A program made the translations under genes and the position numbers. From positions 1,190,057-1,254,056 of the forward strand of contig NFUW01000001.1 in the NCBI GenBank assembly GCA_002127285.1: a DNA stretch of 64,000 nt. The letters are read 5' to 3'. A model generated the notes under the pieces. It was not told where the DNA came from, searched no databases, and was given only the letters and a program-made list of their open reading frames with translations. Position 1 is the stretch's first letter. Each line of letters begins with the position of its first letter. Below are positions 1 through 64,000 of this stretch, piece by piece. The stretch comes from Chitinophagaceae bacterium IBVUCB1 (GTDB lineage Bacteria > Bacteroidota > Bacteroidia > Chitinophagales > Chitinophagaceae).

Positions 1-30
1 TTTTTCAAAAATGTATTTAGCAAACAAAAA

Positions 31-59
31 AATGGCTCAATGATATTCATTGAGCCATT
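31..59 (-). terminator. Intrinsic terminator of pyrG
   Basis: A perfect 13-bp inverted repeat (AATGGCTCAATGA, loop TAT, then its complement) lies just past the pyrG stop. Read on the minus strand it is followed by a T-rich run (TTTTTTGTTTG). This is the classic rho-independent layout. Confidence 0.8.
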
Positions 60-89
60 CAGTTATTAAGCTATTGAGCTATTATTATC

Positions 90-1757
<1,668 letters not shown>

Positions 1758-1825
1758 TTATTCTGACCGGTAGCGCAGCATACAGATATTACAATAAAAT
1801 TGAGGAAGTAGCTGTTGCGGTCGCA

Positions 1826-1833
1826 CAAAGTTA
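1826..1833 (-). promoter_or_regulatory. Candidate minus-7 promoter element for pyrG
   Basis: Read on the minus strand the sequence is TAACTTTG, a full match to the Bacteroidota minus-7 consensus TAnnTTTG, about 80 bases before the pyrG start. No clear minus-33 TTG was seen, so this is tentative. Confidence 0.35.
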
Positions 1834-1987
1834 TAAACTCGGTTGGCATTTTAAAAATATAATTAACCATCAGGCAAATAGTATGTGTATAAACACTGAA
1901 TTAATAATTTCAAAAAATCCCCCTTTTTGCGCAGGCTCATTTAACTTATTTTAACATTTATTATTTCTTGATTCGTAACAATACAAC

Positions 1988-1995
1988 CATATTTG
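1988..1995 (+). promoter_or_regulatory. Candidate promoter of the receptor/GLPGLI operon
   Basis: CATATTTG matches the Bacteroidota minus-7 element TAnnTTTG except at the first base, and a TTG lies 17 bases upstream (1968-1970). It would give a leader of about 35-40 bases before the ATG at 2036. Confidence 0.35.
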
Positions 1996-2035
1996 TCATG
2001 TTAATGTAACCAAACCATTAACCAACTCCCCCCGG

Positions 2036-4888
2036 ATGCGCCTCATCATTACGTTCTTTTCGTTGTTGCTGCTTGCAGGCACTGGCTTTGCGCAGCCCAT
2101 AACCATTACCGGCTCGGTATCAGACACGCTCAATAGCAACCCGCTACCCAATGCGTGTATAACCATACTAAGAGCCAAAGACTCGGTAATGGAAACATTC
2201 ACACGTACCAAAGAAGATGGTAGTTTTTCGCTTAAAGTAAAAGAACCAGGCAAGTACCTGCTGATGACCAGCTATCCCGGCTTGGCAGAGTATGTTGATA
2301 TCTTCAACGTAAAAGACCGAAAAGAAATGAGCCTCGGTATGATACCGATGGTATCGAAAATGCACCTGCTGAAAGAGGTAGTACTGACACAGCAATACGC
2401 AGCCATCAAGGTAAAGGGAGATACCATTGAGTATATGGCAGATAGTTTCCTGACTAAGGAAAATGCTGATGTAGAGGCACTGCTGAAAAAACTACCTGGC
2501 ATACAGGTAGATAAAAACGGCCAAATAGTAGCCCATGGCGAAAAAGTGGAAAAAGTATTGGTGGACGGCGAGGAGTTTTTTACAGACGACCCCGCCGTAG
2601 TAACCAAAAGCCTGCAGGCAAAAGCGGTAGAAAAAGTACAGGTATTTGATAAGAAAAGTGAGCAGGCAGAGTTTACAGGCGTAGATGATGGAGAGAAAAC
2701 ACGCACCATCAACCTGCAACTGAAAGAAGATAAAAAGAAAGGATATTTCGGCAAAGTGGTAGCAGCAGGTGGCCCCGGCGACGACCAGAACTTTTTTGAA
2801 AACCAAGCCATGTTCAATGCCTTTAAAGGCAAGCGAAAGCTATCAGTATTTGGTATTATGGCCAATACTGGCAAGATGGGGTTGGGTTGGGAAGACAGAG
2901 ATAAATTTGGCGGTGGTGGTGGCGGCAACAGCGAGATGACCGAAGACGGCGGTATTATTACCTACTTCAGCGGCGGCGACGATATGGAAAGCTGGAGTGG
3001 CAGGTACAACGGCGAGGGCTTTCCGCGTGCATGGACGGCAGGCGGGCACTACTCCAACAAATGGAAGCAAGACAAACACCATTTGGGGGGCAACTACCGC
3101 TACGGCAAACAGGATATATCTGCTATTACCAACACGCTGTCAGAAAACTCGCTGCCTAATAATCGCAAAAACTTCAGCAATACCACCAACGATAAATATT
3201 CTGTAGGGCAGCGCCATCGGGTAGATGGCACTTATACATGGACGATAGACTCTACATCTACACTGAAACTGACAGCTAATGCGGGGCACTCCAATACCAT
3301 AAGCACTACACGATTTGATGCGCGTACGGCAAATGAACTGGACTCTACGCTCAATAACAATAACCGTGTGCTGACAAACGATGCTACTACCAAGAGCATG
3401 AATGCCACGCTCGACTATCGCAAGAAGTTTAAGAAAAAAGGCAGGACGTTTGCGCTGAACCTGACAGAAAACTATCGTGAAACAGTAAGCGATGGCTTCC
3501 TGCGTTCTACCATTACACAATACCTGCGCGATACGAATAACAGCGCCTTACTGGGCGTATTCAACAACGTGCTTGACCAAAGGAAAGATAATGAAAGTAC
3601 GCAGATGTCGCTCTCTGCAAGGGCTACTTATACCGAGCCATTATCTAAAGTAGCATTTCTGGATGCCAACTACTCTTTCAAAGTAGATAATAATACTGCA
3701 CGTAGGGAAACTTTTAATAAGCAAACACCAACAGACGACTCATACCAATCGTTGGATAGTTTTTTCAGCAACAATTTCGCGTTCAATGTAATGACACATA
3801 CAGGGGGTGCCAATGTGCGCTTTGTGTTTAAAAAGCTAACCATGTCCGCCGGTGGTTCGTTATCAAACGCATCCTTTAGGCAGGAAGATCTGATGACCGA
3901 TACAGCACGTACATACAATTTCACCAACTTCTTCCCCAAAGCATTTGCCAGCTATAGCTTCAACAAACAACGTCGTTTGCGCCTTGATTATAGTGGGTAT
4001 ACTCAACAACCTACTATAGACCAGATACAACCTTTGCGAAACAATACCGACCCGTTGAACATTGCCTTAGGTAATGCGGGCATCACCCAATCGTTCACAC
4101 ACAATATCGGTTTCAGCTTCAACGATTACAAGATGCTGACCAACAGGTATATATGGATGAACTTCAACATGAATCTTGTTGACAATGCCATCAGTCGTGC
4201 TGAGAATATTGACGCACAGGGATTGCGCACGTATCAATACATCAATGTAGATGGTAACTATAGCGGGTGGGGTTATATAGGCATCGGCAGGCAGTTCAAT
4301 AAAATAAACTTTGACGCGGGTGTATATGGTAGCCTCGGCATCAACCACATCAACAACGTAATAAACGGCATCACCAACAAGAGCGATAACAACAGGTATA
4401 GCATAGGCATACGCCTTAGCTGGCATTCTGAGAATGATAAGTTTGACATCAGCTACAACCCCGAGATTACGTACAACGACAACAAATCAACCATCAGCAC
4501 ACAGACCACCAGTTTCTGGACAGCAGACCAAGAGTTTTCTGTGTCTTACGATTTGCCAAAGAAATTCGGTGTAGGTACAGACTTTGAATGGTACATCCGA
4601 CAGCAGACCAGTGTGTTTGATAGAAACAATAACGTGTTCAGGTGGAATGCGTATGTAAGCAAGAAGTTTATGAAAAACGACCAACTGGAAATGCGTGTAT
4701 CAGCATTCGATATACTGAACCAAAACCTCGGGTTCAGCCGCTATGCGCAAAACAACTTGGTTACAGAAAGTAATTACAATACCATCCGCCGCTACGGCCT
4801 TGTATCGCTGATATGGAACTTTACTAAAACGGCAGCAGGCGCACCACCGCAGCAGGACGCAGGCTCTATTATTAAGATGATAAAATAA
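2036..4888 (+). CDS. Outer-membrane beta-barrel receptor with CarboxypepD_reg-like N-terminus
   Basis: A 950-residue secreted protein of the TonB-dependent-receptor-like class common in Bacteroidota. Residues 1-20 form a signal peptide ending in GTGFAQ. A carboxypeptidase-regulatory-like beta-sandwich follows (about residues 22-115), then a plug-like segment (VEALLKKLPGIQVDKNG, VLVDGEEFF), and a long barrel with alternating aromatic strands and glycine-rich loops (GGGGGG near residue 300). Such proteins sit in the outer membrane; the substrate cannot be read from the sequence, and no SusD partner is adjacent. It ends 5 bases before a GLPGLI gene, a pairing often seen in this phylum, so the two are probably one operon. 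Confidence 0.85.
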   Translation: MRLIITFFSLLLLAGTGFAQPITITGSVSDTLNSNPLPNACITILRAKDSVMETFTRTKEDGSFSLKVKEPGKYLLMTSYPGLAEYVDIFNVKDRKEMSLGMIPMVSKMHLLKEVVLTQQYAAIKVKGDTIEYMADSFLTKENADVEALLKKLPGIQVDKNGQIVAHGEKVEKVLVDGEEFFTDDPAVVTKSLQAKAVEKVQVFDKKSEQAEFTGVDDGEKTRTINLQLKEDKKKGYFGKVVAAGGPGDDQNFFENQAMFNAFKGKRKLSVFGIMANTGKMGLGWEDRDKFGGGGGGNSEMTEDGGIITYFSGGDDMESWSGRYNGEGFPRAWTAGGHYSNKWKQDKHHLGGNYRYGKQDISAITNTLSENSLPNNRKNFSNTTNDKYSVGQRHRVDGTYTWTIDSTSTLKLTANAGHSNTISTTRFDARTANELDSTLNNNNRVLTNDATTKSMNATLDYRKKFKKKGRTFALNLTENYRETVSDGFLRSTITQYLRDTNNSALLGVFNNVLDQRKDNESTQMSLSARATYTEPLSKVAFLDANYSFKVDNNTARRETFNKQTPTDDSYQSLDSFFSNNFAFNVMTHTGGANVRFVFKKLTMSAGGSLSNASFRQEDLMTDTARTYNFTNFFPKAFASYSFNKQRRLRLDYSGYTQQPTIDQIQPLRNNTDPLNIALGNAGITQSFTHNIGFSFNDYKMLTNRYIWMNFNMNLVDNAISRAENIDAQGLRTYQYINVDGNYSGWGYIGIGRQFNKINFDAGVYGSLGINHINNVINGITNKSDNNRYSIGIRLSWHSENDKFDISYNPEITYNDNKSTISTQTTSFWTADQEFSVSYDLPKKFGVGTDFEWYIRQQTSVFDRNNNVFRWNAYVSKKFMKNDQLEMRVSAFDILNQNLGFSRYAQNNLVTESNYNTIRRYGLVSLIWNFTKTAAGAPPQQDAGSIIKMIK

Positions 4889-4893
4889 CCCTT

Positions 4894-5637
4894 ATGAAGA
4901 AGATAATTGCCATCATTATATTATTTGCCTGCGCAAGCACTGCAAAAGCACAATTTACCCAATACGGTAAAATAGAGTATGAACGCAAGGTGAACCTGAA
5001 ACGCTTGCTGAATGATTTGGACGATGACCAGAAGCAATGGGTTGAGCGCTTCCGTTCGCAGATACCCGACTATACGATTACCTACTTTGATATGTATTTC
5101 AATACATCCAAATCGCTGTACAAACCTGGTAGAGAAGTAGAGGGTGGTACTAAGCTATGGTTTGCACAATCGCCTGCCAATGACAATGTAGTGATGACGG
5201 ATTTTGGTACTGAAAAAGTAAAAGCAAATAAAAACGTGTATGAGCAGAAGTTTTTGGTAGAAGACAGTATGCGCAAAATAGAATGGAAGATATATGACGA
5301 GATACGCACTATAGCCAATTACAAATGCCGCAAAGCCGTAGGCAAAATGTTCGACTCGGTATTTGTAGTAGCTTACTATACCGAAGATATTATGGTAAGT
5401 GGCGGCCCAGAAATGTTTAGCGGGCTACCAGGCATGATATTGCAGATAGCCATACCCCGAATGCACACCACATGGATAGCGCAGAAAATAGAACTGATAA
5501 AACCCAAAGATACCGACTTTGCCATATCTGACAAAGGCAAAAAAATGAACCAGAAAGAGATGCACGAAACCCTGAAAACCAGTTTTAAAGACTGGGGAAA
5601 ATACGCAGACAAAAACCTCTGGTGGACGTTATTGTAG
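4894..5637 (+). CDS. GLPGLI family protein
   Basis: A 247-residue exported protein starting with a signal peptide (MKKIIAIIILFACASTAKAQ). The signature SGLPGMIL near residue 178 places it in the GLPGLI family, named after this motif and found almost only in Bacteroidota. Its molecular role is unknown. The gene follows the beta-barrel receptor by 5 bases and is closed by a strong terminator, so it is very likely co-transcribed with the receptor and may act with it at the outer membrane. The last point is inference from gene order. Confidence 0.85.
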   Translation: MKKIIAIIILFACASTAKAQFTQYGKIEYERKVNLKRLLNDLDDDQKQWVERFRSQIPDYTITYFDMYFNTSKSLYKPGREVEGGTKLWFAQSPANDNVVMTDFGTEKVKANKNVYEQKFLVEDSMRKIEWKIYDEIRTIANYKCRKAVGKMFDSVFVVAYYTEDIMVSGGPEMFSGLPGMILQIAIPRMHTTWIAQKIELIKPKDTDFAISDKGKKMNQKEMHETLKTSFKDWGKYADKNLWWTLL

Positions 5638-5680
5638 GATAAATCCTCTAATTAATAGCCGTTAGATATTATTCTATATT

Positions 5681-5711
5681 AGCAGTTTGTTGGCGTATCC
5701 AACAAACTGCT
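5681..5711 (+). terminator. Intrinsic terminator after the GLPGLI gene
   Basis: A 13-bp perfect stem (AGCAGTTTGTTGG / CCAACAAACTGCT) with a 5-base loop is followed by TTTT. It ends only 12 bases before the next start codon at 5724. Confidence 0.8.
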
Positions 5712-5723
5712 TTTTAAGTAAAA

Positions 5724-6899
5724 ATGAGGTTATTAATAATTATATTGTTTATAGTTCATAGCATATTTGTAAGTGGACAGGGAATACAAATTCTTGGTCA
5801 AATTCAAGACGAAGAAACAAATAATCCCATACTAGATGCTGTTGTACAATTTTCCAACCAATCTTATAAATCAGATAGTTCGGGTTTTTTTAAAATTAAA
5901 AATAATGTTATTGGGAAAGCATACGTTAGTAAAGCAGGGTATCAAAAGCAATATATAGAGTTGAAAGAAGGATGGAATATTGTTAAGTTAAGAAAAGAGT
6001 ATATCAATCTTTCTGAAATTAGTATTACAGCAAACAAGCGAACAACAAAAGAGATAATCAATGGAGCTATAGCCCGATATGTTGACAATTATTTACCTAC
6101 TGTTGCTTTATATTCAGTGCAACGTACTTATTTGCAACAAGAAAACGATACACTACTATTTGTTGTATCTCAATTAATCGCAAATACTGCAAATGGCAAA
6201 AGAGATAAATATGCATTTTATAAACAGAATAACAAATCACATATCGTCTCCACTAATAAAATTGATATAAACACTTACAATAATTATGTCGGTAATGTTC
6301 GTGATGTATTAGAAACTGGAATGATGGATCAACTCAAGATGTTGGCAAATAATATCACAAAATATAACAGCATATCTTCAATTACTATTAATGAAGAAAA
6401 TTCATTTTACGACATTGTTCTCATAACGAAAAGTCCAGAAAAAATTAGCTCACCTGTTAACCAAATTATTGGCTATAGTAAAGCAAATTACTATGCTGCG
6501 AATAATGAGTATGTAACAATGATAAATATACTTATTGATACAAAAACTTTTGCAGTGTGTGAGTTTCACAGATTTACCATTTTAGCAGATAATGCAGCCA
6601 GTTACAAAATAACTAACAGTAGAGATGATATTACAAATTGGAAAGCACATAGAGACAGCACATTATACCTAACATATTATGCTAAATGGGAACAAGATAA
6701 GTCAACTAAAAAATATGTTCCAATAAATGAAGGTTATTCAGACAATGCTATTTTCCCATTTTACAAAACAAATACTGATTCTTTCAAGAGATTAGTATAT
6801 CATTTTACAAGGAAGTTTTCTGTTATTAGTCGTACAAAACTTGAGACAAAACAAACCGACATAGTTCATGGTATTAAGAACCAATTATTTGATAATTAA
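5724..6899 (+). CDS. Secreted CarboxypepD_reg-like domain protein, AT-rich
   Basis: A 391-residue protein with an N-terminal signal peptide (LLIIILFIVHSIFVSGQ) followed by a carboxypeptidase-regulatory-like repeat (about residues 20-100: ILGQIQDEETNNPILDAVVQF, then the typical DSSGFFKIKN). The remaining 290 residues are not recognised; they are rich in Asn, Lys, Tyr and Thr and may be periplasmic or surface-exposed. Base composition is clearly more AT-rich than in both neighbours, with many AAT, ATA and TTA codons, which suggests horizontal origin. The start lies 12 bases after the terminator of the preceding operon, so the promoter must overlap that hairpin or expression depends on read-through. 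It converges on metB. Confidence 0.75.
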   Translation: MRLLIIILFIVHSIFVSGQGIQILGQIQDEETNNPILDAVVQFSNQSYKSDSSGFFKIKNNVIGKAYVSKAGYQKQYIELKEGWNIVKLRKEYINLSEISITANKRTTKEIINGAIARYVDNYLPTVALYSVQRTYLQQENDTLLFVVSQLIANTANGKRDKYAFYKQNNKSHIVSTNKIDINTYNNYVGNVRDVLETGMMDQLKMLANNITKYNSISSITINEENSFYDIVLITKSPEKISSPVNQIIGYSKANYYAANNEYVTMINILIDTKTFAVCEFHRFTILADNAASYKITNSRDDITNWKAHRDSTLYLTYYAKWEQDKSTKKYVPINEGYSDNAIFPFYKTNTDSFKRLVYHFTRKFSVISRTKLETKQTDIVHGIKNQLFDN

Positions 6900-6934
6900 T
6901 ACTTAACAACGAAGTCAATATAAACTTAATGTTC

Positions 6935-8095
6935 CTACCCAATAGCCTGCTCCAAATCCGCAATCAAATCATCCGCATCTTCTATACCTACGCTCAGGCG
7001 TATCAGGCTGTCCACCAATCCGTTTTTTATGCGTTCTTCTCTGGGTATAGAGCCGTGCGTCATGCTGGCGGGGTGGCCTATTAAAGATTCTACACCACCT
7101 AGGCTTTCCGCCAAAGAAAATAGTTCTGTTTTCTTCAGCACATTCATCGCCGCATCCATATTGTCGTCTTTCAGCGTAAAAGACATCATACCGCCAAAGC
7201 CGCGCATTTGCTTCTTCGCCACATCGTGGTTGGGGTGGTCGGCAAATCCGCACCAATACACTTTGCCCACTTTGGGGTGGTTGCGCAGGTAGTTGGCTAT
7301 TTTCTCGCCGTTTTCGCAGTGGCGTTGCATACGCACATGCAGGGTTTTAATGCCACGCAGTACCAGCCAGCAGTCGTGCGGGCCCGGCACCGCACCGCAA
7401 CTGTTTTGTATAAAGCGCAGCTTTTCTTCCAGTGCAGCGTCATTCATTATCAGTGCGCCATGCACCACATCGCTATGTCCGCCCAGGTATTTGGTTGCAG
7501 AGTGCAGCACAATATCCGCACCTTGGTCTAATGGATTTTGCAGATAGGGAGATGCGAATGTATTATCAACCACCAATAGCAGTTTGTGCTCTTTGGCTAT
7601 TGCAGCGCAGGCAGCTATATCTACAATATTCAGCAGCGGATTGGTAGGTGTTTCAGTCCATATCATTTTGGTATTGCCATTGATATAGCCGCGTATGTTG
7701 TTGGCATCTGCCATATCTATAAAGTGAAACTTAATACCGTAGTTGGCAAACATTTTGGTAAAGATGCGGTACGTACCGCCATACAGGTCGTTAGCAACAA
7801 TCACCTCATCGCCTGGAGCAAGCAGTTTAGCAACGGCATCCGTTGCCGCCATACCACTACCAAAGCATAGGGCGTGATTACCATTCTCTATAGCAGCCAA
7901 TGCGTTTTGCAATACAGTGCGTGTCGGGTTTTGCGTACGAGCGTATTCATAGCCCTTATGGTCGCCGGGGGCTGCCTGCACGTAGGTAGATGTCTGATAG
8001 ATGGGTGTCATGATTGCACCCGTTGTAGGGTCCGGGCTTATACCTGCGTGTATCAGTTTGGTAGCCAGTTTATGATTCTTATTATTCATTGCCAT
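6935..8095 (-). CDS. metB: Trans-sulfuration PLP enzyme (cystathionine gamma-synthase/lyase)
   Basis: A 386-residue Cys/Met-metabolism PLP-dependent enzyme of the MetB/MetC fold. Diagnostic segments are YEYARTQNPTRTVLQ, the substrate and PLP region GSGMAATDAV, and the PLP-lysine motif SATKYLGGHSD near residue 200. It either joins O-succinyl- or O-acetylhomoserine with cysteine to make cystathionine, or cleaves cystathionine; the two activities cannot be separated by eye, so the symbol is provisional. Length is normal. Translation may start at Met1 or Met3. A minus-strand TACCTTTG promoter element lies 17-24 bases upstream, sharing a 45-base divergent region with ruvB. Confidence 0.9.
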   Translation of the reverse strand: MAMNNKNHKLATKLIHAGISPDPTTGAIMTPIYQTSTYVQAAPGDHKGYEYARTQNPTRTVLQNALAAIENGNHALCFGSGMAATDAVAKLLAPGDEVIVANDLYGGTYRIFTKMFANYGIKFHFIDMADANNIRGYINGNTKMIWTETPTNPLLNIVDIAACAAIAKEHKLLLVVDNTFASPYLQNPLDQGADIVLHSATKYLGGHSDVVHGALIMNDAALEEKLRFIQNSCGAVPGPHDCWLVLRGIKTLHVRMQRHCENGEKIANYLRNHPKVGKVYWCGFADHPNHDVAKKQMRGFGGMMSFTLKDDNMDAAMNVLKKTELFSLAESLGGVESLIGHPASMTHGSIPREERIKNGLVDSLIRLSVGIEDADDLIADLEQAIG

Positions 8096-8111
8096 TGCTT
8101 ATTAATGGCTG

Positions 8112-8119
8112 CAAAGGTA
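8112..8119 (-). promoter_or_regulatory. Minus-7 promoter element of the trans-sulfuration gene
   Basis: On the minus strand this reads TACCTTTG, an exact match to the Bacteroidota TAnnTTTG consensus. The expected transcription start would leave a leader of only about 10-15 bases before the ATG at 8095. Confidence 0.6.
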
Positions 8120-8128
8120 TAGATTTCA

Positions 8129-8136
8129 TAACTTTA
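8129..8136 (+). promoter_or_regulatory. Candidate minus-7 promoter element of ruvB
   Basis: TAACTTTA matches TAnnTTTG in seven of eight positions and ends 4 bases before the ruvB ATG, implying a nearly leaderless transcript. Confidence 0.45.
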
Positions 8137-8140
8137 CCCA

Positions 8141-9163
8141 ATGCAGCAATCGCACGTCAGGCCATCAGATGATTTGAACCCGCAAGAGCGCGAGTACGAG
8201 AATAGCATCCGTCCGCAGTCTATTGACGATTTTTCGGGGCAGCCGAAGCTGATAGAAAACCTGCGTGTGTTCATAAAAGCTGCCAATCTGCGTGGCGAAT
8301 CGCTGGATCATGTGCTGTTTCATGGCCCGCCCGGCTTGGGCAAAACCACCCTGTCGCGCATTGTTGCCAACGAATTGGGGGTAAGCATTAAAGAAACAAG
8401 TGGCCCCGTTATAGAAAAACCTGCCGATCTCGCCGGCCTGCTCACCAGTCTGGAGCCGCGCGATGTATTGTTTATAGACGAGATACACCGCCTCAGCACC
8501 GTGGTAGAAGAATACCTCTATGCGGCGATGGAAGATTTTAAGATTGATATAATGATAGACAGCGGGCCTGCTGCCCGTTCGGTACAAATCAATCTCAGCC
8601 CGTTTACGTTGGTAGGTGCTACTACGCGCAGCGGTTTACTCACCTCACCTTTACTCAGTCGTTTCGGCATCAAGTCGCGCCTCGATTATTATAATGCGGA
8701 AGTACTGCAACGCATTGTGATGCGCGCTGCCGGGTTGATGAATGTAAAAGTAACGTCAGAGGCCGCATTGCAGATAGCGAGTCGTAGCCGGGGCACACCA
8801 CGTATTGCCAATGGGCTGCTGCGCCGTATGCGCGATTTTGCTCAGGTGCTTGGCAACGGCGTAATAGACCTTGCCATTGTAGAACATGGCTTGCGCGCAC
8901 TGAATGTGGATGAAAGCGGACTGGACGATATGGATAATAAAATCCTGAGCACACTGATAGATAAATTCAAAGGCGGGCCTACGGGCATTAATAATATCGC
9001 AACTGCCGTAGGCGAAGAAGCTGGCACGATTGAAGAAGTGTATGAGCCGTTTCTGATACAAGAGGGCTACATCATGCGTACGCCTCGTGGCAGGGAAGCC
9101 ACCGAAAAAGCCTACAAGCATTTGGGAAGAAAAAAACCGGGAGAAGCGGGTAGTTTGTTTTAA
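8141..9163 (+). CDS. ruvB: Holliday junction branch migration ATPase RuvB
   Basis: RuvB is the hexameric AAA+ motor that drives Holliday junction branch migration together with RuvA, in recombinational repair. The 340-residue protein carries a Walker A motif GPPGLGKTT (about residues 64-72), Walker B DEIHRL (about 112-117), the sensor stretch [18 protein letters not shown], and the C-terminal winged helix ending with the typical RTPRGRE segment. Length and motif order fit the family exactly. ruvA and ruvC are not in the window. The stop codon overlaps the convergent glycosyltransferase stop by 4 bases. Its likely promoter lies immediately upstream and divergent from the trans-sulfuration gene. 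Confidence 0.98.
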
Positions 9164-10290
9164 CGCAAGCCTGCTACACCAAATATATTATCCAGCAACG
9201 TAGCCCAGCTATACTTCTGTTTTTCCGTAGCAATATCTTGTTGCAGATTGGGCAATGCATTTGGTTGAAAAAAACGAAGAATGGCCGTTGCAATAGCTGT
9301 TGGTTCGGGCTCTGTTACAAAGCCTACCTTGCCATCGGGCACTACCTCTGCCAGCCCGCCCACATTGGTTACCACCATTGGTTTTTCAAAATGATAGGCT
9401 ACTTGTGTTATACCGCTTTGTGTTGCGGTTCGGTACGGTTGCACTACTAAGTCTGCAGCAGAGAAGTAATATTTTATTTCGTCGTTGGGGATGAATTCTG
9501 TAAATAAATGCACACTGTTCGCTATGCCGTTATTCTGTACCTGTTGCAGATAGGCATCACTATCTCCGTAAAACTCACCTGCTACTATCAGCTTAATGCC
9601 CGCTTGTTTGATGCGTTCATCCTTCATAGCATCCAGCAATATATCCAGCCCTTTGTACTTGCGAATAAAGCCAAAGAACAGTATGTATTTTTCATTCGGG
9701 TTCAGCCTCAGTTTTTCACAAGCAGCTAGTTTACTTACTGCATCCCCGTAGTTGTCATATACCGGGTGCGGGCTAAAGACGGCTGGCTTATCTGTAAACT
9801 GGCGCAGGTCTTTTAGCACATCCCTGCTCATGGCAAGAAAAGCATCCGCGCTTTTCAGAAAATACTTGGTAAATGCCATATCACCGGGGCGCGCTTCGTG
9901 TGGTATCACATTGTCGGTGATGGCAACAATCTTTGTGTGTTTGTTTTTACGCACCCTGCGCAGTATGGTGCCGAAGCAGGGCCCCATAAATGGCAGCCAG
10001 TAGCGCACGATGATTAAATCGGGCTTTTCTTTTTTGATACGGTTACCGACACTTATCCAGTTTATTGGGTTGATGGAATTAATAACGCTGCGTATCTCCA
10101 GCCCTTTCGGTGCAGGCTCGTCTGTAAACTGCGACTTGCCCGGGAATAGAAACGATGGGTATTGTAATGAGAAAGAATAGATAACTACATCATGCCCTTG
10201 TTGCTGCAATACTTCCGCCATACGCTCGTTGAATGTAGCGATGCCACCACCACGTAGCGGGTGTGCCGAGCCTATGATGGTTATCTTCAT
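9160..10290 (-). CDS. GT4-type glycosyltransferase
   Basis: A 376-residue GT-B glycosyltransferase. The N-terminus [21 protein letters not shown] is the acceptor-side Rossmann start with a glycine-rich loop. The C-terminal half has the nucleotide-sugar binding domain, with [21 protein letters not shown] and the retaining-enzyme region around [17 protein letters not shown]. It transfers a sugar from an activated donor; acceptor and donor are unknown. The ATG overlaps the stop of the upstream sugar-1-phosphate nucleotidyltransferase (ATGA), so it is translationally coupled and likely uses or accompanies the nucleotide sugar made by those two enzymes. It is the last gene of the gcvH-led operon. 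Confidence 0.85.
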
Positions 10291-10985
10291 CCCGTTATTA
10301 CTTTAAAATCTGCTTGTGCTTTTTCGTAGTCTGCTGGTATACCTATGTCTATAAAATAAGCATCGCTCACAAAGCCATACATCTTGCCCTCGCCTACAAA
10401 TGCTTCAAAATAATCTTTCTCGAAAGAATATTTTTCGGGCAGTTGTTTTGCATACAGTTCTTTTTTATTCACGATGTACACACCGCCGTTTATCAAGCCT
10501 TCCGCATAATATTTCTTTTCTTCAAAGGCGATGATGCGTTTTGTATCATCTGTCTTCACCACGCCATATCTTTCAAACTGCTGCATGGGTTTCAATGCCA
10601 GTGTGGTTGCCGATTTGGTTGCCTGATGAAAAGCAAGCATTACCTGCATATCTATGCGAAACATCGTATCACCATTCAGCACTGCTACATCATCTTGCAA
10701 TGCTTTTGTCAGCGCAAGGCTGATGCCACCACCTGTACCAAGTGGTGTTTCTTCTATCACATAATCTACCGTAAAGCTTCTATGTTGTGTTTGCAGCCAC
10801 TCGATAATTACTTCATGTTTAAAACCCAATGACAGTATGACTCTTGTACACTTTTGTTTCTCCAGATAATCGAATATATAATGCAGAAAAGGTTGCCCAT
10901 TAACCTGTGCCATACATTTGGGGTACAGCCCTATCACGCTTTGCAGCCTCGTACCCAAACCGCCTGCCAGTACTACACATTCCAT
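10287..10985 (-). CDS. hddC: Sugar-1-phosphate nucleotidyltransferase (HddC-like)
   Basis: A 232-residue nucleotidyltransferase with the N-terminal signature ECVVLAGGLGTRLQ and the GDTMFRID metal/sugar region (VAVLNGDTMF). The start chosen is the ATG at 10985, which overlaps the stop of the upstream kinase gene as TAATG; an ATG four codons earlier (10997) is possible but fits the family less well. With the adjacent GHMP kinase it resembles the HddA/HddC pair that makes GDP-D-glycero-alpha-D-manno-heptose for surface glycans. The exact sugar and nucleotide are inferred from gene order, not proven. It overlaps the next gene by ATGA. Confidence 0.75.
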   Translation of the reverse strand: MECVVLAGGLGTRLQSVIGLYPKCMAQVNGQPFLHYIFDYLEKQKCTRVILSLGFKHEVIIEWLQTQHRSFTVDYVIEETPLGTGGGISLALTKALQDDVAVLNGDTMFRIDMQVMLAFHQATKSATTLALKPMQQFERYGVVKTDDTKRIIAFEEKKYYAEGLINGGVYIVNKKELYAKQLPEKYSFEKDYFEAFVGEGKMYGFVSDAYFIDIGIPADYEKAQADFKVITG

Positions 10986-12007
10986 TATATGCTCCATGTT
11001 GACAGCCCGTGCTCTACGAAGCTGTAGTTGCGAAACTCGCCGCCAAACTGCGCCAATGCTTTCTTCACTGCATAGCGTGTATTGGCAGGGCAGTAAAACA
11101 TCATAAAGCCACCGCCACCTGCGCCGCTTATCTTGCCACCTGTTGCACCGGCATCTAATGCGGTTTGGTATATGGTATCCATCGCATCGTTGGATATGCC
11201 TTGCGCCATTTGCTTCTTGTAGCGAAATCCATAATCCAATATCGAACCGATGTCGTGTATATTACCTTTCAGCAGGGCTTCTTTCATCATATTGGCTTGC
11301 TCCTTCAGTTGGTGCATCGCCGCTATAGATTTTTCATTTTTGTCGGTTACGTTCTTGCTCTGCGCCTCTATGATGGTTGAAGATAAACGGCTGGTAGATG
11401 TGAAATATAACAGCAGATTATTCTCCAGTTCAAACAATAGTTTTTGTTTGATGCGCAGCGGGTTTACAATTACTCTGTTACCCTCATAAAATTCCATAAA
11501 GTTCACTCCGCCAAAAGTAGCAGCGTATTGGTCTTGCTTACCACCAGCCATAGCAAGGTCTTGCCTTTCTATTTCGTATGCCAAATGCGCTATATCATAT
11601 TCTCCCAAAGGCAGCCGCAACCATTCTGTAAATGCACCTATGATGGCAACCATCAAAGTAGATGAACTGCCCAATCCACTACCTGCGGGTGCATCTACAA
11701 ATGTCGTTAGCTTAAAGCCGCTTGGCACTGCTCCGTATTTTTGTACAATGTGGTTGTACGCACCCTTAGCTAAGTCCAGTTCGCCGTTGATAGGTAGTGT
11801 ATTACTTAGCGCGTAGCTTGTGCTTTCGTTTCTGTCAGTAGCTTCAATAATTATTTCGGGCTTATCCAATGGCTCTATACTGGCATATGCATATAGCGAA
11901 ATAGTAGCGTTGAGGATAGCACCACCATACAAATCGCAATAGGGGCTCACATCGGTGCCGCCGCCTGCCAATCCTATACGTAGGGGTGCTTTGCTTCTGT
12001 ATATCAT
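10985..12007 (-). CDS. hddA: GHMP-family sugar kinase (HddA-like)
   Basis: A 340-residue kinase of the GHMP family. The start region MIYRSKAPLRIGLAGGGTDV is diagnostic for D-glycero-alpha-D-manno-heptose-7-phosphate kinase-like enzymes, and the ATP loop PAGSGLGSSSTLMVA lies near residue 105. A C-terminal glycine-rich segment GATGGKISGAGGGGFMMFY completes the fold. The ATG at 12007 is chosen because the family begins there; the frame stays open further upstream, and another ATG at 12046 would overlap the VanZ gene. It phosphorylates a sugar, probably a heptose phosphate, and hands it to the overlapping nucleotidyltransferase gene. Heptose specificity is an inference. Confidence 0.8.
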   Translation of the reverse strand: MIYRSKAPLRIGLAGGGTDVSPYCDLYGGAILNATISLYAYASIEPLDKPEIIIEATDRNESTSYALSNTLPINGELDLAKGAYNHIVQKYGAVPSGFKLTTFVDAPAGSGLGSSSTLMVAIIGAFTEWLRLPLGEYDIAHLAYEIERQDLAMAGGKQDQYAATFGGVNFMEFYEGNRVIVNPLRIKQKLLFELENNLLLYFTSTSRLSSTIIEAQSKNVTDKNEKSIAAMHQLKEQANMMKEALLKGNIHDIGSILDYGFRYKKQMAQGISNDAMDTIYQTALDAGATGGKISGAGGGGFMMFYCPANTRYAVKKALAQFGGEFRNYSFVEHGLSTWSI

Positions 12008-12035
12008 ATTATCTGTTGCAGATGCGCTAAAATAG

Positions 12036-12452
12036 TTATTCTTCATGAGCTTGGGCAGATGCGCCCTTGTTAAAACGCTGATAAAGGGCAAATAGTACAA
12101 TGCCCGCCAGGCCGCCAATGCCGTCTGCCAACGTATCTACATTATCCTGACTGCGGTTGGGTACATAATGCCCCTGTACATACTCTACCAACCAACCTAC
12201 ATACACGGTTATTAATAACAGCATGAATTTATACCTAATGCCCCCATTGGGTACAGTACGGTGCCATAGTATGGCAAACACCCCAAACAACAGCATATGC
12301 GCCCATTTATCAGCAAGGGGAATGTTTACTTTCGGCAATCCCTGCCCTGGTATAAAGCATAAAATGAAAATGAGCAAAGTCCATAGCCCTGCTATCAACT
12401 TTGCTCTATTATAATGTTTATTATTGTTTTTTGCCGTAATGCCTGTTTGCAT
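12036..12452 (-). CDS. VanZ-like membrane protein
   Basis: A 138-residue integral membrane protein with three to four hydrophobic helices. Typical VanZ-family residues include PGQGLPKVNIPLADKWAH (about residues 40-57), HMLLFGVFAILWHR, and the loop GHYVPNRSQDNVDTLADGIGG with the conserved Asp-x-x-D pattern. The biochemical function of stand-alone VanZ proteins is uncertain; some affect sensitivity to glycopeptides. Its ATG overlaps the gcvH stop as TAATG, so it is co-transcribed with gcvH, and it precedes the sugar kinase by 28 bases. Confidence 0.8.
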   Translation of the reverse strand: MQTGITAKNNNKHYNRAKLIAGLWTLLIFILCFIPGQGLPKVNIPLADKWAHMLLFGVFAILWHRTVPNGGIRYKFMLLLITVYVGWLVEYVQGHYVPNRSQDNVDTLADGIGGLAGIVLFALYQRFNKGASAQAHEE

Positions 12453-12832
12453 TATTCGCCTATCAATGCCTTGTAAGCTGCCGCATCCATCAGTGCGTCT
12501 ACATCCGCGGTGTTGTCAACTGTCATTTTTATCATCCAACCTGCACCATAGGGGTCTTGGTTTACGCTCTCAGGAGTGCCATCCAGCCCTGCGTTCACCT
12601 CATTAATAGTACCTGCAACTGGCAAGTACAGGTCCGATACTGTTTTTACAGCCTCTACTGTACCGAAAACATCGTTAGCACCAAAGCTTTTGCCTGTCGA
12701 GCTGATGTCAACAAATACAATATCACCCAATTCGCGCTGGGCAAAGTCTGTAATGCCCACGGTTGCTGTATTGCCGTCTAATAATATCCACTCGTGGTCT
12801 TTCGTGTACTTGAGATTTTCAGGAAACTGCAT
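12452..12832 (-). CDS. gcvH: Glycine cleavage system H protein
   Basis: GcvH is the lipoyl-carrying shuttle of the glycine cleavage complex, passing the aminomethyl group between the P, T and L proteins in the cytoplasm. The 126-residue product starts at MQFPENLKYTKDHEWI and carries the lipoylated lysine in TVEAVKTVSD near residue 61, at the usual place. The start at 12832 matches the family; the frame extends 13 codons further upstream but those are not conserved. gcvP and gcvT are not nearby. It heads the operon with vanZ and the sugar-activation genes, a link seen in other Bacteroidota though not functionally obvious. Confidence 0.95.
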   Translation of the reverse strand: MQFPENLKYTKDHEWILLDGNTATVGITDFAQRELGDIVFVDISSTGKSFGANDVFGTVEAVKTVSDLYLPVAGTINEVNAGLDGTPESVNQDPYGAGWMIKMTVDNTADVDALMDAAAYKALIGE

Positions 12833-13006
12833 GTCTGTAAAATTTGGGTAAAAATAGCAGATTATTGACAATAAAGTAAATGGCTTTAAATAGTATAATA
12901 TTTAACTATTGATTAAACTATTGTAGCTACATAAATAAATTTTGAAAAAGAATGGAAATCTATGTAATTTACAAGGCTTATTTTATGTTAATTTAATTAC
13001 AACGTA

Positions 13007-15553
13007 ATGACTTACAGAGTTTTACAATCCTTAAAAATTACATTTTTAACAATTATTTGTGCCCTCAGCTCAAATATCCTGAATGCCCAAACAGATTATA
13101 CCATAGGTAACGGTACTACAGACGGTGGGCAATTCGGTCTTCCAACTCCTTTTGAAGATTTTTATGATGGTGACAGACAGCAGTTTTTGTTCCGTGCTTC
13201 AGAGTTGATTGCAGCAGGTATGGGGCCTGGATTGATTACAGCCATTAAGTGGAATGTAAACAACAAGTACTCTCAGCGTCCAATACCTGGATATGAAATT
13301 ACAATGGGTACGACTACACTGAATGACCTGAGCGGTTCTTGGGCTTCTGGTATAACCACACCAGTTTTTTCAGCAGGTTCAGCAGGAACATATACAGTTA
13401 ATGTTGGTATAAATGCTTTCACATTATCTACTCCTTTTGTTTGGAATGGCATTGACAATATTGTTATACAAGTATGCCATGGCAGTAGTGTTGTGCCCTG
13501 CTATACATACACAAGTTGCGCAGCAGTCAATTATACCAATACATCTTTTGTCAGCTCTCGTTATCTTCGCCAGGATTGTTCAGGAAGCCTTTGTAATAAT
13601 GCCACAGGTTATCAAACATTCCCTCAGGCAAGGCCTAATACTATCTTTACATATGGCGTTCCTTGTACAGGTACTCCTAATGGTTATACTGTAAATGCAC
13701 CTGTAGAGGTATGTCCTAATAAGCCTTTCAATGTAGGCCTGACAGGTCCTTTTTTGTCAAATCTTACATACGATTGGGAATATTCTAACGATGGTACTAC
13801 ATGGATAGCTTATAGCGGAACAGTAGCTACTAACGGTCAAATGACAGATGTAATACAATCACCACGTTGGTACCGTTGTAAAATTACTTGTACTAATTCT
13901 GGCTTGTCATTCACTACACCTATCAGGCAAGTGAAGATTGCACCGTTCTATTATTGCTATTGCGATGCTGCACCTACTACTGCTCCGGGTTTAGATATAG
14001 GTAATGTAAGAGTTATTAACCTTACTAGCGGCGATACTATATTGAACAATGGTAACTCTACACCAGCACTCAATAATACAACTGCCAATAAAACATATAC
14101 AACATTCCAGTTTCCACCTACACCGCAAGTAATTATGTACAGAGATACTACTTATCGTTTTTGGGTATCGCAAATCAACTCTACTGCTACATTCAAACCA
14201 AGTAACGTAGGTATATATATAGACCTTGACAGGAATGGTACGTTTGACCCGGGTGAAAAAGTAATGGAAGCTGCTATAAACGGTGGTTCGGTAGTACCGA
14301 ATACTGAGTCAGCCACATTTAAGATTCCAACTGCTGCACAGATAGGCCTTACCGGGATGCGTGTTGTGCTAAGCAGCGGTAATGTGGATTCTTGCGGTTT
14401 TGGCATGGCAGAAGGCGAAGTAGAAGACTATCTGGTAGATATGCGATACGAGCCATGTAAAGGCCCTGGCAATGCGGGTACTTTATCTGCTACTTCCAAT
14501 AAGTTGTGCGCAGGTTACGATTACATTACGCAAAACAGTGGTTACGAAACGACTAAATCTGAATTAACAAGAGCTTGGCAGGTTTCTGGTGATAATATAT
14601 TCTGGACAACTATTGCCGGTACCGCGGGTAAAGATACATTGATGCGTATTTTTAACGGACAACCTTTGTACTACAAGGTTCGTATGATTTGCCCACGCAC
14701 AAAAGATACTACATACTCTCCGTCTATGAAGATAGATGCCAGAGAAGGATACAAATGTTATTGCTACAGCCAGGCAATTGGCGGCAACCCGAAAGATTCT
14801 CAAAACCCGCTTGATAGTAGTGATATAGGTGGTGTAGTATTCCATACTTTTAATACTAATTCCGGCGGTGCGCACTTGCTGAATCAGAATGCACAGGAAA
14901 AACGTACAGATCATACAGATAATGCGCCGATGATGCTGGATGTTGACAGCACTTATCAACTAACTGTGTACCACACTTTGCGTACACCTGTTCATGGCGA
15001 TTCTAAGGTTACAGTCTTTATGGACTTTAATAACAATAAAGAATATGATGCCCCTTATGAACGTGTATATACTGGCTATACAAACGTAGGTAGCTTCACG
15101 ATTGTTGACAAAGTAAAAATACCAAGTACTGTAATAACTGGTGTGCCTACAGGTATGCGCATTATCCTGAATAACAATATTTCACCTAACATCCCGTCAG
15201 ACGAAGGTTGTGGTGCTTATACATCAGGCGAAACGGAAGACTTGATGGTGCAGTTTAATAAAAGATTTGCCGCTTCTGTTAGCAATATCGGTACTATCGA
15301 TAACTTCGGCATGTTCCCTAACCCAACTACGGGTAAGTTCCGTCTGCAGTTTGCAAGTGCTAATGCGCTGAATGACGTTACAGTGAATATTACGAACGTA
15401 ACAGGTCAAAGCATAATGCAAAAAACAGTGAAGCACAACGGTGGCACTTTCACGCAAGACTTTGATATGAGCAATCAACCACGTGGTGTATATGTGGTAG
15501 AATTGCGCAGTGCAGAGGGTGTTAAAGCCGTGCAGCGATTGGTGATAGACTAA
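13007..15553 (+). CDS. Secreted T9SS cargo protein with two GEVED domains
   Basis: An 848-residue surface or secreted protein. Residues 1-27 form a signal peptide ending in NILNAQ. The middle holds two GEVED domains, recognised by IYIDLDRNGTFDPGEKV ... GEVEDYLVDM and by FMDFNNNKEYDAPYERV ... TSGETEDLMVQF, each with the Asp/Asn-rich calcium-loop-like pattern. The last 75 residues (FGMFPNPTTGKFRL to VQRLVID) are a type A C-terminal sorting domain for the type IX secretion system. Cysteine pairs in the N-terminal half suggest disulfides. Function is probably adhesion or a structural role. It is monocistronic, with a strong terminator 22 bases after the stop. Confidence 0.85.
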   Translation: MTYRVLQSLKITFLTIICALSSNILNAQTDYTIGNGTTDGGQFGLPTPFEDFYDGDRQQFLFRASELIAAGMGPGLITAIKWNVNNKYSQRPIPGYEITMGTTTLNDLSGSWASGITTPVFSAGSAGTYTVNVGINAFTLSTPFVWNGIDNIVIQVCHGSSVVPCYTYTSCAAVNYTNTSFVSSRYLRQDCSGSLCNNATGYQTFPQARPNTIFTYGVPCTGTPNGYTVNAPVEVCPNKPFNVGLTGPFLSNLTYDWEYSNDGTTWIAYSGTVATNGQMTDVIQSPRWYRCKITCTNSGLSFTTPIRQVKIAPFYYCYCDAAPTTAPGLDIGNVRVINLTSGDTILNNGNSTPALNNTTANKTYTTFQFPPTPQVIMYRDTTYRFWVSQINSTATFKPSNVGIYIDLDRNGTFDPGEKVMEAAINGGSVVPNTESATFKIPTAAQIGLTGMRVVLSSGNVDSCGFGMAEGEVEDYLVDMRYEPCKGPGNAGTLSATSNKLCAGYDYITQNSGYETTKSELTRAWQVSGDNIFWTTIAGTAGKDTLMRIFNGQPLYYKVRMICPRTKDTTYSPSMKIDAREGYKCYCYSQAIGGNPKDSQNPLDSSDIGGVVFHTFNTNSGGAHLLNQNAQEKRTDHTDNAPMMLDVDSTYQLTVYHTLRTPVHGDSKVTVFMDFNNNKEYDAPYERVYTGYTNVGSFTIVDKVKIPSTVITGVPTGMRIILNNNISPNIPSDEGCGAYTSGETEDLMVQFNKRFAASVSNIGTIDNFGMFPNPTTGKFRLQFASANALNDVTVNITNVTGQSIMQKTVKHNGGTFTQDFDMSNQPRGVYVVELRSAEGVKAVQRLVID

Positions 15554-15575
15554 TGAAATCATAGTCATCATAAAT

Positions 15576-15606
15576 GCAAAAGCCCCCGCTCAGCGGGGGC
15601 TTTTGC
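15576..15606 (+). terminator. Intrinsic terminator after the T9SS cargo gene
   Basis: A 15-bp inverted repeat GCAAAAGCCCCCGCT / AGCGGGGGCTTTTGC centred on one base, with A- and T-rich flanks so it can act in both directions. Confidence 0.85.
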
Positions 15607-15722
15607 TATGGTGCAAATAATTTAAAAAACCTGTTTTGAAATACCAAATTAAATTTTGGACAAAAACAGCATAAATCCTGCCAAATGGCATATAGATAAG
15701 GCTTAGCGTATTGTCCGTAACT

Positions 15723-15731
15723 TTATCCACA
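15723..15731 (+). promoter_or_regulatory. DnaA-box-like site upstream of nrdJ
   Basis: TTATCCACA is a perfect match to the DnaA box consensus TTWTNCACA, 103 bases before the nrdJ start. Confidence 0.4.
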
Positions 15732-15780
15732 ACGGGTTGATTACTTCTTTTCCCTTGCAATACTCTTTTAGATATTTTCG

Positions 15781-15789
15781 CTATCCACA
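15781..15789 (+). promoter_or_regulatory. Second, imperfect DnaA-box-like site upstream of nrdJ
   Basis: CTATCCACA differs from TTATCCACA at the first base and lies 45 bases before the nrdJ ATG, in the same orientation as the site at 15723. Confidence 0.25.
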
Positions 15790-15833
15790 CGAAACTTTTT
15801 AAAATTCTTTAACAAATAATATTTACGATACCC

Positions 15834-18800
15834 ATGGCAGCAACAAAAACGAATAAGCAAGGTGCCGGCTTGCAGTTCAACCGCCACTATACACGCGATG
15901 GCGTGAATCCGTTCGACATGTTCGAGTACGATTATCGCACATCGGTTATCCGTAATCCGAACGGAGAGAAAGTATTTGAAATGACTGATGTAGAAGTGCC
16001 TAAACATTGGTCGCAAATAGCAACAGACATCCTCGCGCAAAAATATTTCCGCAAGGCAGGCGTTCCGCAAAAAGACGGCAGCCTCGGCCGCGAAACTTCT
16101 ATTAAAGAAGTAGCGCATCGTTTGGCACATTGCTGGCGTTCATGGGGCGAGCAGTATGGCTACTTCGCTACTACTACAGACGCGCAAGTATTTTATGAAG
16201 AGCTTTGCTACAGCATACTGCAACAAAGCTGCGCGCCCAACTCGCCGCAGTGGTTCAATACAGGTCTGTATAGCAGCTATGGTATAGATGGCAAGGCGCA
16301 AGGTCACTATTATGTAGATCCTATAACAGGTGTGCTGGAGCGTTCTAAAAACGCCTACGAGCGTCCGCAGCCACACGCTTGTTTTATATTAAGTGTAGAT
16401 GACGATTTGGTAAACGAAGGCGGCATCATGGATTTGTGGGTGCGAGAAGCCCGCATCTTCAAATACGGTTCGGGTGTAGGTACCAACTTCTCCGGCATCC
16501 GTGCAGAGGGCGAAAAGCTGAGCGGTGGTGGTACATCCAGTGGTCTGATGAGTTTCCTGAAAATAGGCGACCGTGCAGCAGGTGCTATCAAAAGCGGTGG
16601 TACTACACGCCGTGCAGCCAAAATGGTTTGTCTTGACCTTGACCACCCCGAAGTGGTTGACTTCATAGATTGGAAAGTAGAAGAGGAGAAAAAAGTAGGC
16701 GCGCTGATAGCAGCAGGTTATGCGTCTGACTATGAAGGCGAAGCATACCGCACCGTATCAGGTCAAAACTCAAATAACTCTGTTCGTGTGCCAAATGAAT
16801 TCTTCCGCCGTCTGGCCAATGGCGAAGATTGGGAAATGACAGCACGCAGCACCGGCAAAGTAATGAAGAGTGTATCTGCCAATGCACTGTGGGATAAGAT
16901 AGCCTACGCTGCATGGCGTTGCGCAGACCCCGGCACACAATACGATACTACTATTAATGAATGGCATACTTGCCCCGAGGGCGGTTCCATCCGTGCATCT
17001 AATCCATGCTCGGAATATATGTTCCTCGACAATACGGCATGTAACCTCGCATCGCTCAATCTGCGCCGCTTCTTCGACGAAGAAACAAGCACATTCGACG
17101 TAGCAGGCTTTGAATACATGACACGCTTGTGGACAGTGGTACTGGAAGTATCGGTACTGATGGCGCAGTTCCCCTCGCCCGAAGTTGCGCAGCTTAGCTA
17201 CGACTACCGCACACTCGGCCTCGGCTACGCCAACCTCGGCTCTATGCTGATGGTAAGCGGTATTGCTTATGATAGTGAAGAAGCACGTGCCATTGCAGGT
17301 GCCATTACTGCCATCATGAATGGTGTTGCTTATAAAACATCTGCCGAGATGGCTGCTGCGCTGGGTGCATTCCCACGCTACGAAGAAAACAAAAAGCACA
17401 TGATGCGTGTAATGCGCAACCACCGTGCTGCTGCATACGATGCTGCCGATGCCTACGAAGGTTTGGAAACAAAACCAATGGGTATCAACGCCAAGTATTG
17501 CCCCGACTACCTGCTGAAAGCAGCTACCAAAGCATGGGATGATGCCGTACAGATGGGCGAAAAACATGGCTACCGTAATGCACAGGCTACCGTTATTGCT
17601 CCAACAGGTACTATCGGTTTGGTGATGGATTGCGATACTACAGGTATCGAACCTGACTTTGCACTCGTTAAGTTCAAAAAACTTTCAGGTGGTGGTTATT
17701 TCAAAATCATCAACCAGTCTATACCAACTGCGCTGAAGAAGCTGGGCTACTCGCCAGAGGAAGCAGATGCTATTGTGAAGTATGCAAAAGGCCATGCAAC
17801 ATTTGCAGGTGCGCCATACATCAACCACATCACACTCAGCGAAAAAGGCTTTATTGCCGATGAACTGAAAAAACTGGATGCTTCTGTAGAAAGTGCTTTC
17901 GAAATCGGCTTCGTATTCAATGCTTACAACCTCGGCGAAGAATGTTTGAAGCGTCTCGGTTTCACACCGGAGCAATACTTCGCTCCCGACTTCAACCTAT
18001 TGGAAGAACTCGGCTTTAGCGACGAACAGATAGAAGCCGCTAACGACTATGTGTGCGGTACGATGATGATAGAAGGTGCTCCTTACCTGAAAGAAGAACA
18101 CCTACCTGTTTTTGACTGCGCTAACAAATGCGGCAAGAAAGGCGAACGCTACATACACGCGCACGGTCACATCCGTATGATGGGTGCTACGCAGCCGTTC
18201 ATCAGTGGTGCTATTTCTAAAACCATCAACCTGCCAAACGAGGCTACGGTTGACGAAATAAAAGACTGCTACATGCTTAGCTGGCAGTTGGGTATCAAAG
18301 CATGCGCCCTCTACCGCGATGGCAGCAAGCTGAGCCAACCACTGAGCAACAAAAGCGATAAGAAAAAGAAAAACGATACAAAAGAAGCCGAAGCAGCCGC
18401 CACTACCGAAGACAGCGTAATAGTAGATATGGGCAAACTGACCATAGAAGAACTGCTGGAAGAAGTAAACAAGCGTATGCAGGAAAGCCCTGATACCAAA
18501 CTGAAACGCGAACTGAGCCGTATAGTAGAGCGCAAGCAATTACCTGCCAAGCGTCGTGGTTATACCATCAAGGCGAAGGTAGGCGGGCAGCCACTCTTTG
18601 TGCGCACAGGTGAATATGGCGATGGTACGCTTGGCGAAATATTCCTTGATATGGCCAAAGAAGGGGCTACCATGCGCAGCCTGATGAACAGCTTCGCAAT
18701 AGCGGTATCAATCGGTCTGCAATACGGTGTGCCGCTGGATGAGTTTGTTGACAAGTTCACTTTCACACGTTTTGAACCGGCAGGTATGGTAGAACACCCG

Positions 18801-19166
18801 AATATCAAATCGGCTACTTCCGTGCTCGATTTCGTGTTCCGTTTGCTGGCATACGAATATCTGGACCGCAGCGACCTTGTTCACGTACAAGACCCCGAAA
18901 AAATGCACCCGAACGATGAGGATGCAGCACAAGAGCTATCGCAGGTACGTGTAACAGCACCAGCGCCACAGGCACAAACACAAAAGAACGTGAATATAGC
19001 TCCCAAACCCGTAGCGGCAGCAACGGCAGATAAAACCGCCGACATCAAAAAAATGATGGGTACCAGTGCCGATGCACCTGTATGCCGAAACTGCGGTAAC
19101 ATCACCCTGCGAAACGGCACCTGCTATATGTGCCCCAACTGCGGCACCACCACCGGATGCAGCTAA
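15834..19166 (+). CDS. nrdJ: Adenosylcobalamin-dependent (class II) ribonucleotide reductase
   Basis: Reduces ribonucleotides to deoxyribonucleotides with an adenosylcobalamin radical, so it works with or without oxygen. The 1110-residue protein contains the barrel signatures [12 protein letters not shown] near the N-terminus, [21 protein letters not shown] around residue 385 (radical-site Cys and neighbours), [11 protein letters not shown] near 585, and the long C-terminal extension typical of bacterial NrdJ. A charged linker (about 840-870) precedes it, and a Cys-rich tail [21 protein letters not shown] near residues 1085-1105 supplies two CxxC pairs, probably zinc-binding or redox. No nrdA or nrdB is in the window. 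It is monocistronic, closed by a terminator. Confidence 0.95.
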
Positions 19167-19201
19167 TGTTTACTAACCCACGTTAATAGATCGCAAGAAA
19201 A

Positions 19202-19225
19202 AAGGGCTACCTTTTGGTAGCCCTT
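19202..19225 (+). terminator. Intrinsic terminator of nrdJ
   Basis: A 10-bp perfect stem AAGGGCTACC / GGTAGCCCTT with a TTTT loop, preceded by an A-run and followed by AATTTAAAA. It ends nrdJ transcription. Confidence 0.8.
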
Positions 19226-19320
19226 AATTTAAAAGTGGTTTATTCACAATGGGTAACTAAATAATTATATTATGTATTCAAAAGAGGATACATTCACAAA
19301 ATGTTTGATTGGTGTAGAAC

Positions 19321-19513
19321 CCAGTTAAATGATACAGGTCGAAGTTGGTCTCATTAGCCACACTTAGATGAAGTGTAGAAAACTTTAACTGTACAGTATT
19401 TGATAGTTGCCGCTATCAATTACTGATAACAATAGGCACATCAGAAAATGTGTGCTTAACCCGGTGCAAACAGCCTCTCATAAGGGTACGAAAGTTTAAA
19501 TGTTTGTACCGGG
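19321..19513. ncRNA. Candidate structured non-coding RNA (strand undetermined)
   Basis: The 642-base gap between nrdJ and the Gre-like gene has no plausible ORF but shows a run of hairpins. A weak stem pairs 19321-19326 with 19343-19348. A 6-bp hairpin lies at 19360-19376. A 12-pair stem with one mismatch pairs CAGTATTTGATAG (19394-19406) with CTATCAATTACTG (19413-19425). A 6- to 8-bp stem lies at 19434-19457. A 13-bp stem pairs 19460-19472 with 19501-19513 and encloses a 28-base loop. The plus strand is then T-rich (ATTGTTATTTAATT). Such ordered stems suggest a structured RNA or a degenerate palindromic element; I recognise no known family. The rest of the gap is AT-rich and otherwise featureless apart from the site at 19620. 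Confidence 0.45.
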
Positions 19514-19619
19514 ATTGTTATTTAATTATACCACCTATTTTATATTCAAATTGATGATCACTATCAAATGTAAATAATCCGTAGCGTCATCTACAATATC
19601 TTGGAGATAGAAATTTTGG

Positions 19620-19628
19620 TTATCCACA
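19620..19628 (+). promoter_or_regulatory. DnaA-box-like site between nrdJ and the Gre-like gene
   Basis: TTATCCACA again matches the DnaA box consensus exactly, within a very AT-rich stretch (19540-19740). Confidence 0.35.
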
Positions 19629-19808
19629 AATTTTTAAAAATATTAATATTAATGTTGATTGAACATAAATAATTGATTTTCAATTATTTGAATGAACTAC
19701 TTTTAGCTATTGATGTGGAATAAAAAAATAATTACCTTAATTATGGTAACATAATCAGAGGTCCAGACTCCTCAAATACAACTAATATTACTGGTAATAA
19801 AGTAAATA

Positions 19809-20258
19809 ATGCTCCTCAAACAATCACTCCACACCCTCTGCCAGTCTTACCTCGATAAAAATATTCGCAATGCAGAGGCGGCTATAGCCGATGCACGAGA
19901 GGCTGCGCAAAACGAAACCAAGAGCAGCGCGGGCGATAAATACGAAACAGCCCGCGAAATGATGCAGCAGGAAATAGACCTTAATACCACACGCCTGCAA
20001 CAGCTAAAGCAGCAGCAGGATGTACTGGCGCGTATTGACGTAGATGCCGATACGGATGTGGTTGTGCCCGGCAGCATTGTACTCACCACACAGAGCAATT
20101 ATTACATAGCAGTAGGTGCGGGCAAGCTGATTGTTGATGGTATTATATATTATGCCATATCCTTACAGTCGCCCATAGGGCAGCAGTTGAAAGGCAAAAA
20201 AACTGGTGATGTGTTTACTACCAACCAGCAAACTCACGCCATCATACAGGTTAGCTGA
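19809..20258 (+). CDS. GreA/GreB-like protein (Gre-factor family)
   Basis: A 149-residue cytoplasmic protein. The N-terminal half is a charged, Gln-rich coiled coil (about residues 18-75) containing KSSAGDKYETAREMMQQE. The C-terminal half (about 83-148) is a small FKBP-like beta domain with VVPGSIV, YYIAVGAGKL and SLQSPIGQQLKGKKTGD. This matches the GreA/GreB transcript-cleavage factor architecture in a divergent form common in Bacteroidota, where it is sometimes mislabelled 3-oxoacyl-ACP synthase. The acidic coiled-coil tip residues of true Gre factors are not obvious, so it may instead be an RNA-polymerase-binding anti-factor. Convergent with the DUF4397 gene, with a shared terminator. Confidence 0.65.
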   Translation: MLLKQSLHTLCQSYLDKNIRNAEAAIADAREAAQNETKSSAGDKYETAREMMQQEIDLNTTRLQQLKQQQDVLARIDVDADTDVVVPGSIVLTTQSNYYIAVGAGKLIVDGIIYYAISLQSPIGQQLKGKKTGDVFTTNQQTHAIIQVS

Positions 20259-20263
20259 AAAAA

Positions 20264-20289
20264 TAAGAGCATCCTTGCGGATGCCCTTA
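20264..20289. terminator. Bidirectional terminator between convergent genes
   Basis: TAAG-A-GCATCC, loop TTGC, GGATGC-C-CTTA forms a 10-pair hairpin with one mismatch between the Gre-like and DUF4397 genes. An A-run lies on its left side. Confidence 0.55.
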
Positions 20290-20317
20290 CTCAACACATA
20301 CCCAATCACAAAAACAA

Positions 20318-22009
20318 CTATTGCTTCACAAATCGTTGTACACCAAAACTATCACCATTCTCTATCCTTAAGAAATACATCCCGCTGTTCAAATCGCCTA
20401 TGTTTATTTGTGTGCCGTTGTTGCGTACTTGTTTTACGGTACGTCCCGCTACATCTGTTATTGTTATAGTACTGTTGTTCAGTTGCGCATTGCTCATAAT
20501 GTTCAGCACATCGTTAGCAGGGTTGGGCGCAATACTGAAATCGTATTTTTTAGACGCTACATTGTTTACGCTTGTTGTGTTTACCGGCAATGCTACTAAA
20601 GCACCACCTGTAGCCAATGCTACATACAGGCCAAAAGCTGCGCCGTTGCTGTTATTAGCAGGTGTCAAAAAGCCCGATGCTACTACGGTAACAGCCTGAC
20701 CGCCAAGAGATAATGTTCCCAATGGTACATCGTAGCGTTGTACGGTTGTAGCACCTGTAGCATCTGTTATGCTGATGGTAGCATTGCTGGCAGGCAGTGA
20801 TATATAACCTGTACTGTTATACTGTCCAAAAGCAATATCGTTTACCAATACACTGCTGCCTGCACGTACATCTACTGTTGGTGCATCTGTACTGCCGTGC
20901 ATTACCAATATGTCTGTATTGCCACTGTTAGCACCTGTTTCTTTAGCACCGCCAAATACGCTGAGCCTGAAGGCAGGGTTAGGCGTATATCCTGTGGGGC
21001 TTTCTATACCATTAGCTGTCAGTATATAAGTACCGGCAGAGTCCAGTGTTGCATTCAGGTTATAGAATGTATCTGTAACCGATGTACTGTTTTTTAATGC
21101 TATACCTACATTTACCGGTGACTTAGCAGGCACATCTATAAAGCCAGTTGCCGTACGGAATGCGAAATTATCTATAATGCGTGTACCGTTAAGATATACG
21201 TCAACACTATCACCCGCTTTGTCTGCACAATTATGTATTGCTTGTATGCGTGCAAAAGATTCAGGCGTAGTAGTAGGCAATGGCACTAAAGCACCACCGC
21301 TCGATAATGCAACAAACAAACCGAAGGCAGGGCCATTGCTATTAGCAGCTGGATTTAAAAAGCCCGATGCCAATACAACGATAGATTGTCCGCCTAAGCT
21401 AAGGCCTTGCAATGGTGCGCTGTATGTTTGCACCGTTGGAAAGCCCGTAGATGTTGTGATGCGTATTTTATAATCTGCAGTAGGCAGTTCCAGATAGCTG
21501 GAAAAATTACCGAATGCTATATCATTTACCAATGTATTAGTACCGGAGCGGACATCTACCGTTGGTGCATCGGTACTACCATGCAATACCAATAAATCTG
21601 TATTGGCAGGGTTTGATGCTGCAGTTCTTGCTGTTGCAAATACGCTGATGCGCAATGGTGGCGCGGGTGTATAGCCCGTTGCACTTTCAATACCACCTGC
21701 TACGGCAACATAATTAGTATTAGCAGCAAGTGTGGCATTCAGGTTGTAAAATGTATCCGTAACTGCCGTACTTGTTTTAGACGCTATACCTATGTTATAA
21801 GTACCTGGTGTCAGGTTCAGATAAGCTGTTGCCCTTCTGAAAGGTACATTCTCTAATTTGGTAGTAGTGGGGCCGTTCACCCATATATCTACCGTGTCTG
21901 CTGCTTTGTCTGCGCAGTTGTGAATTACCTGCATACGTGCAGGTTGTGCCATGGCTACTGTTGTGCCTGCGATGGCGAGTACTGAGAGTAAAAATTTTCT
22001 GTAAGTCAT
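20318..22009 (-). CDS. T9SS-exported protein with duplicated DUF4397 domains
   Basis: A 563-residue exported protein. The ATG at 22009 is chosen because it begins a signal peptide (MTYRKFLLSVLAIAGTTVAMAQ); an open frame runs 53 codons further upstream but looks non-coding. The body consists of two long tandem repeats of about 230 residues. Each repeat begins with IHNCADKA.D and contains VTDTFYNLNATL, an HGSTDAPTVDVR block, VNDIAFG, and ends in AFGL.VAL..GGALV.LP; this is the DUF4397 pattern. The final 75 residues (YDFSIAPNPANDVLNI to GVQRFVKQ) are a type IX secretion sorting domain. Probably cell-surface or secreted; function unknown. Monocistronic. Confidence 0.85.
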   Translation of the reverse strand: MTYRKFLLSVLAIAGTTVAMAQPARMQVIHNCADKAADTVDIWVNGPTTTKLENVPFRRATAYLNLTPGTYNIGIASKTSTAVTDTFYNLNATLAANTNYVAVAGGIESATGYTPAPPLRISVFATARTAASNPANTDLLVLHGSTDAPTVDVRSGTNTLVNDIAFGNFSSYLELPTADYKIRITTSTGFPTVQTYSAPLQGLSLGGQSIVVLASGFLNPAANSNGPAFGLFVALSSGGALVPLPTTTPESFARIQAIHNCADKAGDSVDVYLNGTRIIDNFAFRTATGFIDVPAKSPVNVGIALKNSTSVTDTFYNLNATLDSAGTYILTANGIESPTGYTPNPAFRLSVFGGAKETGANSGNTDILVMHGSTDAPTVDVRAGSSVLVNDIAFGQYNSTGYISLPASNATISITDATGATTVQRYDVPLGTLSLGGQAVTVVASGFLTPANNSNGAAFGLYVALATGGALVALPVNTTSVNNVASKKYDFSIAPNPANDVLNIMSNAQLNNSTITITDVAGRTVKQVRNNGTQINIGDLNSGMYFLRIENGDSFGVQRFVKQ

Positions 22010-22242
22010 AATCGATTGTTTTTGTAAAGGGAACAACAGCAGTTGATTTTCTTTTGTTGAGCTTTTTTTGCCGATTTTCAAACAACTTGAAATAAAATGA
22101 CAGGTGTTTAATAGGGCTGTGGTTAAATTGATAGCAAGATTAAACAGTATAATAGTATTACTATACACCTATAGAGAGGCCTTGAAATCCTTGTAGGATA
22201 AGGCTTTTAACCCGTAGCTAATATATATGGCGTTTTTAACGG

Positions 22243-22250
22243 TATCTTTA
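22243..22250 (+). promoter_or_regulatory. Candidate minus-7 promoter element
   Basis: TATCTTTA matches TAnnTTTG in seven of eight positions, 18 bases before the ATG at 22268. Confidence 0.4.
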
Positions 22251-22267
22251 CACTGTAAAAATGAAAT

Positions 22268-23404
22268 ATGATGAAATGGCTGCTACCCATAGTGCTTGTA
22301 TGTCTGTTTGCGTCTTGCAGCAATAATGCAGAGCAACAAAAAGCGGTTGAAAATCAAAACATTACAACCGATACAGCCGCCTATTACAAACGCTATGATG
22401 GCACAATAGCAGGGCAACCCGTTGTATTACATCTTGTAAAAAACAGCCGTTTGCTAACAGCTACTTATTATTATACAAAGCAAGGCAAGCCCATTGATTT
22501 GTATTTCATGGCAGACTCCGGCATTGCAAATGGTTATTTAGCTGATGAACCTACCGAACAATTGGATGCACAACAGCAACCCCAATGGAAAGTAGTAATA
22601 ACAGGCAATACCATAACTGGTAAATGGATAAGCGCCGATAAACAAAAAACACATGAGATCAATTTGCAAGAAGCATATCCTGCAGGTAGTTATCAATTAA
22701 CGGCTTGGGAAAGGAACGAAACAATCAAACTAAGAACCGACAAAGAAGAGCCTGCCGCTACATGCAGTTATATGCTGCTGCGCTTGAAGGATAAAACTAA
22801 CAAAGATAACGTTGCGTTTTTTGATAAGCTGTTACTAAATGAGATAGTAAACGACACCACACACAAAACAATAGAAGAAAGTGTGGAAGCAAGTATTATG
22901 GCTTATGGTAACGGCTATAAAGAAGAAATGAAAGGGGAGCCTGATAGTAATATAGGCAGTTGGATGAACTATGCCAGTTCAAGCGAAATGAAAGTTGTGA
23001 TGAATGATAATGACTGGATAGTATTTGAAATGAGCAGCTACGGATACACAGGCGGCGCACACGGCAACTATGGTGTTAGTTATATGAATATAGACATGCA
23101 ACAAAAGCGTGTATGGAAGATGGAAGATATATTGCTTGTTGATACAACAGCATTACAAACCCTGCTGGAAGCTGAAGCACGCAAATACTACAACATGTCC
23201 GCCAATGCCAAGTTAGAAGATAATTACCTTACAGATAAAATACTGCCCAACGGCAATGTATTCATCACCCATACTGGCATTGCGTTTGTGTACAATCCTT
23301 ACGAGATAGCTTCTTATGCACAAGGCATCATATCATTATACATTCCTTACAGCAAGTTGCAGGCATTATTACAGCCTGCATTTAAGCAACGTATGGGGTT
23401 ATAA
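22268..23404 (+). CDS. Lipoprotein with DUF3298 (RsiV-like) domain
   Basis: A 378-residue lipoprotein. The signal peptide ends in the lipobox LFASC, so Cys near residue 17 should be lipidated. The C-terminal half (about residues 190-375) resembles the DUF3298/RsiV-like fold, with EMSSYGYTGGAHGN, VYNPYEIASYAQG and a final IPYSKLQALL. In Firmicutes related domains bind lysozyme; here the role is unknown. The N-terminal part (about 40-160) is a separate beta-rich region with no recognised family. Either of two adjacent Met codons may start it. It runs into the convergent gene with a 6-base overlap at the stops. Confidence 0.75.
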   Translation: MMKWLLPIVLVCLFASCSNNAEQQKAVENQNITTDTAAYYKRYDGTIAGQPVVLHLVKNSRLLTATYYYTKQGKPIDLYFMADSGIANGYLADEPTEQLDAQQQPQWKVVITGNTITGKWISADKQKTHEINLQEAYPAGSYQLTAWERNETIKLRTDKEEPAATCSYMLLRLKDKTNKDNVAFFDKLLLNEIVNDTTHKTIEESVEASIMAYGNGYKEEMKGEPDSNIGSWMNYASSSEMKVVMNDNDWIVFEMSSYGYTGGAHGNYGVSYMNIDMQQKRVWKMEDILLVDTTALQTLLEAEARKYYNMSANAKLEDNYLTDKILPNGNVFITHTGIAFVYNPYEIASYAQGIISLYIPYSKLQALLQPAFKQRMGL

Positions 23405-24262
23405 TTCAAATGCAGCAAAAAGCCCGAGCGAAATCATGGCATCATCAAAACTTTGCATGCCTTTTGATTTTCGGTTGGCATCAAAAACAGTTACCTGAAT
23501 CTGATTATTGTAATTGCCTGCCAGTCGTGCATTGAAGTCTATACCGGCCCTGAAGTTTTTATTGGCAAATAAAGAAGAAGGTCTGAAGCGATAACCAAGT
23601 TGAAAGTTTGCAAGTAGGTTCATGGGCAGTACGGTAGTTTCATTGTTATTATGTTTTCTGCTACCCCATCCTACCTGCTGATACATTATCAGGTTTTTGT
23701 ATTGGCTGTTATTGTCTGTTTGCGCATATATTGCTGTACCACCATCATTATCTGTTCCGTTAAACGGGATATTAAATACAGGCCCCAGAAGGATGTCTAT
23801 TGCACCTTTATTGGGTAAATGCAATGATACCCCCATCCTGAACTTCATGTCAACAGAATAATTCACGAATGTAAAATCTTGCTGCATACTGTAACTGCTG
23901 TTTTCAAATCCGTTTTCATTTGCATTATATACCAGCGATACTTTTTGAGGCACCATCCTCAGGTCAAATCCCGTAGCTATAATGAGCAAATTGCGTGTAT
24001 AACGCACCATTTCAAAACCAAGCCTGCCGCCTATTTTGTCTTTGCATCGCAGCAGCCCGTCTTGGGCGGGGTTCTCACCTACTGTTATGCCATCTTCAGG
24101 TATTGTAAAATCTACATCATAGCCGTTCGATTGAAAGTCGGCAGCGCCTGTTACATAAAAATTCACTGATCCTTGCCTTTTGCCTTTGGGTTGGGCAATA
24201 GCTAAGGAGTTTAGCAGAACAGTTGAAAACAAGAAAGTGCCCGCAAATATTTTTTTATACAT
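23399..24262 (-). CDS. Putative outer-membrane beta-barrel protein
   Basis: A 287-residue exported protein with an N-terminal signal peptide (FLFSTVLLNSLAIAQ, cleavage near residue 23). The rest shows amphipathic beta-strand patterning, with glycine/aromatic-rich segments such as KIGGRLGFEMVRYTRN, MKFRMGVSLHLP and ANFQLGYRFRPSSLF, and ends FAAFEL. This is the look of a small outer-membrane barrel, but no named family was recognised. It lies 5 bases downstream of a lipoprotein gene on the same strand, so the two probably form an operon for an envelope pair of unknown function. Confidence 0.65.
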   Translation of the reverse strand: MYKKIFAGTFLFSTVLLNSLAIAQPKGKRQGSVNFYVTGAADFQSNGYDVDFTIPEDGITVGENPAQDGLLRCKDKIGGRLGFEMVRYTRNLLIIATGFDLRMVPQKVSLVYNANENGFENSSYSMQQDFTFVNYSVDMKFRMGVSLHLPNKGAIDILLGPVFNIPFNGTDNDGGTAIYAQTDNNSQYKNLIMYQQVGWGSRKHNNNETTVLPMNLLANFQLGYRFRPSSLFANKNFRAGIDFNARLAGNYNNQIQVTVFDANRKSKGMQSFDDAMISLGLFAAFEL

Positions 24263-24267
24263 AGCAG

Positions 24268-24849
24268 TTATGGTTTGATGGTAAATAAACGAGTAGTGTC
24301 AGTCAATACGGATTGGTTTTCTGTTTCAAACACAATAGCAAATCGTTGTGAGCTGATAGATGATGGTGGGTTTTTAATGGTGATGTCTAAGCTTTGTAAT
24401 GCGCCCCCTGCGGCATAGTAATATTCACTGTAGGTTGTGTTCATTCGCTTAATGAGGCTCTTTCTGTCGTGTACGCTTTTCCCTTCTTTCAGTACACAGC
24501 TATCAATTATATCTGCTCCAGCTTTAAACTTGTTGTTATAATCATACAGACTGATGATTTTAATATTGCTGATTTTTTCGCCCGGGGCAATTTCAACTTT
24601 ATCTTTTCGCATACTGGCGTATGCTTTGTTGCCAATCCCCATATCAATGCCGACGTTAAACTTAGTTGAGCCAATTTTAACTTGTAATGTCATATTGCTG
24701 AAAAAAACGGAATCATTATCACCCAGTATCCTGCCGTTGTATGTATCAGCCACTGTAAAACTTGGGCGTTCATACAGAAACCGCTCTTTTTGATTGTTGC
24801 AGCCAATTCCGGCTATAAATAGTAATAGCAGCAGGTATTTAATTTTCAT
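24268..24849 (-). CDS. Hypothetical lipoprotein
   Basis: A 193-residue protein with a lipoprotein signal (YLLLLLFIAGIGC, lipidated Cys at residue 17). The mature part is beta-rich with alternating hydrophobic residues and no recognised domain; the C-terminus contains FAIVFETENQSVLTDTTRLF. It is the first gene of a two-gene minus-strand unit with the putative barrel protein that follows after 5 bases. A role as a periplasmic or surface partner of that barrel is inference from gene order only. Confidence 0.65.
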   Translation of the reverse strand: MKIKYLLLLLFIAGIGCNNQKERFLYERPSFTVADTYNGRILGDNDSVFFSNMTLQVKIGSTKFNVGIDMGIGNKAYASMRKDKVEIAPGEKISNIKIISLYDYNNKFKAGADIIDSCVLKEGKSVHDRKSLIKRMNTTYSEYYYAAGGALQSLDITIKNPPSSISSQRFAIVFETENQSVLTDTTRLFTIKP

Positions 24850-24981
24850 ATCAGGATATTTAGTATTCTAACGAGCAATTAGTATGCCAAAATAATAATA
24901 TAATATATGTGTTAAATAAAAACACCAAATTAAAATAATATTTTGTATATTTGTTATTTTAAAAGAAGGAATTAAACACCA

Positions 24982-25030
24982 TTGTTGCAATTTGTTGCAA
25001 AAATGAAATAACCCGAAAAACGCAACAAAT
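24982..25030. promoter_or_regulatory. Operator-like TTGTTGCAA repeats upstream of the aldehyde dehydrogenase
   Basis: TTGTTGCAA (24982-24990) and TTTGTTGCAA (24991-25000) are direct repeats one helical turn apart. GCAACAAAT (25022-25030) is the same core in inverted orientation. They lie 30-80 bases before the promoter of the aldehyde dehydrogenase/RidA genes, where a regulator could bind. Confidence 0.35.
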
Positions 25031-25060
25031 ACAATCGGCATAGATATATAAAGAACCTAT

Positions 25061-25068
25061 TACCTTTG
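25061..25068 (+). promoter_or_regulatory. Minus-7 promoter element of the aldehyde dehydrogenase gene
   Basis: TACCTTTG matches TAnnTTTG exactly and ends 4 bases before the ATG at 25073, implying a leaderless or nearly leaderless mRNA. Confidence 0.6.
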
Positions 25069-25072
25069 CACA

Positions 25073-26530
25073 ATGGATTTGAAAGCCCCTGATAAAATAT
25101 TGAATTATATAGGCGGAGAGCTAAAAGCCCCTGTCTTGGGTAAATATATAGATAACGTAAACCCGGCAACGGGTGAGGTATATAGCAAAATACCAGACAG
25201 CACCACACAGGATGTGGAAGATGCCGTTGCTGCCGCTAAAGCTGCCTTCCCTGCATGGAGTAAGACTTCTGCCGAAGAAAAGTTTAAAATACTGAACCGT
25301 ATTGCAGAGTTGATAGACCAGAATCTGGATGCGCTGGCGCTGGCAGAAACGAATGATAATGGCAAACCCTTATGGCTTAGTAAACGTGTAGATATTCCCC
25401 GCGCATCCAGCAACTTTCGCTTTTTTGCAACAGGGTTGATGCATTTTGCAACAGAGAGCCACAATATGGAGAATGGCACGGTCAACTATACGCTGCGCCA
25501 GCCTATCGGTGTAGTAGGCTGCATATCGCCGTGGAACTTGCCGCTGTATCTTTTTACATGGAAGATAGCCCCCGCACTGGCAGCGGGTAATTGTGTAGTA
25601 TCAAAACCAAGCGAGGTAACACCTATGACGGGCTACCTGCTCAGCCTGATATGCAAAGAAGCAGGGCTACCTGCTGGCGTACTGAATATACTGCACGGTA
25701 CAGGTCCTAACTGCGGTTCGGCCATAGTAAGCCACCCCGAAATAAAAGCTATATCCTTTACTGGCAGCACGCGCGCGGGCAAAGACATAGCTGCTATTGC
25801 AGCACCTATGTTCAAAAAAATATCGCTTGAATTGGGTGGTAAAAACCCCAATATCATTTTTGCCGATTGCGATTGGGAAAAGATGATGCGTACAACATTA
25901 CAATCATCATTTGCCAATCAGGGGCAGATATGTTTGTGTGGCAGTCGCATATTGGTAGAAGAAAGCATTTACAATAAGTTTAAAGCAGAGTTTGTAGAAC
26001 GAGCAAAGAAATTGATAGTAGGCGACCCGTTGGATGATAACAGCAAACAAGGTGCTGTAGTCAGCAAGCTGCATTTTGACAAAGTGATGAGTTGCATAGA
26101 GTTGGCAAAGCAAGAGGGTGGTACAATATTATTAGGTGGTAATGCAATCAAGGGCACTGGGCGTTGTGAAAATGGTTATTTCATAGAGCCTACCATAATA
26201 GAAGGCTTGGGTGCCGATTGTCGTACTAATATGGAAGAGATTTTTGGCCCTGTGGTAACGCTGCAATCATTTAAAACAGAAGAAGAAGCATTGGCACTTG
26301 CCAATTGCAGCGATTATGGCCTTGCAGCCACTATATGGACACAAGACGTAAGCAGAGCTAACCGTGTTGCTGCTAATGTACATAGCGGCATTATATGGGT
26401 GAACTGCTGGCTGCTGCGCGATTTGCGTACCCCATTCGGTGGTTTCAAAAACTCGGGTGTAGGCCGAGAGGGCGGTTGGGAAGCCATGAGGTTCTTCACC
26501 GATATAAAGAATGTGTGTATTGATTTGTAG
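25073..26530 (+). CDS. Aldehyde dehydrogenase, 2-aminomuconate/2-hydroxymuconate semialdehyde type
   Basis: A 485-residue NAD-dependent aldehyde dehydrogenase. It carries the Rossmann/NAD motif FTGSTRAGKDIA, the general-base Glu in LELGGKNPN (near residue 260), and the catalytic Cys in NQGQICLCGSR (near residue 290). The latter form, ICLCGSR, is typical of 2-hydroxymuconic and 2-aminomuconic semialdehyde dehydrogenases. The next gene encodes a RidA-family protein, and in Bacteroidota this pair belongs to kynurenine/3-hydroxyanthranilate breakdown, where it would oxidise 2-aminomuconate semialdehyde to 2-aminomuconate. The other kynurenine genes are outside the window, so substrate assignment is an inference. 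Confidence 0.85.
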   Translation: MDLKAPDKILNYIGGELKAPVLGKYIDNVNPATGEVYSKIPDSTTQDVEDAVAAAKAAFPAWSKTSAEEKFKILNRIAELIDQNLDALALAETNDNGKPLWLSKRVDIPRASSNFRFFATGLMHFATESHNMENGTVNYTLRQPIGVVGCISPWNLPLYLFTWKIAPALAAGNCVVSKPSEVTPMTGYLLSLICKEAGLPAGVLNILHGTGPNCGSAIVSHPEIKAISFTGSTRAGKDIAAIAAPMFKKISLELGGKNPNIIFADCDWEKMMRTTLQSSFANQGQICLCGSRILVEESIYNKFKAEFVERAKKLIVGDPLDDNSKQGAVVSKLHFDKVMSCIELAKQEGGTILLGGNAIKGTGRCENGYFIEPTIIEGLGADCRTNMEEIFGPVVTLQSFKTEEEALALANCSDYGLAATIWTQDVSRANRVAANVHSGIIWVNCWLLRDLRTPFGGFKNSGVGREGGWEAMRFFTDIKNVCIDL

Positions 26531-26550
26531 GCTATTAATTTTTGACTTTT

Positions 26551-26558
26551 TACTTTTG
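26551..26558 (+). promoter_or_regulatory. Possible internal promoter element before the RidA gene
   Basis: TACTTTTG fits TAnnTTTG and ends 4 bases before the ATG; TTTG lies 23 bases upstream (26524-26527). It sits between two co-oriented genes 32 bases apart, so it may add to operon transcription or be fortuitous. Confidence 0.35.
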
Positions 26559-26562
26559 AATT

Positions 26563-26976
26563 ATGAGCGAACGTATATCAACAGATAAAGCACCAGCCCC
26601 TGTGGGCTTGTACCCCCATGCGCGCCGTGTAGGCAATTTATTATTTCTTTCGGGTATAGGGCCGCGCACTACTGCCAACGAGATACCGGGGCTGAAGTTG
26701 GATAAGAACGGTAACTTTCTTGAGTTCGACTTTGCAGCGCAATGCCGCAATGTGTTTGAGAATGTGAAAATAGTATTGGAAGAAAGCGGCAGCAGTTGGG
26801 ACAAGCTGATAGACGTTACCGTATTCCTCGTAAATATGAAGCGCGACTTTGCAACTTACAACCAGTTGTACGCAGAGTATTTCAAAGACAACCAACCTTG
26901 CCGCACTACGGTAGAAATCAACTCGCTACCCACACCCATAGCCATAGAGCTAAAGTGCATAGCAACAATTGATTAG
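26563..26976 (+). CDS. RidA/YjgF family enamine deaminase (likely 2-aminomuconate deaminase)
   Basis: A 137-residue RidA-fold protein, cytoplasmic and usually trimeric. Motifs include APAPVGLYPHARRVGNLLFLSG near the N-terminus, QCRNVFENVKIVLEESG, and the C-terminal active-site Arg in PCRTTVEINSLP near residue 118. RidA proteins hydrolyse reactive enamines and imines. Placed right after a 2-aminomuconate-type semialdehyde dehydrogenase, this copy is probably the 2-aminomuconate deaminase of the kynurenine pathway rather than the general housekeeping RidA. That specific role is inferred from context. Confidence 0.8.
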   Translation: MSERISTDKAPAPVGLYPHARRVGNLLFLSGIGPRTTANEIPGLKLDKNGNFLEFDFAAQCRNVFENVKIVLEESGSSWDKLIDVTVFLVNMKRDFATYNQLYAEYFKDNQPCRTTVEINSLPTPIAIELKCIATID

Positions 26977-27000
26977 TTTTTCAGTTAGCCGTTTTTCTAG

Positions 27001-27049
27001 TTGGCAGTTTGCAGTTATCATATTTGAATCGTTATCTGCAAACTGCCAA
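27001..27049. terminator. Bidirectional hairpin between convergent genes
   Basis: TTGGCAGTTTGCAG (27001-27014) and CTGCAAACTGCCAA (27036-27049) form a 14-bp perfect stem around a 21-base AT-rich loop. It lies between the converging RidA and lipoprotein genes. T-rich tails are weak, so it may be a terminator or a small palindromic repeat. Confidence 0.5.
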
Positions 27050-27063
27050 TTGATAATTGCAAA

Positions 27064-27918
27064 CTACTTAAGCGGTATATCTATCCTTATTTGTTTTTGG
27101 TATGGTTTGCCGTTCGCATCTTTGCCCTCTATCTTCCACATCACACTGCGCAGCATAATGACTAAGGGCTTGTCGTTAGCATTACGTACACGGCTGACGG
27201 CTTTGAGCCATTTTTGTTCGGTAGCACGGCTCATGCGTTTGTTGCGGGCACTGCGTGTTACGGCGTTTTTTATAGCAGCAGGGCTTGCTTTGATGAATTG
27301 CAGTTGCCTGCTATCTAAGCCGGTTATGTTGTATGTATTGTTGCTGCCTTTCAGTGTTTGCCAATCGGTAGTGCGGTTCAGTGATTCCAGCATCAGCGTA
27401 CCCATTTCGTTTTTAACGGCTATTACGGTTTGGTAGCGTTGCGATACTTTGGTAACCATGCCACCACCTGTTTGTATCTTATTGCCCACCAATGTCCCAC
27501 TTGTTATTTCATAAGTAGCACCGTTAGCTTTTTTAGTGTCTTGTTGTTTATACGTCCTTGTGCCGATGTTGGGTATCAATACCGTTATTTCTTTAAACTC
27601 TACTTTCAACCCGTTGCCTTTGGGGGCAGGTGCTGCTTTTGGTTCTTGCTTAGGTTCTTCTTTTTTGGGTTGTGCTGTTTGTTGCGGCAGCTCTTGTGTA
27701 GCCTGTGTTTGTACGGGTGTAGTATCGGTTTGTGTTGGCACTACGGGTTGTATGGGTTTTATATCCGCTACAAAGTCTTGCAGGTATTGAGAATCTGTTT
27801 CCGTAACGATGGTAGCAGGGTCGCCCAGTACTATGGGTTTACCTCTGTTGGGGCTATCGCTGCCGCAAGACTGCAAGAGCAGTGCTGTCAATACTATTAT
27901 CAGGCCAAGTGAACGCAT
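27064..27918 (-). CDS. Lipoprotein with Pro/Gln-rich linker
   Basis: A 284-residue lipoprotein (signal ends LLLQSC, lipidated Cys near residue 18). Residues about 55-100 are a low-complexity linker rich in Gln, Pro, Thr, Lys and Ala (for example QTDTTPVQTQATQELPQQ). The folded C-terminal part (about 105-284) begins GLKVEFKEITVLIPNIGTRTY and shows no recognised family; it ends WKIEGKDANGKPYQKQIRIDIP. The linker would let the domain reach across the periplasm. It lies 34 bases after the E1 gene on the same strand, but the relation is unclear. Confidence 0.65.
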   Translation of the reverse strand: MRSLGLIIVLTALLLQSCGSDSPNRGKPIVLGDPATIVTETDSQYLQDFVADIKPIQPVVPTQTDTTPVQTQATQELPQQTAQPKKEEPKQEPKAAPAPKGNGLKVEFKEITVLIPNIGTRTYKQQDTKKANGATYEITSGTLVGNKIQTGGGMVTKVSQRYQTVIAVKNEMGTLMLESLNRTTDWQTLKGSNNTYNITGLDSRQLQFIKASPAAIKNAVTRSARNKRMSRATEQKWLKAVSRVRNANDKPLVIMLRSVMWKIEGKDANGKPYQKQIRIDIPLK

Positions 27919-27952
27919 GTGTTATCTGTTCTTGATACTAAAATAATAAAGT

Positions 27953-29932
27953 TTAGTAAGCCATCAGCTTTTGCACACTTTCGTGCAGGCGGCTTTTGGC
28001 AAGGAAGTTTTGTTCCAGCTCTATGGCAAAAGGTACGGGTGTATCGAGGCTTGCGCAGCGCACTATGGGTGCATCGAGCAGCTCGAAGCAGTTTTCTGAA
28101 ATCCAAGCTGCCAGTTCGCCACCTATACCGCCAAACAATGTATCCTCGTGCAGCAGCAATACTTTACCTGTACGCTGCACTGCCGCGCGGATGGCATCAT
28201 AGTCCAGAGGTAGCAATGTTCTGAGGTCGAGTATATCTATAGATACATCGGGGTGTTGCGCTGCATAGTCTGTAGCCCAATGCACACCACTACCATAGGT
28301 AATGATGCTGATGTCTTCGCCCTGCTGTACATGCCTTGCTTTGCCTATCTCGATGGTATAATAATCATCGGGCACCAAACCGCTGATGCTGCGGTACAGT
28401 GCTTTATGCTCGAAGAACATCACGGGGTTTGGGTCTTCGATAGATGCTATCAGCAAGCCTTTGGCATCTTCCGGCGTTGATGGATAGACTACTTTCAGGC
28501 CTGCTACATGGGTAAACCATGCTTCGTTGCTTTGCGAGTGGAATGGCCCTGCACCTACGCCGCCGCCCGTTGGCATACGCACCACCACATCGGCATGTTG
28601 CCCCCAGCGGTAGTGTATCTTGGCAAGGTTGTTTACTATCTGGTTGAAGCCTACGGTTACAAAATCGGCAAACTGCATTTCCATCATGGCTTTGTAGCCT
28701 TTGATAGATAAGCCCAACGCGGCACCTACAATCGCGCTCTCGCAAAGCGGGGTGTTGCGTACACGCTCTTTGCCAAACAGGTCAACAAAGCCTTCGGTTA
28801 CTTTGAATGCCCCGCCATACTCTGCTATGTCTTGCCCCATCAGTACCAGATTATCATGCTTTTGCATACTCTGGCGCAGCCCGTCGCTGATGGCTTGTAT
28901 AAATTTCTTTTCCGTTTTGGCGGGTGATGCAGGTGCTACCGTAGCTACTTGGCTTGGTGCATATACATCATTCATTTCCTCTTGCGTATTTGCTGTAACA
29001 GGTGCGGCAGCAAAGCCCGTAGCAAGCCCGTCTTCTATCTCTTGTTGTATCTTATCGCGTATATCTTTTATCAGGTACTGCGATAATATCGATTTTTCGA
29101 GCAGGTAGTTTTCAAAATTAGCAACTGGGTCTTTCTTGCCCCATTCTTCAAACAGTTCTTTAGGTACATACTTCACCCCGCTTGCTTCTTCGTGCCCGCG
29201 CATACGGAAGGTCATACACTCTATCATTATAGGCTTCTGCTCGCGGATGCAATAGGCGCGGGCTTCTTTGATGGTGTTATATACTTCCAGTATATTATTG
29301 CCATCTATGGTGATGCCTGCCATACCATAACCCACGGCACGGTCTGCCAACTGCTTGCAAACAAACTGTTCATTAACGGGGGTGCTCAATCCATAGCCGT
29401 TATTCTCTATTATGAAGATGACGGGCAAACCCCATACGGCAGCCACGTTCAACGCTTCGTGAAAATCGCCCTCGCTGGTGCCGCCATCACCACTAAAGGC
29501 AACAGATACTTTATTTTCTTTCTTCAGCTTATGTGCCAGTGCTATACCATCTGCAATGGCCAGTTGCGGGCCGAGGTGCGATATCATACCACAGATGTGA
29601 TACTCGTTGGCACCGAAGTGAAAAGAACGTTCGCGCGCTTTGCTAAAACCTTCTTTTTTACCCTGCCATTGCATAAAGAGCTTGTCAAATGGCATATTGC
29701 GGGCGGTGAATACGCCGAGGTTGCGGTGCAGGGGCATGATGTATTCGTCTGCATCCAGTGCCATGGTAGTGCCTACGGCTATGGCTTCCTGCCCTATGCC
29801 GCTGAACCATTTGCTGATGCGCCCCTGCCGTAGCAGCACCAGCATTTTTTCTTCTATCATGCGGGGGCGTACCAGTTCCCTGTACAGGGCTATCAGCTTA
29901 TCGTTATCAAAACCGCTGCTGTCAAAATGCAT
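27953..29932 (-). CDS. Fused alpha/beta E1 component of a 2-oxoacid dehydrogenase (branched-chain type)
   Basis: A 659-residue thiamine-diphosphate enzyme with both E1 subunits in one chain. The alpha part (about residues 1-325) holds the ThDP motif SGDGGTSEGDFHEALN...IENNGYG. The beta part (about 345-659) starts KKFIQAISDGLRQSMQ and contains GQDIAEYGGAFKVTEG and the transketolase C-terminal domain (ISIITYGSGVH, LHEDTLFGGIGGELAAWI). A variable Ala/Pro/Thr linker joins them. It decarboxylates branched-chain 2-oxo acids or pyruvate and passes the acyl group to lipoyl E2. E2 and E3 are not nearby. The TATCTTTG element just upstream gives a short leader. Confidence 0.9.
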   Translation of the reverse strand: MHFDSSGFDNDKLIALYRELVRPRMIEEKMLVLLRQGRISKWFSGIGQEAIAVGTTMALDADEYIMPLHRNLGVFTARNMPFDKLFMQWQGKKEGFSKARERSFHFGANEYHICGMISHLGPQLAIADGIALAHKLKKENKVSVAFSGDGGTSEGDFHEALNVAAVWGLPVIFIIENNGYGLSTPVNEQFVCKQLADRAVGYGMAGITIDGNNILEVYNTIKEARAYCIREQKPIMIECMTFRMRGHEEASGVKYVPKELFEEWGKKDPVANFENYLLEKSILSQYLIKDIRDKIQQEIEDGLATGFAAAPVTANTQEEMNDVYAPSQVATVAPASPAKTEKKFIQAISDGLRQSMQKHDNLVLMGQDIAEYGGAFKVTEGFVDLFGKERVRNTPLCESAIVGAALGLSIKGYKAMMEMQFADFVTVGFNQIVNNLAKIHYRWGQHADVVVRMPTGGGVGAGPFHSQSNEAWFTHVAGLKVVYPSTPEDAKGLLIASIEDPNPVMFFEHKALYRSISGLVPDDYYTIEIGKARHVQQGEDISIITYGSGVHWATDYAAQHPDVSIDILDLRTLLPLDYDAIRAAVQRTGKVLLLHEDTLFGGIGGELAAWISENCFELLDAPIVRCASLDTPVPFAIELEQNFLAKSRLHESVQKLMAY

Positions 29933-29951
29933 ACCTGATAATTATAGCCAG

Positions 29952-29959
29952 CAAAGATA
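29952..29959 (-). promoter_or_regulatory. Minus-7 promoter element of the E1 gene
   Basis: Minus-strand TATCTTTG fits TAnnTTTG exactly, 19 bases before the ATG at 29932. Confidence 0.55.
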
Positions 29960-29985
29960 GCTTTTAATGGGTGGAATATAATGGC

Positions 29986-30194
29986 TGAATAGCTCAATGG
30001 CTTGATGGCTCAATTGGTGAATGTGATGGGTATATAGCGTTTGAAACGCTATGCCTGCGCATCCTCATTACAAACGGGAACGAGAATGGGTGAATAGCTC
30101 AATGGCTTGATGGCTCAATTAGTGAATGAGATGGTATATAGCGTTTGAAACGCTTTGCCTACGCATCCCCGTTACAAACGGGGACGAGAATGGG
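29986..30194. repeat. Tandem pair of about 105-bp REP-like repeats
   Basis: Two nearly identical units (29986-30090 and 30091-30194) stand head to tail, differing at a few bases and one indel. Each unit holds the direct repeat GCTCAATGGCTTGATGGCTC, then a palindrome AGCGTTTGAAACGCT, then a hairpin of the form CGTT-ACA-AACG (CCCCGTT/AACGGGG in the second copy). Paired palindromes like these resemble REP elements that RAYT transposases spread in other genomes; no transposase is in the window. The block separates the E1 gene from the NADAR cassette and fills most of a 379-base gap. Confidence 0.75.
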
Positions 30195-30315
30195 GGACGA
30201 GAAGGTATTAGCAATAAGAGAGGCGCAAAAGAAGCAGATAGAGTCCCCGTCTAACTTTAATAAAAGGCTAATACAGGCACTTGAATATAACCCTAAAGAA
30301 GATAAAACGGATTGA
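30190..30315 (+). CDS. Possible 41-residue ORF or gene remnant
   Basis: A short frame with ATG at 30190 just inside the end of the second repeat unit and a TGA at 30313-30315. The product (starting MGDEKVLAIREAQKKQIES) is charged and helix-like, with no hydrophobic or signal segment. It points toward the NADAR gene, which is convergent and ends 7 bases later. It might be a tiny protein, the tail of a gene disrupted by the repeat, or chance. I do not recognise it. Confidence 0.25.
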   Translation: MGDEKVLAIREAQKKQIESPSNFNKRLIQALEYNPKEDKTD

Positions 30316-30321
30316 TAATAT

Positions 30322-30942
30322 TTAAACGCAAGAGTATTCATCAAATGATGCGTACTCTAATTCTTTTAGTATAGGTTCGTCACAAACAGTATCTATGACA
30401 TTGCCATATAATAGAAATGCTATTATTTCTGGCGATTCTATGCAGCATTGACGATTGTTAGGAATAACATATTTATCTCTAATCTCCATTAATAACCTGC
30501 CTAAGGCATTAACCCCTATCAATGTATTGGCATCGGTTTGAACCGCAGCCCAATACTTGTCCCTATGCGAAAGTTCTACAATAGGTTTATTTTCTGTTTC
30601 TAATAATACCCTTGAAAACTTATCCCAATTCTGATATAACTTAACTTGTATAGCCCAACGCATGATTTTAACTTTCACGGTTTCCCAGTCCTGACGAGTC
30701 GCTAAATGATATTTTTTACTAATCATTTTAGCTGTCATAGGACTTCGTTCCCTTATTATTTCATACTGTACGTTAGGGAAAAGAGGAAACCTACATGCTT
30801 GATAAATATGTTCTGCCGAGGGGATAATAACACCATTGATATTTAAACTATAACCAGCACACATATTAGACAAGCCACCAAAAAGCCCAGTGGTTTTCTT
30901 GAAGGTTATCACTTCTTTAATATTGTACTGCCTTATATCCAT
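30322..30942 (-). CDS. NADAR-family protein (DUF1768/YbiA-like), predicted ADP-ribose/N-glycoside hydrolase
   Basis: A 206-residue NADAR-domain protein. The ATG at 30942 is chosen over a TTG three codons upstream. Conserved blocks are GLFGGLSNM (about residues 19-27), the active-site-like PSAEHIYQACRF (about 41-52), SPMTAKMISKKY, DWETVKVKIMRWAIQVKL, and the C-terminal GVNALGRLLMEIR. Known NADAR proteins remove ADP-ribose from guanine bases in nucleic acid, and the family is tied to NAD/ADP-ribose metabolism and toxin-antitoxin or defence loci. It starts 36 bases after the phosphoribosyltransferase-like gene, so both are one operon. Codon use is AT-richer than the flanks. The sequence ends about 40 residues beyond the core domain. 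Confidence 0.85.
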   Translation of the reverse strand: MDIRQYNIKEVITFKKTTGLFGGLSNMCAGYSLNINGVIIPSAEHIYQACRFPLFPNVQYEIIRERSPMTAKMISKKYHLATRQDWETVKVKIMRWAIQVKLYQNWDKFSRVLLETENKPIVELSHRDKYWAAVQTDANTLIGVNALGRLLMEIRDKYVIPNNRQCCIESPEIIAFLLYGNVIDTVCDEPILKELEYASFDEYSCV

Positions 30943-30978
30943 TTCGTGCAAGTTATTGCGTTTATTCGAAAAATCAAA

Positions 30979-32037
30979 TTAAGTCCCTCTATGGTTCAAT
31001 GGGAACAAGCCTTTCCAGCCGTGCGCAGGATTATCCCACCAAAAGACTAACGGGCAGGTATTAGAAATATTGTTCCAACTAAAGAACAAAGTACCAGTAC
31101 CAAAAGTTTTATAATGTGGGTAAGTACATCCTAAAGGTCTAATCCCTACCCCCAAATTTTTAACTTTGCTAAGTATGGTAATTCCTGTTTCTAATAGAAT
31201 TCCTTCAAAACGAACTCTGTTGTCGGTATTGCTAAAAAGTGTTTCGTTTTTAGGTTGTCCTTTTGCTCTCCACGCATATTTTTCATTGCTTTGAGCCTCT
31301 AATGCACTTAAATATTGAACACCTATTTTAGAAGACCCATCTAAGGGTAATATCATATTTAACTTTGGATTGTAGCTTCTGGTATTGTTTTCTATAGAAT
31401 AATGGGAAAATATAGTCAGGTTATTTAAAAACCAATCGTCATTAAATGTTTTACTCAAACTATATTTGATATTATCGCAAGCCCATAGATGTTTGCAAAA
31501 TACAGCAACCGCATATCGAATTTTGCCGCTCTTCACCCCCTTTAAATTACCTTCATTGTGGAAATCTTTGCCCTCCATGAATTTTCTACAATCCTTCAAG
31601 ACGGTTCTCCCGGTAGATAAGACATCATCAATGTAAACAATGTTTTTCTTGGACTTAGCTCCACATTTATCAAGTGATATTTCAAACTTTTCCTTGATAA
31701 CATCGTCCAGTAATTTCAACAAAATACACTGACTTTTATGTTTTGGTTGCTGGCACAAAAAAAAGGTTTCGCTCAAACATTCTTTAACCGAGCCATATTT
31801 CCAAGTTTCAGTTATATGGTTTATTAATCCAAGCAAAATGTCTTTCGCTCTGTGCTTGGAAACATAAACCCCTTGATTTAAAATATGCAGAAACTCATCT
31901 AAAATAAATGACCTATCGCCAACTTGAAATTGCTGAACCCACGATATAACATTTTCGTGAGTCATTGTAAACCCATTATCTCTATCGGAATGGTAATCTT
32001 TCAAAATGTCCGATATTTCTTTCGCCTGCTTTTCCAT
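30979..32037 (-). CDS. Phosphoribosyltransferase-like protein, putative conflict-system component
   Basis: A 352-residue protein, first gene of the two-gene cassette. The ATG at 32037 is preferred to a GTG nine codons earlier. The key segment is NIVYIDDVLSTGRTV (about residues 132-146), a PRPP-binding loop with the DD pair and TGRT, as in type I phosphoribosyltransferases. The first 110 residues are helical and charged; the last 150 are unusual and end with an aromatic, Gly-rich tail (VFWWDNPAHGWKGLF). It is too large for a salvage enzyme and lacks a salvage-type base hood. PRTase-like proteins of this kind occur in predicted prokaryotic conflict systems; pairing with NADAR supports that reading. 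Activity is unknown. Confidence 0.65.
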   Translation of the reverse strand: MEKQAKEISDILKDYHSDRDNGFTMTHENVISWVQQFQVGDRSFILDEFLHILNQGVYVSKHRAKDILLGLINHITETWKYGSVKECLSETFFLCQQPKHKSQCILLKLLDDVIKEKFEISLDKCGAKSKKNIVYIDDVLSTGRTVLKDCRKFMEGKDFHNEGNLKGVKSGKIRYAVAVFCKHLWACDNIKYSLSKTFNDDWFLNNLTIFSHYSIENNTRSYNPKLNMILPLDGSSKIGVQYLSALEAQSNEKYAWRAKGQPKNETLFSNTDNRVRFEGILLETGITILSKVKNLGVGIRPLGCTYPHYKTFGTGTLFFSWNNISNTCPLVFWWDNPAHGWKGLFPLNHRGT

Positions 32038-32096
32038 ACATATTAAAAATATGCAAGTTAACACAATTATCTTTTGTGTAAAGTAGTATATAGTTA

Positions 32097-32122
32097 CCCC
32101 TTGGGAGGGGTTGGGGAGGCTA
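32097..32122. repeat. GC-rich palindromic repeat, copy A
   Basis: CCCCTTGGGAGGGG followed by TTGGGGAGGCTA. The final CTA is the complement of the TAG stop codon of the minus-strand GH3 gene, so the repeat edge forms the gene end. The same element recurs at 42225-42258 (inverted) and 42350-42382. Confidence 0.7.
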
Positions 32123-35100
32123 CTTCACCTGCGCTTTATACACCGCTGGGCGCTCGTGGTTGATGCCGTAGCCGAGTGCCTCATAAATATAATCTTGTGC
32201 TATGGTGCGTACGCTCATGCGGTTGATGTTGTTGTTATCGGCAGAGGGGCATATCCTGTTGGATAAGAACACGAACACGATACCCGTTGCAGGGTCGGCC
32301 CAAGCGCAGGTGCCTGTAAAGCCCTGATGCCCGAAGGTATAACCCGTGCTGCGGTTGCCCGCAGGGCCGGCATCGTCTTTGTCTTCTTTCGGTTTGTCAA
32401 AACCCAAGCCCTTGCGACTGATGGCAGAATTGTAAGCCGTAAATTTTTCTATCGTTTCTTTTTTGAAATAGCGTTGCCCTTTGTATGTGCCTTTGTTCAG
32501 CAGCATCTGGAAGATAACAGCCACATCGTTGGCGGTAGAGAAGATGCCCGCATGGCCTGCTACGCCGCCCATCATGGCAGCCCCTTGGTCGTGTACATAA
32601 CCCTGTATCTGTTGCTTGCGGAATACATTATCTTTTTCTGTAGGGGCTATATCGCTCTCTTTGAATTTCTGTAAGGGATTGTAAGTAGTATGCTTCAGCC
32701 CCAGCGGTTTGTAAAACTGTTCGTCCACATACTTATCTATGTGCTGCCCTGTTATCTTTTCAGCAATCGCAGCAAGAAAGTAAAAGTCGAGGTCGCTATA
32801 CACACACTTACCTTTATTCTCAAGCGGGCTGTTGAGTATCCTGCTCCATATCGTATCGGTATAATCGCCACGCAGATACAGCCCTTTAGCTACCGTTATC
32901 CATTTCTGGTTGTCGGCTTTCGTTCCATAGAGTTCGGGGTTTTGGTTGCCCTTATCGTCCAGCGTTTCTTTATAGAAAGGTATCCAGCTTTTGAGCCCTG
33001 CCTGATGCAGCAACAGGTCGCGAATTTTCAGCGCGGCTTTGTCGGTGCCTTTTGTCCACGGCAGGTAGTCACCAATGGTTTTATCAAGATTCAGCTTGCC
33101 GTTTTCGTACAGGCGCATTACAGCCAGTGTAGTAGCTGCCACTTTGGTAACGGATGCAATATCGTAGAGCGTATTATCTGCAACGGCTTGTGTTTTATTA
33201 TAATCGTAGTAGCCGAAAGCCTTGTCGTAAAAGACTTTGCCGTCTTTGGCAGCCAGCACACGGCAGCCGGGGAATGCACCATCGGCAATGCTGCGTTGCA
33301 AAAACATATCCAGTTTTTCCAGCGCGCTTTCATTTACCACTTTGGCATCTTCAACATAGTCGGTTTTTATCAGCTCGTCGGTAGTAGTTGTTGGTTTGCT
33401 CGCACTGGCTAATTGCATCATACCCTCTGTCGTCATACCCTGACAGGGCGATACGGGCAGTATGCCGCGCGCGTCTTCTTTACGCAGCAATACACGTGCT
33501 ACCGCTTCCTGTGCTATGCTGTCGTCCTCATAAGTAACGATAACGGAGCCTACCTGACAAGTGTTTTTAAGTAAATACGGATTGCCCATCAGTGCTATCA
33601 TCACATCGGGGCGGGCGGCTAATTGTTTTATCAATGACACCTGCTGCTCATCGAGTGAATAGTTGCCATTGGTAGGATAGAAACTCATGTTGTGAATGGC
33701 AACAATCGTGATGTCGTTATTAAGTGCCGTATTGGCAAGTATTTTATTGGTAACAGCCGAGCCACTGCCTTTGGGCAGCCATTGCGTTTTCATATCGGGG
33801 ATGGATTGCAGCAGAGCGTTGGCAAGGTGCGTGCTGTCTTTTGCATTGATGCCGATATAACCTATACGCTTGCGGGTGTTCAGCAGGTTGGCAACAATGT
33901 TATTTCTATCGCGCACCAGCGTGATGGCTTTTTTAGTAGCCGCAGCACGCAGCGGCAGCACTACGCTGTTTACATCCTCTGTCGCGTTGATGCTTTCTAC
34001 GGGCTTCCAGCTATGCAAGCCTGCATCGTATTTGGCAGCCAGTATTCTTTTTACATGCACTTCCACTTCCTGCCATGTTATTTTACCACTGTCAATAGCT
34101 GTCATTATTTTCTTCATTCCCGATGGCACATCCTGCGAAAACAGCAGCATATCATTACCCGCCATCAGGGCACGCACATCAATCTCGCCCGGCTCGTAAT
34201 ACTTAGCAATGCCTTTCATGTTGAGGGCATCGGTAAATATCAAACCCCTGAAGCCCATTTTGTTTCGTAATAAAGCAGTGATGGTGTTTTTGGATAAAGT
34301 AGTGGGCAGTTTTTTCTGAGGCTCTATGGCAGGTACAGACAGGTGCGCTACCATCACACTGCCAATGCCTTTGCGTATCAGTTCTTTAAAGGGGTATAGC
34401 TCCAACGTATCTAACTGCTGCATGGTTTTACTGATAACAGGCATCTCTTCGTGAGAGTCTGCATCCGTATCGCCATGGCCGGGAAAGTGCTTGGCACATG
34501 CCATCACACCATTATCCTGCAAGCCGCGCATATAAGCCAATGCCATGCGGGTAACGAGCATCTTATCTTCGCCGTAAGAGCGTGCGTTGATGATGGGATT
34601 GTTGGGGTTGTTGTTTACATCGGCAACGGGTGCAAAATCTATATGCACACCCATACGTTTGCATTGCTGCGCGATGGCAGCACCTGATTTATAGGCCATC
34701 GCCGTATCGCGCGTGGCACCTATCATCATAGACTTAGGCAGGTTTTTTATACCTGTCAGGCGCATACCCAAGCCCCATTCCGCATCCATAGCAACCAGCA
34801 AGGGTACGTTTGCCATTTGCTGATAGAGGTTGTTGAGTGATGCCTGCGCCTCTGCCGTGCCCTGCATAAAGATGACACCACCTATGCGGCGTTCCGCTAA
34901 CAGTTGTTTTATTTTTTCTTCATTATAGTCTTTGCCGCCACTGTAGGCTGCTACCATAAATAGCTGACCGATGCGCTCTGTATCGCTTAGTTTATTGTAG
35001 ATACTGTCTACCCACTTGCTTTTTAGCTGCAAGGGGTTGGCAGATGTGCCGGTATTGATGCGCCCGCGCTGCGCTATAGCAGCCCGCGAAGTGCATAGTA

Positions 35101-35143
35101 TAAAAAATGAAAAGTATATGAAAAGTTGTTTGCCAAACGCCAT
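32120..35143 (-). CDS. Fusion of GH3 beta-N-acetylglucosaminidase and serine beta-lactamase-like hydrolase
   Basis: A 1007-residue exported protein with an N-terminal signal-like helix (LFIYFSFFILCTSRAAIA). Residues about 45-400 are a glycoside hydrolase family 3 domain with KHFPGHGDTDADSHEEMP (acid/base region near 218) and the nucleophile Asp in GLIFTDALNMKG (near 303), as in NagZ-type muramyl glucosaminidases. A C-terminal GH3 lobe follows (to about 580). Residues about 610-1000 are a class C beta-lactamase/DD-peptidase-like domain with the SxxK motif SVTK near 661. The pair suggests cell-wall muropeptide turnover in the periplasm. The fusion is typical of Bacteroidota. A TATATTTG element sits just before the ATG. 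Confidence 0.9.
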   Translation of the reverse strand: MAFGKQLFIYFSFFILCTSRAAIAQRGRINTGTSANPLQLKSKWVDSIYNKLSDTERIGQLFMVAAYSGGKDYNEEKIKQLLAERRIGGVIFMQGTAEAQASLNNLYQQMANVPLLVAMDAEWGLGMRLTGIKNLPKSMMIGATRDTAMAYKSGAAIAQQCKRMGVHIDFAPVADVNNNPNNPIINARSYGEDKMLVTRMALAYMRGLQDNGVMACAKHFPGHGDTDADSHEEMPVISKTMQQLDTLELYPFKELIRKGIGSVMVAHLSVPAIEPQKKLPTTLSKNTITALLRNKMGFRGLIFTDALNMKGIAKYYEPGEIDVRALMAGNDMLLFSQDVPSGMKKIMTAIDSGKITWQEVEVHVKRILAAKYDAGLHSWKPVESINATEDVNSVVLPLRAAATKKAITLVRDRNNIVANLLNTRKRIGYIGINAKDSTHLANALLQSIPDMKTQWLPKGSGSAVTNKILANTALNNDITIVAIHNMSFYPTNGNYSLDEQQVSLIKQLAARPDVMIALMGNPYLLKNTCQVGSVIVTYEDDSIAQEAVARVLLRKEDARGILPVSPCQGMTTEGMMQLASASKPTTTTDELIKTDYVEDAKVVNESALEKLDMFLQRSIADGAFPGCRVLAAKDGKVFYDKAFGYYDYNKTQAVADNTLYDIASVTKVAATTLAVMRLYENGKLNLDKTIGDYLPWTKGTDKAALKIRDLLLHQAGLKSWIPFYKETLDDKGNQNPELYGTKADNQKWITVAKGLYLRGDYTDTIWSRILNSPLENKGKCVYSDLDFYFLAAIAEKITGQHIDKYVDEQFYKPLGLKHTTYNPLQKFKESDIAPTEKDNVFRKQQIQGYVHDQGAAMMGGVAGHAGIFSTANDVAVIFQMLLNKGTYKGQRYFKKETIEKFTAYNSAISRKGLGFDKPKEDKDDAGPAGNRSTGYTFGHQGFTGTCAWADPATGIVFVFLSNRICPSADNNNINRMSVRTIAQDYIYEALGYGINHERPAVYKAQVK

Positions 35144-35147
35144 GAAA

Positions 35148-35155
35148 CAAATATA
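35148..35155 (-). promoter_or_regulatory. Minus-7 promoter element of the GH3 gene
   Basis: Minus-strand TATATTTG fits TAnnTTTG and ends 4 bases before the ATG at 35143, implying leaderless translation. Confidence 0.6.
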
Positions 35156-35193
35156 ATCTTATTGTGCGGGAATGGCTAAGCCCTAAAAAGCAC

Positions 35194-35215
35194 CCGCCCC
35201 CTGGAAAGGGGGCGG
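35194..35215. repeat. GC-rich hairpin between divergent genes
   Basis: CCGCCCCCT, loop GGAA, AGGGGGCGG: a 9-bp perfect stem in the 286-base divergent region between the GH3 gene and mutL. It has no T-tail and no convergent gene, so it is more likely a palindromic repeat than a terminator. It resembles, but is not the same as, the repeat at 32097. Confidence 0.5.
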
Positions 35216-35401
35216 CAAACCCATTATGCACTATATCTAACTAAAACTGAGGCCGATTTTGTTTGATAAACAACCGAGTGTTTCTCTTTTTTGCTGATAC
35301 AAATCTCTTGTAACAACAAGACAAAGAAAATGACATTGATTTGAATGAAATATGATTTTTGTCATGTTGCCGATGCCCTGAATTTTCCATACGCTATACC
35401 T

Positions 35402-35409
35402 TACCTTTG
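35402..35409 (+). promoter_or_regulatory. Minus-7 promoter element of mutL
   Basis: TACCTTTG fits TAnnTTTG exactly and lies 20 bases before the GTG start at 35430. A weak minus-33 match (CTG at 35378-35380) has 21-base spacing. Confidence 0.55.
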
Positions 35410-35429
35410 CGGAAACTCATTTGCAGGCA

Positions 35430-37262
35430 GTGCCCGACATCATACAATTATTATCAGACCATATAGCCAACCAGATAGCGGCAGGCGAGGTGATACAACG
35501 CCCCGCATCGGCGGTAAAAGAGCTGCTGGAAAATGCCATAGACGCGGGTGCTACCGAGGTGCAATTGGTACTGAAAGACGCGGGCAAAGAACTGGTACAG
35601 GTGATAGACAATGGCAGCGGCATGAGCCCCACCGACGCACGCATGAGCTTTGAACGCCACGCCACATCCAAAATACGAGACATCAACGATTTGTTTTCTA
35701 TTCGCACGATGGGCTTTCGGGGAGAGGCATTGGCATCTATAGCCGCCGTAGCGCAGGTAGAAATGAAAACCCGCAAGCAAGAGAGTGAAACGGGCAGCCA
35801 TCTGGTAATAGAGGCTACCGAGGTGAAGAAGCAGGAACCATGCGCTGCACCACAAGGCACCAACATCATGGTGAAGAACCTGTTTTTCAACGTACCGGCA
35901 CGCAGGCATTTTTTAAAGAGCAACACAACCGAGTATCGCCATATTGTGGACGAGTTTACCCGTGTGGCACTGGCGCATCCGCAGGTAGCCTTCAGGCTAT
36001 GGCATAATGGCGTGGAGCAATACCACTTAGAAGCCGGCAACCTGAAGACACGCATCAAAGGTTTGCTGGGCAATGCCTACGAAAAAAACTTAGTACCTGT
36101 AGAAGAAAAAACGGAGTTTCTGAATATATCGGGCTTTATAGGCAAGCCCGAGGCTGCTACCCGCACAAGGGGTATGCAGTTTTTCTTTATAAACAACCGC
36201 TTTATACGCAGTGCCTACCTGCACCATGCGCTGGTACAGGCATACGAGGGGCTGATAGAAAAAGAAGCGTTTCCTTTTTATGTATTGTTTCTGGAGATCG
36301 ACCCTGCAAGGGTAGATGTAAACGTACACCCTACCAAACAGGAAGTGAAGTTTGAAGACGACCGCCTGATGTATGCCTATCTGAACGCTGCCGTAAAACA
36401 TGCATTGGCAAAATACAATATCGCGCCATCGCTCGACTTTACGCTCAGCCCAGAGATACAACAACTATCGAGCGTACAGATGCCTGTAACGCAGGATAGC
36501 AGGCAGGAAACGGAGAAGGGTTATCTGTTCAATACATTCACCCAAAAAAATCAGGCGCATCTTGCCGTAAAAAAAGACAGCCTGCGAGAGTGGAAAGAAC
36601 TATATAAAATAGCGGACGATATTGCTGAGCAGCAAACACAAGCTGATAGTGCGAATATGGTTACAGCACCGTCGCTGCATAAAGAGCCCGAAACGGTGAA
36701 TGCGAAAGGCATTATATCTATACAGGGTAGTATGCTGGTAACGACCGTTAAATCGGGGTTGATGCTGATACATATACGCCGCGCGCAGGAACGTATATGG
36801 TATGAACGCCTGCTGGCAGAATGGAACAACGGCAGCACCCCATCGCAGCAGTTACTGTTTCCTTTGTCTTACGAAACATCTGCACAAGATGCGTTGTTAC
36901 TGACGGAAACATTGGCAGACCTTTCGCGCATCGGGTTCGATATATCACCCTTCGGTCAAAATACTTTTGTGGTGCAGGGCGTGCCTACCGAGCTACCCGC
37001 AGGTGAAGAAAAACATGTGCTGGACGAAGTGATAGAGCAACTGAAACACGAAGCCCCCGATGCGGTTGCCAAACGCGCTGAAACCTTGCTTGCCAATATG
37101 GCGCGCAGGCTATCGCGCAATATGGGCGGGCTGCAATACCAAGAGGGGCAGCAGGCTTTGATTGACGAACTGTTTGCCTGCAGCCAACCAGAATACGCGC
37201 CCGATGGCAGGAAAGTATTTACCCTTGTAAAGAAAGAAGATTTGGAAGGTATGCTTGGTTGA
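35430..37262 (+). CDS. mutL: DNA mismatch repair protein MutL
   Basis: MutL links mismatch recognition by MutS to strand removal. The 610-residue protein starts at a GTG (35430), reading MPDIIQLL, the normal family N-terminus; a TTG three codons earlier gives an unnatural leader and falls near the transcription start predicted by the TACCTTTG element. The GHKL ATPase motifs are present: ENAIDAGAT (about 40-48), DNGSGM, the GFRGEAL loop, and GTNIMVKNLFFNVPAR. Residues about 430-600 are the dimerisation/endonuclease domain; the DQHAAHERxxYE endonuclease motif is replaced by LIHIRRAQERIWYE, so nuclease activity is doubtful. The C-terminal Cys motif is also weak (FACSQPEYAPDGRKV). Confidence 0.95.
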   Translation: MPDIIQLLSDHIANQIAAGEVIQRPASAVKELLENAIDAGATEVQLVLKDAGKELVQVIDNGSGMSPTDARMSFERHATSKIRDINDLFSIRTMGFRGEALASIAAVAQVEMKTRKQESETGSHLVIEATEVKKQEPCAAPQGTNIMVKNLFFNVPARRHFLKSNTTEYRHIVDEFTRVALAHPQVAFRLWHNGVEQYHLEAGNLKTRIKGLLGNAYEKNLVPVEEKTEFLNISGFIGKPEAATRTRGMQFFFINNRFIRSAYLHHALVQAYEGLIEKEAFPFYVLFLEIDPARVDVNVHPTKQEVKFEDDRLMYAYLNAAVKHALAKYNIAPSLDFTLSPEIQQLSSVQMPVTQDSRQETEKGYLFNTFTQKNQAHLAVKKDSLREWKELYKIADDIAEQQTQADSANMVTAPSLHKEPETVNAKGIISIQGSMLVTTVKSGLMLIHIRRAQERIWYERLLAEWNNGSTPSQQLLFPLSYETSAQDALLLTETLADLSRIGFDISPFGQNTFVVQGVPTELPAGEEKHVLDEVIEQLKHEAPDAVAKRAETLLANMARRLSRNMGGLQYQEGQQALIDELFACSQPEYAPDGRKVFTLVKKEDLEGMLG

Positions 37263-37334
37263 TATGACATAAATCATGATAGCCGTAGCGTTTTTTATAT
37301 ATTTTTAGAGCTCAATATTAATAGACGGAACAAG

Positions 37335-38423
37335 ATGTCTGCATTGAAATTTTATAATCTGGAAGTAGCGGAAGTAAAGCAGGAAACAAGTGATTGCGTA
37401 TCGGTAGCACTGCATGTGCCAGCCGAGCAGAAAGATAATTTTGTGTTTGCCGCGGGGCAGTACCTTACGTTCCGTACTCAATTGAACGGTGAAGAAGTGC
37501 GCCGTTCTTATTCTATATGCGTAAGCCCCGACGAGGGTGAACTGCGTGTAGCGGTGAAGAAAGTAGATGGTGGCAAGTTTTCAACCTTTGCAAATGATGT
37601 ATTGAAGAAAGGAGATGTGATGGAAGTGATGCCCCCGATGGGTAAATTCTCGCCCCGCGCATCTGATAAAAAAGCGAAGAACTACCTTGCCGTTGTGGCG
37701 GGTAGCGGCATCACCCCCGTGATGAGCATCATGAAAACCGTGCTGAAAAACGAACCTGACAGCACATTCACCCTGATATACGGCAACCGCAGCAGGGGTA
37801 CTATCATCTTCAGAGAAGAGATAGAAGGGCTGAAAAACATATACATGCAACGCCTGCGTGTGTATCATATACTGAGCCGCGAACAGATGGATGTGCCACT
37901 TTTTAACGGGCGCATCAGTGCCGATAAGTGTTCGGAGTTTTGCGATACGCTGATAAATATCAAAGGCATAGACGAGGCGTTTATCTGCGGGCCAGAGGAT
38001 ATGATACTATCCGTAAAGCAAAGGCTGATAGATTTGGGCATACCATCGGAGCAAGTGCATATAGAACTCTTTACATCGCCCGACCAGCCTAAAGCCACAC
38101 ACGAAAAATGGGCTAAAGAGCATAGTACAGATAATGGCAAGATGAGCAAAGTAAGTATTACGCTGGATGGTACTACATTCGATATGGATCTTGCCTATAA
38201 TGGCGATAGCATACTGGATGCCGCGCTGAAAATGGGTGCTGATTTACCATTTGCCTGCAAGGGTGGTGTATGCTGCACCTGCCGTGCTAAAGTAACGGAG
38301 GGTGCGGTGGATATGGAAGTCAACTATTCGCTGGAAAAAGATGAGATAGCGAAGGGCTTTGTGCTTACCTGCCAGTCTCATCCGCGTACAGACCGTGTGG
38401 TGATAGATTTTGATGCAAGATAA
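37335..38423 (+). CDS. FAD/[2Fe-2S] oxidoreductase, PaaE-like
   Basis: A 362-residue flavoprotein reductase of the ferredoxin-NADP reductase superfamily with a C-terminal plant-type ferredoxin domain. The FAD motif RRSYSICVSP lies near residue 55, the NAD(P) loop AGSGITPVMSIM near 125, and the [2Fe-2S] cysteines in ACKGGVCCTC plus a later Cys in VLTCQSHP lie near residues 310-350. Closest recognisable relative by motif is PaaE, the electron-transfer subunit of phenylacetyl-CoA epoxidase. No paaABCD genes are present in the window, so its oxygenase partner is elsewhere or it serves another hydroxylase. Monocistronic, plus strand. Confidence 0.85.
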   Translation: MSALKFYNLEVAEVKQETSDCVSVALHVPAEQKDNFVFAAGQYLTFRTQLNGEEVRRSYSICVSPDEGELRVAVKKVDGGKFSTFANDVLKKGDVMEVMPPMGKFSPRASDKKAKNYLAVVAGSGITPVMSIMKTVLKNEPDSTFTLIYGNRSRGTIIFREEIEGLKNIYMQRLRVYHILSREQMDVPLFNGRISADKCSEFCDTLINIKGIDEAFICGPEDMILSVKQRLIDLGIPSEQVHIELFTSPDQPKATHEKWAKEHSTDNGKMSKVSITLDGTTFDMDLAYNGDSILDAALKMGADLPFACKGGVCCTCRAKVTEGAVDMEVNYSLEKDEIAKGFVLTCQSHPRTDRVVIDFDAR

Positions 38424-38528
38424 ATTAATGAAAATCAAAGCATTAGGAGAAAAGAGACATTTACGGTTCTTATCGGTGCGGCAATAGATGTATTGACGTA
38501 ATTGATGTACTGAAAAGGCATAATTCAG

Positions 38529-38536
38529 TATTTTTG
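38529..38536 (+). promoter_or_regulatory. Minus-7 promoter element of the NifU-like gene
   Basis: TATTTTTG fits TAnnTTTG, with TTG 24 bases upstream (38502-38504) and the ATG 22 bases downstream. Confidence 0.5.
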
Positions 38537-38558
38537 CATAAAGTAATATTAAAACATC

Positions 38559-39149
38559 ATGTTGAAGACAGGAAACACCATCGTGAGTATATATACGGAA
38601 ATGACACCCAACCCCGAAACAATGAAGTTTGTGGCCAACAAACTATTGTACCCCGGCAAGAGCATTGATTTTCCCGAAGAGGCATCGGCAACACCATCGC
38701 CATTGGCAAAAGAACTGTTTGCTTTCCCGTTCATCCGCAGCGTATTTATAGCCAGCAATTTTGTAACGCTGACAAAAACACCCGATACGCAGTGGGAAGA
38801 CGTGATACCTACGGTGCGCGAGTTTTTGAAGCAATATCTGGAAGAAGGTAAAGCGGTTATAAATGAAGACCTGATAGTAAAGAAAGCAGATACCAATGCC
38901 GTGAATGCAGACGATAGCGACATCGTAAAGCGCATTAAAGAACTGCTGGAGAACTATGTGAAACCCGCGGTAGAAATGGATGGCGGTGCCATTAGCTACA
39001 AAGGTTATGAGGATGGTGTGGTAAAGCTGATGATGCAAGGTTCTTGCTCAGGCTGCCCGTCTTCTATGATAACCCTAAAAGCCGGCATAGAGGGCATGAT
39101 GAAGCGCATGATACCCGAAGTAAAAGAAGTAGTAGCAGAAGCAGAATAA
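38559..39149 (+). CDS. Nfu-type iron-sulfur cluster scaffold
   Basis: A 196-residue Fe-S carrier. Residues about 5-90 are the Nfu N-terminal domain (YTEMTPNPETMKFVANK, then FIRSVFIASNFVTLTK). Residues about 120-190 are the NifU C-terminal domain with the cluster-binding CxxC in GSCSGCPSSMITLK (near residue 168). Such proteins receive [4Fe-4S] clusters from the SUF system and pass them to target enzymes. The gene has its own promoter element and a strong terminator, so it is a single-gene unit. Confidence 0.9.
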   Translation: MLKTGNTIVSIYTEMTPNPETMKFVANKLLYPGKSIDFPEEASATPSPLAKELFAFPFIRSVFIASNFVTLTKTPDTQWEDVIPTVREFLKQYLEEGKAVINEDLIVKKADTNAVNADDSDIVKRIKELLENYVKPAVEMDGGAISYKGYEDGVVKLMMQGSCSGCPSSMITLKAGIEGMMKRMIPEVKEVVAEAE

Positions 39150-39168
39150 TCTGAAGTTAATTTTCATA

Positions 39169-39197
39169 AACAAAGCCCCCGATATGGGGGCTTTGTT
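39169..39197 (+). terminator. Intrinsic terminator after the NifU-like gene
   Basis: A 12-bp stem AACAAAGCCCCC / GGGGGCTTTGTT with a 5-base loop GATAT, in a T-rich context. Confidence 0.8.
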
Positions 39198-39220
39198 GTG
39201 TTATATACAGTGAATTATCC

Positions 39221-39228
39221 TATTTTTA
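39221..39228 (+). promoter_or_regulatory. Candidate minus-7 promoter element of manC
   Basis: TATTTTTA matches TAnnTTTG in seven of eight positions, 22 bases before the ATG at 39251. Confidence 0.35.
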
Positions 39229-39250
39229 GGGCAGTTACAGGTGTAATACA

Positions 39251-40336
39251 ATGAGCATTCAGAATAATTATGTGGCCATCATGGCAGGGGGCATCGGCAG
39301 TCGTTTCTGGCCAGAGAGCCGTACGGGCTACCCCAAACAGTTTATAGATATATTGGGCACAGGCCGCTCACTGATACAGTGGACGTACCAACGCTTTAAG
39401 CATATATGCCCGCAAGAAAATATCTACTTCATTACCAATCAGCAATATATCCATACGCTGAAGGAGCAGATACCCGAACTGCGGGATGAGAACATCATCA
39501 GCGAGCCATCGCGCAAGAACACCGCGCCATGTGCCGCTTATTTTGCGCACAAAATGATGGCACTGAACCCGAAGGCAAACGTCATCATGTCGCCCGCAGA
39601 CCACCTGATAATGGACGAGCGCGCGTTTGAGCGCACGGCGCAGGAAGCATTGGACTTTGTAGCACATCACGATGCATTGCTGACACTCGGCATCAAACCC
39701 ACACGCCCCGATACGGGCTATGGCTATATACAGTACGATGTAGAAGAAGAGCTGGACAAAGTATATCGTGTAAAAACATTTACCGAAAAACCATCGCTGG
39801 AACTGGCAAGAACATTTTTGAAAAGCGGTGATTTTCTCTGGAACTCGGGCATATTCGTTTGGAATGTAGGCACTATTATGGATGCACTGGAAAAATACCT
39901 GCCCGAAATGCACGAGGTTTTTCTGCAAGCCAAAGACGTATATAACACACCCAAAGAATACGATGTGATAAACGGTCTGTATTCGCAATGCACCAACATA
40001 TCTATAGACTATGGCATAATGGAAAAAGCCAAGAATGTGTATGTGATACCTTCTTACTTTGGCTGGTGCGATTTGGGTACATGGGAAAGCGCGTACGAAA
40101 ACTCTGAAAAAGACTATCTGGGCAATGCCGTGTTTGGCGACAATGTAATGGTAATAGATGCCAGCGAGTGCATGATAAAAGTGCCGAACGATAAACTGCT
40201 GGTAGTGCAGGGGCTGGAACAATTTATAGTGATAGACACGCCCGATGTGCTACTGATATGCGAGCGCAACCGCGAACAACAGATAAAAGAGTATGTGGCA
40301 GAAGTAAAACGCAACAAAGGGGATAAATACCTGTAA
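39251..40336 (+). CDS. manC: Mannose-1-phosphate guanylyltransferase
   Basis: Makes GDP-mannose from mannose-1-phosphate and GTP for surface polysaccharides and fucose-type sugars. The 361-residue protein has the nucleotide loop MAGGIGSRFWPESRTGYPKQF at the start, SEPSRKNTAPCAAYFA, the PADHLI metal site, FTEKPSLELA, and GYFGWCDLGTWESAY-like residues near 280 (SYFGWCDLGTWES). Length fits the single-domain enzyme, without the phosphomannose isomerase domain. The stop TAA overlaps the next start as TAATG, so the aminotransferase is co-translated, although no functional link is evident. Confidence 0.93.
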   Translation: MSIQNNYVAIMAGGIGSRFWPESRTGYPKQFIDILGTGRSLIQWTYQRFKHICPQENIYFITNQQYIHTLKEQIPELRDENIISEPSRKNTAPCAAYFAHKMMALNPKANVIMSPADHLIMDERAFERTAQEALDFVAHHDALLTLGIKPTRPDTGYGYIQYDVEEELDKVYRVKTFTEKPSLELARTFLKSGDFLWNSGIFVWNVGTIMDALEKYLPEMHEVFLQAKDVYNTPKEYDVINGLYSQCTNISIDYGIMEKAKNVYVIPSYFGWCDLGTWESAYENSEKDYLGNAVFGDNVMVIDASECMIKVPNDKLLVVQGLEQFIVIDTPDVLLICERNREQQIKEYVAEVKRNKGDKYL

Positions 40337-41481
40337 TGATGATACTTCCGCAAAAACATTCGGCTACAGGCACTACCATTTTTACCGTAATGAGTGCGCT
40401 GGCGCAGCAATGCAATGCCATCAATTTATCGCAGGGATTCCCTGATTTTCCGATAGATGAAAAACTGGGGCAGTTGCTCTACGAGGCTACCCGAGAGGGC
40501 TTTAACCAATATGCGCCTATGCCGGGGCTGCCGCAACTGAGGCAGGCCATCAGCAACGATTTTGCCAAACGCTACGGGCTTAGCATCAACCCCGATACGG
40601 AAATAACGATAACACCGGGAGCTACTTATGCTATATACACAGCTTTTACCGCCTTGCTGCAGGCAGGCGACGAAGTGATAGTATTAGAACCCGCCTACGA
40701 CAGCTATATACCCAATATAGAAACCAATGGCGCAAAAGCCATACCTATACCACTTACTGCACCTAGCTTTCATGTTGATTGGGATAGGGTGAAGAACGCC
40801 ATCACACAAAAAACGAAAGCCATCATTGTTAATACACCACACAACCCTACAGGTGCTATATGGGCAAAAGAAGACTGGGATAAACTGGCAGACGTGGTGA
40901 ACAATACCAATATCATCGTACTATCGGACGAGGTGTATGAGCAGTTGGTATTTGACGGCAACAAACATTACAGTGTATTGCAGCACGAGGCATTGAGGCA
41001 GCGCAGTTTTGTATTGTATTCATTCGGTAAGGTGTTTCATAACACCGGCTGGAAGATGGGCTACTGTATAGCCCCACCCGAATACACAACAGCCTTCAGG
41101 CGCATACACCAGTTTCTCTGCTTTGCGGTAAACACACCTGCACAATACGCATTGGCACAATACCTGAGCCAACCTGCACTGCCCGATGTAAGTGGCATGA
41201 TGCAGCTAAAGCGCGATTATTTTTTATCGCTGCTAAAAGACACGCCATTTACTATACACCAGCCTGCAGCAGGCAGTTACTTTCAGACGGTGAGTTATGC
41301 GGATGTAAGTGATATGCCCGATATGGAATTTGCCCAATGGCTGACGAGAGAACATGGCGTAGCCACCATACCCATCAGTGCTTTTTACGGCAATAAGAAA
41401 GATGATAAACTGATACGCTTTTGCTTTGCCAAAAAAGAAAGCACCCTGCAAGACGCGATGGAGCGGCTGCGTAAGCTATAA
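40336..41481 (+). CDS. PLP aminotransferase, methionine/kynurenine type
   Basis: A 381-residue class I/II aminotransferase. Motifs: INLSQGFPDFPIDE at the N-terminus, NQYAPMPGLPQLRQAI, VNTPHNPTGAIW, and the PLP lysine in SFGKVFHNTGWKMGY near residue 233. The SQGFPDF and YSFGKVFHNTGWKMGY forms are typical of methionine aminotransferase (YbdL-like) and of glutamine transaminase K/kynurenine aminotransferase. The true substrate (methionine/2-oxo-4-methylthiobutanoate versus aromatic amino acids) cannot be read here. It overlaps manC by 1 base and the convergent transporter by 6. Confidence 0.87.
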   Translation: MMILPQKHSATGTTIFTVMSALAQQCNAINLSQGFPDFPIDEKLGQLLYEATREGFNQYAPMPGLPQLRQAISNDFAKRYGLSINPDTEITITPGATYAIYTAFTALLQAGDEVIVLEPAYDSYIPNIETNGAKAIPIPLTAPSFHVDWDRVKNAITQKTKAIIVNTPHNPTGAIWAKEDWDKLADVVNNTNIIVLSDEVYEQLVFDGNKHYSVLQHEALRQRSFVLYSFGKVFHNTGWKMGYCIAPPEYTTAFRRIHQFLCFAVNTPAQYALAQYLSQPALPDVSGMMQLKRDYFLSLLKDTPFTIHQPAAGSYFQTVSYADVSDMPDMEFAQWLTREHGVATIPISAFYGNKKDDKLIRFCFAKKESTLQDAMERLRKL

Positions 41482-42237
41482 GATATAATCATACCCCAGC
41501 TTGGCTATCAGTGCCAGTACGATGAGTATAAAAAACAGGCGGATAAACGCACTGCCTTTTTTCAATGCTATGTGCGAGCCAACATAACTGCCCAGCATAT
41601 TGGCAGCACCTACAGGCAATGCGATAGCCCACACAATGTTTCCCTGAAAGAGAAAGAATAATAGTGCCGCTATGTTAGTAACCACATTGATGATTTTGGC
41701 ATTGGCAGACGCATGCAGAAAATTATACCCGAACAAGACTACGAATGAAAAGATGAGGAAGCTGCCCGTGCCGGGGCCTATCAACCCGTCGTAAAAACCG
41801 ATGATGCCACCCGTGAAGATAGCGTAAGCGAGATAGCGGTTGCGGGTAAGCGATTTATCTACATGATGCAAGCCGAGTTCTTTTTTGAATACTGTATATA
41901 GCAACACCAGTATCAATACACAAATGATAAAAGGCATAAACTGCTCTTTGTGTATATAGCTAACCAATAATGCCCCCGAAAAAGAACCGATGAAAGCCGC
42001 TATGATGGCGGGTGTCAGATGATTCCAATCTATATCTACCCGCTTCATGTAACGATACGCAGAAACAGAAGTGCCGAAGAAAGAAGCTGTTTTATTGGTA
42101 GCCAATGTTTGCACGAGGCTTAGGTGAGGTTGCAGGATGAAGAACGCAGGCAGTTGTATCAACCCGCCACCACCTACCATAGCGTCTATACAACCCGCAA
42201 GGAAAGCGAAACAGCAAAGTAGAATAGCCTCCCCCAT
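41476..42237 (-). CDS. TSUP/TauE-SafE family membrane transporter
   Basis: A 253-residue, about eight-helix inner-membrane protein. The N-terminus FAFLAGCIDAMVGGGGLIQLPA and the mid-protein repeat GGIIGFYDGLIGPGTGSFL are the two signature half-repeats of the TSUP (4-toluene sulfonate uptake) family, whose members export sulfite, sulfoacetate or similar anions. The ATG at 42237 puts the conserved helix right at the start; the frame also extends 18 codons to an ATG at 42291, but these extra codons (with TTAPSLGGG) are encoded by the GC-rich repeat copy B. Substrate unknown. Confidence 0.85.
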   Translation of the reverse strand: MGEAILLCCFAFLAGCIDAMVGGGGLIQLPAFFILQPHLSLVQTLATNKTASFFGTSVSAYRYMKRVDIDWNHLTPAIIAAFIGSFSGALLVSYIHKEQFMPFIICVLILVLLYTVFKKELGLHHVDKSLTRNRYLAYAIFTGGIIGFYDGLIGPGTGSFLIFSFVVLFGYNFLHASANAKIINVVTNIAALLFFLFQGNIVWAIALPVGAANMLGSYVGSHIALKKGSAFIRLFFILIVLALIAKLGYDYIL

Positions 42238-42258
42238 ACCCCCTCCCAAGGAGGGGGC
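42225..42258. repeat. GC-rich palindromic repeat, copy B (inverted)
   Basis: On the minus strand it reads CCCCCTCCTTGGGAGGGGG then TATGGGGGAGGCTA. The preferred ATG of the transporter lies inside the repeat. Same element as copies A and C. Confidence 0.7.
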
Positions 42259-42349
42259 TGTAGTTAATATTATGTCAAGTGGGTACTGCATTATTGTATA
42301 TCAGCGACAAAGTAAAAAATGAAACTGATAAAAGATGAATGCAACAATT

Positions 42350-42382
42350 CCCTCCCCCTTGGGGGGAGGTCAGGAGGGGCTA
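42350..42382. repeat. GC-rich palindromic repeat, copy C
   Basis: CCCTCCCCCTTGGGGGGAGG followed by TCAGGAGGGGCTA. The terminal CTA is the complement of the mqnC TAG stop, as in copy A. Confidence 0.7.
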
Positions 42383-43504
42383 ATACGCTATCACCTGCTC
42401 TTCAATATTCTCGGGCAGCTTGCGGAACTCGTATTGCTGATTGCGTAGCTGCGCAGGGAAGCCCGCCTCGTTGATGGCTTGCTGTATGCCTTTGTAGGTA
42501 AAGCGGTGTGGCGCACCGGCGGCACTTACCACATTTTCTTCAATCATAATAGAGCCGAAATCGTTAGCACCCGCATGCAGGCACATCTGCGCTACCTGCT
42601 TACCAACCGTTAGCCACGATGCCTGTATGTTTTTGATATTGGGCAGCATAATGCGGCTCATGGCTATCATGCGTATATATTCTTCGGCTGTGGTATGGTT
42701 CTTTGTGCCGCGTATCCTGTTGAGCAATGTGTCCACATCCTGAAACGTCCACGGTATAAAGGCGATGAAGCCTTTGGCATCTTCCGGTTTCTTAGCTTGT
42801 ACTTCGCGCAATTTCACTAAATGTTCAAAGCGCTCATAGATGGTTTCTACATGGCCAAACATCATGGTGGCGCTGGTTGTTAAGCCAACCTTGTGCGCCT
42901 CGTGCATAATATCCAGCCATTCCTGCGCACCGCATTTACCTTTAGAAATCAAACGGCGCACACGGTCGTTCAGAATCTCTGCGCCGGGGCCGGGCATACT
43001 ATCCATACCTGCTTCTTTCAACGCCAGCAAAGCCTCTCTGTGCGATACGCCCGATACCTTGCAGATATGCGCAACCTCTGGTGGGCCAAGGGCATGCAGC
43101 TTCAGGTTGGGGTACATATCTTTCAACTGGCGGAAGAGGGCGGTATAATAATCCAAACCCAATTCGGGGTGGTGACCACCTTGCAACAATAATTGTTCTC
43201 CACCGTAGCGGAATGTTTCTTCTATCTTTTGTTTGTAGGTTTCTATATCGGTTATGTATGCTTCCTCGTGGCCGGGTATACGGTAGAAGTTGCAGAACTT
43301 ACAGTTGGCAATACACACATTGGTCGTGTTCATATTGCGGTCTATAATCCATGTAACCTTGCCATGCGGCACTTGTATTTTGCGCAGCTCGTTGGCTACA
43401 AACATCAAATCGGTCAGGGGGGCATTTTCAAACAGGAACACACCCTCTTCGGCACTTAAAAAATCAAAACGCAGGGCACGCTCGTATAATGCTGATAATT
43501 GCAT
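42380..43504 (-). CDS. mqnC: Cyclic dehypoxanthinyl futalosine synthase
   Basis: MqnC is the radical-SAM enzyme that cyclises dehypoxanthinyl futalosine in the futalosine route to menaquinone. The 374-residue product starts at the ATG at 43504; the frame is open eight codons upstream but the family begins here. The radical-SAM cysteines are in CIANCKFCNFYR near residue 65; further hallmarks are GGEQLLLQGGHHPELGLDYY, LHALGPPEV, MPGPGAEIL and TSATMMFGHVET. The presence of MqnC and not the men pathway implies futalosine-based menaquinone. Other mqn genes are outside the window. The stop codon lies at the edge of repeat copy C. Confidence 0.95.
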   Translation of the reverse strand: MQLSALYERALRFDFLSAEEGVFLFENAPLTDLMFVANELRKIQVPHGKVTWIIDRNMNTTNVCIANCKFCNFYRIPGHEEAYITDIETYKQKIEETFRYGGEQLLLQGGHHPELGLDYYTALFRQLKDMYPNLKLHALGPPEVAHICKVSGVSHREALLALKEAGMDSMPGPGAEILNDRVRRLISKGKCGAQEWLDIMHEAHKVGLTTSATMMFGHVETIYERFEHLVKLREVQAKKPEDAKGFIAFIPWTFQDVDTLLNRIRGTKNHTTAEEYIRMIAMSRIMLPNIKNIQASWLTVGKQVAQMCLHAGANDFGSIMIEENVVSAAGAPHRFTYKGIQQAINEAGFPAQLRNQQYEFRKLPENIEEQVIAY

Positions 43505-43637
43505 GAAAACCTTTAATAGTAATAACAAAATTAAGACAAAAAGGGTTGCCTCTCATATGCTTTATTGATACAGGCATATACATACCTGTTAATAATATAT
43601 CTTAACCCCGTTGTGATTTTTTCGTTATTTTGTAGAG

Positions 43638-44162
43638 ATGGTAACAAAAGTCCTGACACTGTTTGGCGAAGAACTGGTAACAGAGCCCGTAAAGCCTGTA
43701 CGCAAACGCGCTGCCAAAAAAACAACAGCGCAGGAAAAGGAGAAGAAGCCGGTAGAAGAAGCTGAGCCTAAGCCAGCTAAACCGCGCAAAACCAAGCAGG
43801 CAAAAGAAGGTGCTACCCATACATCGGATGCACTGCAAAAATGGGAAGGCGATAAACAATACTATACCATTGGCGAGGTAGCAACCATCTTCAAAGTCAA
43901 TACATCCAATATCAGATTTTGGACAAAAGAGTTTGATATGAAAGTGCGCACTACCCGTAAGGGCGACAGGCTTTATACCCCCGACCAAGTGCGGGAAATC
44001 AATACCATCTACCATTTGGTAAAAGAGCGCGGCTATACCATCAGCGGTGCAAAAGCCAAACTGAAAGAGAACCGCAAAATATCCGTTCAGCAAGTGGACC
44101 TGAAAAAATCTTTGCAGGTATTGAGGAGCAAATTATTACAGATAAGAAAACAGCTTACATGA
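43638..44162 (+). CDS. MerR-family transcriptional regulator
   Basis: A 174-residue DNA-binding regulator. Residues 1-70 are a basic, Lys/Ala/Glu-rich disordered tail. The MerR winged helix follows (about 73-145): KQYYTIGEVATIFKVNTSNIRFWTKEF, then DRLYTPDQVREINTIYHLVKERGYTISGAK. The last 30 residues form a coiled-coil dimerisation helix. No Cys-rich metal-binding loop is present, so it is not a metal sensor of the MerR/CueR kind; its effector is unknown. The stop overlaps the start of the thioredoxin-like gene (ATGA), so both are one operon. It is divergent from mqnC. Confidence 0.85.
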   Translation: MVTKVLTLFGEELVTEPVKPVRKRAAKKTTAQEKEKKPVEEAEPKPAKPRKTKQAKEGATHTSDALQKWEGDKQYYTIGEVATIFKVNTSNIRFWTKEFDMKVRTTRKGDRLYTPDQVREINTIYHLVKERGYTISGAKAKLKENRKISVQQVDLKKSLQVLRSKLLQIRKQLT

Positions 44163-44680
44163 GGATTTTACTGACGGTAATCGGCTTGATGATGGGTATG
44201 ACGACATTTGCACAAACAGACTATAGCACATCCGTTGATTCTCAAAACGGAGCAGTAGTATATAAAGGACAATTCCTTTTTAACGACTTGCAAAAAGAAC
44301 CCAGCTTCAAGTGGTTGGCAAGTGGCATAGAGAGCTACAAACCCGATATGGGCGATATGGCTTTTTTGCAACAGCACCTTGCCAACTACAGCATAGTAAC
44401 AGTAATGGGCACTTGGTGCGAAGACTCTCAAATATTATTGCCCCGCTTGCTGAAAGTAATGGGCATGGTAAACTACCCGATGCCAATGTACACTATGTAT
44501 GGTGTGGACAGGAGCAAACAAACCAAATACGGCGAAAGCAAGTTTTACAACATCACCCGTGTGCCTGTTTTTATTTTGGTAAAAGATAACGAAGAAGTTG
44601 GCAGGATAACGGAATCTGTCAGCAAAAGCATAGAAGCAGATTTGCGTGCCATTATAGAAAAAGATATAGCTAAAAAATAG
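44159..44680 (+). CDS. Exported thioredoxin-like protein
   Basis: A 173-residue periplasmic protein with a signal peptide (LLTVIGLMMGMTTFAQ). The thioredoxin fold is marked by VTVMGTWCEDSQILLPRLLKV (near residue 80) and the cis-proline loop ITRVPVFILVK (near 140). The active site is WCEDS, that is a single Cys followed by Ser in place of the second Cys of CxxC, so it cannot do classic disulfide exchange by itself; it may be a reductase-like sensor or a nitrosoprotein handler. It follows the MerR gene with a 4-base overlap. Confidence 0.75.
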   Translation: MRILLTVIGLMMGMTTFAQTDYSTSVDSQNGAVVYKGQFLFNDLQKEPSFKWLASGIESYKPDMGDMAFLQQHLANYSIVTVMGTWCEDSQILLPRLLKVMGMVNYPMPMYTMYGVDRSKQTKYGESKFYNITRVPVFILVKDNEEVGRITESVSKSIEADLRAIIEKDIAKK

Positions 44681-44708
44681 CCCGTTTCAGCCTTTCGGGG
44701 CGAATAAT

Positions 44709-44716
44709 TACATTTG
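44709..44716 (+). promoter_or_regulatory. Minus-7 promoter element of hutH
   Basis: TACATTTG fits TAnnTTTG exactly, 18 bases before the ATG at 44735. Confidence 0.55.
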
Positions 44717-44734
44717 CTGCCACAATACAGCATA

Positions 44735-46213
44735 ATGGAACTTCCTGAACATATTTCGATAGCGTTTTTGAGCCAATGGGATGCGCCCGCATTTTCTTTG
44801 TCTGCCGATGCAATGCAACGCATAGCTATCAACCGCCAATACCTCGACGATATACTGCAAAAAGGAAATACCTATTATGGCATCAATACTGGCTTTGGTT
44901 CTTTGTGCAATGTGCGCATTGCAGACGACGAGCTATCGCAACTACAGGAAAACTTAGTATGCTCTCATGCCTGCGGTATGGGCGATGAAGTGCCCGAAGA
45001 CATAGTACGCTGGATGCTGCTGCTGAAAGCATACGGGCTATCGCAAGGATATAGTGGTGTGCGGACGGAGATAGTGCAGCGATTGGTTGATTTTTATAAC
45101 ATGGGTATATCGCCCGTAGTATATGAGTTGGGTTCGCTGGGCGCATCGGGCGACCTTGCACCACTTGCACACCTGAGCCTACCTATATTCGGTAAAGGCA
45201 AAGTGCGCTACAAAGGTGTAGTAAGAGATGCTGCTGAAGTATTGAAAGAAACAGGGCTTGCGCCCATACCCTTAGCCGCCAAAGAAGGACTGGCATTGCT
45301 GAATGGCACGCAGTTTATGAGCAGCCATGCAGTGTGGTGCCTTATTAAGGCAAAGCAACTGGCTGCTTGGGCAGATACGATAGGCGCACTCTCTGCCGAT
45401 GCGTTTATGGCAAAAGACGAACCTTTTAAGCACCCCATACACCGTGTGCGTCCACACAAAGGACAAATAGATACCGCTCAAAAAATACTGAGCCTGTTGC
45501 AAGGCAGTGCCATACAGGCCATGCCCAAAGAGCAGGTGCAAGACCCCTATTCTTTTCGCTGTATGCCGCAGGTACATGGTGCCAGCAAAGATGTGATAGA
45601 CATGGTAGGCAACATTGTAGAAACGGAAATCAATTCGGTAACGGATAACCCCATCGTGTTTCATGATGAAGATGCCATTATGAGTGGTGGTAATTTTCAC
45701 GGGCAGCCGTTGGCATTGAATCTTGATTTTCTTGCCATCGCCGTTGCAGAGTTGGCTAATATTTCTGAACGCAGAACATACTTGCTCATCAGCGGGCAGC
45801 GTGGGCTGCCACCATTCCTTGCACCAGACGCAGGTGTGAATAGCGGCTTTATGATTGCGCAATACACCGCCGCAGCCATCGTTAGCCAGAGCAAGCAATT
45901 ATGTACCCCTGCATCGGTAGATAGTATTGTGAGCAGTAACGGACAAGAAGACCATGTAAGCATGGGTGCGAACGCAGCTACTAAACTGCGCCGTGTAGTA
46001 ATGAATGTGCAGCGTGTGTTGGCTATCGAATTATTAACAGCCGTGCAGGCATTAGACCTGAGAAGGCCTGCTGCCTCATCGCCTGCATTAGAAAAATTGT
46101 ATAGTGCATTCCGCAAAGAGGTGAGCTTTATGGCAACAGACAGGCTGCTGCACGACGACCTGATAAAAGCGGAACAATTTCTGAATAATGATTGCGAAAA
46201 ACTGCTGGCTTAA
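44735..46213 (+). CDS. hutH: Histidine ammonia-lyase family enzyme
   Basis: A 492-residue lyase that removes ammonia from histidine to form urocanate. The MIO cofactor triad Ala-Ser-Gly is in ELGSLGASGDLAPLAHLSLP (near residue 140). TYYGINTGFGSLCNVRI, the SHACGMGDEVP loop with its His, and the C-terminal MGANAATKLRRV segment complete the signature. The His in the SHA loop fits a histidine (or tyrosine) lyase rather than a phenylalanine one. The ATG at 44735 is preferred to a TTG at 44714, which lies in the promoter element. No hutU, hutI or hutG is adjacent, so its role in full histidine breakdown is not shown here. Confidence 0.88.
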   Translation: MELPEHISIAFLSQWDAPAFSLSADAMQRIAINRQYLDDILQKGNTYYGINTGFGSLCNVRIADDELSQLQENLVCSHACGMGDEVPEDIVRWMLLLKAYGLSQGYSGVRTEIVQRLVDFYNMGISPVVYELGSLGASGDLAPLAHLSLPIFGKGKVRYKGVVRDAAEVLKETGLAPIPLAAKEGLALLNGTQFMSSHAVWCLIKAKQLAAWADTIGALSADAFMAKDEPFKHPIHRVRPHKGQIDTAQKILSLLQGSAIQAMPKEQVQDPYSFRCMPQVHGASKDVIDMVGNIVETEINSVTDNPIVFHDEDAIMSGGNFHGQPLALNLDFLAIAVAELANISERRTYLLISGQRGLPPFLAPDAGVNSGFMIAQYTAAAIVSQSKQLCTPASVDSIVSSNGQEDHVSMGANAATKLRRVVMNVQRVLAIELLTAVQALDLRRPAASSPALEKLYSAFRKEVSFMATDRLLHDDLIKAEQFLNNDCEKLLA

Positions 46214-47082
46214 ATCAGTTTGTAGTTTTTGTAGCTCATGTTGATGCCTAATTTTTCTTCGGCAAATTTCTTCAGCTTGGTTTTGAGGCTGCGTTTATTG
46301 TAAGAAATATCGTAATCAAATTGCCAGTTGACACGATTGATGCGTGGCTGCATAATGGCGGGATGTGTGCCGGTGAATTTCATCAACTCGTCAATATCAC
46401 CCGCATAATCAAATGCATCTGCTTTAACGATATTGTTTTCCATCCAATTATCATCGTGCCACATTTTATGAAAGCTCTCTTGCTTGCGTTGCATGGCGCG
46501 CGGGTCTTTCACCCATCCGTAGTGATACACAAAAGCATCTATCAATTTCACGCATAGTTTCTCATCGTTCCCTTTGCGGAAGCCCTGTGCGTCTTTGTAA
46601 GAATAAATGCTTTTATCATTTCTGATAATCCGTATCTCGTGCGGATACCAACGGGTTGAAGTGCCAACATAATCGTAAGAGCCATAAAAATGGAGATACT
46701 TAAACAGTAATCCATCCACACGCTTATCATCCACATATTGCTGCATGCCAGCGCGGATGGCTGCATGGTATTGTTCGTGCACTACTTCATCGCCCTGTAT
46801 GTAAAAACACCAGTCGGTATCACTGCCAATCGCTTTGAATACTTTATTGGTTTCTTCGCTCAGCACCAGCCCGCCCGTACGCAGGTTGTCGTCCCACACG
46901 GTATGTATGATTTTTATTTTGGGGCTGTTGATGCTTTCTATCAGTGCAATGGTATCGTCTTCCGAATTACCGATGCCGATTACAAACTCATCGCACAATG
47001 GTAATACGGATTGTATAGCCTCAAGTATGGGATAGTCATATTTTACCGCATTGCGGATGATGCTGAAGCCTGTAACTTTCAT
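46210..47082 (-). CDS. Glycosyltransferase, GT2-like
   Basis: A 290-residue GT-A-fold glycosyltransferase. The N-terminal VTGFSIIRNAVKYDYPILEAIQSVLPLCDEFVIGIG is the typical family-2 start, and the DTDWCFYIQGDEVVHE segment near residue 90 supplies the acidic nucleotide-sugar site (QGDE in place of DxD). A C-terminal region is basic and not recognised, ending LGINMSYKNYKLI. The acceptor is unknown; likely a surface glycan or lipid. The gene is convergent with hutH, sharing a 4-base overlap, and stands alone on the minus strand behind a TAACTTTA promoter-like element. Confidence 0.8.
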   Translation of the reverse strand: MKVTGFSIIRNAVKYDYPILEAIQSVLPLCDEFVIGIGNSEDDTIALIESINSPKIKIIHTVWDDNLRTGGLVLSEETNKVFKAIGSDTDWCFYIQGDEVVHEQYHAAIRAGMQQYVDDKRVDGLLFKYLHFYGSYDYVGTSTRWYPHEIRIIRNDKSIYSYKDAQGFRKGNDEKLCVKLIDAFVYHYGWVKDPRAMQRKQESFHKMWHDDNWMENNIVKADAFDYAGDIDELMKFTGTHPAIMQPRINRVNWQFDYDISYNKRSLKTKLKKFAEEKLGINMSYKNYKLI

Positions 47083-47099
47083 TGAATAAACTGCTGCGC

Positions 47100-47107
47100 T
47101 AAAGTTA
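47100..47107 (-). promoter_or_regulatory. Candidate minus-7 promoter element of the GT2-like gene
   Basis: Minus-strand TAACTTTA matches TAnnTTTG in seven of eight positions, 18-25 bases before the ATG at 47082. It also lies between the patatin stop and the GT2 start. Confidence 0.3.
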
Positions 47108-47114
47108 ATGCAGA

Positions 47115-49346
47115 TTATTTACTTAGCAGGGTTTTAATCGTTTGTACACGAGCCATATTAGTTGGTGTATAGATGGATTGCAGCAAATCTTTCTTCTCGC
47201 GCTGCGTCAGGTGAAAGTTTAATGCGGCAGTTTTGTCAGGATGAGCAGGTATGTATTCCATCGTAACGATGTGCAGCTTATCACCAAACAGCGTTTGTGC
47301 ATAATCTTTCAAATAGGTATGTCCGTAAGATTGAAAGCTCTCCCACTTGTTCTGTATCACAAATAAGGGGCTTGATACCATACTGCCGAGTGAATTGATT
47401 TGCGATTGCGGAAATAACTCATTCTCTCGCGTATCGCGTATTTGCAGCAGTATTATACGTTTGTTGTTAGCGGTTATCCAGTTTCGCATATTATACAAGT
47501 AACGCACTGCTACTTCAACACCGAAATTATCGCGCAGCCCCGCATCCATCACATTCATTTCGGGTTCAGACGGCAGCCTTACTACGGGCAGTATGTAGGG
47601 GAATGTAGCATTCATACGCAAGGCCGAAGTGATACGCAAATTCTGCGCATCTTGCTTAGCAAAAAACCTATTGAAATCTATAGCATCTACCAAAGCGGTT
47701 TTATCACTTGTATCATACGCAGGCTTACATAAATAGCTGACGGGCGATGCTGCTACCATCAGGCGTTTGCCATCGTTGATGATAGTGCCGTTTACAATGA
47801 TGGCAGGCATTTCGCAGTTTTGTTCTTTCTCGGTGTATTCGCCCAGTTTTTTATCCAGCAGCCCTTCTGTATTGCGTATCAATTCCTGTTCCATGGCATA
47901 GCCACGGTCTTTTTTATAAGAATACCCCGCGACGGCTATCTTATTAAACGGTGATGCAAGGTCAACACTCGCCAGCGAAAAGATGATGGCATTCAGTAAG
48001 TCATTACCTACATTATCCTGATATTTTTGCAGATAGACTGTTTGTTCATTGTCTTGTGAGTATTTGTAGTGTACATCACGCCAATACGCAGCACCCAACA
48101 TACCCCCCGATGCACCTGTTATCATCACGCTATTGTTGTATAACCTGCCATTGGTAATACTATCAAGGTATTGCAGGTTTCTAAATGTCCAGTATGCAGA
48201 ACGATTGCCCCCGCCACTCACACATACTACTATCAGTGGTGCATTGGTATCGCCTGCAGCCATGCGCTTGGCTTGCCATAGAGTCAATCTTTTCTCTTCC
48301 TGCATCCTGTCTTGTGTGCAGATACTATCTGTAAATACAGCGTTCAGATTTTCGGTGTTATATACAGGCTTTTCGCTGACAGGTGTTTTATAATTGAGTC
48401 CGTAAGCAATGCTGCGCACATCAAATACATCGTTTTTTACCAATGCCGACAGCACGGCAACAATAAAAATCCAACCTAATACTTCCCAACTACGCAAAAA
48501 ATATTTCATTGCTCCCACAATGCCAAGCACTACCGAAAATAAAATGAGAAAACCCGCACCCGCAGGCAAACGTAGTATAGGCGTATCAACAAAAAAGCCT
48601 GATGCCCATAACACCATCAATGCAAATACATTGGCAGTAATAGCATTGCGGTGATGTTTGCGCAATACCGCGTGCAGCAAACGGGGAGAATATGTTTCTA
48701 ATTGGTCGCAATGGGTTATCCTGAGTCTGCCCGATAAAAATGTTTTTGTATTGACAACATCGATATCGTAATCAAGTGCATCGTAGGGAATGAAATTTTT
48801 GATGCGAGAAGGATTGGTGATGCGCGATAATACGACTTTCAGCAAATCTCTGTCAACACGAAAAAAATAAGCAAACGAAACAATGATAATTAGTGCAAAG
48901 CCTGTATAAAAACCTACCTGAAATAAGAATGCCCTTGCAGCACCCGAATGTTCATCTCTTAGTTGGTAATGTGTAATGACAAACGAATAGAATACAAGAA
49001 ATGCCAAAGGCAACAGCGAATTATTGATGCAATATTTGATAAACGCATGGCGTACTGCGCCCAAAAAAGGTAATCGTGCACTATGGATGATGAATGTGGT
49101 GATATGCCATGCCATGACAAAGACAGCCATAGCGCCACCCAAAATGAACATGCTGAAAAAGCTGATTTTGCCCTGATACTCGGGTGCAAGAAATAATGAT
49201 TTAGCGCCGAACACAGCAGCAAAATGTCCGGTTATAGTAGCAATGAGTATTGCCCAAAAGATAAGCAGTAACTGATACTTACGAAAGTGAAGTACCAGTA
49301 ACTGCAATGGCAGAAATTGAAATATGCCTCTCAATATATTACGCAT
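47115..49346 (-). CDS. Membrane patatin-like phospholipase
   Basis: A 743-residue protein with two parts. Residues about 20-330 contain roughly seven hydrophobic helices (for example LLLIFWAILIATITGHFAAV near 25, FYTGFALIIIVSFAYFF near 150). Residues about 365-740 are a patatin-like hydrolase: oxyanion loop VVCVSGGGNRSAYWTF near 377, catalytic Ser in TGASGGMLGAA near 412 (the GxSxG motif), and catalytic Asp in GLRDNFG near 602 (DNFG in place of DG). Such enzymes hydrolyse acyl esters of lipids. The fusion of a multi-helix membrane domain to patatin is less common; the catalytic part likely faces the cytoplasm at the membrane. Substrate unknown. Confidence 0.8.
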   Translation of the reverse strand: MRNILRGIFQFLPLQLLVLHFRKYQLLLIFWAILIATITGHFAAVFGAKSLFLAPEYQGKISFFSMFILGGAMAVFVMAWHITTFIIHSARLPFLGAVRHAFIKYCINNSLLPLAFLVFYSFVITHYQLRDEHSGAARAFLFQVGFYTGFALIIIVSFAYFFRVDRDLLKVVLSRITNPSRIKNFIPYDALDYDIDVVNTKTFLSGRLRITHCDQLETYSPRLLHAVLRKHHRNAITANVFALMVLWASGFFVDTPILRLPAGAGFLILFSVVLGIVGAMKYFLRSWEVLGWIFIVAVLSALVKNDVFDVRSIAYGLNYKTPVSEKPVYNTENLNAVFTDSICTQDRMQEEKRLTLWQAKRMAAGDTNAPLIVVCVSGGGNRSAYWTFRNLQYLDSITNGRLYNNSVMITGASGGMLGAAYWRDVHYKYSQDNEQTVYLQKYQDNVGNDLLNAIIFSLASVDLASPFNKIAVAGYSYKKDRGYAMEQELIRNTEGLLDKKLGEYTEKEQNCEMPAIIVNGTIINDGKRLMVAASPVSYLCKPAYDTSDKTALVDAIDFNRFFAKQDAQNLRITSALRMNATFPYILPVVRLPSEPEMNVMDAGLRDNFGVEVAVRYLYNMRNWITANNKRIILLQIRDTRENELFPQSQINSLGSMVSSPLFVIQNKWESFQSYGHTYLKDYAQTLFGDKLHIVTMEYIPAHPDKTAALNFHLTQREKKDLLQSIYTPTNMARVQTIKTLLSK

Positions 49347-49413
49347 CTGCTTAATCTACTATTAAGTTACGACTAAGTTTTGGCGTTTTTGTAAGCTGCG
49401 TGTAGTATTTGCA

Positions 49414-50472
49414 TTAATTTGATGTGCGCCTGACTGCATACAGACACACTACCAATGACATCAGCAGGAACATGGCAAATAACTGGTGCAGCTCTGCCAA
49501 TACCTCGAACGTGCCGAATTTACCCATTACTATTTTAGGCGCACTGATAACTGTAAAAATACCCAACAGCACTTGCACAAATACCAGCACAAAAGGCCAC
49601 CAGCGCGCACTGCCTATCAGGCTGCCATTTTGTTGCTTGGCAAACTTGGTAGCACTACCAAACCAAAACATGATGAGCGCAAATAGCAGGTAAGCAAGCT
49701 GCCTGTGCATAAAATGTATGTTGATGGGATGGTTGATGATACTATGCATCCAAAGGCTATCGGGTACATGCATGCCATTTATATCGGGCCAAGTAGGGGC
49801 GTTCATGGCTGCTTTCAGCCCTGCCATAAACGCTCCGTACACCAACTGTATGCATAGCACTATGATGGTAATAATGGTAAACGTGTTGAGCTTTTTACTG
49901 ATGGTGATTTTATAATCGGGTACCAATAGCTTCAGGGCAAACCAAAGTGTATAACACAACAGCAGCAATGCAGCCATAAAGTGCAATGCCAGTTTTATAT
50001 GATTCACATACAGGTTGGTATCGTTCAGTCCGCTGGCTACCATTATCCATCCTATTACCCCTTGCGCACCGCCTAATATGAAAAGGATAATAAACGGTAT
50101 TATCATTTCCTTATCAAAATACCTGCGAATAAGAAAGTATATAAAGCCGATGGCAAACACTACCCCGAGTAATCTTGCCCACAAGCGGTGAAACCATTCC
50201 CAAAAGAAAATGAATTTGAAATCGTCTATCGTAAAGTGATTGTTCAGGTATTTGTATTGCGCTATCTGTTGGTATTTTTCAAAAGCTGCCTGCCAAGCTG
50301 CATCTCCCATCGGTGGCATAGTACCCATTATAGGCTTCCACTCTGTTATGGATAATCCCGAACCAGTCAGCCTCGTTACGCCACCCAGTAATACCTGTAT
50401 CACTATCATCATGACACCAGCCAACAACCAATATGCTACTGCTTTTCTTTTCTTACTATCCTGCACTTCCAT
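49414..50472 (-). CDS. ctaA: Heme A synthase (COX15/CtaA)
   Basis: A 352-residue inner-membrane enzyme that hydroxylates the C8 methyl of heme O to make heme A for cytochrome c oxidase. About eight transmembrane helices in two four-helix halves. Signatures: VLLGGVTRLTGSGLSITEWKP near the N-terminus, FKFIFFWEWFHRLWARLLG with heme-ligand His, LALHFMAALLLLCYTLWF, MHRQLAYLLFA, and LAELHQLFAMFLL near the C-terminus. It fits the COX15-type family. It implies an aa3-type oxidase and aerobic respiration. The start is close to a TAGCTTTG promoter element. Confidence 0.95.
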   Translation of the reverse strand: MEVQDSKKRKAVAYWLLAGVMMIVIQVLLGGVTRLTGSGLSITEWKPIMGTMPPMGDAAWQAAFEKYQQIAQYKYLNNHFTIDDFKFIFFWEWFHRLWARLLGVVFAIGFIYFLIRRYFDKEMIIPFIILFILGGAQGVIGWIMVASGLNDTNLYVNHIKLALHFMAALLLLCYTLWFALKLLVPDYKITISKKLNTFTIITIIVLCIQLVYGAFMAGLKAAMNAPTWPDINGMHVPDSLWMHSIINHPINIHFMHRQLAYLLFALIMFWFGSATKFAKQQNGSLIGSARWWPFVLVFVQVLLGIFTVISAPKIVMGKFGTFEVLAELHQLFAMFLLMSLVVCLYAVRRTSN

Positions 50473-50486
50473 ACTTATTTGGTGTG

Positions 50487-50494
50487 CAAAGCTA
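50487..50494 (-). promoter_or_regulatory. Minus-7 promoter element of ctaA
   Basis: Minus-strand TAGCTTTG fits TAnnTTTG exactly, 15-22 bases before the ATG at 50472. Confidence 0.55.
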
Positions 50495-50847
50495 AGGCAG
50501 ATAGTGTTTTTACTACTATCAATTCTGCCATGTTTTACCTCGAATTCAGTTATAATGCAGTCAACGAGATTAAAAAACGATTAAAATTTATTTTTCCCGT
50601 TTTTGTAAAGCGACAATCTGTCATATCGATAGTTTTACGATTTATCAGACTTGCTTAGTGTTTCAGAGATTGTTTATAATCAATACTTTTCAAATTGTCA
50701 TTTTAATTAATTTTTAATTTCGATAGAATTTAACTATAGTCGTAGGAATATTGCATTAGCTTTATAGTTGAGAAGTTTGATTTGAAGCAGCTTATATAGC
50801 TTATATTTTACAAATATTAGAATTCACCATTATAAAACTGTTTAGTT
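50495..50847. other. AT-rich intergenic region between divergent ctaA and the HU gene
   Basis: No ORF of note and no clear hairpin or repeat. It contains long AT tracts (for example TTTTAATTAATTTTTAATTT near 50700) and should carry the HU promoter; no exact TAnnTTTG was found near the HU start. The A/T tracts could bend DNA. Confidence 0.4.
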
Positions 50848-51171
50848 ATGAGAAAAGCGGACGTAGTAACAAAGATTGCAGAAAAGACAGGGATACCTAA
50901 GGTTGACATATTAGTAGCATTAGAAGCCTTTTTTAAAGAAGTAAAAGAATCGTTAGTAGAAGGAGAGCCTGTATTTGTTCGTGGTTTTGGTAGTTTCATC
51001 CTCAAAAAGCGCGCTGCCAAAATAGGTCGCAATATTAAAAAGAACGTAGCAGTAGAAATACCCGAGCATTTTATACCAGCCTTCAAGCCTGCAAAAGAGT
51101 TTATGCAGGCGGTAAAAGAATCTAAACACGATCTGAAAGAGCATAAGGGAGATTTTGACGACCAAGACTAA
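50848..51171 (+). CDS. HU/IHF-family DNA-binding protein
   Basis: A 107-residue nucleoid protein that bends DNA. The HU fold is complete: the N-terminal helical part (RKADVVTKIAEKTGIPKVDILVALEAFFKEVKESL), then GEPVFVRGFGSFILKKRAAKIGRNIKKN with the conserved RGFGSF, and a C-terminal PEHFIPAFKPAKEF that closes the beta arm. The DNA-intercalating proline region is IPEHFIP. An acidic tail (KEHKGDFDDQD) of about 12 residues is unusual for HU and may tune DNA affinity. The long AT-rich upstream region probably carries its promoter. Single gene, before a TPR gene. Confidence 0.92.
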   Translation: MRKADVVTKIAEKTGIPKVDILVALEAFFKEVKESLVEGEPVFVRGFGSFILKKRAAKIGRNIKKNVAVEIPEHFIPAFKPAKEFMQAVKESKHDLKEHKGDFDDQD

Positions 51172-51203
51172 TAAAGAAAGCCTTTCGTAAGGCATAATTC
51201 CCC

Positions 51204-51211
51204 TACATTTG
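51204..51211 (+). promoter_or_regulatory. Minus-7 promoter element of the TPR gene
   Basis: TACATTTG fits TAnnTTTG exactly, immediately after the HU gene and 19 bases before the TTG at 51230. Confidence 0.5.
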
Positions 51212-51229
51212 CGCAGAATTTTTATCGTT

Positions 51230-52090
51230 TTGCGACCCGTACATTATATAACAATAGCCATTGCGGCGGGGCTGATAGCCTTATTGTATTTCGGTGCCAA
51301 TACTACGCCCCCATCTAAAAAGAAGGAAGGTGGTGCAATGGCAGGCATGCAACAAGGTATGCAGCAAAGCCATACAGCCATACAGCCGGCATCTGCCGAC
51401 TCGATACTGACAGCGGCAAGGCAAGCCTTACCACAGCATGCAGCAGAAGAATTAGCAGTGGTAGAAAAAGAACTGGCTGCCATCACCGATTCGGCGAAAA
51501 TGGCACCCGTTTTATGGAAACTGGGCAAAGTATGGCAGGAGCATAAACAATACCCTGCTGCGGCATATTATTATGCAAAATCGGCCAAGTTGGAGAATTC
51601 GGAAAAAAACCTCAACTTTGCAGGCCAATTATTTTTGGACCTCGCACAAAGAGGCGGCTCACCGGCCGTAACGATGTGGGAAGCGCAGCAATCCATAGCC
51701 TGTTTTCAACGCTCTATGGAACTAAACCCCAAAAATGATACGGTTAAGATGGCACTTGCGGCTGCTTATATCGAAGGTGTGGGAGAAACTATGCAGGGGG
51801 TACAATTACTACTGGGCATTACCCGCGAAAAACCTGATAATATACCTGCTAACTTGATGCTGGGCAGGTTGGCAATACAGTCGGGGCAGTACGACAAAGC
51901 GGTAGGTCGTTTTGAAACAGTCTTGAGGAAAGAGCCGAATAATACAGAGGCACTGTATTTTCTGGCAGAGACCTATAAGGGCAAGGGGGATAAAAAGAAA
52001 GCTATTGAACTGTTTGAAAAGTGCAAGCAGATAGTGAAGAACCCCGAGTTTGATAAAGAGATTGACAATTATATAAATTCATTTAAGTAA
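51230..52090 (+). CDS. Membrane-anchored tetratricopeptide repeat protein
   Basis: A protein of about 286 residues with a short cytoplasmic start, one transmembrane helix (YITIAIAAGLIALLYFG), a low-complexity Gly/Met/Gln-rich linker (GAMAGMQQGMQQSHTA), then about three to four TPR-like helical pairs. Examples are YYAKSAKLE, CFQRSMELNPKNDTVKM and GRLAIQSGQYDKAVGRFETVLRKEPNNTEALYFLAETYKG. No ATG exists near the start: the frame opens with TTG at 51209, but that lies in the promoter element, so TTG at 51230 is chosen. The repeats point to a protein-binding scaffold in the periplasm. The tiny mS38-like gene follows after 19 bases. Confidence 0.7.
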   Translation: MRPVHYITIAIAAGLIALLYFGANTTPPSKKKEGGAMAGMQQGMQQSHTAIQPASADSILTAARQALPQHAAEELAVVEKELAAITDSAKMAPVLWKLGKVWQEHKQYPAAAYYYAKSAKLENSEKNLNFAGQLFLDLAQRGGSPAVTMWEAQQSIACFQRSMELNPKNDTVKMALAAAYIEGVGETMQGVQLLLGITREKPDNIPANLMLGRLAIQSGQYDKAVGRFETVLRKEPNNTEALYFLAETYKGKGDKKKAIELFEKCKQIVKNPEFDKEIDNYINSFK

Positions 52091-52109
52091 CTATAAAATT
52101 ATTTGTGTT

Positions 52110-52199
52110 ATGCCTTGTGGTAAGAAAAGAAAAAGACATAAAATCGCTACTCACAAACGTAAAAAGCGTTTGAGAAAAAACCGTCATAAGAAGAAATAA
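52110..52199 (+). CDS. AURKAIP1/COX24-type 29-residue basic protein (mS38-like, ribosomal)
   Basis: A 29-residue, strongly basic ORF reading MPCGKKRKRHKIATH, then KRKKRLRKNRHKKK, ending TAA. It matches the small AURKAIP1/COX24 domain protein found in nearly all Bacteroidota, related to mitochondrial ribosomal protein mS38, and thought to bind rRNA in the small subunit. Size, composition and the KKRKRHKIATHKRKKRLRK core make coincidence unlikely. It lies 19 bases after the TPR gene and shares its promoter; the hairpin at 52262 probably ends the transcript. Confidence 0.85.
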   Translation: MPCGKKRKRHKIATHKRKKRLRKNRHKKK

Positions 52200-52261
52200 G
52201 GAATAGCCGGGCGCGCTCCTGCTTCCCTTTTCCTAATACATCTTGTAGTAATTCTTTTACT

Positions 52262-52315
52262 CCTACATCTGTTGTTGTGCTTCCTATATATTAGCTGCAC
52301 TGCTACAGATGTAGG
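52262..52315 (+). terminator. Long-loop hairpin, probable terminator
   Basis: CCTACATCTGT (52262-52272) pairs perfectly with ACAGATGTAGG (52305-52315) around a 32-base loop and is followed by GTTTTGTTATT. It probably ends the TPR/mS38-like transcript. Confidence 0.5.
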
Positions 52316-52396
52316 GTTTTGTTATTACAATTTGTCTTTTCAAAATATTCTTCAGGAATCACGCACCGGCCAAGTGTAATTGGAAAATCACGGTGA

Positions 52397-53956
52397 ATGA
52401 ACAAAGAACTCATTATTAATGCTTCGGGCGAGGGTGTGGAAATAGCCTTGTTGGAAGATAAGAAACTGGTTGAACTGCATTATCAGGTTGGCCAGGATAA
52501 CTTTGCTGTAGGCGATTTGTACCTCGGCAAGGTTAAAAAACTGATGCCCGGCCTCAACGCCGCGTTTGTGGACGTGGGCTACGAAAAAGATGCTTTTCTG
52601 CATTATACAGACCTCAGCCCCTATTTTCGCTCATTGGTAAAGTTCACCAAAGAATCTATAGACGGCAATACAAGCTGGGGCGAAGATTTTGGCAAGTTTA
52701 AAAACGAAGCCGAAATAGTTAAGACAGGTAAGATAACCGAAGTAGCCAATCCCAAGCCCGAGATACTGGTGCAGATACTGAAAGAGCCCATATCTGCCAA
52801 AGGCCCGCGCCTTAGCTGCGAAATATCGCTGCCTGGGCGGTTTGTGGTAATGACACCATTTAACGATGTAGTAGCCATATCGCGCAAAATACATTCTGCA
52901 GAAGAGCGCAAACGCCTGCAAAAAATAGTAGAGTCCATCAAGCCCAAAAACTTTGGTGTGATAGTACGAACGGCTGCTGAAGGCAAGAATACCGCCGAAC
53001 TGCATGCCGACCTGCTGGCACTGGAGGATATGTGGAAGAATATGCAGCGCAGCCTGAAAGGAGCCAAAGCGCCGCAGATAATCATGAGCGAGCAGGACAA
53101 GACTACATCTATATTGCGCGACTTGCTGAGTGAGAGTTTTCAGAAAATAGTGGTGAATGACAAGAAGCTGCATGGCGAAACAAAAGAATACATAGCCCGT
53201 ATAGCACCTGAAAAGGAAGAGATTGTTACCTATCACAATGCAGGCATTGCTGTTTTTGACCAATATGGTATTACCAAACAGGTAAAAGCCTCTTTTGGCA
53301 AAACAGTCAACTTATCGAGTGGTGCATATCTAATCATAGAACATACAGAAGCACTGCATGTAATAGATGTAAACAGCGGCACACGCAGCAACGATTCGGG
53401 ACAAGAGCAAAACGCACTGGCTACCAATCTGGAAGCTGCAGAAGAGATAGCCCGCCAGATGCGCCTGCGCGATTTGGGTGGGATTATTATCATAGACTTC
53501 ATAGACATGAAGTTGCCCGATAATAAAAAACAACTGCTGGAAGCCGTAGAGAAATGTATGGCTAACGACAGGGCAAGGCATACCATACTACCCATATCCA
53601 AATTCGGGCTGATGCAGATAACACGTCAACGCCTGCGCCCCGAACTGAATATATCTACGGCCGAATTATGCCCATCGTGCAAGGGTACGGGCAAAATAGG
53701 ACCATCTATACTGATAGCCGACGAGATAGAAAAAGATGTTCGCTATTTGGTTGACCAAGGGCATCGCGACCTGTCGCTGCATATACACCCCATATTATCT
53801 GCCTACCTGACCAAAGGCAGCTTCTTCAAAAAGTCCATCCTCAAAAAATGGAATGCGCAATACAAAACCAAATTGCAGATTGTGGAAGACAATAATGCAG
53901 GCATTACCCAATACCAGTTTTTCGATAATAAGACAGAGGATCTGATAAAATTATAA
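52397..53956 (+). CDS. rng: Ribonuclease E/G family endoribonuclease
   Basis: A 519-residue RNase G-like enzyme that cleaves single-stranded RNA, for rRNA maturation and mRNA decay. An S1 RNA-binding domain occupies about residues 35-130. The catalytic part has HVIDVNSGTRS near residue 320 and IIIIDFIDMKLPDNK near 370, which carry the metal-binding Asp residues. The zinc-link-like CPSCKGTGKIG lies near residue 430, also found in RNase E/G. It lacks the long C-terminal scaffold of E. coli RNase E and begins like RNase G (MNKELIINASGEGVEIALLE). A terminator follows. Single gene. Confidence 0.93.
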   Translation: MNKELIINASGEGVEIALLEDKKLVELHYQVGQDNFAVGDLYLGKVKKLMPGLNAAFVDVGYEKDAFLHYTDLSPYFRSLVKFTKESIDGNTSWGEDFGKFKNEAEIVKTGKITEVANPKPEILVQILKEPISAKGPRLSCEISLPGRFVVMTPFNDVVAISRKIHSAEERKRLQKIVESIKPKNFGVIVRTAAEGKNTAELHADLLALEDMWKNMQRSLKGAKAPQIIMSEQDKTTSILRDLLSESFQKIVVNDKKLHGETKEYIARIAPEKEEIVTYHNAGIAVFDQYGITKQVKASFGKTVNLSSGAYLIIEHTEALHVIDVNSGTRSNDSGQEQNALATNLEAAEEIARQMRLRDLGGIIIIDFIDMKLPDNKKQLLEAVEKCMANDRARHTILPISKFGLMQITRQRLRPELNISTAELCPSCKGTGKIGPSILIADEIEKDVRYLVDQGHRDLSLHIHPILSAYLTKGSFFKKSILKKWNAQYKTKLQIVEDNNAGITQYQFFDNKTEDLIKL

Positions 53957-53960
53957 AAGC

Positions 53961-53988
53961 AAAAAGCGAGGTATATACCTCGCTTTTT
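53961..53988 (+). terminator. Intrinsic terminator of the RNase G gene
   Basis: A 12-bp stem AAAAAGCGAGGT / ACCTCGCTTTTT with loop ATAT, followed by more T residues. Confidence 0.85.
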
Positions 53989-54068
53989 TTAGGATAAATC
54001 CACCCTCTGAAACCATTCAGTATAGAGGACTAATCCTTTCCTTGCTTTAGCTTGCAATCGGGGGTGTA

Positions 54069-54860
54069 TTAATTGATGTTGATATTTTTTACGATGGCTT
54101 GTTCTTTGATGAACACATATTTTTTGCCGCCGATGGTATTAATCAGGTATTTGAAAGGGCATACTTGCATTAAAGCTGTATTGTCTGATACAGTAGGCAA
54201 ACTTGATAAATCAGAAGTGCTGATGGTGATGCTGCCTGCCGTTGCAGAATAGCCTTTTGTGAACGATGAGCTACCTGCAGCTATTACAACATATACTGAG
54301 TCGGCACCGCTAACGGTAGATGAATTGAGTGTGAGTGTAACACCGCTCGACTTGGTAACACTTGTTGGCAATGTACCTGAATAGTTAGGGAACGTACCCA
54401 TATGGTCGTAAGAGAAAGCTGCCACGCTACCCGCACCGCCAACGCTCCAGCTTGATTTAGAGCTTGACCCGCTGCCGAAGTTGAGGCTGGATGGTGTCAT
54501 GCCTGTAGTAGCCAGTTTATTGTAGCTGTTGTTGGTTTGTTTTTCAAGTGCAGTACCATTTACAGATACCGTGCCTGCATCTGCAAACGTAGTGCCGCCG
54601 GGGGTAGTGTAGAATACTGCAGTGCCTATTTCTGAAATCAGAGATATAGGAATGGGTGAGCCTGTAGGTTGCGTAGAATAGTCCATCTTGATGCTGATAA
54701 GTGCACCGCTAATATCGTTGCCGGATGGAGTCGGTGTTGGTGGTGTAGGTCCGCTTGGCGTGGGAGTAGGAGTAGGTGTGGGAGTAGTAGTAGTCGTTTT
54801 TTTATCGCAAGAAGCGAATACAATCATTGCAGATGCTACAAATAATAATAACTTTTTCAT
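54069..54860 (-). CDS. Lipoprotein with Thr/Pro-rich linker
   Basis: A 263-residue lipoprotein. The signal ends in VFASC (lipidated Cys near residue 18), then comes a linker of Thr-Pro repeats (about residues 23-48; TPTPTPTPSGPTPPTPTPSG). The mature domain is Ser/Thr/Gly-rich and beta-like, with LNFGSGSSSKSSWSVGGAGSVAAFS; no named family recognised. The linker is a spacer as in many surface lipoproteins. Read in the other direction the repetitive stretch could look like a coding ORF, but the lipoprotein signal favours this strand. Confidence 0.7.
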   Translation of the reverse strand: MKKLLLFVASAMIVFASCDKKTTTTTPTPTPTPTPSGPTPPTPTPSGNDISGALISIKMDYSTQPTGSPIPISLISEIGTAVFYTTPGGTTFADAGTVSVNGTALEKQTNNSYNKLATTGMTPSSLNFGSGSSSKSSWSVGGAGSVAAFSYDHMGTFPNYSGTLPTSVTKSSGVTLTLNSSTVSGADSVYVVIAAGSSSFTKGYSATAGSITISTSDLSSLPTVSDNTALMQVCPFKYLINTIGGKKYVFIKEQAIVKNININ

Positions 54861-54978
54861 ATAAAAGGAGATTTGCGTTAAACAATAGATTTATCCATTG
54901 CTACAAAAGTATAGCCGCCATGGCGGCGGCTAAATACAAGTATCGAGGTATTTTTATCTGCGTACCAGCACGGATGCG

Positions 54979-55623
54979 CTATATCAGGTTGCGCTCCATC
55001 GCATATTTGATAAGCCCTACAACGGATTTATTGTTCGTTTTGCGCAGCATGTTTTTACGGTGTGTTTCTACCGTACGCTCGCTGATGAATAGTGTGTCGG
55101 CAATTTGTGCATTGCTGTATTCTTGTGCTATCAGTTTCAATACTTCCAGTTCGCGCTCGGTTAGCTTGGCTTCTTCGGGCTCGTTCAGTCTTTTTTGTTG
55201 CTGCACTACCATCGTGGTTATCTTCTCCGATACTTCAGACGAAAAATACATTTTGCCCTGTGCTACCTGCCGTATGGCATCTACCAGTTCTTTGTCATTA
55301 ACGTTTTTCAGCAAATAACCATTCACACCCGCCTCTATCATATCCATAATATGCCCTGCATCGTCGTGCATAGACAAGGTGATGACAAAAACATCGGGGT
55401 AAAACTCTTTTATTTTTCTAGTAAGCACATCGCCACTCATGGCCGGCATATTGATATCAATCAGTGCTATATGCGGATTTGTGTTCTTGATATCGTCGAA
55501 AAGAGAAGCACCATTGTCGTACATGCCTGCTACTTCTATATCAGCATATTTTTGCAACATGGCACACAAACCATCCAGCAATATGTGGTGGTCGTCTGCA
55601 ATTACTATCCTTGTTTTGCTCAT
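54979..55623 (-). CDS. NarL/FixJ-family response regulator
   Basis: A 214-residue two-component regulator. The receiver domain (about residues 1-120) has the acidic pocket IADDHH, the phospho-acceptor Asp in ALIDINMPAMSGD (near 55), and the switch Thr/Lys region (VITLSMHDDA, YLLKNV). The LuxR-type helix-turn-helix (about 150-214) reads LTERELEVLKLIAQEYSNAQIADTLFISERTVETHRKNMLRK. The cognate histidine kinase is not adjacent, so this is an orphan or trans-acting regulator. Monocistronic on the minus strand; upstream is a short gap before mfd. Confidence 0.93.
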   Translation of the reverse strand: MSKTRIVIADDHHILLDGLCAMLQKYADIEVAGMYDNGASLFDDIKNTNPHIALIDINMPAMSGDVLTRKIKEFYPDVFVITLSMHDDAGHIMDMIEAGVNGYLLKNVNDKELVDAIRQVAQGKMYFSSEVSEKITTMVVQQQKRLNEPEEAKLTERELEVLKLIAQEYSNAQIADTLFISERTVETHRKNMLRKTNNKSVVGLIKYAMERNLI

Positions 55624-55719
55624 ACCTGCGTAAGGTATTCGGGGGTGTAAAAATCAAGGGGTTAGCCTTCGTATCGCCAGCAAGATACACAAACAAGTTT
55701 GCAGAAAAAAGAAGCTTTG

Positions 55720-58700
55720 TTATGGATGCGCTATTTTTTGGCTATTGCTGATACCTTCTAAAAACCAAAGCACATCGCCCATATTCTTCACTTTATCTAC
55801 CAACAGCATAAAGTTTTTGCCTACCTGTTTCAGCCTTGCGTTGTTAGTATGCTTTTGTATATATGCCATCATGTGATTGAAAGTGGCTGACTCGAAATAG
55901 GGCGAATCAGGGTTGCTGACAAAGTAGAGGCGCATTTGCTGGTTCTTCAATATCAGCTTTTCAAATCCCAACTCTTTTGCAATGCTGCGGCAGCGCAGGG
56001 TAGTAAACAATTCCTGCACTTGTGGTGGTATGGGTCCAAAGCGGTCTTGCAATTCAGCAGCAAAGGCTTTCAGTTTTTCTTCGTCTTCAATATCATCCAG
56101 TTGTGTATAGAGCGATAGCCTTTCGGTAATGCTTTCTACATAGCTATCGGGTATCAGTATTTCAAGGTCGGTATCTATGGTGCAGTCGCTCACATAGTCG
56201 CGCTTGCGTTCCAGTTCTTCGATGAATACATCTTTGAAATCGCTGGTCTTCAATTCGCGCATAGCTTCTGCCAGTATCTTCTGATACATTTCAAAACCTA
56301 TTTCTGCAATAAAACCGCTTTGCTCTCCACCCAGCAAATTACCTGCACCCCGTATATCTAGGTCGCGCATAGCTATCTGGAAGCCGCTGCCCAGCTCGTT
56401 AAACTGTTCCAATGTTTGCAGGCGTTTGCGACTATCGTTGGGTAGTGTGCTGGTGGGCGGAGCTATCAGGTAGCAGAATGCTTTTTTGTTATTTCGCCCT
56501 ACGCGCCCGCGTAGCTGGTGCAAATCACTTAACCCGAATTGGTGCGCGTTATTGATAATGATGGTATTGGCATTGGATATATCTACACCGCTTTCTACTA
56601 TATTGGTACAGCAAAGCACATCATACTTTTTCTCTATGAAATCAAACAATGCTTCTTCCAGTTTGTTTCCCTCCATTTGCCCGTGTGCCATACCTATTTC
56701 CAAGTCAGGACACAAGTTGCGCAGCAGGTTCACCATCTCAGGCAGGCTCTGCACACGATTGTGTACAAAATAAACCTGTCCGCCACGTTCTGCTTCAAAA
56801 TAAATAGCATCACGAATAGCGTATTCGTCAAACACCATTATCTCTGTATGAACGGGCTGACGGTTGGGTGGTGGTGTATTGATGATACTCAAATCGCGTG
56901 CGCTCATCAATGAAAACTGCAAAGTGCGTGGTATAGGTGTAGCGGTAAGTGTTAGCGTATCTACGTTCGATTTTAACTGACGTAATTTCTCTTTTGCCGC
57001 CACACCGAATTTCTGTTCTTCGTCTATCACCAACAAGCCGAGGTCTTTGAACTTCACATCCTTGCCCAATATGGCATGTGTACCGATGATGATATCTATC
57101 TTCCCTTCTTCCAGCTTTTTCAGTGTTTCTTTTTTCTCCTTTGTACTCTTGAAGCGGTTGACGTAATCTACCGTACATGGAAAATCTCGCAGGCGTTCTT
57201 TAAATGTTTGATAGTGTTGAAAAGCCAATATGGTTGTTGGCACCAATATGGCAGCCTGCTTGCTATCTCCCACCGCCTTAAATGCAGCACGGATGGCTAC
57301 TTCCGTTTTGCCAAAACCTACATCGCCACATACCAGTCTGTCCATCGGCGATGGCGATTCCATATCGCGCTTCACATCTGCCGTTGCCTTGCTTTGGTCG
57401 GGCGTGTCTTCGTAAAAGAAAGATGCTTCCAGTTCGGTTTGCAAATAACTATCGGGGCTATGTGCAAAGCCTTGTGATGCCTTGCGTTTGGCATATAGTT
57501 TTATCAGGTCGCTGGCAATATCTTTTACCTGCTTCTTAGTTTTGTTCTTCAGCTTTTCCCAAGCATCGCTGCCCAGCTTGTTTACTTTGGGTTGTGTGCC
57601 TTCTTTGCCTGTGTACTTACTTATTTTGTGCAGCGAGTTGATGTTGACATACAGCACATCATTATCGCGGTATATAATGCGGATGGCTTCCTGCATATTG
57701 CCATTCACATCTATTTTTTGCAGCCCGCTGTATACGCCCACGCCGTGGTCTATATGCGTTACATAATCGCCTGGCTGTAGCTCGCGCAAGGCACGCATGG
57801 TCAGTGCCTTGCCTTTGGTATATGCCTGTTTTACCTTGTATTTATGGTAACGCTGAAATATCTGATGGTCGGTATAACAGAGAATTTTTTTCTCATGGTC
57901 TATAAACCCTTTGCTGATGGCAGTTGGTAATGGTACAAAATTTATCTGCGCATTCAGGTCTTCAAATATGCTGCGCAGGCGTTCAAGTTGTTTAGGGTTT
58001 TCGGCAAATATATAGGGTGTGTATTGCTGTGCACTACGCTTTTGTAAATCGTCTATCAGCATATTGAACTGCCTGTTGAATACAGGTTGTTCTTCCGTAG
58101 CAAATTGCAACGTATTAGGTTCATCGCCTGTTATTCTTTCCAGCGAATGATTGTACCATTCTACAAGGTGGCGTTTTTTTATTTGAGCTGCCCACTGTTC
58201 GCCTGTTTCAAAATCATCTTTGGTTATTTCTTTCAGCCAATCCTCATCATGGTCTATCGCTATCTGCCCAAGCGTAAAACTATCGGGCAGGTCTTGTTCC
58301 ATTTTGCCAATCCTGCCAATAGTAAAGTCAAGGTCTTTGGCCCATACCACCGTGTTTTGTGGCAGGTAATCGAGCAAGGATATTTTTTCTTTGGTATCAA
58401 ATTTTGTTTCGATGTTGGGTAGAATAGATACTTGCAGCAGTTTGCGTTCAGACAACTGCGTTTCAGGATTGAAGATGCGAATGCTATCCACCTCGTTGCC
58501 AAACAATTCTAAACGATATGGATGTTCATTGCCGAAAGAATATATATCCAATATGCCACCTCGCATGGCAAACTGCCCCGGTTCGTACACAAAATCTTCA
58601 CGCTTAAAACCAAGCGCAACGAATTTTTGCATCAAAGCATCTACCTGCAGGTTTTCGCCTACTTTGATGCTTATCATATTGCCCGATAGTGTTTTGGGGT

Positions 58701-59109
58701 TCACTACTTTTTCAAACAGTGCTTCGGGGTAGGTAACCAGTACTTTTTTGTGTACACGCTCGCCGCTGAATTTGGTCAACGCTTCTGTTCGCAACATCAC
58801 GTGGCTACTATTCAGTTCGTTGTAATGCCCTGCGCGTTTGAAAGAATCGGGGAAAAAGCAAATATCCAATGCACCCGTCAGGTGTTCGAGGTCATTGTGA
58901 AAATAGGCAGCTTCTTCTTTATCGTTCAGGATAAACAGGTGGTTTGCATCGCTTTGTTGCCATACGGCAGTAGCTATCATATTCACAGCAGAGCCGCGCA
59001 GGTTATCCAGATAGGCACGTATAGCAGGTTGTGGCAATGAGATGCCTGCCGCTAATTGTTTTAAGCGGATATCATTTTGATACAAACCCAGCAACACCTG
59101 CAAATTCAT
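55720..59109 (-). CDS. mfd: Transcription-repair coupling factor Mfd
   Basis: Mfd removes RNA polymerase stalled at DNA lesions and recruits UvrA. The 1129-residue protein has all domains in order: the UvrB-like N-terminal modules, the RNA-polymerase interacting Tudor-like module near residues 440-510 (LQPGDYVTHIDHGVGVYSG), and the superfamily 2 translocase with GDVGFGKTEVAIRAAF (near 591), DEEQKFGV (near 693), and LTATPIPRTLQFS, followed by the TRG and C-terminal UvrA-binding domain. Slightly shorter than the 1148 residues of E. coli. A TAAATTTG element ends 8 bases before the ATG. Confidence 0.97.
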   Translation of the reverse strand: MNLQVLLGLYQNDIRLKQLAAGISLPQPAIRAYLDNLRGSAVNMIATAVWQQSDANHLFILNDKEEAAYFHNDLEHLTGALDICFFPDSFKRAGHYNELNSSHVMLRTEALTKFSGERVHKKVLVTYPEALFEKVVNPKTLSGNMISIKVGENLQVDALMQKFVALGFKREDFVYEPGQFAMRGGILDIYSFGNEHPYRLELFGNEVDSIRIFNPETQLSERKLLQVSILPNIETKFDTKEKISLLDYLPQNTVVWAKDLDFTIGRIGKMEQDLPDSFTLGQIAIDHDEDWLKEITKDDFETGEQWAAQIKKRHLVEWYNHSLERITGDEPNTLQFATEEQPVFNRQFNMLIDDLQKRSAQQYTPYIFAENPKQLERLRSIFEDLNAQINFVPLPTAISKGFIDHEKKILCYTDHQIFQRYHKYKVKQAYTKGKALTMRALRELQPGDYVTHIDHGVGVYSGLQKIDVNGNMQEAIRIIYRDNDVLYVNINSLHKISKYTGKEGTQPKVNKLGSDAWEKLKNKTKKQVKDIASDLIKLYAKRKASQGFAHSPDSYLQTELEASFFYEDTPDQSKATADVKRDMESPSPMDRLVCGDVGFGKTEVAIRAAFKAVGDSKQAAILVPTTILAFQHYQTFKERLRDFPCTVDYVNRFKSTKEKKETLKKLEEGKIDIIIGTHAILGKDVKFKDLGLLVIDEEQKFGVAAKEKLRQLKSNVDTLTLTATPIPRTLQFSLMSARDLSIINTPPPNRQPVHTEIMVFDEYAIRDAIYFEAERGGQVYFVHNRVQSLPEMVNLLRNLCPDLEIGMAHGQMEGNKLEEALFDFIEKKYDVLCCTNIVESGVDISNANTIIINNAHQFGLSDLHQLRGRVGRNNKKAFCYLIAPPTSTLPNDSRKRLQTLEQFNELGSGFQIAMRDLDIRGAGNLLGGEQSGFIAEIGFEMYQKILAEAMRELKTSDFKDVFIEELERKRDYVSDCTIDTDLEILIPDSYVESITERLSLYTQLDDIEDEEKLKAFAAELQDRFGPIPPQVQELFTTLRCRSIAKELGFEKLILKNQQMRLYFVSNPDSPYFESATFNHMMAYIQKHTNNARLKQVGKNFMLLVDKVKNMGDVLWFLEGISNSQKIAHP

Positions 59110-59116
59110 GCGGCTG

Positions 59117-59124
59117 CAAATTTA
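59117..59124 (-). promoter_or_regulatory. Minus-7 promoter element of mfd
   Basis: Minus-strand TAAATTTG fits TAnnTTTG exactly; the mRNA would begin at or a few bases before the ATG at 59109. Confidence 0.55.
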
Positions 59125-59183
59125 GTGGAAAGCAGGCAGTAAACCTCGTATATTAGCTGTAACTTCAATAACAAATATCAGGT

Positions 59184-59438
59184 ATGAGAAACATAGTAAT
59201 GCTTGCCGCAACCGTTGTCTGCTTCGCTTCTTGCAGTGGATGGGATGGCGACAGCAAAAAGTCTTTTCATAGTAGTTGTGTAGAAAGCATGAGAGGTATA
59301 GGCAAAACAGAAGCCGAAGCAAAATCGGCTTGCGATTGCAGGCTGGAACTGGTAATGAAAAAATACCCCAGCGTAGAAGAAGCATTGGAAAATATGGACA
59401 AAATAGCCTCTGACCCCGAAATAGCTGCTTGTAAGTAA
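59184..59438 (+). CDS. Small cysteine-containing lipoprotein
   Basis: An 84-residue lipoprotein with the lipobox CFASC, lipidated Cys near residue 17. The mature part is about 68 residues, with four more cysteines (SSCVES, SACDCRLEL, AACK) that may form disulfides or bind a metal, and a helical Glu/Lys-rich body. No named family is recognised. It lies in the 74-base gap beyond the mfd start and is convergent with the hydroxyacyl-CoA dehydrogenase gene, whose stop is 2 bases away. Confidence 0.65.
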   Translation: MRNIVMLAATVVCFASCSGWDGDSKKSFHSSCVESMRGIGKTEAEAKSACDCRLELVMKKYPSVEEALENMDKIASDPEIAACK

Positions 59439-59439
59439 A

Positions 59440-60600
59440 CTACAGAAACTTCTTATTGTCAGCCGCCATTTTGCGTAGCAATACACTGGCGCGGTAGCGA
59501 TCTTCGCGATAGTCGTTATATAAACCATCCAATACAGAGAGGCATTTTGCTGCTCCCCATTCATCGCACCATTGCAATAGCCCTTTGGGATAGTTTACAC
59601 CTTTTGTCATAGCCAATTCCAAATCTAATGCAGATGCGATTTTCAGGTGCAAAGCCTCTACAGCTTCGTTTATCAGCATGGCGATAATGCGTTCTGCTAT
59701 TTTGTTGCCAAGAGCAATATCTTTTGTTGGTTCGGGTTGCACTGCACCTTCTGCATAATTATAAAAGCCGCGCCCTGTTTTGCGCCCCAGCCAGCCGGCT
59801 TCCAACAAGCGTTTTTGAGAGAATGACGGTTTATATCGCGGGTCGTAAAAGAAAGACTGAAATACTGTTTCTGTTACTACATAGTTTACATCGTGCCCTA
59901 TATAGTCTGTTAGTGTGAATGGCCCCATGCGAAAGCCCGCTATCTCCGTCATCGCCCAGTCAATGGTTGGTATGTCTGCGATGCCTTCTTCGTATATGCG
60001 TATCGCCTCTCCGTAAAAAGGGCGCGCTACACGGTTGACAATAAAGCCCGGTGTATCTTTTGTTATTACAGGTACTTTGCCCCATGCTGCCATCAGTGTT
60101 TTGCAGGTTTCAACCAAAGCAGCATCTGTTTGTACGGCAGGTATTATTTCTACCAGTGCCATCAATGGTGCAGGATTGAAAAAATGCAAGCCTATAACCC
60201 TGTCGGCTTTTTTACACGCAGCGGCAATAGATGTAACGGATAGTGACGAGGTATTGGTAGCCAGTAAGCAATCAGCACTTACTACCGCTTCTACATCTGC
60301 AAATACTTTTTTCTTTATTTCCAGATTTTCAATGATAGCTTCAATGATTAATCCACAAGAGGCAAACGCATTTATATCTGTTGCAAATTCAAAGTGGTTC
60401 ATCACTTCATCTGCATTGGCTATTTTACCTTTCTCAGCCAGCTTACTCATGGTAGCAGTAAGTGATGCTTTTGCTTTATCCAACGCTGTAGTATTTGCAT
60501 CAAATAATATTACGCGGTGTCCTGCCATAGCTGCTACCTGCGCTATACCGCTACCCATTGCCCCTGCACCTATTACACCTACGATTGCCTCTTTATTCAT
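59440..60600 (-). CDS. 3-hydroxyacyl-CoA dehydrogenase
   Basis: A 386-residue NAD-dependent dehydrogenase. The ATG at 60600 is used; the frame extends 11 codons upstream but the family begins at MNKEAIVGVIGAGAMGSGIA, the Rossmann loop. Further motifs: LLATNTSSLSVTSIAA, the catalytic His in GLHFFNPAPLMALVEIIP near residue 140, and KDTPGFIVNRVARPFYGEAI. A second, shorter 3HCDH C-terminal domain follows (about 290-386), making it longer than the 280-residue FadB2/Hbd type. It oxidises 3-hydroxyacyl-CoA in beta-oxidation, phenylacetate or butyrate metabolism. The start overlaps the upstream transporter gene end by 8 bases, so they are co-expressed. Confidence 0.87.
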   Translation of the reverse strand: MNKEAIVGVIGAGAMGSGIAQVAAMAGHRVILFDANTTALDKAKASLTATMSKLAEKGKIANADEVMNHFEFATDINAFASCGLIIEAIIENLEIKKKVFADVEAVVSADCLLATNTSSLSVTSIAAACKKADRVIGLHFFNPAPLMALVEIIPAVQTDAALVETCKTLMAAWGKVPVITKDTPGFIVNRVARPFYGEAIRIYEEGIADIPTIDWAMTEIAGFRMGPFTLTDYIGHDVNYVVTETVFQSFFYDPRYKPSFSQKRLLEAGWLGRKTGRGFYNYAEGAVQPEPTKDIALGNKIAERIIAMLINEAVEALHLKIASALDLELAMTKGVNYPKGLLQWCDEWGAAKCLSVLDGLYNDYREDRYRASVLLRKMAADNKKFL

Positions 60601-61498
60601 TGATTGCTTTTTTCTTAAATCCGAAGTTAACAAGATATACGCCAGTAAAAATAAGTATTGTAGCCAGCAACTTTACCCATGTCAGTTCTTCGCCCGTTAC
60701 AACTATAGAAATGATAGCGGCGAAGATGGGTTGCAGGTATATATATGCACCGGCGGTTGAAGGGCTTAAATGCCTGAGCGCGTAGATGTTCCACAAATAG
60801 GTAAAGAACGTAACGCAGATAACAATAAATGCAACGGCCGCATAATCGCTTGCCTGAAATAATTGCCAGTTGATAGCTGCAAAATGCGGATAACCGAATG
60901 GCAATACAAACAGAAAGCCGAAGAAGAATACCCACCTGATGACGATGATGGGGCGGTAGCGCTGCATCAATGGTTTTATCATTACCAGATAAATGGCATA
61001 GGATCCAGCATTAAGGAATACAAACAAATCGCCTAACGCAGAGTTGCCCGTCATGGTGATTTCCTTACCTGCACTCATGAGTAAAAATGCGCCACCAATA
61101 CCCATGAGCAGACCTATGGCCTTTTCAGTTTTCAACCTTTCTTTCAGTACAAATAGTGCTATGATGGTGATAAGCAATGGTGTACTCATCATAATAAGTG
61201 ATGCGTGTATGGGAAGTGTAAGGTTCAGTCCCAGAAAAAACAGCATCTGATTGAGTGCCACACCAAACAAACCACCCAATGCCAATATCAACCAATCTTT
61301 CTTTTCAATCTTGGTGCGAAATTTTTTGCCAGCGAGGTAGCTCAGCCAAAACAACACCATTACTACACTAACACGAATGAAGATGAACCCAAGCGGCTGT
61401 ATCAGCCTCGGCATGATTTGCTTGGCTACTGTAAAGCCTGCCCCGTAAAACAGGTTGGCTCCTAATAATGCTGCATGCGCTTTGAGGCGGTCGTTCAT
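60593..61498 (-). CDS. EamA/DMT-family transporter
   Basis: A 301-residue inner-membrane protein with ten hydrophobic helices in two EamA repeats. The first begins near residue 8 (AALLGANLFYGAGFTVAKQIM), the second near 150 (GDLFVFLNAGSYAIYLVMI), with the typical AGAYIYLQPIFAAIISIVVTGEELTWVKLLATILIFTGVYL end. Members export metabolites or amino acids; substrate unknown. The start at 61498 is used, as the frame upstream of it (18 codons) is outside the family. A TATCTTTG element lies just before. The gene overlaps the hydroxyacyl-CoA dehydrogenase by 8 bases. Confidence 0.88.
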   Translation of the reverse strand: MNDRLKAHAALLGANLFYGAGFTVAKQIMPRLIQPLGFIFIRVSVVMVLFWLSYLAGKKFRTKIEKKDWLILALGGLFGVALNQMLFFLGLNLTLPIHASLIMMSTPLLITIIALFVLKERLKTEKAIGLLMGIGGAFLLMSAGKEITMTGNSALGDLFVFLNAGSYAIYLVMIKPLMQRYRPIIVIRWVFFFGFLFVLPFGYPHFAAINWQLFQASDYAAVAFIVICVTFFTYLWNIYALRHLSPSTAGAYIYLQPIFAAIISIVVTGEELTWVKLLATILIFTGVYLVNFGFKKKAINE

Positions 61499-61504
61499 CG
61501 GGCG

Positions 61505-61512
61505 CAAAGATA
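61505..61512 (-). promoter_or_regulatory. Minus-7 promoter element of the EamA gene
   Basis: Minus-strand TATCTTTG fits TAnnTTTG exactly and ends 7 bases before the ATG at 61498, suggesting a nearly leaderless mRNA. Confidence 0.55.
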
Positions 61513-61523
61513 ATACCCTGGCA

Positions 61524-62603
61524 TCAAAGCGAAGCAAGCCATTCGTCAACAACAGCTTTATACAGCCCGTGCGGGTTTTGCATCGTCGGTTGGTGGAAGG
61601 GGAAGTTCTTTACGTCTTTCAAAGCTTGATGCAGTGAAAAGTTTTTTTGAGCTGCGCAATAATACATACCCTCTTTGTGCAGATGTTTACCCAAAAATTC
61701 CTGCTCCGTTTGCCCCGGTGTAGGTATCAGTATGGCTTTTTTGCCAAGCACTGTCAGGTCCATCAATGTAGAGTAACCACTACGGCATATTACTAATGAT
61801 GCATCTGCTATCAGTGGTGTTAATACTTCTTTGGTAATGCGCTTGTGATAGGTTATATGTGCGGGTATCAAGCCTTTGTAGGTTACCTGTTCGCTACCCT
61901 CTACAAATACTACTTTCCCATCGTAGCCCTGCACTTGCTCCCACAATTTATCTGCCAGCATGGTACGTTGCGGCTCGGGGCCTGAAAGTAATACCAATAG
62001 ATGTTTCTCACTTGTTGCAGCATGCTCAATTTGCGATAGCAGGCCTATATATTTTGCATTGTCGGGCAGTACGTCCGGATGCGCCAATTTACCTGCCAGA
62101 TTAGGCACACCCTGCACATCTACCACCCAACATGCACCAAACCGTTGCAGCCTTTGGTAGTGTATGCCGCGTAGCAGGGCATCAACCATATCACCCAAGC
62201 CGCTTTGTGCTACTACCTGATGTGTCATGATAATTGATGGAATATTTGGATGGTACATACCATACCTGTTATCTGAAATAATACCATCAAATTGATATTC
62301 ACTTGCAGCACGGAGCAGCCATTCATGCTCTGTTTTGATTGTCTTTAACAATCGGGGTAATTGTTTAAACAGATTGAATAAAAAACCTACTGCACTTTTG
62401 CTGTACCTGACATTGTATCCATCAGCATGTATTGTATGTATATCAGGAAATGTTTGGCAGATATAGGCTCGCTGCCAATCGTTTCCTGCAAATGTTACGG
62501 TATGCCCTAAGCTTTGCAGGTAGTAGATAATGGGTACACAGCGGGTGGTATGCCCTAGTCCCCAGTCGAGCGGGGCGACAAGTATATGTTTAACTTTTTT
62601 GAT
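61524..62603 (-). CDS. GT-B glycosyltransferase without a canonical start codon
   Basis: An open frame of 359 residues if begun at the ATC codon at 62603-62601, ending at 61524. The N-terminus IKKVKHILVAPLDWGLGHTT is the hallmark of a GT1/MurG-like family of Bacteroidota, where Met would normally stand at or near the Ile. The first canonical start in the frame is TTG at 62351, which would delete about 84 residues including this Rossmann motif. The C-terminal half has CRSGYSTLMDLTVLGKKAILIPTPGQTEQEF, the donor-sugar site. A minus-strand TACTTTTG promoter element lies about 22-29 bases upstream of the ATC. So either ATC is the start, or one base was changed or miscalled. Confidence 0.7.
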   Translation of the reverse strand: MKKVKHILVAPLDWGLGHTTRCVPIIYYLQSLGHTVTFAGNDWQRAYICQTFPDIHTIHADGYNVRYSKSAVGFLFNLFKQLPRLLKTIKTEHEWLLRAASEYQFDGIISDNRYGMYHPNIPSIIMTHQVVAQSGLGDMVDALLRGIHYQRLQRFGACWVVDVQGVPNLAGKLAHPDVLPDNAKYIGLLSQIEHAATSEKHLLVLLSGPEPQRTMLADKLWEQVQGYDGKVVFVEGSEQVTYKGLIPAHITYHKRITKEVLTPLIADASLVICRSGYSTLMDLTVLGKKAILIPTPGQTEQEFLGKHLHKEGMYYCAAQKNFSLHQALKDVKNFPFHQPTMQNPHGLYKAVVDEWLASL

Positions 62604-62624
62604 TGCTCGGAATACTTAACTTTA

Positions 62625-62632
62625 CAAAAGTA
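62625..62632 (-). promoter_or_regulatory. Minus-7 promoter element of the glycosyltransferase gene
   Basis: Minus-strand TACTTTTG fits TAnnTTTG; the implied transcription start is about 15 bases before the ATC at 62603. It supports that the coding region begins there. Confidence 0.45.
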
Positions 62633-62644
62633 GATGTGAAGCAC

Positions 62645-62788
62645 ATGAAAAGAAACAAAAACTTTGTTTACTTGTTATTATTAGGCGGTTTGATGATGCT
62701 GGCAGACAGCTGTGCCACTGGCAAAGGCTGTGGTTGCGGTTCAGACATCAACAGAGCGTATAATAAAACGCCTAAGCGTTTTCATTAA
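62645..62788 (+). CDS. Small putative lipoprotein with Cys/Gly-rich motif
   Basis: A 47-residue ORF. After a basic start (MKRNKNF) comes a hydrophobic helix (VYLLLLGGLMMLADSC) with a possible lipobox ADSC, then a Gly/Cys patch (GKGCGCG) and a short polar tail. It is very small, but the signal-like layout and the TAACTTTA element upstream (62616-62623) suggest a real gene; divergent from the glycosyltransferase. Similar small Cys/Gly-rich lipoproteins occur in related genomes, but I do not know their function. Confidence 0.6.
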   Translation: MKRNKNFVYLLLLGGLMMLADSCATGKGCGCGSDINRAYNKTPKRFH

Positions 62789-62814
62789 GTATAAACCTCT
62801 AATGCAAGGTATGT

Positions 62815-63057
62815 ATGTGGAGCGGACAACAAAAAACATGGGTACATTATCGTAACGACATCATCGCCTCAGATGTTAATCTGGCTATATTCCTTTCGTC
62901 ATACCTGCGGCAGGTCAGCATTCACAAACTGTATGTAAATTGTACAGAAGTAGCGGATTTGCAACGATACAAACTCATCAGGCATCCGCAAAAAGTAAAA
63001 ACAGCCATGAGAGAGCGCAGTAATATTCCTTTCGTATTTGCCCTTAATAAGAATTAA
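62815..63057 (+). CDS. Small hypothetical protein
   Basis: An 80-residue ORF with ATG at 62815 and TAA ending 63057, overlapping the convergent tatA stop by 4 bases. The sequence is mixed (Arg/Lys-rich, with NLAIFLSSYLRQVSIHKLYVNC), without signal peptide or membrane helix, and looks like a compact cytoplasmic fold. No family was recognised. The gene starts 27 bases after the small lipoprotein and may be co-transcribed with it. Confidence 0.5.
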   Translation: MWSGQQKTWVHYRNDIIASDVNLAIFLSSYLRQVSIHKLYVNCTEVADLQRYKLIRHPQKVKTAMRERSNIPFVFALNKN

Positions 63058-63239
63058 GGCTTCGATTCCCTGTCTTTATCTTCTGCTTCGTTCCCCTTTT
63101 TAGCGTCGTTAAATTCTTTGACACTCTGCCCGATGCCACGTGCTAAACCGGGTATTTTCTTTGCACCGAAAAGCACAATGATAATAACCAATATGATGAC
63201 AATTTCCCACACACCGGGTACGGAAAGCAGTATAGACAT
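63054..63239 (-). CDS. tatA: Twin-arginine translocase subunit TatA/E
   Basis: TatA forms the pore-like membrane assembly that lets folded, Tat-signal proteins cross the inner membrane. The 61-residue product has a single transmembrane helix (VWEIVIILVIIIVLFGAKKIPGLARGIGQSV) with the diagnostic FGAKKIP hinge and a following amphipathic helix, and a charged tail (DKDRESKP). The ATG at 63239 gives the normal length; ATG codons further upstream (63263) add 8 residues. tatB/tatC are not in the window. The next gene on the plus strand is itself a probable Tat substrate. Confidence 0.9.
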   Translation of the reverse strand: MSILLSVPGVWEIVIILVIIIVLFGAKKIPGLARGIGQSVKEFNDAKKGNEAEDKDRESKP

Positions 63240-63491
63240 AAGGTTTGTTTTACCGTTAATCATATAATTCAAAATAAATATACTATTCTTTATCAGGCAT
63301 TTTCATGCCTTTGAGGGAATAATATTGCAAAGAAAGCGAAAATTTTATGGCTTAAGGCTGTGAAAAACAGATTACATATATTAGATTTACTAAGCACTAA
63401 GTGCAGGGTTCTATCCGCTATGGTGGATGGCAGCCTGTCAACTTGATTTTTTTAAGAAGTACAGAGCCATATTATTTAGTAATAGCTACTT

Positions 63492-64000
63492 ATGAAAGAA
63501 GTAACAACGCAAGATCAAAAAGCACATGAAAATGCCTCTTTGTCGCGCAGAAAATTTTTGAATTACGCGGGTGCCATAGCTGGTGCGGGCATTTTGATTG
63601 CATCGTGCAAGAAAGAAGACGACCCCAAGCCGGTAGAAGAAGGTGCTATTGATTTGGGCTCAAATGACACAGGCCTGCTCAACTATGCATATCTGCTACA
63701 GCAATTGGAAGCAGCATTTTATATCGAAGTGGTAAAAAATCCATTTTCGGGCATGACGGATGCTGAAAAAGGTTTTTTCGTAGCCATGCGCGACCATGAA
63801 ATAGTGCACCGTGAGTTTTTCAAAAATTATTTGGGTACATCAGCCATACCGCCAAGTATTGAGAATGATTGGAGTTCTATAGACTTCAGCGTCAAAAAAA
63901 GCGTAATGGCTAAAGCAAAGTTTTTTGAAGAAACGGTAGTAGCCGGCATGAGTGGTATTTGCAAATTGCTGATAAGTGAAGAGCATATACAAATTGTAAG
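63492..64000 (+). CDS. Ferritin-like domain protein with Tat signal, 3' end outside window
   Basis: The frame starts at the ATG at 63492 and is still open at the window end (about 169 residues shown). The N-terminus carries the twin-arginine motif LSRRKFLNYAG followed by AIAGAGILIASC, a Tat signal joined to a lipobox, so the protein is likely a Tat-exported lipoprotein. The mature part (from about residue 55) has the helical pattern of the ferritin-like/DUF4439-type bundle: LLNYAYLLQQLEAAFY, then GFFVAMRDHEIVHREFF with Glu/His metal-site residues (ExxHREF). It may bind iron or manganese or be a redox protein. It lies near tatA, on the opposite strand. Confidence 0.8.
   Translation, partial: MKEVTTQDQKAHENASLSRRKFLNYAGAIAGAGILIASCKKEDDPKPVEEGAIDLGSNDTGLLNYAYLLQQLEAAFYIEVVKNPFSGMTDAEKGFFVAMRDHEIVHREFFKNYLGTSAIPPSIENDWSSIDFSVKKSVMAKAKFFEETVVAGMSGICKLLISEEHIQIV

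Follow-up and report, generated by a model that had tools for sequence, protein, structure and literature searches.

The DS-32 pair of strain IBVUCB1

A 64,000-nucleotide stretch of the genome of Chitinophagaceae bacterium IBVUCB1 (the window) carries a PRTase-like gene and a NADAR gene side by side. Do the two form a defence unit and, if so, what does each protein contribute? The features needed to answer this are listed with their positions in the window.

30979..32037, minus strand: PRTase-CE / DS32_1 gene; 352 aa, ATG at 32037, stop ending at 30979
30322..30942, minus strand: NADAR / DS32_2 gene; 206 aa, ATG at 30942, stop ending at 30322
30943..30978, minus strand: gap between the PRTase and NADAR genes, 36 bases
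29960..32119, no strand: segment absent from congeners, approximate; eight junctions read there have 84-92 bp between the flanking genes
29980..30197, no strand: dispersed repeat, two copies, palindrome TAGCGTTTGAAACGCTA; not a cassette end
32097..32116, no strand: hairpin-like 20-mer (by eye) directly behind the flanking gene's stop codon; no second copy in the window, allowing up to 3 mismatches

The original prediction of an AT-rich minus-strand pair separated by 36 bases was confirmed, as both reading frames are open at these positions and G+C is 34-37% in segments wholly within the pair versus 43-53% in neighbouring genes. The PRTase gene comes first and the NADAR gene follows directly downstream on the same strand, a spacing and orientation from which we infer a single operon. 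Longer non-ATG starts exist at GTG 32064 (PRTase) and TTG 30951 (NADAR). Pfam assigns PRTase-CE (1.7e-42) to the first protein and, as expected, NADAR (4.7e-24; 85.9 bits, cut-off 35.1) to the second, both above cut-off. Within the 3.41-Mb host genome (two contigs), the PRTase is the sole match of its family and the NADAR gene the only one with this domain.

The claim that no characterised system consists of exactly this pair turned out to be wrong. NCBIfam calls both families anti-phage, and so does RefSeq for E. coli: four of the 60 records listed (H42, H51, H62, H74) give the pair the names 'phosphoribosyltransferase-like anti-phage protein' and 'NADAR family anti-phage protein'. The window PRTase scores 270.1 bits with DS32_1_antiphage (NF053875; cut-off 250) and the window NADAR 255.7 bits with DS32_2_antiphage (NF053876; cut-off 240). 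At the level of sequence, the curated models together with gene order and linkage show the window pair to be a free-standing member of the DS-32 anti-phage family. Judging from the names, NCBI's 'DS32' is probably the DS-32 of DefensePredictor, a study in which 42 of 94 cloned units protected E. coli (PMC13092281, in part). The legend of Figure 4 in that paper spells out the abbreviation PRTase and NADAR proteins are mentioned among the validated ones, while the string 'DS-32' is absent from its main text (PMC13092281, in part). DS-32 comprises the same two families in the same order and on the same strand as the window pair, whose proteins both exceed the curated cut-offs; the screen used E. 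coli genes, whereas the window copy is a Chitinophagaceae homologue. In the literature searched we found no mechanism for DS-32 and no match to the term 'PRTase-CE'. The first interpretation as a whole was therefore partly upheld: a defence role is supported by the curated anti-phage families, and linkage and accessory insertion stood as well, but not the supposed novelty of the system.

The pair occupies an old intergenic junction

The genes on either side, by eye a thiamine-dependent dehydrogenase E1 gene and a glycosidase/beta-lactamase gene, occur in every one of the 15 genus genomes searched. They lie side by side in 9 of 14 congeners, 84-94 bp apart by match coordinates, compared with 2.19 kb in the window genome. 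The PRTase and NADAR genes were thus inserted at an old junction, immediately upstream of the E1 gene. Of the other five congeners, G169 and G094 carry both flanking genes on a single contig at a large distance from each other, and G1012, G1017 and G1018 have them on separate contigs, perhaps owing to assembly breaks.

These empty sites support the accessory insertion that had been proposed; the mobile cassette that went with it found no counterpart in matched terminal repeats, and in the insert, which apart from the two genes has no ORF over 61 aa, no integrase ORF was seen. Repeats are indeed located on both sides, but they are unmatched. The left block consists of two units, about 105 bases apart and with segments 91% and 94% alike, of a dispersed element that has five further partial matches in the genome, and the right one is a single hairpin-like sequence. 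Since none of the repeats listed joins the two blocks in direct or inverted orientation, we rejected them as mobile-element ends.

Linkage and distribution of the two families

The pairing had been staked on recurrent linkage in other genomes, and this was found from both directions. Starting from the PRTase, we searched Bacteroidota genomes in five draws that overlap (294, 395, 395, 301 and 391 genomes) and counted only matches over the DS32_1 cut-off. All 20 distinct genomes, including that of the window, carry a NADAR gene directly downstream on the same strand, one of them cut by a contig end. Occurrence is patchy, with 2 of 294 family genomes over the cut-off, the window's own included. 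PRTase matches below the cut-off (L004, L005, L010-L013, L105, L102-L104, L106-L112, L192, L193, L198-L202) were excluded from the count; the seven loci examined among them (L004, L005, L010-L013, L105) showed no NADAR. In the plasmid collection all three matching records are paired, one being a 5.4-Mb record labelled plasmid.

Starting from the NADAR, with one genome per species, 315 relatives were obtained and the best 80 used. A full-length PRTase lies upstream on the same strand in 70 of these 80 loci, which span about a dozen phyla. Four of the other loci have no matching ORF (L017, L020, L032, L041), four contain fragments or a split frame (L033, L042, L055, L061) and two are at contig ends (L076, L092). 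The NADARs of the four loci devoid of a PRTase are still above the DS32_2 cut-off. An excess of orphan NADARs was considered as proof of an antitoxin and dropped: leaving out the two contig-end loci, 8 of 78 NADAR loci lack an intact PRTase versus 0 of 23 PRTase loci without NADAR, a difference that is not significant (one-sided P 0.12). A private NADAR promoter, as in toxin-antitoxin operons, was likewise discarded because a -7 box of the Bacteroidetes type, with one deviation from the consensus permitted, precedes the NADAR gene in just 10 of 42 loci. Pairwise identities of the two proteins correlate over 79 loci (r 0.75), which shared descent alone could produce. Two Chryseobacterium genomes (L037:7720-9965, L047:7738-9964) have two tandem PRTase genes before a single NADAR gene.

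The pair or part of it is present in 63 of 5426 E. coli genomes, 43 of them with at least 80% of the query, and is chromosomal. In the records inspected it belongs to a lambdoid prophage and is placed between the nin region and replication gene P. Two records have the PRTase split by an IS and the NADAR whole; in another, an IS1 element ends the truncated PRTase and the NADAR has been lost to an IS1-linked deletion. In one such prophage (L097:1-6574) the pair is located a few genes from a HipA-kinase/DUF3037 pair of the DS-6 kind.

A tblastn search of the phage collection with the window and E. coli PRTases gave no match, nor did the PRTase query P0001 against viral contigs. The NADAR alignment matched 40 loci on viral contigs, 35 of which have a PRTase match upstream (L140 and L169 are partial at a contig end, and the NADAR of L179 is in two frames). 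NADAR stands alone on four viral contigs of 177-485 kb (L155, L156, L176, L178, near 8000-8600 of each locus) and at the contig end of L154; L155 and L156 look like one virus. The DS32_2 cut-off of 240 bits is not reached by the three lone viral NADARs scanned, which scored 190-232 (L178 with part of its sequence). At a guess, those on large viral contigs could be phage-borne antidotes.

A predicted type I PRTase with an intact PRPP motif

Structure prediction for the 352-residue protein returned a confident type I PRTase fold in which the PRPP motif IVYIDDVLSTGRTV (D137 D138 G143), already recognised by the original prediction, is intact. D137, D138 and G143 are kept in 79 of 79 alignment rows and position 142 is S or T in 78 of 79; 32 of 79 rows have Arg in place of the motif's final Thr. 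The window copy may be weak since it has Asn at residue 322 (N322), a position occupied by Arg in all 78 other rows. The fold assignment rests on the model, as searching PDB sequences with the PRTase alignment returned chance-level rows only (Pumilio, E 0.08) and no solved structure of the family. Foldseek with the model yielded nothing at E < 0.001 (best 1.5e-3), the rows shown being PRTases or their relatives. A salvage-type active site, which would speak against the defence reading, did not emerge: other PRTase-type NCBIfam models reach 11.7-14 bits on the window PRTase, with cut-offs of 138-322.

PRTase domains are also known from type III-A retrons, which combine PRTase and winged-helix effectors, and the PADLOC model PRTase_III-A matches residues 2-156 of the window PRTase (6.9e-10). 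The insert contains no reverse transcriptase ORF, and the pair is not assigned to these retrons. Elsewhere, PRTase-CE forms the C-terminal part of AAA proteins and is also fused to an OLD-type TOPRIM domain (L180:3500-6682, L181:5966-9163, L182:5413-6846), with an Mrr-type nuclease gene after the PRTase-CE gene in L180. These architectures are candidates for other defence systems.

Conserved residues and likely chemistry of the NADAR

Among solved structures, the NADAR family profile (A2) matches E. coli YbiA best (2b3w, 4.1e-29). The window NADAR keeps E44, R51 (a Lys/Arg position) and E123; E44 and E123 are found in 89 of 89 alignment rows, and position 51 is Arg in 81 and Lys in 8. The riboflavin intermediates cleaved by YbiA-type NADARs are 5-phosphoribosyl compounds. 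The model for this riboflavin-intermediate N-glycosidase, TIGR02464, scores 74.8 bits on the window NADAR, barely over its cut-off of 73.7.

That score is what could favour ordinary nucleotide-salvage or riboflavin damage-control genes lying side by side and playing no part in defence. We regard this as very improbable in view of the DS32_2 score of 255.7 bits for the same NADAR, the low scores of the other PRTase-type models, the patchy occurrence with empty sites in congeners and, for E. coli, the residence in prophages in those records that were inspected.

We compared E44, R51 and E123 with residues described in PMC11543638 (in part) and PMC11125620, the correspondence being deduced from spacing and the profile alignment with the YbiA structure. 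In the DarT1-linked NADAR, rescue from the toxin depends on the Glu and Lys taken to equal E44 and R51, and a Lys-to-Arg exchange kept hydrolysis in vitro but lost rescue (PMC11543638, in part). The superfamily Glu near E123 is functionally replaced by Asp in DarT1-linked NADARs; riboflavin intermediates are cut at their N-glycosidic bond by NADARs of the YbiA type (PMC11543638, in part). DarT1-NADAR (DarTG1) resembles DS-32 in that a NADAR adjoins a putative ribosyl-transferring partner. In contrast, the DarT1-NADAR partner is an ADP-ribosyltransferase using NAD+, whereas that in the window is a type I PRTase expected to use PRPP, and the DS-32 NADAR has Glu at the YbiA-type position, according to the deduced correspondence, and mostly Arg at the phosphate-contact position. 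No ART family in Pfam matched either window protein, which sets the pair apart from DarT-NADAR.

The idea in the original prediction that the PRTase makes or senses a ribosyl modification and the NADAR reverses it is plausible. The reading we favour, at about even odds, is that the PRTase is the effector and the NADAR its cognate antidote or controller. On this reading, the type I PRTase-fold protein would act upon infection, using PRPP to phosphoribosylate a target (probably the base of a nucleotide or of a nucleic acid) and thereby stopping both phage and host. The E. coli record that retains a truncated PRTase after loss of its NADAR counts against it, as does the Arg at the end of the PRPP motif in 32 of 79 rows. 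As an N-glycosidase, the NADAR would remove the ribosyl adduct in healthy cells and might also bind the PRTase.

An unlikely alternative is that the NADAR serves as a sensor or structural regulator whose pocket binds a ribosylated ligand or a phage product and thereby releases or activates the PRTase, so that no covalent modification is reversed. The greater conservation of the NADAR (mean pairwise identity 53% versus 34% for the PRTase, 79 loci) is in line with such a role, as is its being the part fused to DNA-recognition subunits (see below), but the retention of E44, K/R51 and E123 in every row is unlike a pure binding relic. Less probable still, we think, is a futile cycle in which the PRTase couples PRPP to a base or an amine, only for the NADAR to hydrolyse the N-glycosidic bond, so that PRPP and nucleotides are drained and both proteins are effectors, neither an antidote. 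The expected catalytic residues are kept in both proteins, NADAR accompanies every PRTase examined over the DS32_1 cut-off (20/20), and the bond cleaved by YbiA-type NADARs in riboflavin intermediates is N-glycosidic (PMC11543638, in part). Against it, PRTase-CE also occurs in defence-like architectures that have no NADAR, and metabolite drain hardly explains the NADAR fusions described next.

NADAR fusions to restriction machinery

In 32 of the best 80 of 315 loci, the NADAR ORF runs at least 60 residues past the domain. Grouped by sequence, the tails are HsdS-like (13), DUF1156 methylase (4), M78 peptidase (2), helix-hairpin-helix (4, one scanned), a cyanobacterial tail (6, no Pfam match in the one scanned) and others (3).

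The largest group joins NADAR to a type I specificity subunit (13/80: L065, L052, L067, L072, L080, L082, L085, L087, L089, L091, L092, L095, L096; L065 at 6712-15626, L092 and L095 cut by contig ends). Pfam Methylase_S is over cut-off in the three scanned, only just in L052, and L065 is also recognised by PADLOC. L052, part of a Nanosynbacter MAG, is possibly misbinned. By a scan of one representative of each neighbour family, an HsdM-like gene lies upstream in 12 of the 13 loci and an HsdR-like gene downstream in 12, the missing ones being at contig ends, and a GmrSD_N-like gene is found in between in 6. The layout is HsdM, sometimes GmrSD_N, then PRTase, NADAR::HsdS and HsdR. The HsdS label requires three changes on the NADAR tree, where a single origin of the fusion is possible; the window groups with Chitinophaga (100/85) among free-standing forms. 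We found no description of a NADAR::HsdS fusion in the literature searched, mostly as listings; in one paper that mentions both NADAR and HsdS, the word figures in strain genotypes.

Four further loci (L071:3181-12391, L084, L086, and L078, cut by a contig end) encode a NADAR fused to a DUF1156/HmaB-like methylase, assigned by Pfam in three and by PADLOC HmaB in the two scanned; all four have a gene for an HmaA-like helicase upstream. The one scanned with NCBIfam DUF1156_antiphage scored 213, below the cut-off of 1000. These relatives recall Hma (helicase-methylase) defence, components of which are not beside the window pair. Two Paenibacillus loci (L093:10001-11869, L094; one scanned) carry a NADAR fused to an M78/ImmA-type (capP-like) peptidase.

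With NADAR built into a DNA-recognising or methylating subunit (HsdS, HmaB), control of the PRTase in these lineages would be coupled to that complex. A precedent is the anticodon nuclease PrrC, which is silenced by its linked type I restriction enzyme and freed by a phage inhibitor (PMC2610378, in part). The fused relatives resemble PrrC-EcoprrI in that two additional genes lie within a type I hsd operon, which suggests a restriction-coupled guard of the PrrC type. In contrast to PrrC, the DS-32 effector would be a PRTase, the control protein is a NADAR fused to HsdS, and the window copy has no adjoining hsd genes. The insert holds no restriction-complex genes, the flanks being judged by eye and by their presence in the 15 genus genomes, and the window pair is not counted as a restriction-coupled guard. 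The fusions could also serve assembly of the complex rather than reversal, which would weaken the antidote reading.

Tentatively, and with the reservation that we find it doubtful as a whole, PRTase-NADAR might be a transferable guard module for restriction systems. When fused, the antidote would sit on the complex that tells self from non-self; a phage that inhibits, degrades or sequesters the complex would cause loss of the antidote, and the PRTase would kill by phosphoribosylation. Free-standing pairs such as that in the window would be autonomous versions of the module, and orphan NADARs, among them those of large viral contigs, would be antidotes retained in the absence of their effector. 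To our knowledge, phosphoribosylation is not the chemistry of any such guard.

In summary, the window contributes a further member from the Bacteroidota, one whose site is empty in 9 of 14 congeners, to a known anti-phage family. Of greater weight than this copy is the broader survey: the less expected finding of NADAR fused to a restriction specificity or methylase subunit hints at how the DS-32 unit may be controlled. The fusions pose a specific question, namely whether inhibition of the restriction complex might release a phosphoribosyl-transferring toxin.
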